From contig OY726565.1 of the NCBI GenBank assembly GCA_963383645.1, positions 34,204,529-34,268,528 of the forward strand: a DNA stretch of 64,000 bases, read 5' to 3'. Source of the stretch: Muscardinus avellanarius. Lineage: Eukaryota > Chordata > Mammalia > Rodentia > Gliridae. Below, piece after piece: positions 1 to 64,000 of this stretch. Position numbers and translations under genes: made by a program. A model generated the notes under the pieces. That model was not told the DNA's origin. It saw nothing but the letters and a program-made list of their open reading frames with translations, and searched no databases. The number at the start of each line of letters is the position of its first letter. Position 1 is the first letter of the stretch.

Positions 1-650
1 ACTTCTGACCCGGTGCTCCAGCCTTTTCCTTCATACCCCACTGCAATCTGCAATCGCCGAAACTCTTCTTCTGACTTTTGTGCTCAGGTTTTCCATCTCA
101 AGTTCCACCTTTGCTCTTTTTGCTTGTCGTTGCTGGTATTTCCTCTAAGAACAATTTGGATCTTAAAACTCCTGTCTGAGCTGACTTCCAGCTTAGGTTG
201 CTAAGGTGACACTGGGCCACTGTAAGAGAGTGGGCACCGCCCTACAAGAGAAAACGTCTCTGTATTAGTTCAGTGACTACAGAAAAGTCACGTACCGTCT
301 CGGGACCTAAGTGGGACCAAAATAATTTTTGTTGGCCAAATGAAGTGGTCGTGAGGCTTAAAGAACTTATGTACAATAACTGCTATTTCTAGTATTTGTT
401 AATTCATAGCAAATTTTTGACACTTTTCTCAAAAGTTCTAATTTCCCTGGGTTGTGATATTTTCCCCCAATGGATTTTGTGTACTCTCGGTTACAAGAAC
501 TATGGCTAATTTCTTTGAATAATTACTACCTACTGTCTAACAATTGTTACATATTCCAATAATTTTTGGTGAATGAAAAAATTAACAAATTAAATAACTG
601 TGTGTGACAACTATGTTTTGACATCCAACAAGCTATACGAAAGGAAGGTT
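1..650. other. Intergenic DNA, no feature recognised
   Basis: AT-rich sequence with only short chance reading frames. I see no gene, RNA gene or clear repeat here. Confidence 0.5.
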
Positions 651-847
651 TTTTGTTGTTGTTTTGTTTTTTGGTGGAACTGGGATTCCTGGAAGCCCTT
701 CTACCTCCGGGCTACACTCCCAGACCTATTTTACTTTTGTTTGTTCGTTTGTTTGTTTGGAAACAGGGTCTCTTCCAAATCAGCGCAATCCCCCTGTCTC
801 CCCCTCCCAAGCGCAGGGATTACAAGCTGCGCCACCACGCCTGCCCA
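650..847 (-). mobile_element. B1-dID-type SINE
   Basis: Read on the minus strand, a B1-like half (GC-rich 'gcgtggtggcgc' start, 'gggattacaa' box seen on plus) is followed by an ID-like half ending in the complement of 'ccaggaatcccagttcc' and a T/G-rich tail. It belongs to the 'ccaggaaccccagtacc' subfamily. A weak flanking match 'gaaggt' may be the target duplication. Confidence 0.85.
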
Positions 848-850
848 GAA

Positions 851-2810
851 GGTGTTATTTTTCATTCATTCATTAAACATTCCTGGAGCGGGAGGCGGAG
901 ACAGTGGGAGTCTCTTGTCCACAGTCACAGTTTTTAACATGGGAAATTCATTACTGAGCCAGAGTTGTGGTGAGTGCATAATCTAATCGGGTGTAAAAGG
1001 GGAATAAAATGGCTGAGTAGTAAGAAACAACCTCATTTGACTTTATGAGCACTCTGGTGGTTAGAAATGCAAGAAACATGAAAAACTCTGATATTTAATA
1101 AATGCAGTTTACCCAAATGCACCATCTTTCTCTGCTTGCCTTCTTTTTTTCCTTTAACTTTCCAACGAATGAGTCCACATGTTTTAATTATTTATCTTCT
1201 TTATGGAATCACATCAAATCAAGAGTACTAGATACATACTGAGTCCTTAATTTGCAGATTTTGTCACTTGCTTTGAGTGAAAGAAGAGTAACCTTTAGAA
1301 CTTCTTCAGTGACAGAGGGCAAATAGTTCCTTCTCTAGAAAATGTGGGCTACAAACAGAATTATATAAACTATTTATATAACTGTTTAGTTCCCCAAAAT
1401 ATATTAAATGGTACCAAATACTGGGCCGAGTTTTAAAATGCATATTAAATTGATTTAAATATCACCACTGCCCTTAAGGAGCTTAAATTTAGTAAAAAGA
1501 AACAAGATATGCATACAAATATTCAGTTATAATTGTGGAAAACATAAAGGAAGGAGTTAATTTAAGCATTGTCAAATATGCAGAGAGAATTTGCCATTAT
1601 TGTAAATGGATCATAATGACAGACTCACAAGGTGTTAAAATTGCCTGTAGAGCCTTGAAATAATTAACAAAATGTCTCCAGTGGAAAGCCAGTCATTTCC
1701 TGGTTATTGCCCAAACCTTCTCCACTTAGATTCTGTGCATAATCTCACAGGCTTTTGTGTAGTAACAATGATTCATCTTGTACTTTATGTACTCTTTTCT
1801 GGAATCATTGTTTGTATCTCTTAATACAGACCACACAGACTCAGCTTTTGGATGTAATATTAATGTTATGTGTGCATAGAAATGGTCTCATTTACCTGTC
1901 TTTGCTGTTCTTGTTCGAGTACTTTAAAAGTGGTTTGCAGCCAAGCTGCTCGTTCCCCTCGTCGTGCGAGCTGGGCTTGTCTCTCACTTATAGTGGAGCC
2001 GTAATAGCTAAACCATTTTTATTTTAGCCTGGAGGATTATAGATCTGCCCCCTGGGATTTATGCAGTAGTTTAAAACCCCAAACTAAGTGAAATGTGTAT
2101 TGTCAGACTTGCTTTACTATTCTTTCAAATGAAAGTTTAATCAACTTGACATTTACAGTAAGGAGTGTCAAGGTGACAGGATCCAAAAAGGAAAGATGAA
2201 AATACGGTATGGAGATGGGAGGTTTGAGAGTCTAATCGAGACTCTAAAAACAGCTTTTCAAGGGCTGCGAGAGAACTGATGCCATCTCCTGATTTACAGT
2301 CCACGCTTTTTTCTCTACAGTTTTTAGGTTTTATAGGGAGAAGAGAAGAATTCATCAGTCAAATAAAAGTTTGGGAAATATCTGGGTCAAACAAAAAAAT
2401 GTTCAGAACTTTTAGCATGCTGATGCAGTTTGAATTTAAGTGAGATGTATTATGCAGCTTTCCAGAACTTTTGTGATTATGGGGGGCATCTTTTGGGGCA
2501 ATTGTTCCATAGAACGTGTTTTAGCACCAAGGAACTTTCTCACCTGGGGTTGTTTTACTTTGTCATTTTTCACAATAAAAAGTGTTTTTCCCCTTTATTG
2601 TCTTCATTAAAGCATCTGAAAGCTTCTTTAAAACTTCATTTAAAACCCCTCCGTTTCAAAAGTTAATAAGTAAAACCCAGGTAAATTCTTATTTTACAGA
2701 AATTTGATATAACAACATAGTTCTGTTAAATGGTCTTACATAATTTGGGTTATCATTATGATGATGTGATTTATCATGCAATCAATTGTTGATAGTTTGT
2801 AAAAATTGAA
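851..2810. other. Intergenic DNA, no feature recognised
   Basis: About 2 kb of AT-rich non-repetitive sequence. Reading frames are short, overlap on both strands and show no domain. Confidence 0.5.
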
Positions 2811-2814
2811 TTAT

Positions 2815-3085
2815 TTAATGTGTACAATTTCATTCATATAAGATTTCTAGAGTAGTCAAACTTGCAGAGATAGAAAGTAGAACAGCAGTTGCCAGGGGCT
2901 GTTGTTGGAAAAGGGGGAGACAGTTATTGTTTAACAGTTAACGGACTTTCAATCTTGCGAGATGAAAAAGTTATGGAGATTGGTTATACAACAATCTGAA
3001 TATACCTAACACTACTGAACTATACCCGAAAAGACTTAAGATAGTGAGTTTTAAATCATGTATATGTTACAGGATTAAGTCGTGG
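2815..3085 (+). mobile_element. Old L1 3' end fragment
   Basis: The stretch carries the typical order of an old mammalian L1 (L1M class) 3' region: 'gttgccaggggctg', an A/G-rich block, 'gatgaaaaagtt.tggagat', then 'acaacaatctgaatatac.taacactactgaactata'. It is strongly diverged and has no open frame. Confidence 0.7.
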
Positions 3086-3144
3086 TTTTCAATAGAGTAT
3101 TTTATTAAATTTTATTAAATATAATGGGGAAAACTGAATTTAAT

Positions 3145-3193
<49 letters not shown>

Positions 3194-3374
3194 GGGGATG
3201 GAACTGGGGGCATTCTATCTCCAAGCAATACTCCCAGCCCTATTTCTATTTTGTATTTCAAACAGGGTCTCACTAAGTTTCTGAGGACTTAAGTTGCTAA
3301 GGCTGGCCTTGAACCTGCTGTCCTCCTGTCTTAGCCTCCCAAACACTGAGATTACAGACAAACTGCCACATCCA

Positions 3375-3375
<1 letters not shown>
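3145..3375 (-). mobile_element. B1-dID-type SINE with (TG)n tail
   Basis: Minus-orientation SINE: ID half 'ctggggatggaactgggggcattc', linker, B1 half ending 'gagattacagacaaactgccacatcc'. The element tail is the (TG) run at 3146-3189, read as (CA)n on the element strand. Confidence 0.75.
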
Positions 3376-3415
<40 letters not shown>

Positions 3416-3632
3416 CGCGTGCGTGTGTGTGTTACTAGAGACTGTACCCAGGGGGCATTCTATCTTTGAGCTACACCCACAACTCTATTTTATTTTACTT
3501 CATTTTATTTTATTTTACTTTATTTTATTTTAAATAGGGTCTAAGTTGCAGAAGCCTTCCCTAAGTTTTTGGGGCTGGTTGTGAACCTTCAATTCTCTTG
3601 GGATTACAGGCTAAACCTATAAACACAACCTA
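3376..3632 (-). mobile_element. Second, older B1-dID-type SINE, abutting the first
   Basis: A (TG)n(CG)n tract (3377-3432) forms the tail, followed by an ID half ('ggggcattctatctttgagctacaccc'), a TTTTA-rich linker and a worn B1 half. It lies head-to-tail against the preceding SINE, so a dinucleotide tract separates two SINEs. Confidence 0.65.
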
Positions 3633-3634
3633 TT

Positions 3635-5020
3635 TATTTCTTTATAAAAAAAATAAGAAATCTGGATTGGTAGAGGAAAAAAAATCTAGTTGGCTCTAAT
3701 GGCAATTCAGACGCTTTCAAATTGTCCCCTTAATTAAAATAGAAACAGTGTAAATATTTAGTGCTTTGCTGAAATTTCAAAATTGTATGGCTCTCGAAAT
3801 AAATGGTACTTTAAAATTTCAAGTTATTTTATCTCCCCCCAATACATATTGACGTTCTTACTGGTCATATTTTGAGTTTATATTAACTGTACATTTCTAA
3901 ATTAACTTCTATTGCCATGAGTTGAGAAATTGATCCCTAAATTTTAACTTTTAGTCTTCTAAACTTCTATACCAGTACTATTATAATTTCCTACAGAACT
4001 AATTTCTGGCTAGATTTATTAAAAAATTGTCATTTTTTTAGGAAGAAAATTGCCATGAAATGAAGAAAGTACGTTTCTGGACTTCTTTCTACTTTCGCTT
4101 TGTCCTGGAGCACCACTTGGCTTTTTTGTTCACAATTCCCTCAGGAACCTAAGGGCAAATGTAATGTAAATATAAAATCTTCACAGTACTTAATAATCAT
4201 GTGCAGCAGTATTAGAAAAACCTGATATGTATAGAAGCACAAACCCCTCCTTGTGTCAGGAGCATTTGCTTCTGCTCCTCTTGTACGCAGCCCCAGGCAG
4301 GTGCTGCAGGGAAATACATATGAGGCTTTCAATTAATAAATGACAGCAGAAACATTAATATGCTTGCTGCACGGCCAATTCCATGCCATATGAAATAAGA
4401 CTGTATTCATTGTGTACAAATAGAGGGGTAAATAGACTCGGAGAGGTGTTAATTGAAGAGGGAGTTGTAGGAATTCTAGGTGAGAACTGCAGGCATATTT
4501 GCCATTTATCTTCCTTATAATCTCAGAATAGAGTTGTAGGAGCTATTTGTGTGATTAAGGAAGGAAGCCTGGGGGACTGTCACAGGGTCAACATTTCAGG
4601 AACAAGATGGGCATGGAGGCAGGATGGCTAAAGGAGATGAGACGAGGATAATGGAAAGGCAGATGGAGGAAATGGAGATCATCCCTGAAGAGAACCAAGT
4701 CGCTTTGCCTCAGGATCCGAATTAAAATTTCTCTCATGAGCTCCAACATAATTAGAAATGTCCATTGAGCTGAAAAGGATCGGTAATCTATTTCTAGACC
4801 GTGTTCACACAGGGGCTTAGAGCAGTCTGAAAATGCCTGCGCGATGGTGGTACTTAAACTTACATACAGGAAAGAAATACACCAAAACAGTAAGAGCTGC
4901 TACCGTCAATTTTGGGGTTCGTTTTTGTTTCAGGGAAATTCCCACCTATTTACTCATCCCTGAGGTGTCAGAACATCTACCTGGAAAGAGGGTCCTAACT
5001 GGCTGAGAACTGTACCTAGG
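3635..5020. other. Intergenic DNA, no feature recognised
   Basis: AT-rich sequence without a recognisable repeat or coding segment. Confidence 0.5.
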
Positions 5021-5024
5021 AAGG

Positions 5025-5025
5025 A

Positions 5026-5098
<73 letters not shown>
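5025..5098. repeat. (GA)n microsatellite
   Basis: Near-pure GA run interrupted once by 'gagg' near 5047. The Ser/Leu-rich reading frame on the opposite strand is only its translation. Confidence 0.95.
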
Positions 5099-5099
<1 letters not shown>

Positions 5100-5100
<1 letters not shown>

Positions 5101-6216
5101 CTGTCGGCCCTATGCCTATTGGTTCTAAACCTACAGAAAATGTCATACAGATGTCCTCACAATGATGCAAAGAGGGAGTCAGTGAAGGAGTCAGAAAAAG
5201 GAGACCCATTCCATTTACAGTGTTGGAGAGCCCAGGGGTACAATAATTGTGAGGGCTTCAAAGGTGTCCTAAAGCCACCAATGTTCCAATGTCCATTGTT
5301 CTGTGATTTTTGTTCCTCTCTATTCCATAAAGTATTTACCCTGAAATAAAAACAGGATATATAACTCTTTAATTCTGGGTCAAAGAAAAGCAAAATATCT
5401 AAGGAGATTGTATCCTAATTACACATGCAGTCAAGCAGCTAGAGGGAAAAGGAGTCAGCAGCCCCCCTTCAGCCTGGGGTTAATACCAGGGTAAAGCCAA
5501 CTCGGATGGGGCAGTGGGCCAGCAGTTCTACCCTAAAGATATCCCACATGGACTCTTGACAGGCATAATGACTGATTCAAACTTCTATACTTAATATTTT
5601 TCAGTTGAACTGCTACAAGACCATAATTGAATCATTTCTACTAGATATCCAGATGTAATAGCATAATGTGGTAAGCTGAGCTATAAAAAGAAAAAGAATA
5701 TAATCTTTTAAAGCTCCCCTGGAAAGCAAAAGCAAAGGAAATTCCAAAGTCCACTTACTAAAATTGTTTTTTCCTCCACTAACACTGAATTATTCGTATT
5801 AAGAGCCATGCCTAGAAAAGTTTTAAAAGATACCCTATTTAAGTCTAGGAAACGCCATTAAATATGTCATCTGGATTCATAATGTCACAGAACGCGCACG
5901 GCCTGGATTCTTTTCTCCTGTGAACCCTTGTTTCCATATTAGTAGTGACACAGGGTTAAATGTCACTGTTATTTTCTTCTATTTATATAGTTAAGTTTAT
6001 TCTGCCTCATAGCTTCCTGCCGAGGCATCTTTTTATATTAGTTCCCACATTGTATGATTTGAAAGGGCCGCCTCCATAGACGGTTCCTGAACACGTTGCA
6101 CTCCTTCCCGCTGCAGATCTTGCCATTTTCTAGCACCGACTCCCAGCTGCCTGGAAGTGGCTATCCAACCTTTCCACACCCCCACATCACCTGGATCTTG
6201 TGAAATATGCTGATTT
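5100..6216. other. Intergenic DNA, no feature recognised
   Basis: Low-repeat sequence. Two overlapping frames of about 75 codons, one per strand, lie near 5120-5390; neither has a recognisable domain. Confidence 0.45.
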
Positions 6217-6225
6217 CTGGTTTCC

Positions 6226-6231
<6 letters not shown>

Positions 6232-6258
<27 letters not shown>

Positions 6259-6454
6259 GTACTGGGAATGAAACCCAGAGGCTTTCTACCTCCGGGCTAT
6301 ACTCCCAGACCTTTTTTATATTTTATTTGGAAACAGGGTCTCACTAGGTTGCTGAGAGCCTCACTAAGGAGCTGAGGCTGGCTTCGAACCCGTGTGATCC
6401 TCCTGTCTCAGCCTCCCAAACGCGGGGATTACAAGCGTGCGCCACCACGCCCAG
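6232..6454 (-). mobile_element. B1-dID-type SINE with (TG)n tail and perfect TSD
   Basis: Full minus-orientation SINE whose tail is a (TG) run (6231-6258). It is bracketed by a perfect 15-bp duplication, ctggtttcccatttt, at 6217-6231 and 6455-6469. Confidence 0.95.
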
Positions 6455-6469
6455 CTGGTTTCCCATTTT

Positions 6470-7664
6470 TAAACTAGTTTTCTCAATAGTTTGATTGTAA
6501 ATGATCCTCAGATTTACTTTGACAAATGCTACTTTATTTTGCCCCTTTCCTGCTCCCCGGTGAAGCCTTTCAGGTCGATCCTGTCCATTCCATTTCTTTC
6601 TCTAACATGGCATACCCAAGTCTGCTATATTCAGCCCTGGTCTATTTATCCCTCAACAGTTTATCTTCTTGTATTGTTGTTTATTACATGTGGCTATACC
6701 TCAGTTCAGAACTACATTAAACAGTCCTGGGAGGAACACTATGTCTTTAACAACCGTATACAAATCCATAACAAGCATTGACTAACATTGGCATAGGATG
6801 TCCATTAAAAAGAGAGCCTTTAGTGGCAAAGCATGGAGTTATTTACACCCCTGGAGAAAGAAGACCTGGGAGAAAGCACAGGCATTAGATGAAGGAAGTA
6901 TGGCCTGTGAACAGCGCCTTAGTCTAGTCTCTGATGCCACCACAGACCTGGAAACAGGAAAGTAACCAGCAAGCAGCGTGGGAGCCCGGGGGTGGGCACT
7001 GTCCTTTATGGTGTGACTTGGATGTGGCCTTTCTCTAAGTTTTAGTGTACTCAACAACAACAAAAAAGATATTTATTATGCGATGTCTAAGATTTCTTCT
7101 GATGCTACAGAGTCTAGGGATTTACTTAAATCTAGGAAAGATACCAACTACAGCCCAGACACTGGTGCTGCACCAACAAAGAACTTCCTGGCTAAGGGAT
7201 TCAGTACCTTTGTTTGTAGTTTTCATTTTTTTATTCCAAATTATTTATTCATTTAAGAAATCCTTATTACATATTTTCTCCATTTTAAATTCCGAATGCA
7301 TTAGAGGTTATGCATTTGATATCATATCTAATTGTTCTGGTCCAATATGGAGTTAGGCTGAGGCTTTTTAGAACACCAATGTTCTTTTCTTTTTGTGGGA
7401 AGTATCTTCTTTGATGTTTTTTACATCTGAGAATCTTGCTGAAATATTCTGTTTTATTATCCTGTCTCCTTTTTATTATCCAGTATCATTTTGTAAAACC
7501 TTTTCCACTTCGCTCACAATTTATTTTTCCTTTCCATTGCTCTGTAAAATGTGCATTTTATAATATAACCACATTATACAAGTCCCTAGGCTCCTTTCGC
7601 CCTAAAAGAATGTAGTATTATTACTAAGGTTTTTTATAAGTTGATTCCTAGTATGAGTCTAGTT
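6470..7664. other. Intergenic DNA, no feature recognised
   Basis: AT-rich sequence, no gene or repeat recognised. Short frames near 6491-6781 and 7045-7356 have no domain signature. Confidence 0.45.
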
Positions 7665-7679
7665 AAGATATCACTTAAG

Positions 7680-7822
7680 CGCGCTTGGGAGGCAGAGACA
7701 GGAGGATCGCGCAGGTTCAAAGGCACCCGTGCTGGCTTAAGAGACCCTGTTTCCAAATAAAACGTATAAAATAGGTCTGGGAGCATAGCTTAGAGGTAGA
7801 AGGCCTTCCAGGAACCCCAGTA

Positions 7823-7871
<49 letters not shown>
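7680..7871 (+). mobile_element. 5'-truncated B1-dID-type SINE with (AC)n tail
   Basis: Begins inside the B1 half ('cgcgcttgggaggcagagac'), continues through 'ggtctgggagcatagcttagaggtag' and ends in (AC)n. A 15-bp duplication, aagatatcacttaag, lies at 7665-7679 and 7872-7886. Confidence 0.95.
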
Positions 7872-7873
<2 letters not shown>

Positions 7874-7889
7874 GATATCACTTAAGTAT

Positions 7890-8505
7890 CACTTAAGTAC
7901 CTCTAGTTTTATGATAGAAATGATGACAAAAAGATCACTTTTCAAATATTTCTATCATTTAATACTTAAGAATTGTCATTTTTTTCTTTTGTAATATGAT
8001 TAATTTCAAATGTTTAGTTTGATGGTAAATAAACTTAATTTCACTTGATTATCTGGACAAAATACCAAAAAAGCTAAGAAAATTAAAAGGAAAAATATTA
8101 ATCAAAATTATTTCAGTTTACCATGAAAAATTTGCATTAATGCTTGTTGAATTGCAATCATAGCATAATGCCATTTTATGATCCTTTCTACTTAATAATA
8201 TGTCATAAACATTGTCTCATAATCATTGTATTCTTCTGATACTGCATAATGTTTCTTTCAGTTAATATGACATAATTCCCTTCATTTTGTACAATTCTTC
8301 ATTATTTTTGATACAGCTATAGCCATCTTCATGCAAATAGCTTTTTAATATTTTAAGATTATTCCCTCGGGAATAGGATAGCTAAGTCAAAATGTAGAAA
8401 CATTTGGAGGTTTTCATAAAACATCATATCACTTTCCAAAATGCATTGTATCAATTTACAATGCCATTCTTGGTATAAATGCATTAAATACAACTTCTCA
8501 CCAAG
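7890..8505. other. Intergenic DNA, no feature recognised
   Basis: Very AT-rich; nothing recognised. Confidence 0.45.
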
Positions 8506-8507
8506 AA

Positions 8508-8862
8508 ATATTATTAATTTTTTCAAATATTGTGGTAAAAATATATAACAAAATCCACCCTTTTAACCACTTTATGTGTACAATTTATGGCATTCAGTAC
8601 ATTCATAATAGTGTACCGTCAATACCATTATCTATTTCCATAATTTTTCATCATCCCAAACAGAAACTCTGACCCATTAAATTCCTCATTCCTCCCTCCT
8701 CAGCCTCTGGTAATCTCTACTCTACTTTCTGTCTTTATACACCTACCTATTCTTGGTACTTTATATTAGTTAGATTATATAGTATTTGTCCTTCTGTGTC
8801 TGGCTTATTTCACTTAGCAAAATATTTTCAAGGTTCATTCATGTTGTAGCATATATTTCCTC
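8508..8862 (-). mobile_element. Old L1 3' region, antisense
   Basis: Antisense L1M-type 3' sequence ('caccattt.taaccactttatgtgtacaatt', 'cctctggtaatc', 'tggcttatttcacttagca', 'caaggttcattcatgttgtagca'). Its continuation is at 9480-9700; the gap holds later insertions. Confidence 0.75.
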
Positions 8863-8865
8863 TCA

Positions 8866-9047
8866 ACAGACTAACTGATGTTATATGCATATAGGAATGT
8901 ATCACTGTGCGTCTCAACAATCAGATATAGGGAGGGAAAAGATAGTGGAGAGGGAAGGGGAGGAAAACCGACCAAGTAATGTTGCATGCATGTATGAGTG
9001 TGTCACTAAGAATCTCACTATGATAATAACAATACACCAATAAAAAT
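8866..9047 (+). mobile_element. L1 3' UTR fragment
   Basis: G/A-rich stretch followed by 'aatacaccaataaaaattc', matching the 3' ends of the other L1s here ('caatgcaccaataaaaattt' near 56938). It interrupts the older L1. Confidence 0.6.
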
Positions 9048-9051
9048 TCTT

Positions 9052-9238
9052 TTTTTTTTTTTTTGGTGGTACTGGGGTTCCTGTAAGCCCTTCTTCCTCC
9101 GGGCTACACTCCCAGACCTATTTTATATTTTTGAAACAGGGTCTCTTACGCCAGCACGGCTGGCTTCGAACCTGCGCGATCCTCCTGTCTCCGCCTCCCA
9201 AGCGCGGGGATTACAAGCGTGCGCCACCACGCCCGGCC
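9052..9238 (-). mobile_element. B1-dID-type SINE, young subfamily
   Basis: Poly-T start, 'ggtggtactggggttcctg', and B1 half ending 'cgtgcgccaccacgcccggc'. TSD taaaaattctttt at 9041-9053 and 9239-9251. It inserted into the A-rich end of the preceding L1 fragment. Confidence 0.93.
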
Positions 9239-9257
9239 TAAAAATTCTTTTAAAGTA

Positions 9258-9458
9258 AGATTCAGCTGAGTGCTGTGGCACAAACCCGAAACTCCAGCAC
9301 TTGGGAGGCTAGGACTGAAGGATTGCACGTTTGAGGCTAGTGCAGAGTTACTTAGCAAGATCGATCCGGTTTTACAAAAGGCTGAGTGTGTAGCTAGGAG
9401 GTAGAACTCTCCTGGGTTCAGTCCTCAGTACTAAAATCAACCAACCAACCAACCAAAA
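9258..9458 (+). mobile_element. Older B1-dID-type SINE
   Basis: Diverged B1 half ('gctgagtgctgtggcacaaa') then ID half ('gctgagtgtgtagctaggag') ending in an (ACCA)n tail at 9438-9457. Confidence 0.8.
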
Positions 9459-9477
9459 ACTAGCAGAAAATAATTTT

Positions 9478-9705
9478 ATTTCTATCTAAGAAATAATAAA
9501 ACTCTATAGTATGTATATACTACAGTTTACGCATTCACTAGTCCATGGATATTTGGGGTTTGTCCACATTTTTCTTATTGTGAATAATGCTTTCGTGAAC
9601 ACTGGTGTACAAATATCTGTTTGAATGTATACTTTCAAATATTTGGGGTATATATTGAGAAGTGGAATTGCTGGAATTGCTTTTGAAGGATGTTATGCTT
9701 TTAAT
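9478..9705 (-). mobile_element. Old L1 3' region, antisense, continuation
   Basis: Continues the fragment at 8508-8862: 'ccatggatatttggggtttgtccacat', 'attgtgaataatgctttcgtgaac', 'tatattgagaagtggaattgct'. About 600 bp of later insertions split the two parts. Confidence 0.75.
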
Positions 9706-9750
9706 AATTAAGAAAATATTTTTTCTTTGCTTTCTTTTTAAATGAATTTT

Positions 9751-9956
9751 TTTTTTGCAAGTCTGGGGATGGAACCCAGGAGCATTGTACCTCTGAGCTA
9801 CACCCCCTGCCCTATGTTTTATTCTTTATTTTGAAACGGGGTCTGACTACGTTGCAGAGGGCCTCACTAAATAACTGAGACTGTCCGCAAACCGCGATCC
9901 TCTGGTCTCAGCCTCCAGAATGCTGGGATTACAAGTGTGTGCCACCACGCCTGGCC
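9751..9956 (-). mobile_element. B1-dID-type SINE, second subfamily
   Basis: ID half with 'ggggatggaacccaggagcattg' and B1 half ending 'gccaccacgcctggcc'. The flanks share an approximate TSD, 'ttaaatgartttt'. Confidence 0.9.
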
Positions 9957-9959
9957 TTA

Positions 9960-10150
9960 AATGAGTTTTAATTTGTCTAAAGTCTAAATATTTTCCTCAT
10001 CTACATTGCTTACCATTTTGCCTTGTATGAATCACTAGTTCATGTTCCCCATCCATTTATGGATTGCTTGTTTATCTCAATGGTTTTCTAAAAATCTGAA
10101 TGGGACTCATGGTTATCAGTTGTTTCTTTTGCCTGCTGAAAGTTATTACC
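9960..10150 (-). mobile_element. Possible further old L1 antisense segment
   Basis: Order and wording ('ttttcctcatctacattgct', 'ccatccatttatggattgc') suggest the old antisense L1 continues past the SINE, but decay makes this uncertain. Confidence 0.35.
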
Positions 10151-10281
10151 CTTTTGTACATGGCTTATCCTTTCAGAAGTAGCCTCTTCCACTGCAGGCT
10201 ACGAAGGAGGAGCATCAAGCATACCCCCACCCCTGCCAATTAGACATTCCCTGGAATTTAAATTTTGAAAAGAATGAAATG

Positions 10282-10457
10282 CTTGTAATCCCAGCATTTG
10301 GGAGGCTGAGACAGGAGGATCGCAGTTCAAGGACAGCCTCAGCTACTTTGTGAGGCCCTTTGCAACTCAGTGAGACCCTGTTTCAAAATAAAGAATAAAA
10401 AAATAGGGCTGGGGCTCTAGCTCAGAGGTAGAATATTCCTGGTTTCCATCCCCATTA

Positions 10458-10507
<50 letters not shown>

Positions 10508-10509
10508 AG
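10282..10509 (+). mobile_element. B1-dID-type SINE with (CA)n tail
   Basis: B1 half begins inside the element ('tgcttgtaatcccagcattt'), then an ID half and a 50-bp (CA)n tail. TSD gaatgaaa lies on both sides (10274-10281 and about 10510-10517). Confidence 0.9.
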
Positions 10510-10819
10510 GAATGAAAAAAAATGGAAAATTATGAACTCCACATCATGATTTACCACAGCTTTCTGAAAGATAGTCCAGACACTAGAGTTTCCCATATTT
10601 ACATATGCATGCAAACCAAGGTCTAATTTTTTTCAGACTTTAGTTTTATACCATATGCAACAATTTTTAAAAAACTATTTAAATTAGCTAAAGTTGGTTT
10701 CTATTGTTTATAGTCAGACTTGATGTAATAAACCAGCCAAACATAAATTTTATATATTTTTTTCCACTTCACTTACTCCTCTTTAATTTTAGTGTTCTTA
10801 TTTTTTCACTTTTTGGGAA

Positions 10820-11049
10820 AATTTTTATTTTTTATTTTTATTTTTTGCAGTACTGGGGATGGAGCCCAGGGGCATTCTATCTCTGAGCTACACCCCCAGC
10901 CCTAGTGTTTAGTCTTTTTATTTTTGAAACAGCGTCTCACTGAGTTGTGAATGGCCTCACTAAGTAGCTGAGGCTGTCCACGAACTGCAATCCTCTGGTC
11001 TTCACCTCTCGAATGCTGGGATTACAAGTGTGTACCACCATGCCCAGCA
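10820..11049 (-). mobile_element. B1-dID-type SINE
   Basis: A/T linker tail, 'gcagtactggggatggagccc', then B1 half ending 'gtaccaccatgcccagc'. Confidence 0.9.
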
Positions 11050-13235
11050 TTGAAATTTTCAATCTTGTAGAACATCTTTTTAGACGACATTTTTTCAATT
11101 TCTTCAAGGCTAAAAAGATTAGCTTCTACCAGTCTGATAATTAATCTCTTCTCTATTTTGATGGCATCTGAATTATTCTAATTTATACTTAGCTTTTCAT
11201 TATTCCTAAATGTTTTTCTGTTTACTAGTAGCAAGTGACTTTTGATTAATTAACATGTTTATATGTAGCACCAACTCTACTAGTCTCTTAAATTTTTTGA
11301 TTTTGTAATGTAATGGGTACTTTTCACCACTGAAATAAATTGAGGAATTTATTTCAAAGCTCCAAAGGACAGTGATGTTGTATAAATACTAGATGTTAGG
11401 AGGGAAGGAATAGAAGCATGTGAACAGCCTTTCTTTATTTCTCTTTCTGGTCTCATTTATTCTTTATACTGTAGCCAGGATGAGATTTGTGTAGGAGGCA
11501 GGAGAGTAGCTTTAAACTGTGACCAAGGAGAAAAGCCAAGGAGTGCTGGGGAGAGTGGCTAAGTCAGGGGCAAAGGCTGCCTGGAACAATGTGGACCATG
11601 AGAGTCAGCTCAGGGCAAAGGACCTCAAAGTGTCAGCGGCTCACCCTCAGCTTCATGCTACATATTAACCTGAGTGCCTAATTCAGCCATGGAAAAAGAA
11701 TGCTCATGATGTAAAACCTTGTTATCCCTCAAAATCATACACAGTGAGATACCTACAGCAAGAAACAGCAGAGAGGCGCTCTTATTGACACCCAGCCCAT
11801 CAGATCTCCTCTCATCCTGCTACGGTCCCGATGATACAACATTGGAACTTTAGGATCTGGGAGACAAGATTTGAAAACAACTGATTTAAAGAAAAAGAGG
11901 CACCATACATCATCATAATTTGTGCCCAGGAGAAAATGGCTGACAGTAGCTTAAATAACACCTCTCTCCAAGGGAGTTTTAGTTGGAACAGGGATCAAAG
12001 GAACTGAGCCCCTAGGAAGGAATTTCATAAATCAGACTGTACAGAGGAATTGGCGGGGGAGGGAGGTGAGGTGGTGGCAGACACTGAGCCGATTCAATTG
12101 CTCTAAAATCACGTTATGTGTCCTGTCACCTGCTCTCTGGATGAAGTGATGTCCTGGACGATTTATTGTGAGGCATCATCTTCACAAGACACTTGATATT
12201 TTTTAGTAGTCCTCAGTGTGCTGTTCCCACAAATTAATCCTACCTCTACCAAACGGGGCACCTTAGGAGTAGAACTAATAATACACATTTTGAATGCCTC
12301 CCAAAAGACTTGGAGAGTGGAGTGAAATCTGAATATAATAATAGTGAATTAGAAAGAATGTAAAGGTTTTCTCCAAGTCAATCAAACCAGGCTAACATGT
12401 TAAAAGGGGAAATGGCAAGTGGTGATTATTTAGTGTCTGAGAGCCTGACAGAGGATTTTGTTTGTACTCTCAGCCAAAGAACTGAATGTTCCATAATGTC
12501 ACTGAAGAATAAAATGTCATCTGGTGGAATTAATGGCTGATAAATTTAGAGCAAGTGGAAGAAACTATTACTTTGTGCCACATTTAGCCAACCTGTGAAA
12601 CCCACTGCCACAGGAGGTCATAAAGTTGAGCACTGTGGTTGGATTTAAAGTGAAACGCATAACTTTATGACTGCTAAATGCCAGTGGCAACCCTTCGTGC
12701 CAAGATAAAAGGAGTAATCAGAGTGCATGTTTCAAAGCACAGACCAATCGCTGCAGGGGTCAGAATCAAGGACCTCTCCCTTGTAAACACTGATGTATAA
12801 TTAGCCATACAGAACACAGGACACATTTTTACCTCGCTGCCAGAATGAGGCACTGCCCCTGTAGAAACAGAGCTCTACATTCGCTGGCTCAGGAGAAGGG
12901 CTGTTACAAAAGCTAAGTGTAGACGGGCCAGCAAGACACAGGTGCTGAGCTTCCACAGCTGGAGACTACTCACATTGAGAAAGAAGCACACTAGAGTGAG
13001 GTCTTCTCTTGCCATCCTTAGTTACCTACTTCACAGTTCAAATATTTTCATGCTGGACCATTCTGCTGAGTGAAATCAGTGTTGGACCACTGCCTTCTCC
13101 CCTGAGTACCCACTTCCTGCTAGTCCATTTTGCATTATCTTTGGCACATGAAGAGTCACTTTCCCAGTAACTGCTCAGAACTGCCTTGCATGCTCTCATC
13201 CTAATGATCTAGGCTGGATCATAGAAGATGTGAGC
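11050..13235. other. Longest low-repeat stretch, no gene recognised
   Basis: About 2.2 kb with higher GC than its surroundings and no recognisable repeat. There is no reading frame of note on either strand and no splice-flanked exon that I could support. It may hold noncoding regulatory sequence, but nothing in the sequence proves it. Confidence 0.4.
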
Positions 13236-13237
13236 AT

Positions 13238-13430
13238 CCGCAGGGCATGGCGGCCCAGGCCTGTAATCCCAGTACTCGGGAGGCTGAGACAGAAGGATCA
13301 TAGCAATATAGCAAGCCCCTCTGCAATTTCATAAGACACTGTTTCAAAATAAAAAGTAAAAAGGGTTATAGGTATAGCTCAGGGGTACAATGCCCCTGGA
13401 TTCAATCCCTAGTACAAGAAAGGAAAGGGG
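13238..13430 (+). mobile_element. Diverged B1-dID-type SINE
   Basis: 'gcagggcatggcggcccagg' B1 start, 'cctgtaatcccagtactcgg', ID half 'ggttataggtatagctcagg', ending near a G10 run at 13427-13437. Confidence 0.85.
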
Positions 13431-13439
13431 GGGGGGGCT

Positions 13440-14125
13440 CCCAGAACACTTTCTTTTTAAACAGGTGGACAAAAATCCAAAGATTAGAGAGCCCAGGTAT
13501 ATAATGTATGTGTGGTAGCCCAAGTATAGGAACTTCCAGAAGTATATTGTACAATGTAAACATTCAACAATGTAAACATGTATTTTGGATTATATATTAG
13601 AATCCAAAATAAACAGATGAACCGAAAACTTTCTAATTTCAATTCTTCTGATTTAAAATTAGAAAACTAATATTTTTTCTGCATAGTATATATTTCTCTT
13701 TGAAATGGACAGTACAGAATTCAGCCTTGAATCCCTAAAGTGAGGACAATATTTAGTTATATTCCATTTCATAATGGAGAACAGATGTTCCCAATTATAG
13801 GTATTTCCAAACATAGTTTGGTTTTATATTTAGAGTAACAAGACATTGAAGAGATCTAATTTTCCAAAACATCACATTTTGCTTTCAGTATCATATTAAA
13901 CTGCTATATGATTTTTGATAACTCTTTACTCAGTCTATCACTATAAATCAAGAAAGAAAAGTAAACAACATTATTTTATTTTCAAGAAAAATTTAAAGTT
14001 TGAGAACCCTGTTTGAAATTGAGTCTTTGACTCTATAATTGGGGAGTTCTATGATGTCCAATTCAGAAAACTAATTTTATTTCAAGTGTGATTGGATTCC
14101 TGCCAAAGAAACAACTTTCTTAAAA
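13440..14125. other. Intergenic DNA, no feature recognised
   Basis: AT-rich; includes a small local repeat of 'caatgtaaaca' near 13552-13577. Nothing else seen. Confidence 0.4.
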
Positions 14126-14136
14126 TTCAGATAAGA

Positions 14137-14330
14137 GCTGGGCGTGGTGGCGCACACTTGTAATCCATGCACTTCAGAGGCGGAGACAGGAGGATCATGC
14201 AGGTTCGAAGCCAGTCGCATGTACGCTGGCTTAAGAGACCCTGTTTCCAAACAAAAAAGTATAAAAAAATAGGTCTTGGAGTGTAGCCTGAGGGTAGAAG
14301 AGTTTCCAGGAACCCCAGTACCACCAAAAA
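14137..14330 (+). mobile_element. B1-dID-type SINE, young subfamily
   Basis: Full plus-orientation copy with 'gctgggcgtggtggcgcaca' start and 'ccaggaaccccagtaccacc' end followed by A9. TSD 'tcagataa' flanks it (about 14128-14135 and 14334-14341). Confidence 0.93.
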
Positions 14331-14339
14331 AAAATCAGA

Positions 14340-14940
14340 TAATAAAAAATATATTTTAAAAATATTTATAAAGCTCCCTAGTATTTAAAAGTAATAAATA
14401 ACTACTTCACAGGGTAGTATTCCTTATCTTTCAGAATAAAACTTCATTGAAATAGCCATTATTTTTCTGTTTGTTAAAATTTCCATCACACAGTGTCTTT
14501 CCAAAATGTGTTCATTTTGATGGTTTAAACTGTATTCCTTTGCAAAGACAACTTTGTACATTAAACATGTAAGGGTAGTCTCTAGTTCTACACAGAACTT
14601 TGCTCTCTCTCGTACTTTCTTTGTATGATATTACTCTCTCAATCTCCATGTCCCTTCCACTTTGTTAGAGACATGGGAACACAAAACATTTCTTGCCTCC
14701 AGAAAAAGCAGCAGCACAACTATTGTGGGAAATGGGAATGAAAACTTCCCCTCACTGTGAGTCTAGTGAACAGGAGAAAACGTGTTGTCCTCAAGAGAAT
14801 GACAATGACATACACAGCGATAGCTGTGTTGCTGCGTGAGCCTGAGACTCACTGTTTGGAGAACATCAAGATGTTTCCAGGGAGTCCAAGTTTCCATATT
14901 TTCACCCAAGTGTTAACTGTGATCAATTAATTAAAAAATT
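14340..14940. other. Intergenic DNA, no feature recognised
   Basis: No recognisable gene or repeat. Confidence 0.4.
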
Positions 14941-14944
14941 TAAA

Positions 14945-15680
14945 ATACAATGCATACCACCACACACCCACTAGAATGGCTGCAATTCAAAAGACAAATG
15001 GTAACAAGTTTTGCTGTGGTTGCAGAGAAACCAGAACCCTTGTAATGTTGCCCATACAAGTATAAAATAGTCCAGCTGCTTTGGAAAACAACTTGACAGT
15101 TTCTTAAAAAGTTAAACCTAACATACAAATCAACAGTCTTACTCCTAGGAATTTACTTAAGAGAAATGAAAACATTTGTCCACTCCAAGACATTTATGCA
15201 AAAGCTTAGAACAGCATTTTTCATGATATCCCCAAACTAAAAGCAAATCAAATGTCCATCAGATGATGAGTTCATAAACAAAATATAGTATATCCATATG
15301 ACTAAATGTTACTCAGCCATAAAAAGATATTGCCTACTAATGTATGCTATAGAATAAGTGAATCACAAATTACTATTCTAAGTGGAAAAAAAAACGTACA
15401 AAAGACATTGAACGCCGTGGTTTATATGAAATGTCCAGATTGGACAACTTTATAGATATAGCAAGTAGGTCAGTAGCTGCCTAGGGCTTCAGGGGGTAGG
15501 GGAGCTGGAAGGAAATGAAGAATTACTCCTAATGGGAAGGGGAGTTCTTCTAGGGTTGATAAATATGCTCTAAAATGGATTGTGGCAATCACTGAACAGT
15601 TCTGTGAATATATTGAAAACCGTTAAATGATACATTTAAATGGTTGTTTTGATATGTGAGTTATATCTCAAAAAAAGCTG
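14945..15680 (+). mobile_element. Old L1 3' segment (end of ORF2 plus 3' UTR)
   Basis: Ordered L1M landmarks: 'caccacacacccactagaatggc', 'aatgttgcccatacaagtataaaatagt', 'tactcctaggaatttact', 'gaaatgaaaacatttgtccac', 'actcagccataaaaag', then the 3' UTR 'gctgcctagggcttcaggggg' and 'gatatgtgagttatatctcaa'. Heavily mutated, no open frame. Confidence 0.85.
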
Positions 15681-15689
15681 TTTTTTGTT

Positions 15690-16560
15690 TCAAGTGTAGA
15701 AGGGAGAAAAAAAAAAAACAGGAAGCAAAGCCACATGACAGGAAACTAAAATCAGTGGGAAGGAGGTAAGTGACACAAGAAAGCTGGGCCTTATATTTTG
15801 GGGCTTGGTGAAGAGAGGGAGGTCTGTATTTGGGAAGTGAATGGCTGAAGAGTTCATTCCTGAGTCTACTCAGAGCTAAATGCTTGATGGAGAATGGAAG
15901 ACAATGTTGATTGCTTCAGTGGGGAGCAAAAGCAACAGCATCAGTACAAGTGTCCACCTGTGACTAGCCAGAACCTCCCCTGATATGAATTTGTATCATC
16001 AAATAGAGACAGGGGAGACCCCAGATGATTATAAAAATTATATATCCCATCATTTATGTAAATATAATCTCAGTGAAGATTAATTTAGAGGAGTACTATA
16101 ATAAAATTGACAGTATTATTAATGATTATTTAATTGATATTCATTTTCTTTCTCCCCTTTCATGTAGTGGCCATGCAGTTTGGGGAGACTGGTCTCCAAG
16201 GTCAAGCCCTGAAGAGTATCTCTAAATCAGAGGAAACCCATGTCTTCTGTTATAGTACAGAGCAGCTCCCACAAAATGATTTCCTCCTTCTAATGATGGC
16301 CATTAAAAAGTCACACCATTTCTAGACAAAATTCCTTTTCCCTATATGAATCTTTTCCTTCTTACCTCAAAATACTCAATAGAAGTTTTAAATAATATAA
16401 ATAATAAATAATAGAAATATTTTTGATACTTCAGACTATGACACACTCACTAATTCACTCAATGCAACATTTTCTAGTCAAATAATTTCTTATAAGTCTA
16501 ATTTGAATTGTTAATAATGTTTAGATCAATCCAAAACTTGCTTATACATGCCAGAAAGAG
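15690..16560. other. Intergenic DNA, no feature recognised
   Basis: No gene or clear repeat; short AT-rich frames near 16025-16325 are unremarkable. Confidence 0.4.
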
Positions 16561-16584
16561 GAGGGAGGGAGGGAGGGAGGGAGG

Positions 16585-16633
<49 letters not shown>
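16560..16633. repeat. (GGGA)n(GA)n microsatellite
   Basis: GGGA repeats run directly into a GA run. The Arg/Glu-rich translation on plus is an artefact of the repeat. Confidence 0.95.
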
Positions 16634-16634
<1 letters not shown>

Positions 16635-16639
16635 TGGCA

Positions 16640-17690
16640 GTTTCAATAACTGTCTGTTGTAAACATACACTATTTTCACATTTAAAAGCATTCTTTTGTT
16701 TAGCTTTTAATTTATCTTAAAAGTACTTATATCTTTGGGTCCAAGTTCACTGGTGTCCTTGAAGGTTGACTCAATAAAGAAAACAGTATAGAAAAAAGGA
16801 AAATATAAAAATATTCTTACTATATTCTATTTTATGAATAAACTTGTCTTTAGCTTATTGAATTTTTTAAAAATAATGTAAACATATTGACATTATTCAA
16901 TTGCTACATAAAGTGATCAGATATCTTGAGTTTGAATTGAATGTGTCACAGTTTTTCTTTTAAAATGAATGTGAATTATTTTTTTCATTGAGCAACAGAG
17001 GTTTCAAGAAGGAATTAGTCATTAAACAAGGGATGAGTGTAGAGAACTCAGCACTAACTCAGTTAGAACATGGTATTTCTCTTATAGAAACTGGCTCAAG
17101 GATGACCACTGCAGAAAGTTCAGGAAAATCATTTGACAAAGAGGAGACTAGCTCTCTGTACCTTGAATATGGACAATGAAGTATGTAGCTCTATGAGTAG
17201 ATGAAGCCATTTTGTGTCCATGTCAGGGAGTAACATAGCTTTGGATTGAAGCTGACATAAATGGAAAAGTGGAGAGACAGTCATACTCTATACATTGGGT
17301 GATATAATGTATATGCCAAATCAAATTAAACAGGAAAAAATCCCTGTATTTCTGGAAATTTCTAATTTTTTCTCTGTTATTTAGGGCAAACAGGTCTGGG
17401 ACTTTTCTAAGCTTCAACAAAAAGTGTCAACAATTAGGTCTTTGGTTTTCAGAAGTACAGCTGACCATATGCGCAAAGAAATCCCTTCAGAAACATGGGA
17501 AAAATTACAAAGCATGTATTTTTTTAAAAATAACTTTTCAGAGCACAGCTGATCTACAAGTAAATAACTAAAAGAGACAAACAAAGAGGAAGTGTGATTT
17601 CATGAGGATTAGTGAGTCCTGGTGCTGTCACTCTCCCTGAGGGTATCTGCCAAGTATTATAGCCTCAAGTATGGGTTTTGTTTCTATTTG
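16640..17690. other. Intergenic DNA, no feature recognised
   Basis: No gene or repeat recognised. A 63-codon frame at 16988-17179 has no family signature. Confidence 0.4.
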
Positions 17691-17696
17691 TGTGTT

Positions 17697-18100
17697 TTGT
17701 TTTTGTTTGTTTGTGTTGTTTTGGTACAAGGGCTGAACTCAGGGACATTCTACCACTGAGGTACAACCCAGATTTTTTTTTTTTTTTTGCAGTACTGGGA
17801 ATAGAACCCAGAGGCATTCTACCTCCAAGCTACATCCCAGCCCTATTTTTTATTCTTTATTTTGAAACAGAGTCTTACTGAGTTGCAAAGGACCTCACTA
17901 AGTAGCTGAGGCTGACCACGAACAGAGATCCTTTTGTCTCAGCCTTCCAAATGCTGGGATTAAAAGCATGTGCCACCACATCTGGCTCCCAGATTTTTTT
18001 TTAAAGAGTGTCTCGCTAAGATGCTGAGGCTGGCCTCAAGCCCATGATTCTCCCGTCTCTGCCTCCCAAGTACGTGGATTCCTGGTGTGTGCTCCTGTGA
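17697..18100 (-). mobile_element. Old SINE split by another SINE
   Basis: The outer copy's ID half lies at about 17720-17779 and its B1 half at about 17988-18100 ('ctcgctaagatgctgaggctgg' to 'gtgtgtgctcctgtg'). The split is at 'cccagattttttt', which is repeated on both sides of the inner element. Confidence 0.85.
17780..17987 (-). mobile_element. Inner B1-dID-type SINE
   Basis: Complete minus-orientation SINE ('gcagtactgggaatagaaccc' to 'gccaccacatctggct') placed in the linker of the older SINE. TSD cccagattttttt at 17767-17779 and 17988-18000. Confidence 0.9.
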
Positions 18101-18104
18101 CTAG

Positions 18105-18420
18105 CCAGCCTGGGTTTTAATTGACCATGTGTTTGAGGAGCAGAAGCCAAGCTGGGAATTCAGTACAAGGTAGAAGGCAGGATCAGAGACATGTGCATGA
18201 AACCAGGACCCCTTGAAGCATGACATCCTCAGTAATAAGAAAGCAATATGATCCAAAGAAGGAAAAATGCCTTCTCTTTGGGTGGAGCAAAAGTAAAGGA
18301 AAACAAATTCCCAAGCTCTCTTAACCATGAGCTATCTTTTCATGGGTTTGTCCCCAAAATCTGTATTGTCTGGGGAAAACTAAGCTACAAATTGAGTGAT
18401 GTTTTTTATTTGTTTACTTG
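18105..18420. other. Intergenic DNA, no feature recognised
   Basis: Nothing recognised. Confidence 0.35.
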
Positions 18421-18425
18421 TTCTG

Positions 18426-18503
18426 CTCTACTGGGGATCAAATTCAGGGCCCTGTGCATGCTAAGTAAGCACTCTATCACTGAGCTATATACAATCCCCA
18501 GGC
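18426..18503 (-). mobile_element. Monomeric ID-like SINE
   Basis: Stand-alone tRNA-derived ID element without a B1 half: 'actggggatcaaattcaggg', 'gctaagtaagcactctatcactgagctata', 'atccccagg'. It keeps the 'tgctaagtaagcactctatcac' stretch of classical ID, which the dimeric copies lack. Confidence 0.75.
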
Positions 18504-19164
18504 CTCAGAAGTTGAGTTTAAAGGGATCCCAGTTTGTATGGCCCAGGTTTTATTCTTATGAAGAAATGTAGTTTAAGTATAGGCCTTAAAGAATTCTCAC
18601 AGATAGAAATAAATCCAGATACCATGAAATCACAATAAAAATGATTAATGCACATGTAAACAAGCAAGCATGAACAGAAGTCAGCACGAATAATTGCAGA
18701 AGCAGCTGTACAGTAATAAATATACTACCAAACTTTTGAAACACAGCCAAAAGTCTGTGTAGGGAAACTTAAAGCCCAAAACATTTATAATAGAAAATAA
18801 GCAAAATTCAGACTCAGTAGTCTAAGCATCTATCTTAAGACACTAGAAGTAGAAGAGCAAAATAAACCCAGGAAATGTAGAATAAGCATAACAATAAAGA
18901 CAAGAGCAGAAAATAATGAAGTAAATAATTCATACTCTTAGATGAAAAAACAATAGTTGTTCTTTGAACAAACTGATAAGATTGACAGAAAGGCAAAATA
19001 AACTAAAACAAAACCAAAGAAATAGCACAAAAGATTAGGAAAGTAAAAAAGGGTATAAATAACAAGGCATAAAAGATCAAAATGGCAAATAAATGTAACT
19101 TTACAGTGAACCCACTTAGAAAACCAGATAGAATGAATGAAATACATTTTAAAAAGACTTGTTT

Positions 19165-19365
19165 AGCCAGGCATGGTGTTACATGCTTGTAATCCTAATA
19201 CTTGAGAGACTGATACAGGAGAATCGAGGCTCAAGGACAATCTCAGCAAGTAGTGAGACTCTCAACAACCTAGAGAGACTCTGTTTCAAAAATTAAAATA
19301 AGATAGGGTTGTGGTATAGCTTGGAGGTTAGGATGCCTCTGGGTTCAGTTCTCAGTAACATGCAG
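19165..19365 (+). mobile_element. Diverged B1-dID-type SINE
   Basis: 'agccaggcatggtgttacatgc' start, 'gggttgtggtatagcttgga' ID half, ending 'ctgggttcagttctcagtaac'. Confidence 0.85.
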
Positions 19366-19374
19366 GTGTGCACA

Positions 19375-19660
19375 CACTCTTGTTTAAAGTTTTATTTGGT
19401 GTATTGTAATTGTACATCATTCTGAGGTAGAGAGTGATAGGCATAAAATGCACACAACTCAAGGAGGATTCCCTCCCTGTCCCCTCCCTCCTTCCCTGTG
19501 CATGTCTTTGAGCTTGGCATTGGTAGTTCAGCACAGCATTCATTCAACTGATACCTTCTTTACATATTTATTCCCCCTCCTTCGTCCCCCATTCCCCCTT
19601 CATCACTCCACTGGAGTCTCTGCTTGTCCATATGAGGAATGAAATTCTTTTAAGAGTGAC
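19375..19660 (-). mobile_element. L1 3' UTR fragment, antisense
   Basis: 'ttttatttggtgtattgtaattgtacatc' followed by C/T-rich stretches, equivalent on the minus strand to the L1-type end 'acaataca.caataaaa' with a purine-rich 3' UTR. Same class as the end of the composite at 20985. Confidence 0.55.
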
Positions 19661-20163
19661 CATAATTAACTCTAAATAGGTCAAGTAAAAAGATTAGAAT
19701 AGTTATCAAAAGTTAATGTTTCTCCCTCAAAGAAAACAGCAGGCCCAGATGAAGTTTCCCAGGAGAGTTTAGGAAAATAGTCAAAGAAAGATAGTTCCAA
19801 ACTCAAACTTTCAATTAGTAGAAGAGAAGCATTGCTAATTGAGTTGTATATATAATTTATTTTGCTATCAAAAGTAAAGAAAATAAAAGAAAGGGGGGAA
19901 GGACATTCTCATTCACTAATGCAGGAGCAAAATAATCTTAAAAAGACAAAGCAAACTGAATTTACTGGTGTATAAAAAAACAACAGGCCATCACTGAGTT
20001 AGCTACACCCTAGAAATACAAGCTTATTTGACTTTAAAAGTCCATTAAGTAATATAATATATTGATATATAAAAGGAGACAAATGTAATTTAATAGGCAC
20101 AGAATAGTTGATAATATTTAATAGTCATTTTATACAATCTCAGCAAATGAGAACTTAACAGGA

Positions 20164-20398
20164 TTTTTTTTGAAGTACTGGGGAATGAACAAAAGGAGTT
20201 TCCCACCTTTGAGCTACACCACCAGCCGTCCCCTTTTAAATTTTTATTTTTTATTTAATTTTTAATTTATCTTTTGAAATGGAGTTTCATAGTTTCTAAG
20301 AATCTTACTAAATTGCTGAGGCTAGTCTTGAACTTGTGATCCTTTAGCTTCAGCATCCCAAGTATAGAGATTACAGATGTGCACTACCATGGCCACCC
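20164..20398 (-). mobile_element. Diverged B1-dID-type SINE
   Basis: 'tgaagtactggggaatgaac' ID half, A/T linker, B1 half ending 'gatgtgcactaccatggcc'. Confidence 0.8.
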
Positions 20399-20984
20399 AG
20401 CAAGAGAAATTCATTCAATCTGAAAAATATGTATGGAAAATTTACAACAAGCATGGTAATCAACAGTGAACCTTATAATCATTCTCAATATAACCACGGT
20501 TATTCAAAACTGGACTAAATGTTATATGCAGTATAACAAGAAATAAGAAAACAAAAGGAAAACTACAAAGACTGGAAAAAAGTAAATTATTATCATTCAG
20601 AGATAATATGATTGTCCACAAAATGGAAAACATAAAGAAATTCTGGCCAAATACTACTCATCACATAAACACTTAGAGAAAGTATACAATAAAACTGACA
20701 AAGGTTTAGCAAAGTTACCTATTACAAAATTAATATTCAAAGACCAGAGCCATTTTTGTAAACCAGCAACAAAAAGCTAGAAAATGAAATTTTAAAGACA
20801 TATTACCTACAAGGGAATAAAATACTTAGAAAGCAATTCTAAGAGAGACTATATAAAACTATATTTCTGTTTGTTAATTGGATGGTTTTTGTTTTCATTA
20901 TTTTGAGCTTATTTCGTAAAACAATCAAACAGAAACCTGGGCTGTCATTGGAGTTTCAGAAGAAAGAAGCTAAGTCCTTTTTTT

Positions 20985-22049
20985 TCCACTATTTATTTTT
21001 TTTAAATTGGTGCATTGTAATCATATATCACATTGGAATACAAGACTTGAGAGGATATACAAGCACACATTATCCAATTAGCCCTCATCCAGCCCCCATC
21101 CCATTCCCTCCCCCTCCCTCGATCCCATGTTTGTTCAGTGATTAACTTTGATACATTTGTTTATGTACCTCCTGCATTTGAAAGAGGCTCCATCCTCCCC
21201 TATTTCATACCCTCTGATTGGTCACTTTAGTTGCTTCACTATAGGGCCCTTTCTATAGCTCAACCTCTTCCTGTTGCCCCTTTCCTCCTAGTTTTTGCTG
21301 ATTAGGGGAAGCATCTGATTTTTATTTTCTGCGATATTTCTCTGTGCATGCCACGTTGCAAGTACCGATCCCACTCTTGATGGCCCCAGTAGTGCCCTGG
21401 CTACCCGGTGGACTGATCCAGACCTTGCTGGCCCCAGCACCGGCCTAACCCCTCAGCAGGCTCCGATCCCAGCTTTGGAGGCCCCAGCACCGGCCCTGCC
21501 TCACGGTGAGCTCCATTCCCAGCCTTGTTGGCCCTAGCACCGGCCTAACCCCTCGGCAGGCTCCGATCCCGGCCTCGGTGGCCCCAGCACCAGCCTTGCC
21601 TCACAGCAGGCTCTGATGACAGCCTCACTGGCCCCAGCCCCGGTCTAACTCCTTGGCAGGCTCTGATCCAGCCTCGGAGGCCTCAGTAGCGGTCTTGCCT
21701 CATGGAAGGCTCCAATGCCGGCTGCTGGTACTGGCACCAGCCTAACCCCTCGGCAGGCTCCGAATCCCGGCCTCAGAGGCCTCAGCACTGGCCTTGCCTC
21801 ACGGCAGCCTCCAATGCTGGCCATTGGCCCCAGCACCGGCCTAACCCCTCAGCAGTCTCTTATCCCGGCCTCGGAGGCCCCAGCACCAGCCTTGCCTCAC
21901 GGCAGGCTCCGATGCTGGCCGCTGGTCCCGGCATCAGCCTAACCCCTTGGCAGGCTCCGATCCCGGCCTCAGAGGCCTCAGCACCGGCCTTGCCTCACAG
22001 CAGGCTCTGATGCCAGCCTCACTGGCCCCAGCACCGGTCTAACCCCTTG
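20985..22049 (-). mobile_element. VNTR/L1-tail composite retroelement, copy 1
   Basis: In sense orientation (minus) this has a GC-rich VNTR (22049 down to about 21370), about 370 bp resembling an L1 3' UTR, including a purine-rich block and the terminal 'acaatgcaccaattt' shared with L1 ends elsewhere in the window, and an A-rich tail. No ORF2 lies between VNTR and tail. The 16-bp flanks gctaagtycttttttt at 20969-20984 and 22050-22065 differ at one base and are a target duplication. The sense 5' junction reads TTTT/AAAA, a good L1-endonuclease site. The element therefore moved as a unit and was 5'-truncated within the VNTR. Its family name is unknown to me; in design it resembles SVA or LAVA. 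Confidence 0.8.
21370..22049 (-). repeat. GC-rich VNTR, about 100-bp dimer units
   Basis: About seven copies of a roughly 100-bp unit made of two 50-bp halves. On plus the halves carry 'ccggcctaacccctcggcag' and 'ccggccttgcctcacggcag', alternating. The same repeat, in opposite orientation, is at 62899-64000. Confidence 0.95.
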
Positions 22050-22069
22050 GCTAAGTTCTTTTTTTAAAA

Positions 22070-22625
22070 GAATTTCAATCAGTTCATTTTTGTAACCTCA
22101 CCTGTATTCCACTTTTAGAATTTCTGAGGTCAAGAACCTCTGAACCTTTGCAGATTCTGCAATACAGATTAGTGTGCTGCTCAACTTTTCCCACAAATGG
22201 CTTACTATTCAGCTTTTTGGATCTGCTAAATCAGTTACAACATATCCATCCACCACTCAGATTCTACTACCTTTTCTCTTGTTTCTGTGCTCTGGAAGGT
22301 TTATCCCCCCCATCGCTACCCACCCACCCACACATACATACATACACACACCAATATCCTCTCCATCCTTTTACTGATGTTCCAGAGATTTTCTGGGAGA
22401 ACATACAAGCAACATAAATGAGTTCAATTCACCATTTTTGCCAGAGGCACACTTGAACTTTTTAGAAGCATATCTCTGAGAAAATAAAGTATTTACTTGG
22501 AAATCAGGTTAATCAGGTATTTACTTGGTAACTGAAGAAATACCATGCTCATATTTTGCAGTGGGGCAAATCGTTCCAGGAAACTCTAGGCAATAGATAG
22601 CCATTACACTAACTGGCTGAGCTCG
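22070..22625. other. Intergenic DNA, no feature recognised
   Basis: Spacer between two L1-mobilised insertions, with a CA/ACAT-rich patch at about 22320-22350. Confidence 0.4.
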
Positions 22626-22648
22626 TGTTCCAAAGTTTATTTAATTTA

Positions 22649-25600
22649 TTTTTTTTTTTTTTTTTTTTTTTTTTTTATTTTTTTATTTTATTTTATTTTT
22701 TTAACAATTTTTTATTGAACATAAATAGTATACATTTACACTATATTTGGTGCCCTCTCCCCCCGCCCCCATTTTCTCCCCCCCCCCCCACCAATGGTTG
22801 GCCAGGTTAACCATGTCTTATTCATAATTTTACACATGTTCAGGTGAAGATGCTCCTTAATCAAGATCGGCCTTTCTCCTCTCCTATCTTTCCATTAAAA
22901 CTTAGCTAGTATTTCCCCTCTAATATCTGGGGTCCTACTGGTATCCTTTGTGTTTTCTAGTTTGGGCATATTAGAGGAAACATGTGTATCTTCTCCTTCT
23001 GTGCTTGGCTGATCTCACTTAACATGATGCTTTCCAGGGCTTTCCATCTTCTTGCAAATGATAAAATTTTGTTCTTCTTTATGGCTGAATAGAATTCCAT
23101 TGTGTGTATTTCCCACAGTTTTGCTATCCATTCATCTGTTGATGGTGATCTGGGTTGGATCCATATTTTGGCTATTACAAATTGTGCTGCTATGAACATA
23201 GGTATGCATATGTTGCTGTATTTCTCTGAATTCAACCCTTTTGGAAAGATACCCAGGAGTGGTATAGCTGGATCATATGGTGGATCTATTCCCACCTTTC
23301 TTAGGAATCTCCACACAGATCTCCATAGTGGCTGAACTAGTTTGCACTCCCACCAACAGTGTAAAAGAGTTCCTCTTTCCCCACATCCTCGCCAGCATTT
23401 GTTGTTGTTTGATTTCTTTATGCTTGCTACTCTCACTGGGGTTAGATGGAATCTCAGTGTAGTTTTGATTTGCATCTCCCTGATGGCCAGTGATGAAGAA
23501 CATCTTTTCATGTATCTATTAGCCCTTTGTATCTCTTCTTTTGTGAAGTGTCTATTTAGTTCATTTGCCCATTTCTTGATTGGGTTGTTTGTTTTGTTGG
23601 TGTAGAGCCTTTTGAGCTCTTTGTATACTCTGGATATTAGCCCCCTATCAGAATGGTGGCTGGTAAAGATCCTTTCCCATTCTGTAGGCTTCCTCTTTAG
23701 GTTATTGATAGTTTCCTTTGATGAGAAGAAACTTTTTAGTTTAATGTTATCCCACTTGTTTATTCTTGCTTTAATTTCCTGAGCTTTGGAGGTTTTGTTG
23801 AGAAAGTTACTGCCTGTGCCAATATGTTGTAGTGTTGAACCTATGTTCTCCTCTACTAACTTCACCGTCTCAGGTCTAATTTCTAAGTCTTTGATCCATC
23901 TTGAGTTGATTCCTGTGTTAGGTGAGATATAGGGGTTTAGCTTCATCTTTTTACAAATGGCTAGCCAGTTCTCCCAGCACCACTTGTTGAAAAGGCTGTC
24001 TTTTCTCCAGCGTATGTGTTTGGCCCCTTTGTCAAAGATTAATTGACTAAAGATGTGTGGGTTTGTTTCTGTATCTTCTATTCTAATCCACTGGTCAGTA
24101 TGTCTGTTTTTGTGCCAGTACCATGCTGTTTTTACTACTATTGCTCTATAGTATAGTTTGAAGTCTGGGATTGTAATGCCTCCTGCGTGTTTCTTGTTAT
24201 TGAGAATTGCTTTGGCTATTCTAGGTCTTTTCTTTCTCCATATGAAGTTCATGATTGATTTTTCTAGGTCTCTGAAGAATGTCACTGGTATTTTAATGGG
24301 AATTGCATTGAACCTATAGATCAGTTTTGGCAGAATGGCCATTTTGATGATATTTATTCTGCCTATCCATGAGCACGGGAGATCTTTCCATCTTCCAAGG
24401 TCTTCTTCTATTTCTTTTTTTAATGTTTTATAGTTTTTGTTGTAGAGGTCTTTTACATCTTGGGTTAGGTTTATTCCTAGGTATTTTATTGGTTTTGAGG
24501 TTATAGTGAATGGAATTGTTGTTTTTGTTTCCTTCATTGTGGATTCGTTGTTGGCATAAAGAAAGGCCACTGATTTCTTTAGGTTGATTTTGTAACCTGC
24601 GACTTTGCCGAATTTGTCGATCAGCTCCAGAAGTCTTTTGGTTGAGTTCTTTGGGTCTTCCAGGTAAAGGATCATGTCATCTGCGAATAAGGATAATTTC
24701 ACTTCCTCTCTTCCTATGTGGATTCCTTTGATTTCCTTCTCTTGTCTGATTGCTGCAGCAAGAGTCTCAAGGACTATATTGAAAAGGAGAGGTGAAAGTG
24801 GGCATCCTTGTCTTGTTCCTGACTGTAGCGGAAATTCTTGCAGTTTTTCCCCATTCAATATAATGTTGGCTTTGGGTTTGCAGTATATTGCCTTGATGAT
24901 GTTGAAGTACTTTCCTTCTATCCCAATTTTTTGCAGTGTTTTTAACATAAATGGGTGTTGGATTTTGTCGAATGCTTTTTCAGCATCTATTGCTATGATG
25001 ATGTGGTTTTTGTTCTTGGTTCTATTTATGTGGTGAATAACATGTATTGATTTGCGTATGTTGAACCAGCCTTGTTTTTCTGGGATGAAACCGACTTGGT
25101 CGTGATGAATTATTCTCTTGATATAGTTTTGAATGCGTATAGCTAGTATTTTGTTTAGAATTTTTGCATCTATGTTCATTAAGGATATTGGTCTGTAGTT
25201 TTCCTTTCTTGAGGTATCTTTATTTGGTTTGGGGATTAATGTGATACTGGCCTCATAGAAGGAATTTGGAAGAGTTCCATCTCTTTCAATTTCCCGGAAC
25301 GTGTTATGAAGTATTGGTATTAGTTGTTCACTGAAGGTTTTGTAGAATTCAGCTGGGAACCCATCTGGGCCTGGGCTTTTCTTTGGTGGAAGAATTTTTA
25401 TTGCCGTTTCTATTTCTTTGGTTGTTATTGGTTGGTTTAGGCTTGCTATGTCCTCTTGGTTGAGTGTAGGAAGGTTAACTGTGTTTAGAAATCTGTCAAT
25501 TTCATCCAGGTTTTCAAATCTATTGGAGTATAAATTTTTAAAGTAGTTTCTGATAATGTTTTGAATTTCTTCACTATCAGTGGTGATATCTCCTTTTTCA

Positions 25601-26607
25601 TTTCTAATTTTGGTAATTTGAGTTGATTCTCTTTTTCTTTTGGTTAGGTTGGCCAGGGGTTTATCAATTCTATTAATCTTTTCAAAGAACCAACTTTTTG
25701 TTTTATTGATTCTTTGAATTGTTTTTTTGTTCTCTATTTCATTTATTTCTGCTCTAATTTTGATGATTTCTCGTCTTCTGCTGGCTTTGGGAATGGATTG
25801 TTGCAGAATTTCTAGATCCTTGAGTTGTTTCATTAGGTTCTTTACTTGGTGGTTCTCCATCCTTTTTATGTGGGCACTCAATGCGATAAACTTTCCTCTT
25901 AGTACTGCCTTCATGGTGTCCCATAGGTTTTGGTGGGTTGTGTCTCTGTTTTCGTTTGTTTCCATAAATTTCTTTATTTCTTCCCTAATTTCTGCTCTTA
26001 CCCATTCGTCATTTAGTAGTGTATCATTCATTCTCCATGAATTTGAATACTTTCTTTCGATTTTCCTGTTGTTGATTTCTACTTTTATTCCATTGTGGTC
26101 TGAAAAGATGCATGGGATTATATTACATTTTTTGAATTTGCTGGTATTTTCTTTGTGTCCCAGGATGTGATCTATTTTGGAGAAGGTTCCATGGGCTGCT
26201 GAGAAGAAAGTGTATTCTGTAGTTCCTGGTTGAAATACTCTGAAAACGTCTATTAGGTCCATTTGGTTTATGGTTTCCTTTAGTTCTAGAGCATCTTTAC
26301 TCATCTTTTGCCTCGAAGATCGATCCAGTGGTGTGAGAGGCGTATTAAAGTCTCCCAGAATTATTGTATTTGGGTCTACTTGGGATCTTATGTCCAGAAG
26401 GGTTTGTTTTACGAATGTGGTTGCACCCACATTTGGGGCATAAATATTTACTATCATTATATCTTCTTGGTGTATTGTTCCTTTTAATAAAAGGAAGTGC
26501 CCTGATTTGTCTCTTTTGATGTGTTTTATTTTAAAGTCTGTTTTGTTGGATATCAGGGTTGCTACCCCTGCTCTTTTTCGGTCACTGGTGGCATGGTATA
26601 TCTTTTT
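22649..26607 (-). mobile_element. Young 5'-truncated L1
   Basis: A 4-kb L1 inserted on the minus strand: T-rich stretch at 22649-22700 (its A tail, with AAAAT repeats), 3' UTR with a G11-type run seen as C11 near 22780, then ORF2 open to the 5' break at about 26607. A perfect 19-bp duplication, ccaaagtttatttaattta, lies at 22630-22648 and 26608-26626. The 5' UTR, ORF1 and the first roughly 60 ORF2 codons are missing. Perfect TSDs plus a clean frame make this the youngest large insertion here. Confidence 0.97.
22957..26457 (-). CDS. L1 ORF2 protein, N-terminally truncated
   Basis: Reverse transcriptase/endonuclease of a LINE-1. The full protein nicks target DNA and copies RNA at the nick. The first Met gives 1166 residues against about 1275 for a full ORF2p, but the frame stays open upstream to the 5' break (about 1216 codons). 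Visible parts: the endonuclease remainder with [15 protein letters not shown] and FSDHNGIK (matching the D145/N147, D205 and H230 regions of human EN), but without the N-terminal Asn and Glu catalytic residues; the RT domain with [22 protein letters not shown] and the catalytic FADD near residue 600; and a C-terminal Cys motif [18 protein letters not shown]. No promoter or ORF1 remains, so it is probably not mobile. Translation from the internal Met is unproven. Confidence 0.9.
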
Positions 26608-26860
26608 CCAAAGTTTATTTAATTTAGGTTGAGGTTATTATTAGTGACTGAGTCAAGGTCAAGCATGACAAATAGCTCCAGAAGATACCAAATGTTCCTT
26701 TTGGGGCCTGATTAAATGTGACTTTTCTCTCAAAAGTAGGGTAAATGATCCACAGTACCACAGAAGATCCTCCAAAAACAGAATGTTAATGCAAGCAAGG
26801 CATGATAGCAGTAATTTATACATTCCTTCTTCCAGTAACTGAGAAAAAAAGAGATAATGT

Positions 26861-27062
26861 AGCTAGGATGGTGGCACTTGATTTTAATTCCAGTACTTGG
26901 GAGGCTGAGACAGGAGTATCCCAGGTTTGTGGCCAGCCTCAGATACTTAGGCCTTCCACAACTTAGTGAGAACCTATTGCAAAATAGAGAATAAAAATAG
27001 GGCTGGAGGTGTAGCTTGAAGGTAGACTGCTCCTGGATTTAGTCCCCAGTATCACAAAAAAA
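26861..27062 (+). mobile_element. B1-dID-type SINE
   Basis: 'agctaggatggtggcacttg' start, 'gggctggaggtgtagcttga' ID half, ending 'agtccccagtatcac' plus A8. Confidence 0.88.
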
Positions 27063-27133
27063 GTAATAGCATGCCTTTTAAATATCTTTTTTCTGCAACT
27101 GATGTTTAATAGACCTTGTTTGCCAATGCTTTT

Positions 27134-27335
27134 TTAACTTTTTTTTTTTTCGGGTCTGGGGCTGGAACCCAGAGGCATTTGACCTCCAAGCTACACCCCC
27201 TGCCCAATTTTTTATTCTTTATTTTGAAACAGGGTCTCACTGAGTTGCAGCGGGCCTCACTAAGTAGCTGAGGCTGTCCACGAGCCGCGATTCTCCTGTC
27301 TTTGCCTTTACAAGTGTGCGCCACCATGCCCGGCT
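27134..27335 (-). mobile_element. B1-dID-type SINE with an internal B1 deletion
   Basis: Minus copy from 'cgggtctggggctggaaccc' to 'gccaccatgcccggct'. The segment between 'ctgtctttgcctt' and 'tacaagtgtgcgcc' is shorter than in other copies. TSD ccaatgcttttt lies on both sides (27122-27133 and about 27336-27347). Confidence 0.9.
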
Positions 27336-27362
27336 CCAATGCTTTTTAAAAATCAGGTCTTC

Positions 27363-27553
27363 CAGCTGGGAGTGGTGGCGCATGCTTGTAATCCCCATGC
27401 TTGGGAGGCAAAGACAGGAGGATCGCGCAGGTTTGAAGCCAACCGCACTGGCTTAAGAGACCTTGTTTCCAAATAAAAATATAAAAAATAGGTCTTAGAG
27501 TGTAGCCCGGAGGTAGAAGGGCTCCCAGGAACCCCAGTAAAAAAAACAAAAAA
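27363..27553 (+). mobile_element. B1-dID-type SINE, young subfamily
   Basis: 'gctgggagtggtggcgcatg' to 'ccaggaaccccagtaaaaaa'. The flanks 'aatcaggtcttcca' and 'aatcagtcttcca' form the target duplication. Confidence 0.92.
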
Positions 27554-27569
27554 AAAAATCAGTCTTCCA

Positions 27570-28325
27570 TATTATACATTTAGTTAGCTCAAAGTATGCA
27601 CAATTGACATAGTTTTAGAAACACTTTTAATGATGATTTTTAAAGATAACAGTTGTAAGAAGTTTACTAATTTTGGCTACAGATCTTTATCTATAGATGA
27701 ACAAAAATACACTCTAATTTCTTTAAAAACTTGTAATTCAGTGCAGAATCAAATCTTTCCTTTCATCTTCAGATCTCCTTCCTAGTTTCCAAATCCACAG
27801 AGATCAATCTAACCCTCTAAGATTTTTTTTCCACTTTAACTTCTTCTCAGAATCCCAAATTACGAATCTTTTTGAGAGCCTATCACTGAGGGCACAAATA
27901 CAATTCTTAGACAACACTTTAAGTGTTCAACAATTAATTGATGTAATGAATAATCATTTAAGAAATTATGGTAGGCTTTTTGTTTCTAAATTTATTGCAA
28001 GGTGACTCTATTTCTTGAAAGTATCTTAACCCCCAGATTGTCTCACCTTTGTGAATGAAAATAGTATCTGTGGCCAATAAATATTGAATTTCATTAGTAC
28101 CATTATCTTTGCAAGTAAAAGAATATCTATAGGAAGAAAAAGATTAAAGATACCATATATATTATTGTTCCCAGTTTTTTATTATTGAATACTACAGTAT
28201 CACCAAAAAGGGGGGAGGGGAATAAAATTAGAGGGAAAGGGAGAAAAAAGAAATGTGAATTAAATACAAGAATAAAAAGTGGATCTTCTAGAGGAAAATG
28301 TGGACAAAGACTCCTCCAAGAAGTT
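27570..28325. other. Intergenic DNA, no feature recognised
   Basis: AT-rich, nothing recognised. Confidence 0.4.
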
Positions 28326-28334
28326 TCTTTTGTA

Positions 28335-28542
28335 TATTTTTGTATGGTACTAGGAATTGAGCACAGGGGCATTCTACTTTGGGGCTACACTTCTAGCCCT
28401 ACTTTTTATTTTTGCTTTGAAACAGGGTATCATTAGGTTGGCAAAAGCCTCCCTACTTGCTGCAGCTGTCTTCAAATCTGTAATACTCTTGTCTCAGCCT
28501 CCCAAGTACTGGGATTACAAGTGTGCAGCACCATGCCTGGCT
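28335..28542 (-). mobile_element. B1-dID-type SINE
   Basis: From 'tggtactaggaattgagcac' to 'gcagcaccatgcctggc'. TSD caagaagtttct on both sides (about 28317-28328 and 28543-28554). Confidence 0.9.
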
Positions 28543-29640
28543 CAAGAAGTTTCTATCCAAAGAAGTGATATAGAAAAAAAATACATATCTTGGCGTGTCC
28601 TCGCAGGGGCTGGTAGCTTATGAGACCCACAGTGATCAGAAACCAATTTCAGCAAAGAAACAACAGAACCTTGTTGAGTCAGGCACAGCAGAAACCTGAA
28701 TTAGCAGACAGCCTCTAAGGATATTCAGGTGGGAGGAACCTATTGTCAGCAGTTTGCATAACCCTTTCAGGATCTCCAGCAATCAATACAGGGCTATCAG
28801 CTATGGGGTATGTGGAGTAAAATAACTCACCCAACTAAGGTGCAGGCTGAAAGTCTATAAACTCATGTTCACTGTGTTTGTGAGCTATGAACACCAAGGC
28901 CAGAGGCCATTAAGGTCTCAAGTGACTACAGCCACCCAGAACAGCAGTGGTGTCCCTGGGGCTAAATAACTGTGCCACCCAAGCCCCAGGCTCAAAATAG
29001 TACAATTTCTCCCTGCCAGAGTTTGGCAGGGAATCCTGGGTCCAGCAGGGGTTCATGTGATCACAGCTACGGGGTGGGAACTCAACACTCTCTGCCAGCA
29101 GAATTTGTGCCTGGAATGTATACATGCCAGTAATGATCTCCACATAATTATAACCAGTAAATTAGTAATTGTGTCAAAGCTCAGCAAACTGGGCCACCAA
29201 CTCAGAAGATAGAAATCTCTAGTCCTGGTAAGCTTAGGACTACTGTCCACAGAGAATGGAAGTCAGTGCTTTGCTGTTTCATAGATTTAAAGTCAGCAGA
29301 GAAGCAGTGGTATCTGTAGACTATTAAATCTCAACCAGGAGGCTATAGATCCTGAATAGAACATCATAGTCTCTGGTACGAATTTGGGCCTGAAGAACAT
29401 GGCAACCTGCAGCCAATCAGTGACTCCTGTTTGCATGCTCTGAGAACTATATCTTGTTAAAGAGGCTGTGGGGTACTAACTCAAATGTTTGATTGCATGA
29501 GACAGATTTGTAGAGGCAAATATATACCCCTAGCATAGAACTTATTATAAAGGGATAACAAATAGACACAGGAGTCACAGACAAAGAAGAGGATGACAAG
29601 ACAAAAGAAATACAAACCTGAAAACTCTGAAAATATAAGA

Positions 29641-30260
29641 ATGAAGAACAGCAAAGAAATAATAAACTCCCACAACTCAATAACAGGGGAGATCACCAAT
29701 ATTGAGCTGTAGGGAAAAAAAAAAAAAAACAGAATTCTGAATGTTGATCCCCAATATGATCAAAGGCCTCAGAAATAAAATCAGGGAAAGTATACAGGAA
29801 GTGGAATAACATATGAATAGAGAAATTGAGGCCCTAAGTAAGAACAAAAAAGAAGCTATGAGTGAAATGAAGGAGTCGATAAATGAATTAAAAACCCATT
29901 AGAAACCACTTCTGGGAAGCTAGACTACATAGAAAATGAACTATCACTCTTGGAAGACAGCCCATTCAAAACTGAAAATGCAGTCAAGAACATAGAGAAT
30001 ACAATATAAAAATACAACCTGGACATCTAAGAAATATGGGATAATATGAAATGGCTTAATTTATGTAGAATATGCATTGAAGAAGATCTAGAAGCACAAA
30101 CCAAAGGTATCATAAATCTCATCAAAGAAGTAATATCAGAGAATTACACAAATATAAAAAAAGGACTTGGACATCCATGTACAGGAGACATTCAGAATAC
30201 CAACAAGGCAAGAGCGAAGAAGGACTTCCCAATACCACATAATAATTAAAATTACTAACA
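29641..30260 (+). pseudogene. L1 ORF1 remnant
   Basis: Remains of the L1 RNA-binding chaperone that normally coats L1 RNA. Translation starts near 29641 (MKNSKEIINSHNSITGEI), reaches a stop within 25 codons, then shows a coiled-coil-like K/E-rich stretch and, near 30046-30230, 'EEDLEAQTKGIINLIKEVIS' followed after a frame change by 'IQNTNKARAKKD'. That order matches the central and RNA-binding part of L1 ORF1p. The start resembles that of the L1 at 52894 (both have a 'SHN' stretch), so the two elements are related. Stops and a frameshift make it non-functional. Confidence 0.7.
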
Positions 30261-30689
30261 ACAGGAACGAATCCTTAAAACAGAAATAACAAAAGATGAG
30301 TGAAATTCAGGGGCAAGCCAATATTAAGAATCACTCTAGACTTCTCAACCCAAGTCATGAAAGCCAGGAGAGGCTGGTATGATGTATTTTAGACTCTGAA
30401 AGAAAACAACTTCCAATCAAGACTGCAAATTCATCAAAGATATCATTCAAAATTGACAGAGAAATCAAAATGTTCCAAGACTAGTAGAAACTAAAATAAT
30501 TCATGACTACCAAGCCAGCACTAAAGAAAATACTCAAAGAAATAAAAATCAAAGAAGAGAAAAGAAGCAAATGCCAGGACCAAAGGAGGGGTGAGCTCCA
30601 CCAGATGGGCAACTAAGTGAAGGATAAATAACACTACATCAAACAGAAAATACATCTCAAAGTGAAAGGAAACAAAAGTCATCTCTCAA

Positions 30690-32950
30690 TAATAACACTG
30701 AATGTCAAAGGTCTAAACTTCCCAATTTAAAGGCATAGACTAGCAATGTGGATTAAAGAACATAATCCAACTATATGCTTCTTGCAAGAAAAGCCAAAGA
30801 TATCCATAGTCTAAAGATAAAAGGATGGAAAAAGATGTACCATGTAAATGGAGATTGGAAACAAGGAGGGATAACAATCCTCATATCCGACAAAGCAGAC
30901 TTTAAGATAAAATATATCAGAACAGACAAAAAACAAGTCACTTTTTATTAATAAAAGGAGCAATCCAATAAGAAGATGTACTGATAGTAAAATTTAGGCC
31001 CTAAAAGTGGGAGTATCCACTTATATAAAACCAATTCTTCTGGACATTAGGTCTCAAATAGACTCAAGTACAATAATATTGGGAGACTTCAATACACCAC
31101 TCACACCTCCAGATCAATCTTTCAGGAAAAAGATGATTAAAGACTCTTCAGAGATAAAGAATACTATAAACCAAGTCAACCTAATAGACATATACAGAAT
31201 ATTCTCATCAACAACAGCTGAATATACATTCCTCTCAGCTGCTCATGGAACTGTCTCCAAATATACCACATTTGGGGCCACAAAGTAAGTACCAGCATAT
31301 TCAAAAAATGTAACATAATTTTTGTATATTGTTATATCATAATAGAATGAAAATAGAAAACAACAATAGAAAGACAAAAATAAATTACATATATTTATGG
31401 AGACTGAATGACACACTACTAAATGAGGATTGGATAAGGGAAGAAATAAGGGGAGAAATTTAAAAAATATTTAGAATCAAATGAAAATAGAGGCATAACA
31501 CACCCAAACCTATGGGACAATTTGAAGGCAGTTTTAAGAGGAAAAATTATAGCTCTGAGAGCCCACATAAGAAAAACAGAAAGTCACCAAATAAACAACC
31601 TAACAACACACCTCAAAAACCTGGATAAACAGAAACAGTTTAATTTCAAAGCCAGTAAAAAGTAGGCGATAGTTAAAATCAGAGTAGAAAGTAATGAAAT
31701 AAAGAACAACAATGACAACAAAAATACAAAGGATTAAGAAAACAAAAATCTGGTTCTTTGAAACGATCAACAAGATTGACAAACCCCTTAGTCAACAACA
31801 ACAACAACAAAAAACCCAGCATGATATTGGCACAAAAACAGACACATAGGCCAATGGAACAGAATAGAAGATACAGACACAAATCCACACACTTATAGCC
31901 AATTGCTTTTCAACAAAAGTACCAATACACACTGGAGAAAAGACAGCCTTTTCAACAAATGCTGTTGGGAAAACTGGTTATCCAGTTATAGAAAAATGGA
32001 ATTAAATTCTTACCTCTAACATAGCACAGGAGTCAATTTGAGATTAAATCAAAGACCTGAAAATTAGATCAGAAATTCTGGAGCTACTAGAGGAGGGCAT
32101 AGGTGTACCATACAGATAGAAACTTCCTCAACAAGAACCCCCATGGCTCAAAAAATTAAAACAAGAATTAATAAATGATATGGCATTAATCTAAAAATGT
32201 TTTGCTCATCAAAGGAAACCATCAGGAGTCTAAAGAGAAAGCCTACAGAATGCGAGAAAATCTTTACCAGTTATCCCTCTGATAGAGGACTAATATCTAG
32301 AATATACAAATAACTTAAAAGATTTTACTGAAACAACAAATAACCCAACCAAGAAATGGGCAACTGAACTAAATAGGCACTTCACAAAAGAAAAGATACA
32401 AATGGCCAATAAGTACATGAAAAAAAAGTTTAAATCATTAGCAATCGGGAAGATGCAAATCAAGACTACACTGAGATTCAATCTAACCCCAAAGAGAATT
32501 ACCATCATCAAGAAGTCAAGCAACAATAAATGTTGGCAAGAATGTAGGGAAACTGGAACTCTTCTACACTGTTAGTAGGATTGCAAATTAGTTCAGCCAC
32601 TATAGAGATCAGTGTAGAGAGTCCTCAGAAAACTGGAAATGGATCCACCATATGATCTATTTATACTACTCCAGGTATCCTCCCAAAGAGACTGAAGTCA
32701 AGTAACTACAATAATACGTGCATATCCATGTTCATAGCAGCACAATTCACAAAAGTCAAATTATGAAATCAACATAGGTGCCCATCAACAGATAAATAGA
32801 TTACAAAATTATGGGATATCCACACAATGGAATTCTACTCAATTATAAAGAAGAAAAAATGCAGAAAAATATCATTTTCAGGAAAATGGAAGGAGCTGGA
32901 AAACATTATGTTACATGATACTAGCCACTCACAGAAAGTGAAGGGTCATA
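30690..32950 (+). pseudogene. L1 ORF2 remnant lacking the RT core
   Basis: Endonuclease-end landmarks survive: a 'SIITLNVKGLNFPI'-like start near 30690, '[18 protein letters not shown]' near 31065 (catalytic Asp and Asn of EN) and 'EYTFLSAAHGTVSK' near 31225. After the join at about 31800 the sequence resumes with C-terminal motifs such as 'KDSLFNKCCWENWL' near 31940, a Cys-motif region near 32530 and '[10 protein letters not shown]'-like sequence near 32830. The RT palm with FADD is absent and stops are frequent, so it is inactive. Confidence 0.8.
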
Positions 32951-33284
32951 TGCTTTCTCTATGGAGGAGCTAGGGAGTAACTGAAATACCAGAAGGACTC
33001 CAGATAATGGAGGAGAAACCTCAGTAAAGCCAGGGATGTGGTCTAGGGGAAGAGTGAGGATCAATGAAGGAATTACTAACATCGGCTTTATGTACATATG
33101 TGAAAATATTGTCAATCTCAGTATCCTATATGGGAAATGGAGGGATGGAAAGGGAGACAGGGTAAAGCCCACCAAGTGCTGTGTGCATGTATGTCACTAT
33201 CAACATGATTTACATTATGGTATGAGATTATAATTCACCAAAAGTACATATATTTAAAAAAAAACAAATAGTGCCATGTCTATA

Positions 33285-33440
33285 TATGAAGATGTCGCTA
33301 CCAATCTAACATGTACAGGGAGGGAGGAAGGGAGGGGAGCTGGAAGGGATGCTAAAGGAAATACACCAAGTACTATATGTATCACTTTGAACCTCACTGT
33401 GATGTATAATTCAATGCACCAAGAAGAGTTTTAAAATGAT
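33285..33440 (+). mobile_element. Additional L1 3' end fragment
   Basis: A G/A-rich stretch ('gggagggaggaagggagggg') then 'actgtgatgtataattcaatgcaccaa', the same kind of 3' UTR end as in other L1s here. It sits just after the A-tail of the previous L1 and could be a second insertion or a duplicated end. Confidence 0.5.
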
Positions 33441-33659
33441 TAAATGAAAGAAATGTGATGAGGACCTAATGGGGCAATTTGGTTAAAAGCTCTCTTTTAC
33501 TCAACACTATAGATGTTTATAAAGTGCCTTATGGTGTCTTAGGGAACAAAGCATTTCATTATCATGATGTGAGTGATGTGGTAACATTCTTTTGACACCA
33601 ATCATTTAAAGTTGAAAGATAAAAGAAATTAAATTCCTTGACTGTAGATACGAACTTTT

Positions 33660-34075
33660 TTTCCCAGTATTGGGAATGGAACCCAGGGGCATTCTACCTC
33701 CAAGCTATACCCCCAGCCATTTTTTTTATTCTTCAATTTTTGGGGTTTGTTTTTTGTGTGTGTGTGGTATTGGGGTTCCTGGAAACCCTCTAATTCTGGG
33801 CTACACTCCAAGACCTATTTTATATTTTTATTTGGAAACAGGGTGTTTTAAGCCAGCGAGGCTGGCTTCGAACCTGCGCAATCCTCCTGTCTCCACCTCC
33901 CAAGTGCAGGGATTACAAGCATACGCCCCCACACCTGGCTTTATTCTTCATTTTGAAACAGGGTCTCACTGAGTTGCAAAGGGCCTCACAAAGTAGTTGA
34001 GGCTGGCTGCGAACCACGATACTCCTGTCTCAGCCTACCAAATGCTGGGATTACAAGCATGCGCCACCGTGCCCA
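33660..34075 (-). mobile_element. B1-dID-type SINE split by another SINE
   Basis: Outer copy: ID half at 33660-33740 ('cagtattgggaatggaaccc') and B1 half at 33940-34075 ('ttgaaacagggtctcactga' to 'gcgccaccgtgcccagt'). The interruption is in the linker. Confidence 0.92.
33741..33939 (-). mobile_element. Inner SINE, young subfamily
   Basis: 'gtggtattggggttcctgga' to 'cgcccccacacctggc', with a GT-rich tail. Target duplication tttattcttcaatttt at 33725-33740 and tttattcttcatttt at 33940-33954. It dates the 'ggttcctgg' subfamily as younger than the host copy. Confidence 0.92.
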
Positions 34076-34079
34076 GTGA

Positions 34080-34645
34080 TATATTTTTAAAAGCCAAATG
34101 TTATTAATTTTTTTTACTTGAAATGTAAAAAACATTGAAGCATTTTACAAATTTTATTTTCTAAACAAGTAAACATCAGCCTTCATAACCCACCAAAGAA
34201 AAAGTTCCTAGACTCTTTCTTATTCTAATTACGGTGGAAAAGTCCTGGAAGCCCAGAGGTGAGATGGCCACATCCAGCTGTGACCCAGCCATGTGACCTC
34301 ACAAGGAACCATTGTGAGGGAGTCTCCAGGATTGGCTCTATAAGCCCCTCGCCGTGATTGGGGTTTTGTCCCTTAGTATAGGGAGCTCTTGATGGTGACC
34401 TGTCAGATTCCAAGAATAGTTAGTGCTTTTGGTGAATTGGTGACTTTGGATTTGATTTGTTGATTTGGGCTTTTGGCTTTGTTGTTTTGTGTGTGGGTTT
34501 GTTTGGGTTTGTTATTTTGCTACGCTTTTATTTGTTGGTTTGTTGTTGTTTAGCAAGACCATCATTAGTTGCTATTGCAGCTTTCAATGGACAGAGCTAG
34601 AATAGAGAGAGTAAAGAAGCCTGGCCAGGCCTCACAGCCAGCTAT
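34080..34645. other. Upstream of the kinase pseudogene; GT-rich patch
   Basis: 34440-34560 is rich in TTTG and TTTGG. 34225-34420 looks non-repetitive and may be 5' sequence of the kinase copy. No reading frame supports a gene. Confidence 0.35.
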
Positions 34646-34649
34646 CCCT

Positions 34650-36170
34650 ATGAGGGTGGCCTCATAGACAATTATATGGTCCTAAAGGACATTGGCAAAG
34701 GTAGTGCATGCCATATCCTCACCAGAACCAGGGAACTGTGAAGTCTTGCCTTCATTTAGAGACAACCCCTTCCTTCCATTTGAAATTATTATCATGAGGG
34801 TAGCGGAGCACCCAAATGTCATCGTTCAGCGTTTGAGATCATAGACATGGCCACGTATGTCTACCTGGTGACAAAGCATGTGAGCAGTGGGCTGCTGCTG
34901 TACCACATCAGCAGTCCAGCAGTTTGGAGGAGGAGGAGGAGGAGGAGGAGGAGGAGGAGGAGGAGGAGGAGAAGGTGTGAAGGGTGTTTCAGCAAGTTGT
35001 GAGTACAGTTTGCTACTTCCACAAGAGAGGCATCTTGCACAGGGACTTGAAGCTGCACAACATTCTCTTGGACTGGGAAAGTGAAAGTCACTGACTTTGG
35101 AGTGGGCTGCCATTTCAAGGCAAGGCAGAAGCTGACTGCTTTCTGTAGCACTTCCTGTTACTGCATCCCACAGGTCTACCAGGGCCTGAGGTAGACCTCT
35201 GGAGTCTGGAAGTCATCCTCTACTTTATGCCCATAGGCTCTCATTCAGAATGGCACCACCTGGGAGCAGCTGCAGGAGAAGGCAGGGAAGGGAAGGTATT
35301 GGGTGCCCCTTTATATCACTATCCAGGCACAAATTGTCCTCAACTGCTTATTAACTGTTAACTTGGAGATGAGAGCCACCACTTACAAAGTCTGGAGCAT
35401 TCATGGCTGACACAGGATAGGAGCATTCACCCCCTCTTAGGGAGTGCTCCCCAAATGCCCATGCCCTGCAATCCTGAAAGACGTGTTGTCTGAGTTACAA
35501 CCCACATCAGGCCTGGCTGTCAGTGCCAAACAGGATGTTTGAAAACGCAATGGCTACATACCTGCTGGTCGATGCCACGTGAGTAACAGACCTGGGTGCA
35601 TCTCCCAAACCCCAAGGTTCAGTGTGTCATGCTGCCTTCATCTCCAGCAGAGAGCCAGCCAGCCCAACCTTTATACCTCCTGGTTCCTGCCCTCTCAGAA
35701 GGACACACAGTCGAATCAGAAGGGCGAAAGAGACAGCCTGCCTGCCATTCCTCTGAGCTGCCTGCTGATGAGGACCCCACTCCCAGTGCAGCCCCCAAGC
35801 AGGGCTCCAAGAGCCCCCAGGCCAGTATCCAGCAACTCCCTCATAAGCCCGCCTCCAGGACCTGAGAGGACAAGAAGGGCTGGAGGTGGGTCACCAGGAG
35901 GATTGTTATCCACATTATCTGCACATGTTGCTGTTGTGTGCTGGTCCCTGTAGCCAACAGGGTCACTCCAAAGAGAGAGGGGCAGAATTGCTCCATAAAA
36001 ATCAGACAGATGAGGTGGACTTCAGCCAGAGTGGACTTGGCTGCAGGACAACGAGCTCCAACTATCAACTGTCGCAGGCTTCTCCACACAGATTCCAGTC
36101 CAGAGGAACCTTTCCTGGGAGAAACCAGAGATTATTTTTTCCAAGAAACTCACTCACTTTTTCTCTGAGA
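34650..36170 (+). pseudogene. Sperm-motility-kinase/MARK-like Ser/Thr kinase pseudogene
   Basis: Copy of an AMPK/MARK-family kinase with a UBA domain, the layout of rodent sperm motility kinases. Pieces in order, in shifting frames: 'NYMVLKDIGKGS' with the glycine-rich loop near 34670; 'MRVAEHPNVI' (C-helix region) near 34795; a (GGA) expansion at 34927-34971; '[15 protein letters not shown]' with the HRDLKxxN catalytic loop at about 35029-35073; DFG at 35093-35101 in another frame; an activation-segment stretch with 'FCSTSCYCIPQVYQG'; a C-lobe 'SLEVILYFMPIG' region; and 'SYNPHQAWLSVPNRMFENAM' (UBA-like) near 35493-35555. Frameshifts and stops disable it. No introns are apparent, so a retrocopy or a decayed intronless paralogue is likely. 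Which parent gene it came from is inferred from memory of the family. Confidence 0.75.
34927..34971. repeat. (GGA)n expansion inside the kinase pseudogene
   Basis: About 15 GGA triplets, in the position between 'HISSPAVW' and '[14 protein letters not shown]' of the kinase translation. It replaces or pads sequence of the kinase N-lobe/hinge region. Confidence 0.95.
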
Positions 36171-36174
36171 TGAT

Positions 36175-37055
36175 ATTTAATACAGTGTTATGAATTTTAT
36201 ACTAAAAATGAGACACATTTTTTAAAAATAAAATGATCATTATAAAAATTAAAAAATTATCATAAGTTATATAAAACAGGCTAACAAAAACAATGACAAA
36301 ACAGTAAATAAAAAACATTTCAGTTGGAAAAGATGGGAAGTAGGAAGTTTATTTCATAGGAATAATTATTTTAAACAAGCTACTATTTTTCAATGTTCAA
36401 ATGAGCAGTAGTATCATGCTACTGTGTTTATACTATTAAAAAAATCATCTGTCAGCATTCTTTTTATTAAACCTGTATTTGTTTTAAAAATTTTTACCTT
36501 GAAGCCTTTTCCAACTTCCAAAACAAAATTACTCTCCCCCAAAGGTCTCATAGGACTTTGGAGTTATTTTCCATATAGCATTAATAGCATTTTCAGCACT
36601 ATTCTTTCCCTTGGATGTGAGCTTCTCTGAAACACACACACACACACACACAATGTGACATTTCTTTTACCCATGTGGAGGTTCATAATATTAATAAAAA
36701 TTTTCTTTGTTATCCTTTCCAATTATTAAGGTGGACATTTAACTGGACATTTAATTTGTCTAGATTATTTATGATGTCTCTTCACTCTTGTTTAAAAGTA
36801 TATGTATTTCTTTCATTTAAGGTATAATCTCTTCCTAAAATTCTAATTATGTTGCACATCGTATATAAAATTAAATGGTAATATTTTTCTTCATTTGGTG
36901 ATCTTCCCAATAAACAGAATTCTTGATTACTATGTTACTATAACAAAGCCAAATATCTCAGTGTAATAGTCACTATAATTCCACATCATTGGCTATTTTT
37001 CTAAATTTAAGATGTATCTAGTCAGAAAAAAACAGAGGAAAAATAATTTAATTTT
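36175..37055. other. Intergenic DNA with a short (CA)n
   Basis: AT-rich. A (CA)10-type run lies at 36631-36652. AATAAA at about 36227 could be the poly(A) signal of the kinase retrocopy, but no clean A-tail is seen. Confidence 0.4.
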
Positions 37056-37063
37056 CAAAACCT

Positions 37064-37268
37064 TTTTTTTTTTTTTTGATGGGCAGCAGGTACTGGGGAT
37101 TGAATTCAATGATATTCTCCCTCTGAGAATATCACCCCTAGTCCTAGTTTTTTTTAACTTTGAAACAGGGTCTCAATAAATTTTCTGGACTGACCTGAAG
37201 CCTATGATCCTCCTATCTCATTCTCCCAAGTGCAGAGGATTATAGTCATGTGCCACCACTCCTGGCTT
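37064..37268 (-). mobile_element. Diverged B1-dID-type SINE
   Basis: T16, 'caggtactggggattgaatt', B1 half ending 'gtgccaccactcctggc'. A (CA)n run at 37326-37361 lies shortly downstream. Confidence 0.8.
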
Positions 37269-37322
37269 AAGTATGGCAAACTTTCAAGATGTGATTGACT
37301 CTCACAAACACATAAATGCACG

Positions 37323-37362
<40 letters not shown>

Positions 37363-37523
37363 CATATGCACATGTATGCAAACACACATACTGTCTAAAT
37401 AAAAAGAGTAAGAACAATAGTAGTTTTTGCTTTATTTTATTTTGAAATCAGTTTTACTCAAAAGAGAGAAGAAAATTAATGACCTATAACTCAATTGACA
37501 AAATGTTAGGCTGTGGATCTTCT

Positions 37524-37576
37524 TTTTGGGGGTGCCGGGGATTGAACCAGAGTCTTGCTACACATTCAGCCCTAGA
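37524..37576 (-). mobile_element. Short ID-like fragment
   Basis: 'ggtgccggggattgaaccag' followed by 'cagccctag': ends of an ID-type sequence with the middle missing. Confidence 0.4.
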
Positions 37577-37579
37577 ACA

Positions 37580-38985
37580 TGGATCTTAAGGTTGCCTGTC
37601 AGGTTCTGGTTTCAACATCTCTACCACTAACTGTACACCTTTGTCCATAGCATCCTAATCTCTTACACTAAAAAATAAAGATATAAAACTAGGCAATAGC
37701 CTATACTCTTTTCAATACTTCTGCAATTCTACCATCATATGATCAACTTTTTTTCTATTTCTGTAACCAAACCCCTTTGGATAGGGTTCAATCTTGACCC
37801 ACCTTATACAGAATTCCATCTTACATCAAGTGCTATTACAAGGAAGGTCTAGCATGCAAGTGTTCATAAATGCAAGTCATGCCTGCAGGGTTGGAAATGT
37901 GGTTATATCTGTTGATATAAAGCAGCTTTGAGCTGGTGATAGGTTAACATTAAAAGGATTAGGGCTTGCTTTGACATGGGCTGACATACAAAAATTAGAT
38001 TTAATGTTAACAGCTGGAATGCTTGAGAAAATAAAAAGTAAGAGAGACAAGTGGAGTTAAATTAGAGCAAGTGGGTGTTAAAGGCATGTTGGAATTATTT
38101 TCAACTTGATTTAGAAATGTTTCATTCAACATCTTAAAAAGGTAGAGTTGGCATCGTTTCCCACCGATGATTACAAAATATAGGAAAAATGCCTTAGGTG
38201 GAAGTTTTCATCTTTCAAGCTAAGTATTGTGCCACTAGAAACATTTCTCTTTTTTTAGAGAAATGACTAATCCTAGAGCTTTTTTTTTAGCACTTTTCAG
38301 CTTCACAGCACTTGAAAAACATGCTAATATTTTCAAAGAAGTCCTGTTAAATCTTAGGAGGCAGATTTATTTTCCTCTCAGCATATTAGCTAGAAAATTA
38401 ACCTACGAGTCTGAGCAACACAGGTTAAGCTTTATTAAAAAGCTTTTTGATGGCTGACATGGGGTGCACCTCAAGGTATATTTGGTGAGCTGCAGGTGGT
38501 TGATAAAAACCAGGACATAAGTATCCACAAATTCCTTTTCCACCTACACCTCTGTGCTCCAGCGACCACCTGCCTCAGAGGCAGCAGATTGGGGGTAAGG
38601 ATTATTCAGAATGCAAATGTTTGGTCTCTACCCTAGATATGCTGTAGCAGAAACTCTGATGTTTAGGAACAGGCACTATGACTGGGGCTCATGTTTACCA
38701 GATTTTGAGAGGCATGGACCTATTTCAGGCATCTGAGCATTTTTAGTATCCTCCAGACCAGAGTGCTCATCTTATCTCTACTGATTATTCGCTTGGCAAG
38801 CACTCCCTACACCAAACTTCAGTCTTTACTGAAGTTTAAGGTTTTCACTACAGAAGGTTTGGAAGGTGAGAAAGCATGGAAACAAATATGTGTCTAGGCC
38901 AAGCACTCTACCTGAAGTATCTCCATCATCCCCGAACCTGGTGGCCTTGCCAAATTCCATCCTTTTTATTCTCAAAATCTACAGC
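37580..38985. other. Low-repeat intergenic DNA, no gene recognised
   Basis: 1.4 kb without recognisable repeats. A 64-codon frame at 38263-38457 has no family signature. Confidence 0.4.
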
Positions 38986-38987
38986 CA

Positions 38988-39314
38988 GGTGTGGTGGCAC
39001 ACACCTGTCATCTTAGTACTAACAAGGCTGAGACAGGAGGATCGCAGCCTCATTAACTTAGTAAGACTTAACAGCAATTTAATGAGATCCTATTTCAAAA
39101 CAACAACAATGAAGCCAGGCGTGGTGGCACATGCTTGTAATCCCTGAGTTTGGGAGGGTGAGACAGGAGGATTGCACAGGTTCAAAGCCAGCCTCAGCTA
39201 CTTAGTGAGGCTCTTTGCAACTTAGTGAGACCCTGTTTCCAAATAAAATATAAAAGGGCTGGGAGTATAGCCTAGAGGTAGAACGCCCCTGGATTCCACC
39301 CCCAGTGCCACTAA

Positions 39315-39358
<44 letters not shown>

Positions 39359-39430
39359 GTGAAAAAATTAAAGGCTAAAGGTGTAGCTTGGAGGTAGAAT
39401 GCTGTTGGGTTCAATCCCTATACCCCGCTC
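38988..39430 (+). mobile_element. B1-dID-type SINE split by another SINE
   Basis: Outer B1 half 38988-39113 ('agccaggtgtggtggcacac') and outer ID half 39364-39430 ('aggctaaaggtgtagcttgg' to 'caatccctatacccc', A15). The break lies in the linker. Confidence 0.88.
39114..39349 (+). mobile_element. Inner B1-dID-type SINE with (AAC)n tail
   Basis: Full copy from 'agccaggcgtggtggcacat' to 'ccacccccagtgccac' with an (AAC) tail of about 43 bp. Flanks 'acaacaacaatgaa' and 'acaacaacagtgaa' form the TSD. Confidence 0.88.
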
Positions 39431-39761
39431 AAAAAAAAAAAAAAAATAGTTACTATATCTTCTCCCAACTCCTAAACAAAGTTAATTATGACCTTTCTTT
39501 GAACTCACTATAAAATATGCCAACCATAACAGTGTTTGTACAGCAACACGAAAACCTGCACTCCCTGTACAAGTGTTTACTTGAGGGTCAGGATAGCTTC
39601 TCCTAATTTTATCCCCAATTCCTAGGTGAGTGCCAGACACAGAGTAAATGTTGTTACTCTTCTTGAATGAATAGTGACTGTAGAGAGCTCACAGGATTTG
39701 GGGAGGTGACTGAATTTTGATAACAGCATGAACTGTGGAGAGATACTGAAATTAAAACAAT

Positions 39762-39922
39762 ATACTCAGTACTTAGGAGGCTGAGACAATAGGATCGCAG
39801 GTTTGAGGACAGTCCCAGCAATATGGTGAGACCCTTGGCAACTTACCCTGTTTAAAAAAAAATGGGGCTAGGGGTGTAGCTTAGAAATAAAATGCTTCTG
39901 GGCTCAATCTCCAATACCACAT
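39762..39922 (+). mobile_element. 5'-truncated B1-dID-type SINE
   Basis: Starts inside the B1 half ('ctcagtacttaggaggctga') and ends 'gggctcaatctccaatacca'. Confidence 0.85.
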
Positions 39923-39939
39923 AACAAAAAATCAAAGCA

Positions 39940-41390
39940 AAATTCAAGAGTACCCTTCAAGAGTTGTAGACCCACATTGCCTGTAGCAGGCATTTGACTG
40001 AATGTGTTGTTAAAGTTATTCCTTCTAGGATAAACTGAAGGTAAACCTAGGAAGTGGAGGGACAGAAGAAACAGGCAGAAGCTTCACTTTCTTCTTAATA
40101 GCTCTGCTAAGGACCATTAAATATCAGGTTGTTAGCTCAATGCCTTCAAGAAGGGTTAGTTTCACTGTCAGCCTTTACCTTCTTGAAGTCTCAGAAGTAT
40201 AAAGATTGCACATCTCCTGAAGAATCCTTTGATGCAAAAAAGTCATAATCTTTTGATAGACTTAAGCTACATGCATGAAACATAAAAATATATTTTCTGT
40301 TTTCCAGAATTGAAAGTCTTTAGTATCTTTAATTCCCAATTCTAAACCCTTTAGTTTTACATATTACTCTACTTATAGGCTATGAAGCCTGTAGTTTGTA
40401 TCTTATACTAATTATCATTCAAAGTTTTGCTAAATTGTATTTTATTTATTCTGAGATGCATTTTTTATTTTTCACATGGCAGAAATCAAAATTGTCTTAA
40501 AACAAGTGATGTCTTATTTTTTAATTAGATTTGGTAACTTTGTTCTTTACCAATAATACCCCTAAACAATTACAAAGTAACTCAAATGCTATCTAGAGCT
40601 AGCAAAAGGAAGGCATGGATATATATATATATATGTGTGTATATGTGTATATGTGTATATATACATGACATATATATATATATCACATTCACTAAAGCAT
40701 TTGCTTATAAGAGAAGTGAAAAAAATTCAACAAATTTCTATATTTAGCACTTTCAGGGACAATATAGGAGATACACTTCATTTCATATGTGATTCCAGGA
40801 AATAGACCACAAAGTGTGTCTTTATCTTTCCCCTTAATACCTAAAGCTATGACTAAAAATTATGTATCAACAGAAATTAAGAAGTGATTGGAAGTTTGTT
40901 CCAATCATGAATGCCATCAGCTTCTCTTTGGGCTAAGGAATATGGCCCATGTTAGAAGTGCTTGAAAGGGACTGGTGTTCCCAGAACTAGGAAGGGAAGG
41001 GAAGTGACACCTGGACATCCAGCTAATTAAAATCAGTGCATAATGGGTGAACATGGCCATAGGTAGAAGTCACTTGTTCTGGGAGGTGGCTTAAATCATC
41101 CCACCTGGAAAACTTTGAGAGTTGCCAAGTTCAAAATGACTAGAGATTAACCACAGGGAGGTGAGACCAGAGCACAGTTCCTACCTCTACTTTGGTTTCC
41201 AGTTATAGTAAACTTTTACCATAACTGACATTTTCCATAACTGGGGTATGTCATTTTAGGGTTTACAAAAGAGAGGACGCTTGAAAAGTTGAAATCTAGG
41301 CAAAATTTTGGAGTTTCCTTCTTATGATATAGACTCTCTATGTCTATCAGATTTAAGAGTACTGTCATGTGCCACATAATAAGTTTCCAG
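39940..41390. other. Intergenic DNA with AT/GT-rich tract
   Basis: No gene. A mixed (TA)n(TG)n tract lies at 40618-40682 and a pure (AT)n at 41395-41434, just before the next SINE. Confidence 0.45.
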
Positions 41391-41393
41391 TTG

Positions 41394-41438
<45 letters not shown>

Positions 41439-41443
41439 TTTTT

Positions 41444-41643
41444 TGGCCAGGTATAATGGTGCACATCTGTAATCCCAGTGCTTGGGAGGCTGAGACAAGA
41501 GGATCACAGATTTAAAGCCAACCTCAGCAACTTAACAAGGCCCTCAGCAACTTAGCATGTCTATTTCCAAATAAAAATAAAATCGGGCTGGGGGTATAGT
41601 TCAGAGGTAGAATGCCACTGGGTTTAATCCCCAGAACCACAAA
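41444..41643 (+). mobile_element. B1-dID-type SINE
   Basis: 'ggccaggtataatggtgcac' to 'ggtttaatccccagaaccac', preceded by the (AT)n tract. Confidence 0.9.
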
Positions 41644-41649
41644 CAAATT

Positions 41650-42028
41650 TGCAAACAAACAGAAAGATTATGATGGAGCTGAAAAATTCCTATCACTATT
41701 TTCTATTTTTATTTTAGAGTATACTCCTTCTACGTATGAAAAGAAGTAAGTTAACTGGCAAACAGCCCCAGGCAGGTCCTTACAGGAAGGGTCCAGAAGA
41801 GACTGAGAGCTCCATGTGTATTACTGCTGAAGACCTTCCAGTGGCACCGGGTGGCACTGATGATCTGACCCTGCACAAGCCTGAGCTAAAGTGTATGTTT
41901 ATGTCTTAGTTTTTACCAAGAAAACAATTAAAAATTTTGAAATATAAAAAAGCTTATAGAATAAGGATATAAAAATAGTTTGTACAGCCTTAAAATGTAT
42001 TTGTGTTTTAAAATATAGAGTTAACAAG
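41650..42028. other. Intergenic DNA, no feature recognised
   Basis: Nothing recognised. Confidence 0.35.
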
Positions 42029-42041
42029 TTAAAAGAAACTA

Positions 42042-42247
42042 AGTCAGATGTGGGGGCAAATGCCTATAATCCCATTACTTGGGAGGCTGAAATAGCAGGA
42101 TCACCAATTTGAGGCTTGCCTCAGAAATTTAGCAAGACCCTAAGCAATGCAGTGAGACCCTGTTTCAAAATATAAAATAAAATAGAACTGGGGGTGTAGC
42201 TCGGAGGTAGACGGCCCCTGAGTTCGACCTCCAGTACCAAAAAAAAG
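42042..42247 (+). mobile_element. B1-dID-type SINE
   Basis: 'gtcagatgtgggggcaaatg' to 'gagttcgacctccagtacca'. TSD gttaaaagaaayt on both sides (42029-42041 and about 42248-42260). Confidence 0.9.
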
Positions 42248-42380
42248 TTAAAAGAAATTAAAAGGTTTATAAAGTAAAAATGTTACAGTAAGCAAAAGTT
42301 AATTTATTTTTGAGAAAGAAGATTTCAAGACAAATTTAGTGTACATTAAGTATACAGAGTTAAAAAAAAATTATAATAGT

Positions 42381-42476
42381 TAAACTGGGCATGGTGGTAC
42401 ATGCCTGTCATCCCAGCTACAGAGAGACTGAGGCTAGAGAACTGCAAAAGTCAGCCTGGAAAGTTTAGTGAGAGCT
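42381..42476 (+). mobile_element. B1-like half element
   Basis: 'actgggcatggtggtacatgc', 'cctgtcatcccagctacaga', ending near 'agtgagagc'. There is no ID half, so it is either a B1 monomer or a truncated dimer. Confidence 0.65.
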
Positions 42477-42934
42477 AGCACACTAGTCCAGCACACAGAA
42501 ATGTCCTCAGGCTGGGGCTTACCACTGACTCTCTACTCATTCAGTCACTCAGCCAGAATGACTTCACAAACTCCATTCATGGAAGCACCTCCACATGTGT
42601 TCTATTTTTCTTCTTTTAAACCATATTTTTACCTCTTCTATGTGCATACGTGTTTATAGACATGAATACTTACCATGTGTTGTAATAGCTTGCAATATTC
42701 AGAACAGTAATATATTTTTTCAGGTTTGTAGCCTAGAAGCCTAGACTATTCCATACAGCCTAAGTATCTAGCAGGCTACCATCTAGATATGTGTAAGTAC
42801 ATTCTATGATGTTTGCACAATGACGAATAATTTCTCAGGACACATAATTGTAGTTTAGTACTAAAGATGGTATTGACTTTTGTGAGGCCAGAGTAATTCA
42901 GAAGGCTTCATCATAATCTACAAAACTCATTGTA

Positions 42935-43059
42935 CTCAGTGAGACCCTGTTTCAAAACAAAGAATAAAAAATAGGGCAGGGGGTGTAGCTTAGAGGTTGA
43001 ATCTAGCCCCTAGGTTCCATCCTCAGACCCACAAAGAAAAAAAAAAAGAAAATATTTTT
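42935..43059 (+). mobile_element. 5'-truncated B1-dID-type SINE
   Basis: Only the end of the B1 half and the ID half remain ('cagtgagaccctgtttcaaa' to 'ggttccatcctcagaccca', then A-rich). TSD aaaactcattgta at 42922-42934 and 43060-43072. Confidence 0.92.
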
Positions 43060-43079
43060 AAAACTCATTGTATTCTGAC

Positions 43080-43212
43080 TATTCTTACTAAGAAAATTGA
43101 TATTATTGCCATATTTTAAAAAGTCAGTAAGATATTATAAATTTAATAATGGTGTTTCAGGAAAATACTGCACATGTCAATGTTAGTACAATGCATATGA
43201 TTTCAGAAGCAT

Positions 43213-43251
<39 letters not shown>

Positions 43252-45520
43252 TATGACAGGGAATATGGTGAACAGAGATTTCTAACTACTGTTTCCAGCA
43301 TCTATTTTCTCCTTAGTAGGAAAATTGTGATTTAATTTAAGACAGATGTACAAACATGTATTTAAAGATTAAAATTTCCCAACTCTATCCCAGTTACAAT
43401 CACAAGTTCATGTAAATATAGTCTAAGTGAAACCGGGTAAGGATTTGACTTCCTTCCTATCTCCCTTCTCCATTTTCCCTAGAATATGGAGGTAACAGCT
43501 GCAGATTAAGCATTCAGACTTTCAAACATTTTGAAGATAAAAGATACTTGCTGAAGTTGGTGGAACAGAAACACAGGAAAGTAGGTCTCTTATTCTATAA
43601 GTCATACTAGTGCTGAATTGTATATTTTTAGCTTTCTTTAACATAAGATAAACATTTCTAAGTCACTTCATTTAGTAGTTATCTGATATATACAGCCAAA
43701 CTTATCCTACCTGGTACATGTAATAATTTTATTTTCCTGGTACCTAGTAACCAGAAAGGGTATCTAAGATAGAGGACATGGGTATTATGGACACTAGGCA
43801 GAAATGCCCCTCACACTAAAGAAAGAAATTATCCTCTTACCTGAGCATACATTTCTATTGAGTCTGGTTATCATGTATCACATTCCAATAGGCTCATCAA
43901 TTCTTGGGTTCCCTAAAGTATGGGTTTGGGAGCTCTGAAAAACTGAGGGAAACTTACAAGTTTCCACCTAATTGATTAACTGGATCCTCCTTCTTGCTCA
44001 TCTTTGTATTCTCAAATCCTGTCAATAACCTACTATACCCATCTGTAGAATGCTATAGGTGTTCAATACAGAAATTCTGTACTTAAAACATTATAATTCT
44101 TGTCATATGAAATCAAAAGCCTACAGTTAGTTTTAAGATAAAAAGGCATCCAGTCACTGAAATAGTACCCCCCAGAGTTGCTTATTGAATCCATTTTTCC
44201 TGTGTAATAAGTCATATTAAAGCTCAATGGCTTTCAAAAATAAATGTTTCTCATTGATGGGTTGGCTGGGTTTTCAGTGATTTGGCTACAAGTTGTAGGT
44301 TGGTCCATCCTCTCCTCCTCTGTATATCAGAGATCACATTTTTCTCATAACAGAGCCCAGTAGAAGCCCTTACCAAGCTTCTGTTTGCATCACATCTATT
44401 AACATCCCAATGGCTAATGTAAGCCACATGACTAAGCCCAAAGTCAAGAGACAGAAAAACACAATACACTCTGCCTGTCTTAGTCTGTCCTGAGAATTTA
44501 GGTGAGCAATATTTATGTAAGGGACTGGAGGATGGAGCACAATTATTCAGTATGTCACAGTTTTTAATAAAAATCTGTTAGACTAATAAATAAGATAGTG
44601 ATTACAGTTGAAGTGCATTGTAGCAGCCTGAGTTAAATACTACAAATGCCAGAGAAATACTAGGATATGGATACTAAAATCCAAAGAGCTGAAAGCATGG
44701 AGCAATAGGTGGCATATCCATGTCTGTATATTTATGGTGTATTAGCCAGTACTTAGCAGGGATGATCAGGGAGCAGCTGGGGATCAAGGAGGTATCTTAC
44801 AGCCCAGAACAAAGAAATACACTTGCATTTCAAGAAGATAGTGAGTAATGATTTGTCTGTTCCTAATGAACCTGGAACAACACCATCTTAACTCCTTTCT
44901 TATAAAAATTTTATCATTACTCACTGAGAAATAATTTCCCCTTAGAAACACCCCTTTGATTTTATAATGATATGCAATGAAACTTGTTTCACTTTATAGA
45001 AATTCACTTTCATAAAATGCATCTACTTTGTTTTGAAATGGTATTGGAATGAACCAGACAGAAAACTAAGTCTCCCTATCCAAGGGAGTGGGTAAATAAC
45101 ATCCAGAGAATGACTTAGGCGCTGTGCAAAAGAAAAATCTAAAAATAGTCACCACTCACAAAGAGGAAAAACAGAATTGTAATAACAAATAACAAATACA
45201 GTGAAGCCAGCTTTGACTGAAGTTGTTTATTCTTACACATAGAGTATGTAACTATAAAATACACTAATATATACTAAATATATTAGTTATTTTGGCTATT
45301 TTGTTAGTTGGGTTTTTAGAGGAAACATCATTTGTCCAGAGCCTCATTCTTAACCTCTGTGCCATGGGGTCCCTTAGAGCTATTTTCTGTGAATGAGGCA
45401 GAGTATATTTGTCCTGCTTCCAAAAGTGAGGATGAGAGGCCAGAGTTAGCAAATCCTTGTCCTACTAAGGTAGCAGAACACAAGTGCAGAACAAAAAAAC
45501 AAAACAAAAAAAACAAAAAA
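43080..45520. other. Intergenic DNA with an (ATTT)n tract
   Basis: No gene recognised. An (ATTT)n microsatellite occupies 43208-43252. The rest is AT-rich single-copy-looking sequence. Confidence 0.45.
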
Positions 45521-45524
45521 ACCC

Positions 45525-45539
45525 CAGAAAGTATTTCTT
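45525..45539. repeat. Target-site duplication of the EEF1A1 retrocopy, 3' side
   Basis: On the minus strand AAGAAATACTTTCTG, directly after the A-rich tail. It matches 47605-47619 at 14 of 15 bases. Confidence 0.93.
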
Positions 45540-46900
45540 TTTTTTTCTTTCTCATTAAACTTTTGTTTTAATGGGTCTCAAAGTGTTTCTATTAAAAAGT
45601 ACTGATTTTAAAAACTAATAACTTAAAACTGCCACACACACACACACACACACAAACAAATGGTCCACAAAACATTTTCCTTTCCTTCTCAAGGTTTTAC
45701 GATGCATTGTTATCATTAACCAGTCTTTTACTATTAAACTTAAATGGCCAATTGAGACAAACAGTTCTGAGACCGTTCTTCCACCACTGATTAAGACTGG
45801 AGTGGCAGGTGTTAGGGGTAATATTCATTTAGCCTTCTGAGCTTTCTGGGCAGACTTGGTGACCTTGCCAGCTCCAGCAGCCTTCTTGTCCACTGCTTTG
45901 ATGACGCCCACAGCAACTGTCTCATATCACTGTCTGTCTCATATCACGAACAGCAAAACGACTCAGAGGAGGATAGTCGGAGAAGCTCTCAACACACATA
46001 GGCTTGCCTGGAACCATATCAACAATGGCAGCATCGCCGGACTTCAAGAATTTAGGGCCATCTTCCAGCTTCTTACCAGAACGGCGGTCAATCTTCTCTT
46101 TCAGCTCAGCAAACTTGCAAGCAATGTGAGCTGTGTGACAATCCAGTACAGGAGCATAGCCAGCACTGATTTGGCCTGGATGGTTCAGGATGATCACCTG
46201 AGCAGTGAAACCAGCTGCTTCCATTGGTGGGTCATTTTTGCTGTCACCGGCCACATTGCCAGGACGAACATCTTTCACAGACACGTTCTTGACATTGAAG
46301 CCCACATTGTCTCCAGGAAGAGCTTCACTCAGAGCTTCATGGTGCATTTCAACAGACTTCACTTCAGTTGTGACATTGACTGGAGCAAAAGTGACCACCA
46401 TGCCAGGCTTGAGAACACCAGTCTCCACTCTGCCCACAGGGACAGTACCAATACCTCCAATTTTGTAGACATCCTGTAGGGGCAGCTGCAGAGGCTTGTC
46501 AGTTGGGCGAGTTAGTGGCAGGATGCAATCCAAAGCTTCAAGCAGTGTGGTTCCATTTGCGCTGCCATCTTTACGGGTGACTTTCCATCCTTTGAACCAG
46601 AGCATGTTAGCACTTGGCTCCAGCATGTTGTCACCATTCCAATCAGAAATTGGCACAAATGCTACTATATCAGGGTTGTAGCCAATTTTCTTAATGTAGG
46701 TGCTGACCTCCTTAACGATTTCCTCGTATCTCTTCTGGCTGTAAGGTGGCTCAGTGGAATCCATTTTGTTAACACCAACAATCAGTTGTTTCACACCCAG
46801 TGTGTAAGCCAGAAGGGCATGCTCACGGGTCTGTCCATTCTTGGAGATACCAGCTTCAAATTCACCAACACCAGCAGCAACAATCAAGACAGCACAGTCA

Positions 46901-47561
<661 letters not shown>

Positions 47562-47604
47562 TCACGACACCTGTGTTCTGGCGGCAAACCCATTGCGAAA
47601 AAGT

Positions 47605-47619
47605 CAGAAAGTGTTTCTT
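47605..47619. repeat. Target-site duplication of the EEF1A1 retrocopy, 5' side
   Basis: On the minus strand AAGAAACACTTTCTG, directly before the transcript start. The bases before it read ATT, giving an L1-endonuclease-like TT/AAGAAA site. Confidence 0.93.
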
Positions 47620-48308
47620 AATCCCTTTCTTTTTATTTTTAAGCCCATGGAAAGAAATATAGCTGCAGTCTTTCCATAAGTAGGCGTGTACCCTCTGGCT
47701 AGAAATACTTTCAGAATTAACACAAATACACACCCAATACTCTCTGACTTTTTCTTTGGGGAGGGGGCATTCCAAAGGTAAACAACTTTGTAGTTTTATA
47801 AAAAGTACCTTGGAAAATAATTCTTTGTGGCCTCTAATCGGCTGGCCTGGGCACATCACTGTGGCCATAAGGGTTAAGCTCAGGTGCCTGGATCTTCTGA
47901 AAGATGGCAACACTGTCTGTATCCAAGATATCTGCATTACTGGAAAAGGTTTCATGTGAATGGTCTCAGGGGTGACATACAGAGAATTTTGGTCACAAGA
48001 CAGTAAGGAAGAAGAGCCAGTGGTGGCTGAGACAGAAGAACAGCTAAAGAAAGAACCTATCCTGGTGGATCTACCCTTAAAAAGCCAAGCATAGATGCCA
48101 CCAGAAGGTCTCTAGAGTCACTTGGAATCTCAAGAAGTTTTGGGTTCACATTATCCTGTTAATTGGAAAGACATCTCTTTAGAAGATTAATATCTGAGGT
48201 TATGTCTTTTGGCACATTTTAACCATGCAATGCCTGACTCCAGGATTCACTGGATGTACAGGGCCAAGATGTTTCTACTTTTTGTCATTCCCCTGTATAA
48301 GATAGGTC
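47620..48308. other. Intergenic DNA; possible unidentified decayed coding segment
   Basis: Between about 47830 and 48092 the plus strand reads as two adjoining frames without stops ('VKLRCLDLLKDGNTVCIQDI' and '[20 protein letters not shown]'), separated by one stop. The acidic, coding-like texture suggests a gene remnant, but I cannot name it. Confidence 0.25.
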
Positions 48309-48324
48309 TAAATTTGATGAGCCT

Positions 48325-48660
48325 GCCGGGCATGGTGGTGCATGCTTGTAATCCCAGCATTCCGGAGGCAGAGACCAGAGGATCATCGTTTCCCAGCCAG
48401 CCTAAGGTACTTAGTGAGGCCCTTCGCAACTCAGTGAGAGCCTGTTTCAAACATAAAAAAGGAGCCGGGCGTGGTGGCGCACGCTTGTAATCCCAGCATT
48501 TGGGAGGCTGAGACCGGAGGATCGCAGTTCGCGGACAGCCTCAGCTACTTAGTGAGGCCCTCTGCAACTCCGTGAGACCTGGTTTCAAAATAAAGAATAA
48601 AAAATAGGGCAGGGGGTGTAGCTCGGAGGTCGAATGCCCCTGGGTTCCATCCCCAGACCC

Positions 48661-48743
<83 letters not shown>

Positions 48744-48801
48744 GGTCTGGGAGTATAGCTCGGAGATAGAAGGGCTTCCAGGAACCCCAGTACCACCAAA
48801 A

Positions 48802-48844
<43 letters not shown>

Positions 48845-48940
48845 CATAAAAAGGACTAAAAAGTAGGGCTGGGGATATAGCTTGGAGGTACAATGCCCCT
48901 GGGTTTCATCCCTAGTGCCACAAAATAAAAAATAAATAAA
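48325..48940 (+). mobile_element. Nest of B1-dID-type SINEs in one target site
   Basis: Outer B1 half 48325-48457, then an inner complete SINE (48463-48661) with a long A-tail and (TA)n, then a separate young-subfamily ID half (48742-48800) with an (AATA)n tail, then another ID half (48864-48922). The outermost flanks are a perfect 16-bp TSD, taaatttgatgagcct, at 48309-48324 and 48941-48956. Confidence 0.88.
48463..48700 (+). mobile_element. Inner B1-dID-type SINE with long A-tail
   Basis: 'gccgggcgtggtggcgcacg' to 'ggttccatccccagacccgc' then about 38 A, followed by (TA)n at 48701-48740. Little divergence suggests youth. Confidence 0.9.
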
Positions 48941-48956
48941 TAAATTTGATGAGCCT

Positions 48957-50795
48957 AATGCCAGGAATCTGCCACCCAATTTGAGTTATTTGGAGCCACT
49001 GAGCAATTCAGAAAATGAGCACATTGAAATAATTTTTCCCTGAGCAAAGGGGCTGCGCATTAGCCCGTCTGTTACTTTACCAGGTACAATGTTATCAGAA
49101 TCAATCTGTAAACACACTTTTTTCTGCAGAAGAATACATCATCTCTCTCTTTTTTTTTACTATTATCACAAATCAACAAGAAAATTATAAGTTTTTCTAT
49201 TACCACATTTGTTAAAACCATTTTAAATCAGGTCATTAATAATTTGTAAAAAAAAAGTCTTCTCCAGAGGACACTGTAATTACCTTGGGCTTAAGATAGG
49301 CTGCCATTTCAAGTTCAGATGTAGTCTCTATCCATCATAGAAATAAAGTAGTAGTTGCAACAAAATGTTTTAATCCTCTTGAGACTTTTAAATCTAAAAT
49401 GGAATTATTATATATAGCACATATAAAAATAAGGAAACACAAAGTCTGTACTGTATATAATAAAAGGATTTCTTTCACTGCTTTATTTCACAAGTAGAAA
49501 TAGAAAGCAATGATATGCATTCTGGATTAATCTTTTCTGAAATTTAAAATAGATTTATTTTAAAAATAAGTTTTTGTGCCTCTTGATTGGCTATATTTTA
49601 AAATTGATATTGCTAAGATGATATGAAAACAAATGAGAAAAACCCTGAGAGTATCAGCATACCTCTTTTGTTTATGAGATAGTCTATATGCGACCTCTTT
49701 TAAAAAGTCCTTCCACACTTTTCTAAATAACTTTGTTCTGATTTATGAATCCCATAAAACTTGGTTGTTTACTCATTTCAGCCTCCCTAGTGTTGATTAT
49801 ACAGGTTATCTCTATTCTCTAGTAGATTTTCAGATCTGGGAAACAGGATGTGTTTAATAAAAGTGATAATTATTATAACTGACACTTAAACATTCTTATA
49901 TGGTTTACAAATAACCCCTACATACATTTTCTTGTTTTTTATTTTGCATTTCACAAAATCCCTGCAATAGCGTTACATTATGTTCAGCACTGCATATAAT
50001 ATTTTGCATAAAGTAGCCTTTCAAAACTATTTAAAGCTGTATTTTGTGGGTAAATTAAAGTTCTATTGCCTCCTGTTGAATTTTTATTTCCTCTAAAGCA
50101 ATTAAGATAAGGAAAAATTTGAATGCTCTCACTTTTTAATTTGTGGAAGCCAACATTCAAATGGGGCAAGTTTTGAAATGTTTACATCCATTTAGGTCAA
50201 CACATCTCTTCCTGGCTCCTTTTGGGTTGTGCTTAAATCCTGGGCAGCACTGCATACGCTCTGTGTACAGTACATATGCTATAATGGAAGCCTTCAACAA
50301 AGTGGTTCTCTCAGTAATCCAGGACCAAGTCAGTTTTCCTACTGAAATACTTTTTCCCTTAGAATACCCAGCTTCCCACAGCCCTGTGAGGCCCACTTAA
50401 GTTCCAACATTTCTCTACTGAAAAATGAACTGAAGATATCAACCCACCACCCACTTCGGACGTTCTCAGTCACTAGTTACCGCAGCTGAATTATAATCTC
50501 ACATGATAACTATCCAGGGACAAAAGTTCTCTCTACCCATGATGTACTTAAAGTTATCTTGCTTCTCTGCCAAGAGCCTTCTTTTTCATGAACAATTCAA
50601 AAAACAGAACTCAGAAAATAGCCTACCTCCTTTTTGGTACTCTAAGACAGATGTAAGCAGATTCTATTCTATGTCAAAAAACACTTTTTATTTTCACTTG
50701 ACTCAAATTGCCAATGTTTTTCTGTAACAGAAAGGCAATTCAAAATGAAGAGAAATGAGGAGGTGGCTAATGTCCCAAACTAGATTTTTTTCTTA
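48957..50795. other. Low-repeat intergenic DNA, no gene recognised
   Basis: 1.8 kb AT-rich. The opposing frames near 50143-50400 lack any family signature. Confidence 0.4.
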
Positions 50796-50811
50796 TTAAA
50801 AACAAACTCTC

Positions 50812-50986
50812 GCTGGGCGTGGTGGCCCATGCTTATAATCCCTGTGCTTTGGAGGCTGAGACAGGAGGAGGATCTCGCAGGTTTGAAACCAGCCTCAGCT
50901 GGTTTAAGAGACCCTGTTTCCAAATAAAATATAAAATAGGTCTGGGAGTATAGCCTGGAGGTAGAAGGCCCCTGGGTTCCATGCCC

Positions 50987-51034
<48 letters not shown>
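50812..51034 (+). mobile_element. B1-dID-type SINE with (AC)n tail
   Basis: 'gctgggcgtggtggcccatg' to 'gttccatgcccagtaacac' and a 40-bp (AC) tail. The site 'aaaaacaaactct' (50798-50810) recurs in worn form after the tail and again after the L1 ending near 56960. Confidence 0.92.
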
Positions 51035-52334
51035 CAAAAAAACTCTTGTCTGAAAGAGGGAAGATGGTGACTGAGTAAAGCAGCATCTACAAATACTGCC
51101 GACACTTGATCTCCATAGTTTTGAAATAATGCCTTACTGAGCCAGAAAATACTATCCGTAGAGAAATAAAAGATATAAATACAAGGGACAGAGAAAAAAA
51201 AGACTAGAAGAAAAACCAGAGAGCAAAGAAGAAACCTGCCTGCAGTGCATGTGGCGGTGGCCGCCACGCCGACGCCATCTTATCTCATAGAACCAGATTC
51301 CAGGGATGAAAATAAGGAGCTGAAATGACCGGTTGTCGTTCAGTCAGCTGTAATTCAGCAGTTCTTTCAGCGCAAAGACTAGCTAGAATTTCCAGCGGCT
51401 AGGCCATCATGCCCTCCAGAGATTCAAAGCGGAGCTCAAAACCAGAAAAGAAATACGCCAGCCTCGCAGCCAAGGGCATGGTGTCAACACCATATTGCCA
51501 GCAGCAGCGGCAAGTTCACCACAATTGTAAGTGAAATAGCAGCCCCTAAAGGAGAAATCCCAGTGCTGAACCCCCAGGGAATCGTGCAGCTTTTCCTTAG
51601 GTCTGATAAACTCCTTGGGTCTGAGATATACCCAATGAAGGAGTACAGGTGATAGAGATTACCACACCCTAGTCACAGTTTCTCAAGGGAAAATGCCCCA
51701 CCCGGTGCCCTCAAGGTCTTGTGCAGCTATAACTAACTCCCTGGGTCTGAGACTTTCTGATACAACTCAGGGAAGGCGTGGTGGCGGCTGAGATTACCAC
51801 ACCTTCAAGAGACCCAGAGCACAATAAGTGAAGTTGTGGTGATACAGAGAAGAACCCAGAGAGGTGGGAGTGGGATCTGCTGTCGATCATATCAGAAGTT
51901 CAGACAAACCCAGGCTCTGATGAGTGGAAAGTGTGGGGGTAGTCTTACATTTAACACTAAACCTAATGAGTAGGATCTCCGGGAACACCACAGACATCCC
52001 AATTGTGGTGAACAGGGAGAAGTCAGACTAGCCCAGCCCTAGCTGTGGAGAACAGAGTCTCCTACATTGGATTTGGTCTCAGAGACATATGCTACCAACA
52101 GAGGCAGGGAGAGATCTAGACTCCAAATCAATGGAAAGTGTGGAGGGTGACCTTTACTCAATATTAAATCCAGCCCCATTTATATCGACCATCTGTATAG
52201 ACTGAGAAGACTCAGAGAACCAGACTCACAGAGGGAAAGGTGCCAGCGGCACTCAGTATCTACACAGAGACTGCTGAATAGTCATTTATTTGTAGAACTG
52301 CAGTAATTCATTATTGGAATTGTTTGGGGGTTTT

Positions 52335-52339
52335 TGTTC

Positions 52340-52390
<51 letters not shown>

Positions 52391-52505
52391 CAGTGTATAC
52401 CTGGGTTTTTGGGGTGTGTGTGTGACAGTGTATACCTGGGTTTTTGGGGTGTGTGTGTGTGTGTGTGTGTGTGTTGTTGTTGTTTTTGTTTTGTTTTGTT
52501 TTGTT
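52335..52505. repeat. (TG)n tract with a duplicated 35-bp unit
   Basis: (TG)n at about 52341-52388, then two copies (starting 52389 and 52424, period 35) of a unit with 'gacagtgtatacctgggttt' and 'ttggggtgtgtg', then (TG)n and TTTTG repeats. It lies within the L1 5' region. Confidence 0.9.
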
Positions 52506-52894
52506 TAAACCCTCTTCCCAAATCCTCTTCCAAGCTTCTTCCCTTGTACATACCTACTCACTCCTCTCTATTCCTTTTCTATCTTTTCTTTTTATCGCTA
52601 CCTTGTCTTGTATTAAATCTACTTCATATCACTATACCAGAAACTCTACATTGGTTACTAGAATACTACTACATTTGTACTGTCTTTAATCTCTAGGATA
52701 TACTTCCTTACCAAACTCATATACTCATATTATTTTACCCTATCTGAGACATTACCCTATTCTTTCATTTACTCCTTCACTTCCTTCCTTACTCAACCTT
52801 CACTGTTGAATACAACTTGCCCTTGGATATACCAGCTGACACTTAAAGACTGAGAGAAATCTACCAAAAGCAACAGGTACAAACTTCTGAAATC

Positions 52895-53095
52895 ATGAGA
52901 AGGAGGAACAACAATGGAGCAATGAGCTCTCACAACCCCATAATAACAAAACCTGATAACACAGAAATGCAGAGATCTCCAGAAGATCAAAACAGGAATG
53001 TAACTGTAGAAATAATTCTGGATTTTAGAAAAGAATTTAGAGAGAATCTGAAAGAAATAAAGGATGCAATCATTGAAGTAAAGGCATCAATTTAA
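52895..53095 (+). pseudogene. L1 ORF1 N-terminal remnant
   Basis: Start of the L1 RNA-binding chaperone. The frame begins MRRRNNNGAMSSHN and continues into a charged stretch (FRKEFRENLKEIKDAIIEVK) typical of the coiled-coil region, then stops at 53093-53095. The RRM and C-terminal domains are absent because the element jumps directly into the ORF2 endonuclease within about 10 bp. Length is 66 residues against roughly 340-370 for a full ORF1p. It is a remnant and not expected to work. Confidence 0.8.
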
Positions 53096-53099
53096 ACTA

Positions 53100-56000
53100 T
53101 AAATCTCAATACAATAATATTGGGAGACTTCAACACCCCCTCTCACACCACTAGACCGATCTTCTAGACAAAAGGTCAGTAAAGATGCCTCAGAACTAAA
53201 GAACACCATTAAACAAATGGACTTGTTGGACACATATAGAATATTTCATCCAACTACAGCGGAGTTCACATTTTTCTCAGCTGCTCATGGAACCTTCTCC
53301 AAAATAGATCATATCCTGGACCACAAAGTGAGCACTAGCAAATTCAAAAAATGTTACATACTTCCCTGTGTCTTTTCAGATGATAATGGAATGAAATTAG
53401 AAATCAACTATAAGAAGACACAGAAAAACCACATAAACATGGGGAGACTTAACACCACAGTTCTGAATGAAGAATGGGTCATAGAAGATGCAAGAGGTGA
53501 AATCAAGAAATTTATAGAAGCAAATAAAAATAAATACACAACATATCAAAACTTCTGGGACACTTTAAAGGCAGCATTAAGAGGAAAATTTATGGCACTT
53601 AGTGCTCACATAACAAAAACAGAAAATCGCCAAATAAATAACCTAATGACACACCTCAAAGCCCTTGAAGAACAGGAACAATCTAATCTAGAAGACAGGA
53701 AATTATTAAAATCAGAGCAAAAATTAAAGAAGTAGAGAATAAAAAATACAGAAAATCAACAAAACAAAAAGCTGTTTTTTGAAAAAATTAACAAGATTGA
53801 AAAATCACTAGCCAAGCTAACTAAACAAGAGAGAAAATCAACCCAAATTATGAAGATAAGAGATGAAAAGGGAGATATTACTACTGACAGTGTAGAAATC
53901 CAGAGGATTATCAGAAACTACTTTGAAAAATGACACTCCAACAAAATGGAAAATCTGGAGGAAATTGACAACTTTCTAGATAAATACAACCTTCCTAAAC
54001 TGAGTCAAGATATATGGAAAATTTAAACCAACCAATAACAATCAAAGAGATTGAAACAGCAATAAAGAGCCTACCATCAAAAAAAAAAAAAAAAAGCCTA
54101 GGACCAGTTGGCTTCCCAAGAGAATTCTATAAAACCTTTATAGAAGAGATAATACCAATACTCCTCAATAGATTTCATGAAATAGAAAAAACAGGACTCT
54201 CCCAAATAATGTGATGAATCCAACATCACATTAATACCCAAAACAAAGACAGTTTAAGGAAGGAAAACTACAGGCCTATACCTTTGATGAATTTGGATGC
54301 AAAACTGCTAAACAAAATACTAGCAACACGTACTCAAAAACACATAAAGAAAAATCATACATCATGACCAAGTAGGGTTCATCCCAGGGATGCAAAGCTG
54401 GTTCAACATATGAAAATCAATCCATGTAATACACCATATAAACAGAATCAAAGACAAAAATCACATGATCATTTCAATAGATGCTGAAACAGCATTTGAT
54501 AAAATCCAACATCCATTTATGATAAAAGCACTGCAGAGAACTGGAATCAAAGGAACATATCTCAACATCATAAAGGCAATCTATAATAATCCCACAGCCA
54601 ACATCATACTAAATGGGGGGAAACTTCAAAAATTCCCCCTAAAAACAGGAACAAGACAAGGATGCCCATTATCATCACTTCTCTTCAATATAGTACTTAA
54701 GACTCTAGCCAGAGCAATAAGGCAAGAAAAGAAAATCAAAGGAGTACAAATAGGGAATGAAGAACCTAAACTTTCACTATTTGTAGATGACATGATACTG
54801 TATTTAGAAAACCTAACAAACTCAACCAAAAGGCTTATAGAACTGATCAACAAATTCAGCAAAGTGTCTGGATATGAAATCAATCTTAAAATATCAGAAA
54901 CTTTTCCCCACACCAACCATAAACCCACTGAAAAAGAAATTCAGAAAACACTTCCACTAAGGATTGCCCACAAAAAAATAAAATACTTAGGAATAAACTT
55001 AACCAAGGAGGTAAAAGATCTCTACAAAGAAAATTATAAAAATTGAAAAAAGAAACTGAAGAAGATCTTAGAAGATGGAAAGATCTTCCATGTTCATGGA
55101 TTGGCAGAATGAATATCATTAAAATGGCCATCCTTCCAAAAGTGATCTACAGATTCAACACAATGCCCATTAAGTTACCAAGATCATTCCTCACAGACAT
55201 AGAAAAATCAGTCCTTAAATTTATTTGGAATAACAAAATACCCAGAATAGCCAAAGTAGTTCTCAGCAATAAAACCATGAAGGAGGAATCACAATACCTG
55301 ACTTTAAACTATACTACAAAGCCATTATAATAAAAACAGCATGGTACTGGCACAAAAAACAGATACATTGACCAATGGAGCAGAACAGAAGACCCAGAAA
55401 CAAGTCCACACACTTTCTGCCAATTGATTTTTGACAAAGGGGCCGAAAACATACACTGGAAAAAAGATAGCCTGTTCAATAAATGGTGTTGGCAAACCTG
55501 ATTAACCATATGCAGAAAATTGGAAATTAATCCTACCTTCTCACCTTGCACAAGAATCAATTCAAGATGGATCAAAGACTTGGAAATTAGACCAGAGACT
55601 TTGAGGCTCCTTGAAGAGGGAATAGGTCCAACACTGCAACACATAGGCACAGATAAAAACTATCTCAAAAATACCCAAAGGCATAACAAACTAAAAGGTG
55701 AATCCATGGGATTCCATGAAACTGAAGAGCTTCTGTTCAGCAAAGGAAACTGTCAAGAACCTCAATTGACAGCCAACAGAATGGGAGTTTTTTGCCACCT
55801 ACTCCTCTGATAGAAGACTAATATCTACAATATACAGAGAACTCAAGAATCTCAGCACTAAAAAAATAATAATAATCCAATCAAAAAATGGCCAAGTGCC
55901 GGGCGTGGTAGCACACGCTTGTAATCCCCGCGCTTGGGAGGCGGAGACAGGAGGATCACGCAGGTTCGAAGCCAGCCTTGCTGGCTTAAAAGCCCCTGTT

Positions 56001-56605
56001 TCCAAATTAAAAAAATATAAAAATAGGTCTGGGAGTGTAGCCCGGAGGTAGAAGGGCTTCCAGGAACCCCAGAACCACCAAGAAAAAAAAATTCAAATGG
56101 CCAAAAACGCATGAAAAAACATTCAACATCACTGGCAATCAGAGAGATGCACATCAAAATTACCCTGAGATTTCACCTTACCCCAACTAGAATGGCAACC
56201 ATTCAAAACACAAACAACAACAAATACTGGTGAGAATGTGGAGAAGTGGTAACTCTAAAACATTGTTGGTGGGATTGCAAATTAGTGCAAGCACTTTGGA
56301 AAACAGTATGGAGAATTCTCAGAAGAATGGGAACAAATCTACCATTCGATACAGCAATACCACTTCTGGGTATCTACCCAAAAGAAAAGAAACCAAACTA
56401 CCAAAGGAATGCATGTGTATCTGTGTTTATAGCTGCACAATTCACCATAGCCAAACTATGGAACCAGCCAAGATGTTCAGCAACAGATGAATGGATTACA
56501 AAACTGTGGAATATGTACACAATGGAATTTTACTCAGCCATTAAAAACAAAACACAATTACAGCATTTACAGGGAAATGGATGGAACTGGAGGACATTAT
56601 GCTAA
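53100..56605 (+). pseudogene. L1 ORF2 remnant, frame-broken
   Basis: ORF2 without the first roughly 130 residues. In order: '[10 protein letters not shown]' near 53110; '[15 protein letters not shown]' near 53268; '[10 protein letters not shown]' near 54650; '[13 protein letters not shown]' near 54771, where the RT signature FADD has become FVDD; '[17 protein letters not shown]' near 55091; a C-terminal 'GGIAN'-type Cys region near 56250; 'EFYSAIKNK' near 56527. Frames change at least at about 53735, 53990 and 55046, and an A16 run near 54080 has expanded. A SINE at 55897-56090 interrupts it. Catalytically dead and untranslatable as a whole. Confidence 0.88.
55897..56090 (+). mobile_element. 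Young-subfamily SINE inside the L1
   Basis: 'gccgggcgtggtagcacacg' to 'ccaggaaccccagaaccacc' plus A-rich tail. The flanks repeat 'aaatggccaa'. It postdates the L1. Confidence 0.93.
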
Positions 56606-57045
56606 GCGAGCTTAGTCAGTAGCAAAAGCTTAGAAATTGGATTCTTTCCCTAATATGTGAAAGCTAAGGTGAAATGGGTCAGAGGAGGAATTCCAGGTTA
56701 AAAAGGAGGTCCTATAGAGGAGCAAATAAGGCAACCTAAGTTCAGGGATTGGAGGGGGAGAAAAGGAAACTCTTTAAAGCTCAGGATGTACTTATTCATA
56801 TCGTAGTCAACCACTAAGCCAAGCATGAGAGAGAGGTATGAGGAGGGAGTGGGGTGGGAATTGGGTGGGGACTGGCTGGGTGATGTGTGTGCTTTTATGT
56901 CTACACAAGTTTTTTCCCCATTTTTATGTATAAATACAATGCACCAATAAAAATTTAAAAAACAAACAAACTCTTATATAAAGAGAACTTAGAAGCTAAT
57001 GTTTTTATTAGCAAGTTAAGACTGTTTTTTTTCTGTAGGCATTTT

Positions 57046-57248
57046 TTTTTTTTTTTTTGGTGGTGGTGGTACTGGGGTTCCTGGAAGCCCTTCTACCTCT
57101 GGGCTACACTCCCAGACCTATTTTTTACATTTTTATCCAGAAACAGGGTCTCCTAAGCCAGCGCTCGTGGCTGGCTTTGAACCTGTGTGATCCTCCTGTC
57201 TCTGCCTCCCAAGCACGGGGATTATAAGCGTGTGCCACCACGCCCGGC
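57046..57248 (-). mobile_element. B1-dID-type SINE, young subfamily
   Basis: T18 start, 'ggtggtactggggttcctgg' to 'gtgccaccacgcccggc'. TSD tttctgtaggcatttt at 57030-57045 and tttctgtagacatttt at 57249-57264. Confidence 0.95.
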
Positions 57249-57379
57249 TTTCTGTAGACATTTTGAGTGCATTGGGACAAACATAAAACTCTGCCAGCAA
57301 TAGTGGTTGTAATCCATAGGCCATGTTCTCACACTATATAGGGAATGACGATCAACAAAGGTTTTTACACATATGATAT

Positions 57380-57812
57380 GCTGGTCAGTTTCCTGTTACT
57401 GTGGCAAAATATCTGAGAAAAACAATTTAAAAGAGAAAATGCTGATTTTGGTTTATGGTTTCAGAGGTCTCACTACATGGTCACTTGTCTCCATTGTTTC
57501 TGGGCCTGTGGTGAGGAAGAACATCATAGGGAGGATGTAGTAGGGCCAAGCTGCTGGCCAGAAAGAGAGAGAGAGAAGAGAAAAGAGAGAAGAGAGAAGA
57601 GAGGAGAGAAGAGAGAGAAGAGAGAGAGAGAGAGAAAAGATAGATTGTTTCTGCCTACAAGGGTTCCAATATACTCTTCAAGGGCATGACTCTGTTGACC
57701 TGCTTCCTCTAACAGGGCTCTACTTCCTTGAGTTTCCACCCTCCTTCCCCAATCGCAACACTAGCTGGAGACCAAGCCTTTGGGGAAAATTCCAGATCCA
57801 AGCTATAATAGA
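57380..57812 (-). mobile_element. Possible MaLR-type LTR, antisense
   Basis: 'gtcagtttcctgttactgtggcaaaatatctgag' through 'atggtttcagaggtctcact', an AG-rich middle (57566-57636) and 'tttggggaaaattccagatccaagctata' follow the order of antisense MaLR/MLT-type LTRs. No internal gene is attached. Classification is from memory and tentative. Confidence 0.4.
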
Positions 57813-57819
57813 TGTGACA

Positions 57820-58265
57820 TGATCATACTTGTGCTTTAGAGGCTAGAGGCTCTCCTCAACAGCATTATGAAGACATCATTGGAAGAGAAACACAATAATG
57901 AAACACATTACCAACTTAGAGTGGAGGAACATCTTTCAGAGATGACTGAGCACCATCCCATCCTCCTTAGGACAAGGATGCCTCTTTTTCCCTCACCATG
58001 ACTTAGTTCTAGGCATCTGTCATTCTTATTAGCCTTCGCTGAGATACAATAAACCTTCATTCATCTGCCAAGGCCCCTCACCCTCTCTGCCACACCATTT
58101 CATGCTCAAGGCAGCCTGGGAAGTCCTTCCCCCGTGAGAAAGCCTCTCCAGAGGCCAATGACCTGAAACCAACCAGGCAGAAGCTTCAGGACCCTCAGCT
58201 GCCTGAGCTTCTCATGGCCATAGGAATTTTGTATTATTTTGTTCTTTTTTTTTACTTTTATTATT
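57820..58265. other. Intergenic DNA, no feature recognised
   Basis: Nothing recognised. Confidence 0.4.
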
Positions 58266-58281
58266 TTATATGCTTTTATTT

Positions 58282-58312
58282 CTTCCCTTATACCTCTGGG
58301 CTACACTCCAAG

Positions 58313-58399
<87 letters not shown>

Positions 58400-58470
58400 A
58401 AACAGGGTCTCTTAAGCCAGCGCAATCCTCCTGTCTCCACCTCCCAAGTGCGGGGATTACATGCCGGGTT
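58282..58470 (-). mobile_element. SINE of a same-site pair, first
   Basis: Young-subfamily SINE with an internally deleted B1 half, an (AC)n(AT)n(T)n linker at 58303-58398, ending 'gcggggattacatgccgggt'. Flanked by tatatgcttttattt at 58267-58281 and 58471-58485. Confidence 0.9.
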
Positions 58471-58485
58471 TATATGCTTTTATTT

Positions 58486-58723
58486 ATTTTTATTTTATTT
58501 TATTTTATTTTATTTTTTGGTGGTACTGGGGGTGGAACCCAGAGGCTTTCTACCTCCAGGCTGTACTCCCAGACCTTTTTAAAAATATTTTATTTGGAAA
58601 CAGGGTCTCACTAGGTTGCTAAGAGCCTCACTAAGTAGCTGAGGCTGGCTTTGAACCCGTGCGATCCTCCTGTCTCAGCCTCCCAAGCGCGGGGATTACA
58701 AGCATGCGCCACCACACCCGGCT
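58486..58723 (-). mobile_element. SINE of a same-site pair, second
   Basis: (TTTTA)n start, 'ggtggtactgggggtggaac' to 'gcgccaccacacccggct'. Flanked by the same 15-mer at 58471-58485 and 58724-58738, so three copies of the target bracket two SINEs. Confidence 0.93.
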
Positions 58724-58759
58724 TATATGCTTTTATTTCTAAAACAAAAAAAAAAATCC

Positions 58760-58972
58760 AACCTGGTGTGCTGATGTGCACCAGTACTTGGGAGGCTGAG
58801 ACAGAGGCTCACAGGTTCAACACCAGACTCAGTAATTTAGTAAGGCCCTCAGAAACTTAATGAGACCCTGTTCCAAAATGGAAATAAATATGGCTGGGGT
58901 GTAACTCAGAGCTAGAATGTCCCAATGGCTCAATGCCCAGTACCCCCACACACACACACGTACATACACACT
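58760..58972 (+). mobile_element. Diverged B1-dID-type SINE with (CA)n tail
   Basis: 'aacctggtgtgctgatgtgc' to 'gctcaatgcccagtaccccc', then (CA)n. Confidence 0.82.
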
Positions 58973-58974
58973 CC

Positions 58975-59698
58975 AACATTTTATAAATTCAAGTCCAACA
59001 ACCCCCGGCCGGCCAGTGCCCACACTCACTACTACTCTGAGAGTGACTTCTCCATGCTGGGGAAAGAAGAGGCAGCCTCCTGCCTCTTGGCCCACTTTAT
59101 GGTTGTGCCACACCACAGTAGGCCTGGACTTTCCAGTTATAACAGCTCTCCAGTGACCATAGCATAGGTCAGTCATGGACGGATAGAGGAAGCACATACT
59201 GGTCTCACCCCAGCTGCAGAGATCATTACAGACAAGCTGTGATCAGATGCAGCGGCTGCATGCCAACCCAGGGGCTGGTGTGATAAGATCCAGCCTTTTC
59301 TCTTTTGGGTTTCCTCTAAGAATCTTCTGTGGTTGTTATAGCCAACTGCCTGGGACTAGAGCACTTGAGTGATCAGAAGCACTGTACAGTGACACTCGAA
59401 GCATCCGTGTCTCCTCTCTATTCCTCCCAGAGTGATTCCCTGGCCTCCAAGCAAACGACCACTCACTCCCCAGAAACCGCTGCCTGGAAGAGTTTGAAGG
59501 GCAGCCAGCCAGATACCATCTGCCTTCGGAGCTTAAGTTCTATGGTCTTCTTATTCCCTTTCTTCACAAAAATCAATGTGCATTTATTTTACATCAATAT
59601 AAATGAAATGGTTCATTAAAATGTTTTCCTTCAGAACAAAGAAAGGCAGCTTCAATAATATATCTTCCCACACATAAATACATAGGTTTTGCAGCCTT
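58975..59698. other. Low-repeat intergenic DNA, no gene recognised
   Basis: Somewhat GC-richer than average. Overlapping frames at 58917-59197 and 59329-59619 show no recognisable family. Confidence 0.4.
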
Positions 59699-59700
<2 letters not shown>

Positions 59701-59748
<48 letters not shown>

Positions 59749-59922
59749 ACTGGGATTGAACCTACGGGTCCTTTACAACTGAGCTACACCCCCACAGCCC
59801 TTTTTATTTTTTATTTTGAGACAGGGTCTCACTATGTTGCCCAAGCTGGCCTGGAAATTGCAGTCCTTCTGTCTCAGCTTCCTGAGTAGCTGGGATTTTA
59901 AGTGTTCCAGCACAGCCAGCAA
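59701..59922 (-). mobile_element. B1-dID-type SINE with (TG)n tail, B1-rich variant
   Basis: (TG) tail 59701-59743, 'ttactgggattgaacctacg', then a B1 half closer to classical B1 ('gagacagggtctcactatgttgcccaagctgg', 'ctgagtagctgggattt'). Confidence 0.85.
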
Positions 59923-60071
59923 AATAATTACATAGGAATAAATTTAATTAGAAACTTTATCTGCTACAAAGTAAGTAGGGTTGTATATGGTTCTGAGTAT
60001 TGTAAGATTGCTTTGAACTACCAATATATTGCCTTGATTGCTCTACTTGTGAATATAATGAAAAATAGTCC

Positions 60072-60314
60072 TTTTTTTTTTTTGGTGTTACTGGGGTTCC
60101 TGGAAGCGCTTCTACCTCTGGGCTACACTCCCAGACATTATATGTTGTTGTTGTTGTTGTTGTTTGTTTGTTTGTTTGTTTGTTTGTTTTGTTTTTTTGT
60201 TTTTAATTTGGAAACAGGGTCTCTTAAGCCAGTGAGGCTGGCTCTGAACCAGCGTGATCCTCCTGTCTCCACCTCCTAAGCGTGGGGATTACAAGCGTGC
60301 GCCACCACACCCGG
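60072..60314 (-). mobile_element. B1-dID-type SINE, young subfamily, expanded linker
   Basis: 'ggtgttactggggttcctgg' to 'cgccaccacacccggc', with a (TTG)n(TTTG)n expansion at 60143-60191 in the linker. The flanks 'aatagtcctttt' and 'aatagtctttt' form the TSD. Confidence 0.92.
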
Positions 60315-60319
60315 CACAA

Positions 60320-62065
60320 TAGTCTTTTAGCTCTGGACCTTAGGAACTTAAACCAGAATGGGTTGCCTTAACTTAAACCTTAGGAGAAATGTGAGTAAGA
60401 AGGCATACTGAGTCTACCTTATTTTGGAAGGATATACTAATTTGTCTTCTAATTCAATTTATTTTGAAGAGTCCATATTTCATTGAAATATAATTTTTTT
60501 TAAAAATTTTTTTAAAAAATCCTAATCCTTATCAAATTTGATTCTTAAGAAAACATATCCAGATTTTTATCTTTTCTTTCTTCATCTTAAAAAGGCCAAA
60601 TTGGAGTTGACTTTGTGCACTTTCTGTAAAACATGAGCATAAGGAAAATTTTAAATAGGTTTAGTACTAAAAAGACAAGCAGTAAAAATCTTTTAAGAAA
60701 ACTTTTTCAATAAGTAGTTAAAGGGAAACTACCCCTGCAAATGAATAAAGCATGTTATAATGTCAAACAAATCAGTGTGCACTGACAAAAGAATACCATT
60801 AATGAAATGTGCAGCTCTGAATTCCAGTGATAAGGCCATAGGGAGGGATTCCTCACACCCACCCGCTGCCCCAAAAGTGCCCTTAGGAACGGGAGGCCAC
60901 TGAGTCTCCCCGGTCAGATTCCCCAATTTAGAGAATTGCATGTGTGCTTTTATCCAGAAATAATTGCTTGGCTGGCCAGCCTGACCCTGAGTATCTAAAG
61001 AATGTTCTGCTAGCCCACACAGCCTCTGGTGTGAGTTTTTCTGCAACTCTTTAGGAAAAAAACTCAGCTTTTGGAGGAATCTTTTGCTTCTGTACTGTCC
61101 CTCACCTATGTTTCGTTGCTAATCCATTTGTTTCTGCTTTTTATGTTTCAGAATACCCCTCGTGGCCCTGGCCTGCCAGTGGATTTGCAGAGACTTCTGG
61201 ACTTGCTGTGTATTTTGAGATGTCACTTCAAGGGGAGCTAGAATGAGGGAAAGACTTTAACACATGGATTCAGTCCATTTTCTTGAACTCTTGTATGTTA
61301 TGTAATCAAATCACACCCCTTTTCCCTTCTGAAACACACTGTGAGTTCTTTCTTCTCTACTTACTAACACTTTTCTCCAGACAATATTTGTCATTTTATA
61401 TCTAATTTAATAGATTTTCCCCCAAATCCAAAAACTCTTGACCCACTACATTTTTAAAATCTTTGACTTTTTCTTTTTGTTCCTTAAAGGAAACATGTAT
61501 GTGCATTTTAATATAAAAGCAAATCTTATCTTAAAATATAGACACTGAAATAAAGAAATTGCAGATAAATTAATTTCTATTTTAAAAAAGGAGAGATTTT
61601 TATGTATAGGCCATCACACACATATTTGTATATGGATAGGAAATTTATGGAAGGCTGAATGCTAAAGCAATTTCTTTTGGGGAGTGGAAATAAGAGGAAA
61701 TCAGAGGTGAGGGAAGAGGTTCCCCAGAGAATAATCTCAGGAGTAGAAGCAGACGTGGTGTGGACAAAGAGCAAGTGTAGCTGCAGGTGGCGGCAGGAGA
61801 AAGCACGGGGCCAGGTGACTGTGGTATTTGCTAAAAAATAAAACCATTATGGCACATGTTCTTCAATTGAGCATTTAAAAAAGAAAAAAAAAAAAAGCTA
61901 ACATGTGTTTAACTCGTACCATATGCCAACACTGTCTTAGAACTTTATATGTACTGATTTACTTAGCCCTCATAACAACTCTATACAGCAGACACTACTC
62001 TATTTTTTATTTTACAGTTTTAGAGATAGACAAACTGAGGTGTAAAGCAGTTAGATTAATTTTCC
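60320..62065. other. Low-repeat intergenic DNA; one exon-like block
   Basis: No complete gene. 61115-61245 has a pyrimidine-rich tract and 'tttcag' followed by about 90 bp open in two frames and then a stop, which could be a 3' terminal exon but is unproven. Confidence 0.3.
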
Positions 62066-62070
62066 AATCT

Positions 62071-62190
62071 ATGCTGGGCCTGGTGGTGCACACTTGTAAT
62101 CCCAGTACTTGGGAGGCTGAGATAAAGAGGATTACAGGTTCAAGACCAGCCTTGGCAATTTAGTGACACTCTGAAACCAAAAAATAAAAT
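62071..62190 (+). mobile_element. B1 half of a dimeric SINE, joined to the GC-rich composite
   Basis: 'gctgggcctggtggtgcaca' to 'ctctgaaaccaaaaaataaaa'. The expected ID half is missing. At the end of the linker ('aaaataaaatagg') the sequence becomes GC-rich composite DNA. Confidence 0.85.
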
Positions 62191-62198
62191 AGGGGGAA

Positions 62199-62398
62199 CC
62201 GGGTCGCAGGACCCTGGGCCCCAGGCCGAACTGCGCGTAGCATGCCAGACCCCTGGAGAAACCGGGCCCAGTAAGATGCTGGGTTCTGGGCGGGGGTCAC
62301 GCATGGGGCACGCCAGCTGGGGCCCGGGTCGCGGGACTCTGGGCCCCGGCCGAACTGCGAGTAGCACGCCAGATCCCTGGAGAAACCGGGCCCAGAAC
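62199..62398 (+). repeat. GC-rich 125-bp tandem monomers (about 1.6 copies)
   Basis: Both copies share 'ccgggtcgc', 'ctgggcccc', 'gccgaactgcg', 'agtagcacgccag' (first copy 'cgtagcatgccag') and 'ccctggagaaaccgggccca'. High CpG content and the 5' position suggest promoter monomers. Confidence 0.85.
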
Positions 62399-62898
62399 AG
62401 AAAAAGATAAAGAAAAATATTGGAGAGGAGGTAAGAAAGCCGTTATGGATGCCAGGACACTGGAGATGCAGACAAAACTTATCTAAATGCACTGGAACTT
62501 ATGGAAAAATTCGCCGTGAAAGAGGACTGCTATTTGTCTATATTGTTAAGAATCTCAGACATCACCTGTAAGGAGAGAGTTTAGCGGAGACCAAGGAGAA
62601 ATGCGGTGTTGAAAGAGTTATCCGCGATGGTGGTGGAGACTTGTATTCAGGAGAAGCAGAAACCAGATCTTACCAACTTAATTTTTTTGGAGAAATTACA
62701 CCAAATGTCGAATGCTACCATAATGCATGCTTAGGAACACTGGACAACATTCAGAGTGGAAAAAGAGCCTGGGAAGGATTTGAAACGGTGGAGGCAGTGG
62801 CAATGCCAGTGGCCAATACTCAGGGGAGGCAGAGATCTGATACATTACACCTGGAACCTTTGAAATAATAACCACAGAGACAGTGATCAGAACCTGCT

Positions 62899-64000
62899 GA
62901 GGGGTTAGGCAGGTGCCGGGGCCAGTGGCCGACATCGGAGCTTGCTGTGAGGCAAGGCCACTACTGAGGCCTCCGTGGCTGGGATTGGAACCTGCCGAGG
63001 GGTTAGACCGATGCTGGGGCCAGCGAGGCCGGCATTGGAGCCTGCCATGAGGCAAGGCTTGTGCTGGGGCCTCCGAGGTCGGGTCCGGAACCTGCTGAGG
63101 GGTTAGGCCGGTGCTGGGGCCAGCGAGGCCGGCATCGGAGCCTGCCTTGAGGCAAGGCTGGTACTGGGGCCTCCGAGGCCAGGATAATAGCCTGCCGAGG
63201 GGTTAGGCCAGTGCTGGGGCCAGTGAGGCGGGCATCGGAGCCTGCCATGAGACAAGGCCGGTGCTGGGGCCTCCGAGGCTGGGATAAGAGCCTGCCGAGG
63301 GTTAGGCCGGTGCTGGGGCCTCCGAGGCCAGGATAAGAGCCTGCCGAGGGGTTAGGCCGGTGCTGGGGCCAGCGAGGCCGGCATCGGAGCCTGCCATGAG
63401 GCATTACCAGTGCTGGGGCCTCCAAGGATGGGATCGGAGCCTGCCGAGGGGTTAGGCCGGTGTTGGGGCCAGCGAGGCTGGCATCGGAGCCTGCCTTGAG
63501 GCAAGGCCGGTACTGGGGCCTCCGAGGCCAGGATAAGAGCCTGACGATGGGTTAGGCCGGTGTGGGGCCAGCGAGGCCAGCATCGAAGCCTGCCGTGAGG
63601 CAAGGCCAGTACTGGGGCCTCCGAGGCCAGGATAAGAGCCTGCCGAGGGGTTAGGCTGGTGCTGGGGGCAGCGAGGCTGGCATCGGAGCCTTCCATGAGG
63701 CATGACCAGTGCTAGGGCCTCCAAGGCTGGCATCGGAGCCTGCCTTGAGGCAAGGCCGGTACTGGGGCCTCCGAGGCCAGGATAAGAGCCTGCTGAGGGG
63801 TTAGGCCGATGCTGGGGCCAGCGAGGCCGGCATCGGAGCCTGCCATGAGGCAAGGCCGATACTGGGGCCTCCGAGGCCAGGATAAGAGCCTGCTGAGGGG
63901 TTAGGCCGGTGCTGGAGCCAGTGAGGTCAGCATCACAGCCTGCCGTGAGGCATGGCCGGTGCTTGGACCTCTGAGGCCAGTATCGGAGCTGGGCCGAGGG
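62899..64000 (+). repeat. GC-rich VNTR, alternating 50-bp half-units
   Basis: About 11 dimer units of 100 bp. Half A carries 'gaggggttaggccggtgctg' and 'ccagcgaggccggcatcgg'; half B carries 'gaggcaaggccggtactggg' and 'cctccgaggccaggata'. Halves alternate, except a chimeric A-head/B-tail half near 63296-63344. Long stop-free frames on the minus strand come from the repeat and are not genes. Confidence 0.95.

Follow-up and report, generated by a model that had tools for sequence, protein, structure and literature searches.

A family of non-autonomous composite retrotransposons with a central VNTR and a LINE-1-derived 3′ end in the hazel dormouse

Results

Anatomy of the element at the end of the window

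The window, the whole 64,000-bp stretch of hazel dormouse DNA analyzed here (C8:34204529-34268528), breaks off within a repetitive element on the plus strand whose parts follow the order GC-rich monomers, unique body, VNTR, and LINE-1 (L1)-type 3′ end. The GC-rich CpG monomers occupy 62191..62395 (205 bp, or ~1.6 units of ~125 bp), the unique body occupies 62396..62880 (485 bp), and the VNTR, in which 50-bp subunits A and B alternate, fills 62881..64000. TRF returned periods of 50 and 100 for this array, starting at 62885/62927 and ending at 63989, with a score of 1042 for the 100-bp unit. In the sequence past 64000 (locus L009, which is the window copy), the VNTR continues to window coordinate 65250 (L009:3379; 2370 bp in total) and is followed by a 3′ end of 441 bp that contains AATAAA and terminates at L009:3820 (window 65691). 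The 2.4-kb VNTR therefore leads into a LINE-1-type 3′ end with neither ORF1 nor ORF2 in its course, the succession of parts that a preliminary description of the window had proposed.

The first copy of a 12-bp target-site duplication (TSD), AAATAAAATAGG, lies within an older SINE at 62182..62193 (plus strand), just before the element, which places the start at 62191 correctly to within ~3 bp. Its partner is at window coordinate 65930, past the window end, and comes after a SINE that adjoins the 3′ end, so that the window copy's own tail and second TSD are split by this intervening SINE. The empty site is a continuous SINE, presumably of the B1-dID type: the joined flanks gave 92 matches in the window and the retrieved loci, 73 of which span the join, with identities of 67-71% among the 12 listed. 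A protein-coding remnant was considered as the source of the body and rejected, as none of the three frames read contains a long open frame and a 49-residue piece compared with PDB sequences gave a single non-significant match (E 0.087).

A second member of the family, copy 1, lies on the minus strand at 20985..22049 and is 5′-truncated at a point inside the VNTR. Its VNTR (21426-22049) passes straight into an L1-type 3′ end with an A-rich tail (20985-21425), and it is flanked by a 16-bp duplication (left, 20969..20984; right, 22050..22065) whose two copies differ by one mismatch. The 3′ ends of copy 1 and the window copy share 91% identity. The earlier reading of copy 1 as a VNTR running directly into an L1-type 3′ UTR with A-tail and TSDs, and no ORF2, was correct.

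Uniformity of the family in the copies examined

The genome searched comprises 2,497,143,478 bases in 104 contigs. The whole element, the body alone, and the 3′ end alone returned 12045, 2246, and 1381 first-look candidates, respectively, all unconfirmed as copies. All 40 of the whole-query places that were scored matched at E=0, so the element is not a chance assembly, and 20 of these (L009-L028) were retrieved with long 3′ flanks. In each of the 20, the VNTR is joined to the same 441-bp 3′ end, over which the other 19 match the window copy at 95.9-97.7% identity. Neither ORF1, ORF2, nor any other coding region lies between the VNTR and the 3′ end in any of these 20 copies, and the open reading frames of at least 200 residues are antisense to the element or outside it. 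Nineteen of the 20 have an A-rich stretch immediately after the 3′ end, a position taken by the SINE in the window copy. Body and VNTR were tabulated for 19 of the 20 copies, leaving out L020, whose retrieved stretch was cut inside the VNTR and lacks the body for that reason. All 19, which have both VNTR borders, carry the 50-bp A/B units, in arrays of 1238-5090 bp.

Since a whole-element query may favor copies with a VNTR, the body was also searched separately. All 40 scored places matched it over its full length at 98-100% identity, and in the 20 of these where the following 0.7 kb was read, the body leads straight into the VNTR, with neither ORF1 nor ORF2 after it; in one (L047), the array is interrupted by an apparent SINE. 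Body and VNTR are thus joined in every copy examined. The search with the 3′ end alone gave identities of at least 99% in 40 of 40 scored places, with the preceding VNTR shown for the window copy.

The monomer sequence measures 155 to 1019 bp in the 13 copies in which the 5′ end was seen, and its start falls at differing points of the monomer from copy to copy. Its period is 125 in the window copy and 124/125, or the doubled 249, in five longer arrays. In the seven copies measured, the monomers have a GC content of 0.70-0.72 and a CpG observed/expected ratio of 0.63-0.79, against 0.18-0.48 in the flanks, and the VNTR has a GC content of 0.67-0.70.

Hallmarks of insertion

TSDs of 12-17 bp abut the start of the element and recur after the 3′ end in 10 of the 13 copies with both ends seen; pairing the flanks of mismatched copies produced such a duplication in 1 of 156 trials. 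The test covered 13 of 19 copies, as L015-L018, L025, and L026 begin outside the retrieved DNA, and at its strict setting (12 bp) it skips words made mostly of one letter. The three copies it missed have duplications of 10 bp (L010), 9 bp (L021), and none (L023), for the last of which a looser search gave 18 bp. The first six bases of 11 duplications are 73% A, a figure given without a background control, and the two bases preceding the duplication are TC, CT, or TT in 10 of 11. An A-rich target start with such preceding bases is expected for the L1 endonuclease.

In several copies, extra sequence separates the 3′ end from the second duplication: 374 bp in L011, 274 bp in L024, and 181 bp in L019 and, with the looser words, 303 bp in L023 (18-bp word) and about 105 bp in L021 (9-bp word). 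These segments are as 3′ transduction would leave them, and insertions into the tail can give the same result. L024:3049-3713 holds two consecutive composite 3′ ends with only one 15-bp duplication after them, as would be seen had a fragment from downstream travelled with the element. L017, L023, and L026 have in common, past the 3′ end, an L1-like repeat of 200-285 bp (87-94% identical pairwise; starting 433 bp away in L017), which is either a shared 3′ transduction or merely a widespread repeat.

Subfamilies and age

In a tree built from body and 3′ end, 10 of 19 copies form one clade (support 100/99), and the window copy falls among the other nine. Within the clade, two pairs of copies have identical bodies (L015 and L018; L016 and L025). 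The VNTR measures 2840-5090 bp in the clade versus 1238-2870 bp in the other nine, ranges that touch, so that clade VNTRs are mostly the longer ones. The array begins with the unit order ABABABABB in all 10 clade copies and in two of the nine others (L009 and L013); the 3′ terminal units were compared by eye in three copies.

A search with copy 1 scored 40 places, of which eight were read, one of them copy 1 itself. Five of those read (L030, L032, L034, L035, and L036) have bodies 88-92% identical to that of the window copy and, by eye, an additional segment that separates body from VNTR and is absent from the window copy. Part of this segment matches the body from position 248 on in L034, L035, and L036 (63-66% identity); it may therefore be an old internal duplication that was later lost. 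L033 holds a further copy with a 3′ end 75% identical. From that copy, through those at 88-92%, to copies with identical bodies, the family ranges from old to nearly identical.

LINE-1 origin of the 3′ end

An old L1 in the window (~54014-56964) retains ORF2 matches up to 56664, and its 3′ UTR, directly after ORF2, matches the composite 3′ end at 65% identity over 342 bp. A second L1, at L059, encodes ORF2 residues 1153-1277 at 64% identity in its first 376 bp and matches the composite 3′ end at 70% over 337 bp (E 2e-46). L1 homology runs from about the end of ORF2 to the tail, and from these two matches we conclude, on sequence similarity, that the composite 3′ end derives from LINE-1, with the break near the last ORF2 codons. 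When the end of the window L1 ORF2 was joined to the composite 3′ end as one query, three of 40 scored places spanned both at 80-83% identity, one of them the window L1 and another L059. These are more distant L1s; the places scored and the loci retrieved yielded no L1 whose 3′ end closely resembles the composite one.

At L037, both L1 frames are open (ORF1, 329; ORF2, 1279), and the 3′ UTR is unrelated to the composite 3′ end. L038 is a 92% relative of L037 with a broken ORF2. Both have a 3′ end and, as far as the retrieved sequence reaches, a 5′ region other than those of the composite. With no close L1 3′ end found and the L037 3′ UTR unrelated, L1 is a putative present helper. All 150 scored places for L1 ORF1 (PF02994) lie above the Pfam cut-off, most with open frames of 329 aa, and L1 looks to have been recently active in the dormouse. 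Within the window, 22957-26457 on the minus strand, ~0.9 kb from copy 1, holds a 1166-aa frame of L1 ORF2; the ORF2 there is 96.6% identical to the L037 ORF2 over residues 61-1279. Another open frame, of 321 aa and starting with TTG, is located at 45922-46887, also on the minus strand.

Discussion

A family of composite elements and its proposed cycle

The hazel dormouse very probably (at roughly nine in ten, judged from sequence) has a family of non-autonomous composite non-LTR retrotransposons of about 2.3 to 6.7 kb. The family of monomers, body, VNTR, and L1 3′ end without ORFs that had been suggested from the window is present in the extended sequence and in the other copies, and the TSDs and the absence of ORF1 and ORF2 3′ of the VNTR agree with that suggestion. 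Of the traits of the VNTR composite class, the dormouse family displays a lack of protein-coding capacity, an A-rich tail, TSDs, and a central GC-rich tandem array between non-repetitive parts. The reading of this rodent element as a non-autonomous VNTR composite of the L1 type is well supported.

In the cycle that we propose, RNA polymerase II would initiate in the CpG-rich monomers, which by analogy with those of mouse L1 are a putative promoter, and the RNA would pass through the body and VNTR into the L1-derived 3′ end with its AATAAA. LINE-1 proteins would take up the polyadenylated RNA in trans, and insertion would proceed by target-primed reverse transcription at sites of the L1-endonuclease type. 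Mobilization in trans by L1 proteins, a further trait of the VNTR composite class, is suggested indirectly by the A-rich TSD starts and by the presence of an L1 with open frames. What the sequence itself displays is the anatomy, the TSDs with their A-rich starts, the A-rich tails, the L1 homology of the 3′ end, the lack of room for ORFs, transduction-like extra segments after some 3′ ends, and subfamilies with near-identical copies. An RNA intermediate and current activity are putative.

Alternative explanations

The family could instead be the deletion derivative of one extinct LINE-1, whose 5′ UTR would survive as monomers and body and whose 3′ UTR would survive as the 3′ end, with an expanding VNTR in place of the lost ORFs. 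We consider this a serious contender that falls somewhat short of even odds. The 5′ UTR of mouse L1 consists of a monomer promoter plus a tether, and the CpG-rich 5′ monomers, their varying start, and the non-repetitive segment after them resemble such murine L1 leaders; the L1-derived 3′ end fits as well. Against it, the body was followed by the VNTR in all 20 body-selected places retrieved, and no L1 with such a 5′ end was seen. L037 and L038, which reach ~2 kb ahead of ORF1 and whose 5′ ends may lie further out, match neither monomers nor body significantly (L037 matches the body once, at E 0.03, inside ORF2; L038 does not match it). Moreover, across the window and the loci (310 kb), the monomer and body matches listed (<87% identity, <400 bp) all fall in family members, a comparison that a decayed L1 source would escape. 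A deletion derivative would move in the same way and would differ from a fusion of unrelated parts in origin only, and it is therefore compatible with the reading of the family as composite retrotransposons.

It is very improbable that the family is an autonomous L1 with the VNTR in a long leader, the ORF-less copies being internal deletions, as the preliminary description had offered as its alternative for copy 1. Monomer leaders do occur in rodent L1, yet ORF1 and ORF2 follow the VNTR or body in none of the 20 long-flank and none of the 20 body-selected places, and all 20 long-flank copies share one junction to the L1 3′ end. Least credible of all is that satellite or minisatellite arrays were spread by DNA recombination and became chance neighbors of the other parts, for, while the VNTR taken alone is a tandem array, the four parts stand, in the copies examined, in fixed order with a defined 3′ end, A-rich tails, TSDs, and an empty site, which also disposes of the earlier notion of a satellite with no 3′ tail or TSDs.

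Novelty and significance

PMC7353768 describes SVA and LAVA as specific to hominoid primates, and two papers term VNTR composites hominoid-specific. Among the papers listed in a literature search whose scope excluded most subscription journals, Repbase, and Dfam, none describes such a rodent element in its title or the start of its abstract, in agreement with the preliminary description, and the passages of PMC13174262 consulted make no mention of the dormouse or Gliridae. The dormouse family may thus have arrived independently at the parasitic plan of the ape and human elements. On balance, we lean toward the broader view that VNTR composites arose independently outside hominoids, in an unrelated, still-mobile dormouse lineage. 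This lineage would be long-lived, its copies being nearly identical or, in one case, as much as 25% diverged, would number perhaps two thousand copies, and would have converged on the design of SVA, down to the expansion of an ordered VNTR in the youngest subfamily. If this is true, the GC-rich VNTR would be a recurrent adaptation to parasitizing L1 rather than a historical accident confined to apes. With a second case that does not have the Alu-like part in common, one could ask which recurring features may be needed, among them the GC-rich ordered VNTR, the repeated CpG-rich 5′ part, and the foreign 3′ end. The role of the VNTR in L1 trans-mobilization and host silencing could also be addressed outside primates, in a genome that has both near-identical copies and open L1 frames.

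Comparison with known elements

With the monomer-bearing LINE-1 of mouse, the dormouse family shares tandem CpG-rich 5′ monomers of varying start, an L1-type 3′ end, and TSDs; it differs in having a VNTR instead of ORF1 and ORF2, the two frames of an autonomous LINE-1, which are absent from the copies examined. Like HAL1 (half-L1), it is non-autonomous and has an L1-derived 3′ end. HAL1, however, encodes ORF1p only, according to the available part of PMC5753468, whereas monomers, body, VNTR, and 3′ end make up the whole dormouse element and leave no ORF1 over; in addition, the dormouse family has a VNTR, and its 5′ part had no counterpart in the L1s compared.

Like SVA (SINE-R/VNTR/Alu) of hominids and LAVA/PVA/FVA of gibbons, the dormouse family is non-coding, with a central GC-rich VNTR, an A-rich tail, and TSDs. 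PMC4432496 gives SVA units of 30-50 bp, comparable to the 50-bp dormouse units, and reports that both ends of the SVA unit arrays are conserved and that VNTRs are longer in younger subfamilies. The dormouse array similarly has a common unit order at its 5′ end with a variable length, and its younger subfamily has the longer VNTR. The 3′ part of LAVA includes a fragment derived from L1 (PMC4432496, Figure 1 legend), and the dormouse 3′ end is L1-derived too. Unlike SVA and LAVA, the dormouse family is hosted by a rodent, its 5′ part consists of ~125-bp monomers and not CT hexamers (TRF reported no hexamer array where the window copy begins), and it closes with an L1 3′ terminus and not with SINE-R or U1-AluSz-U2-L1ME. 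An Rfam scan of one copy, the window copy (L009:280-3900), found no 7SL/Alu-like part inside the element, the only 7SL match (L009:3823-3900) being the SINE after the 3′ end, and the element is therefore not a member of the SVA family. The term SVA-like, under which the element was first described, holds for its design and inferred mechanism and not for membership.
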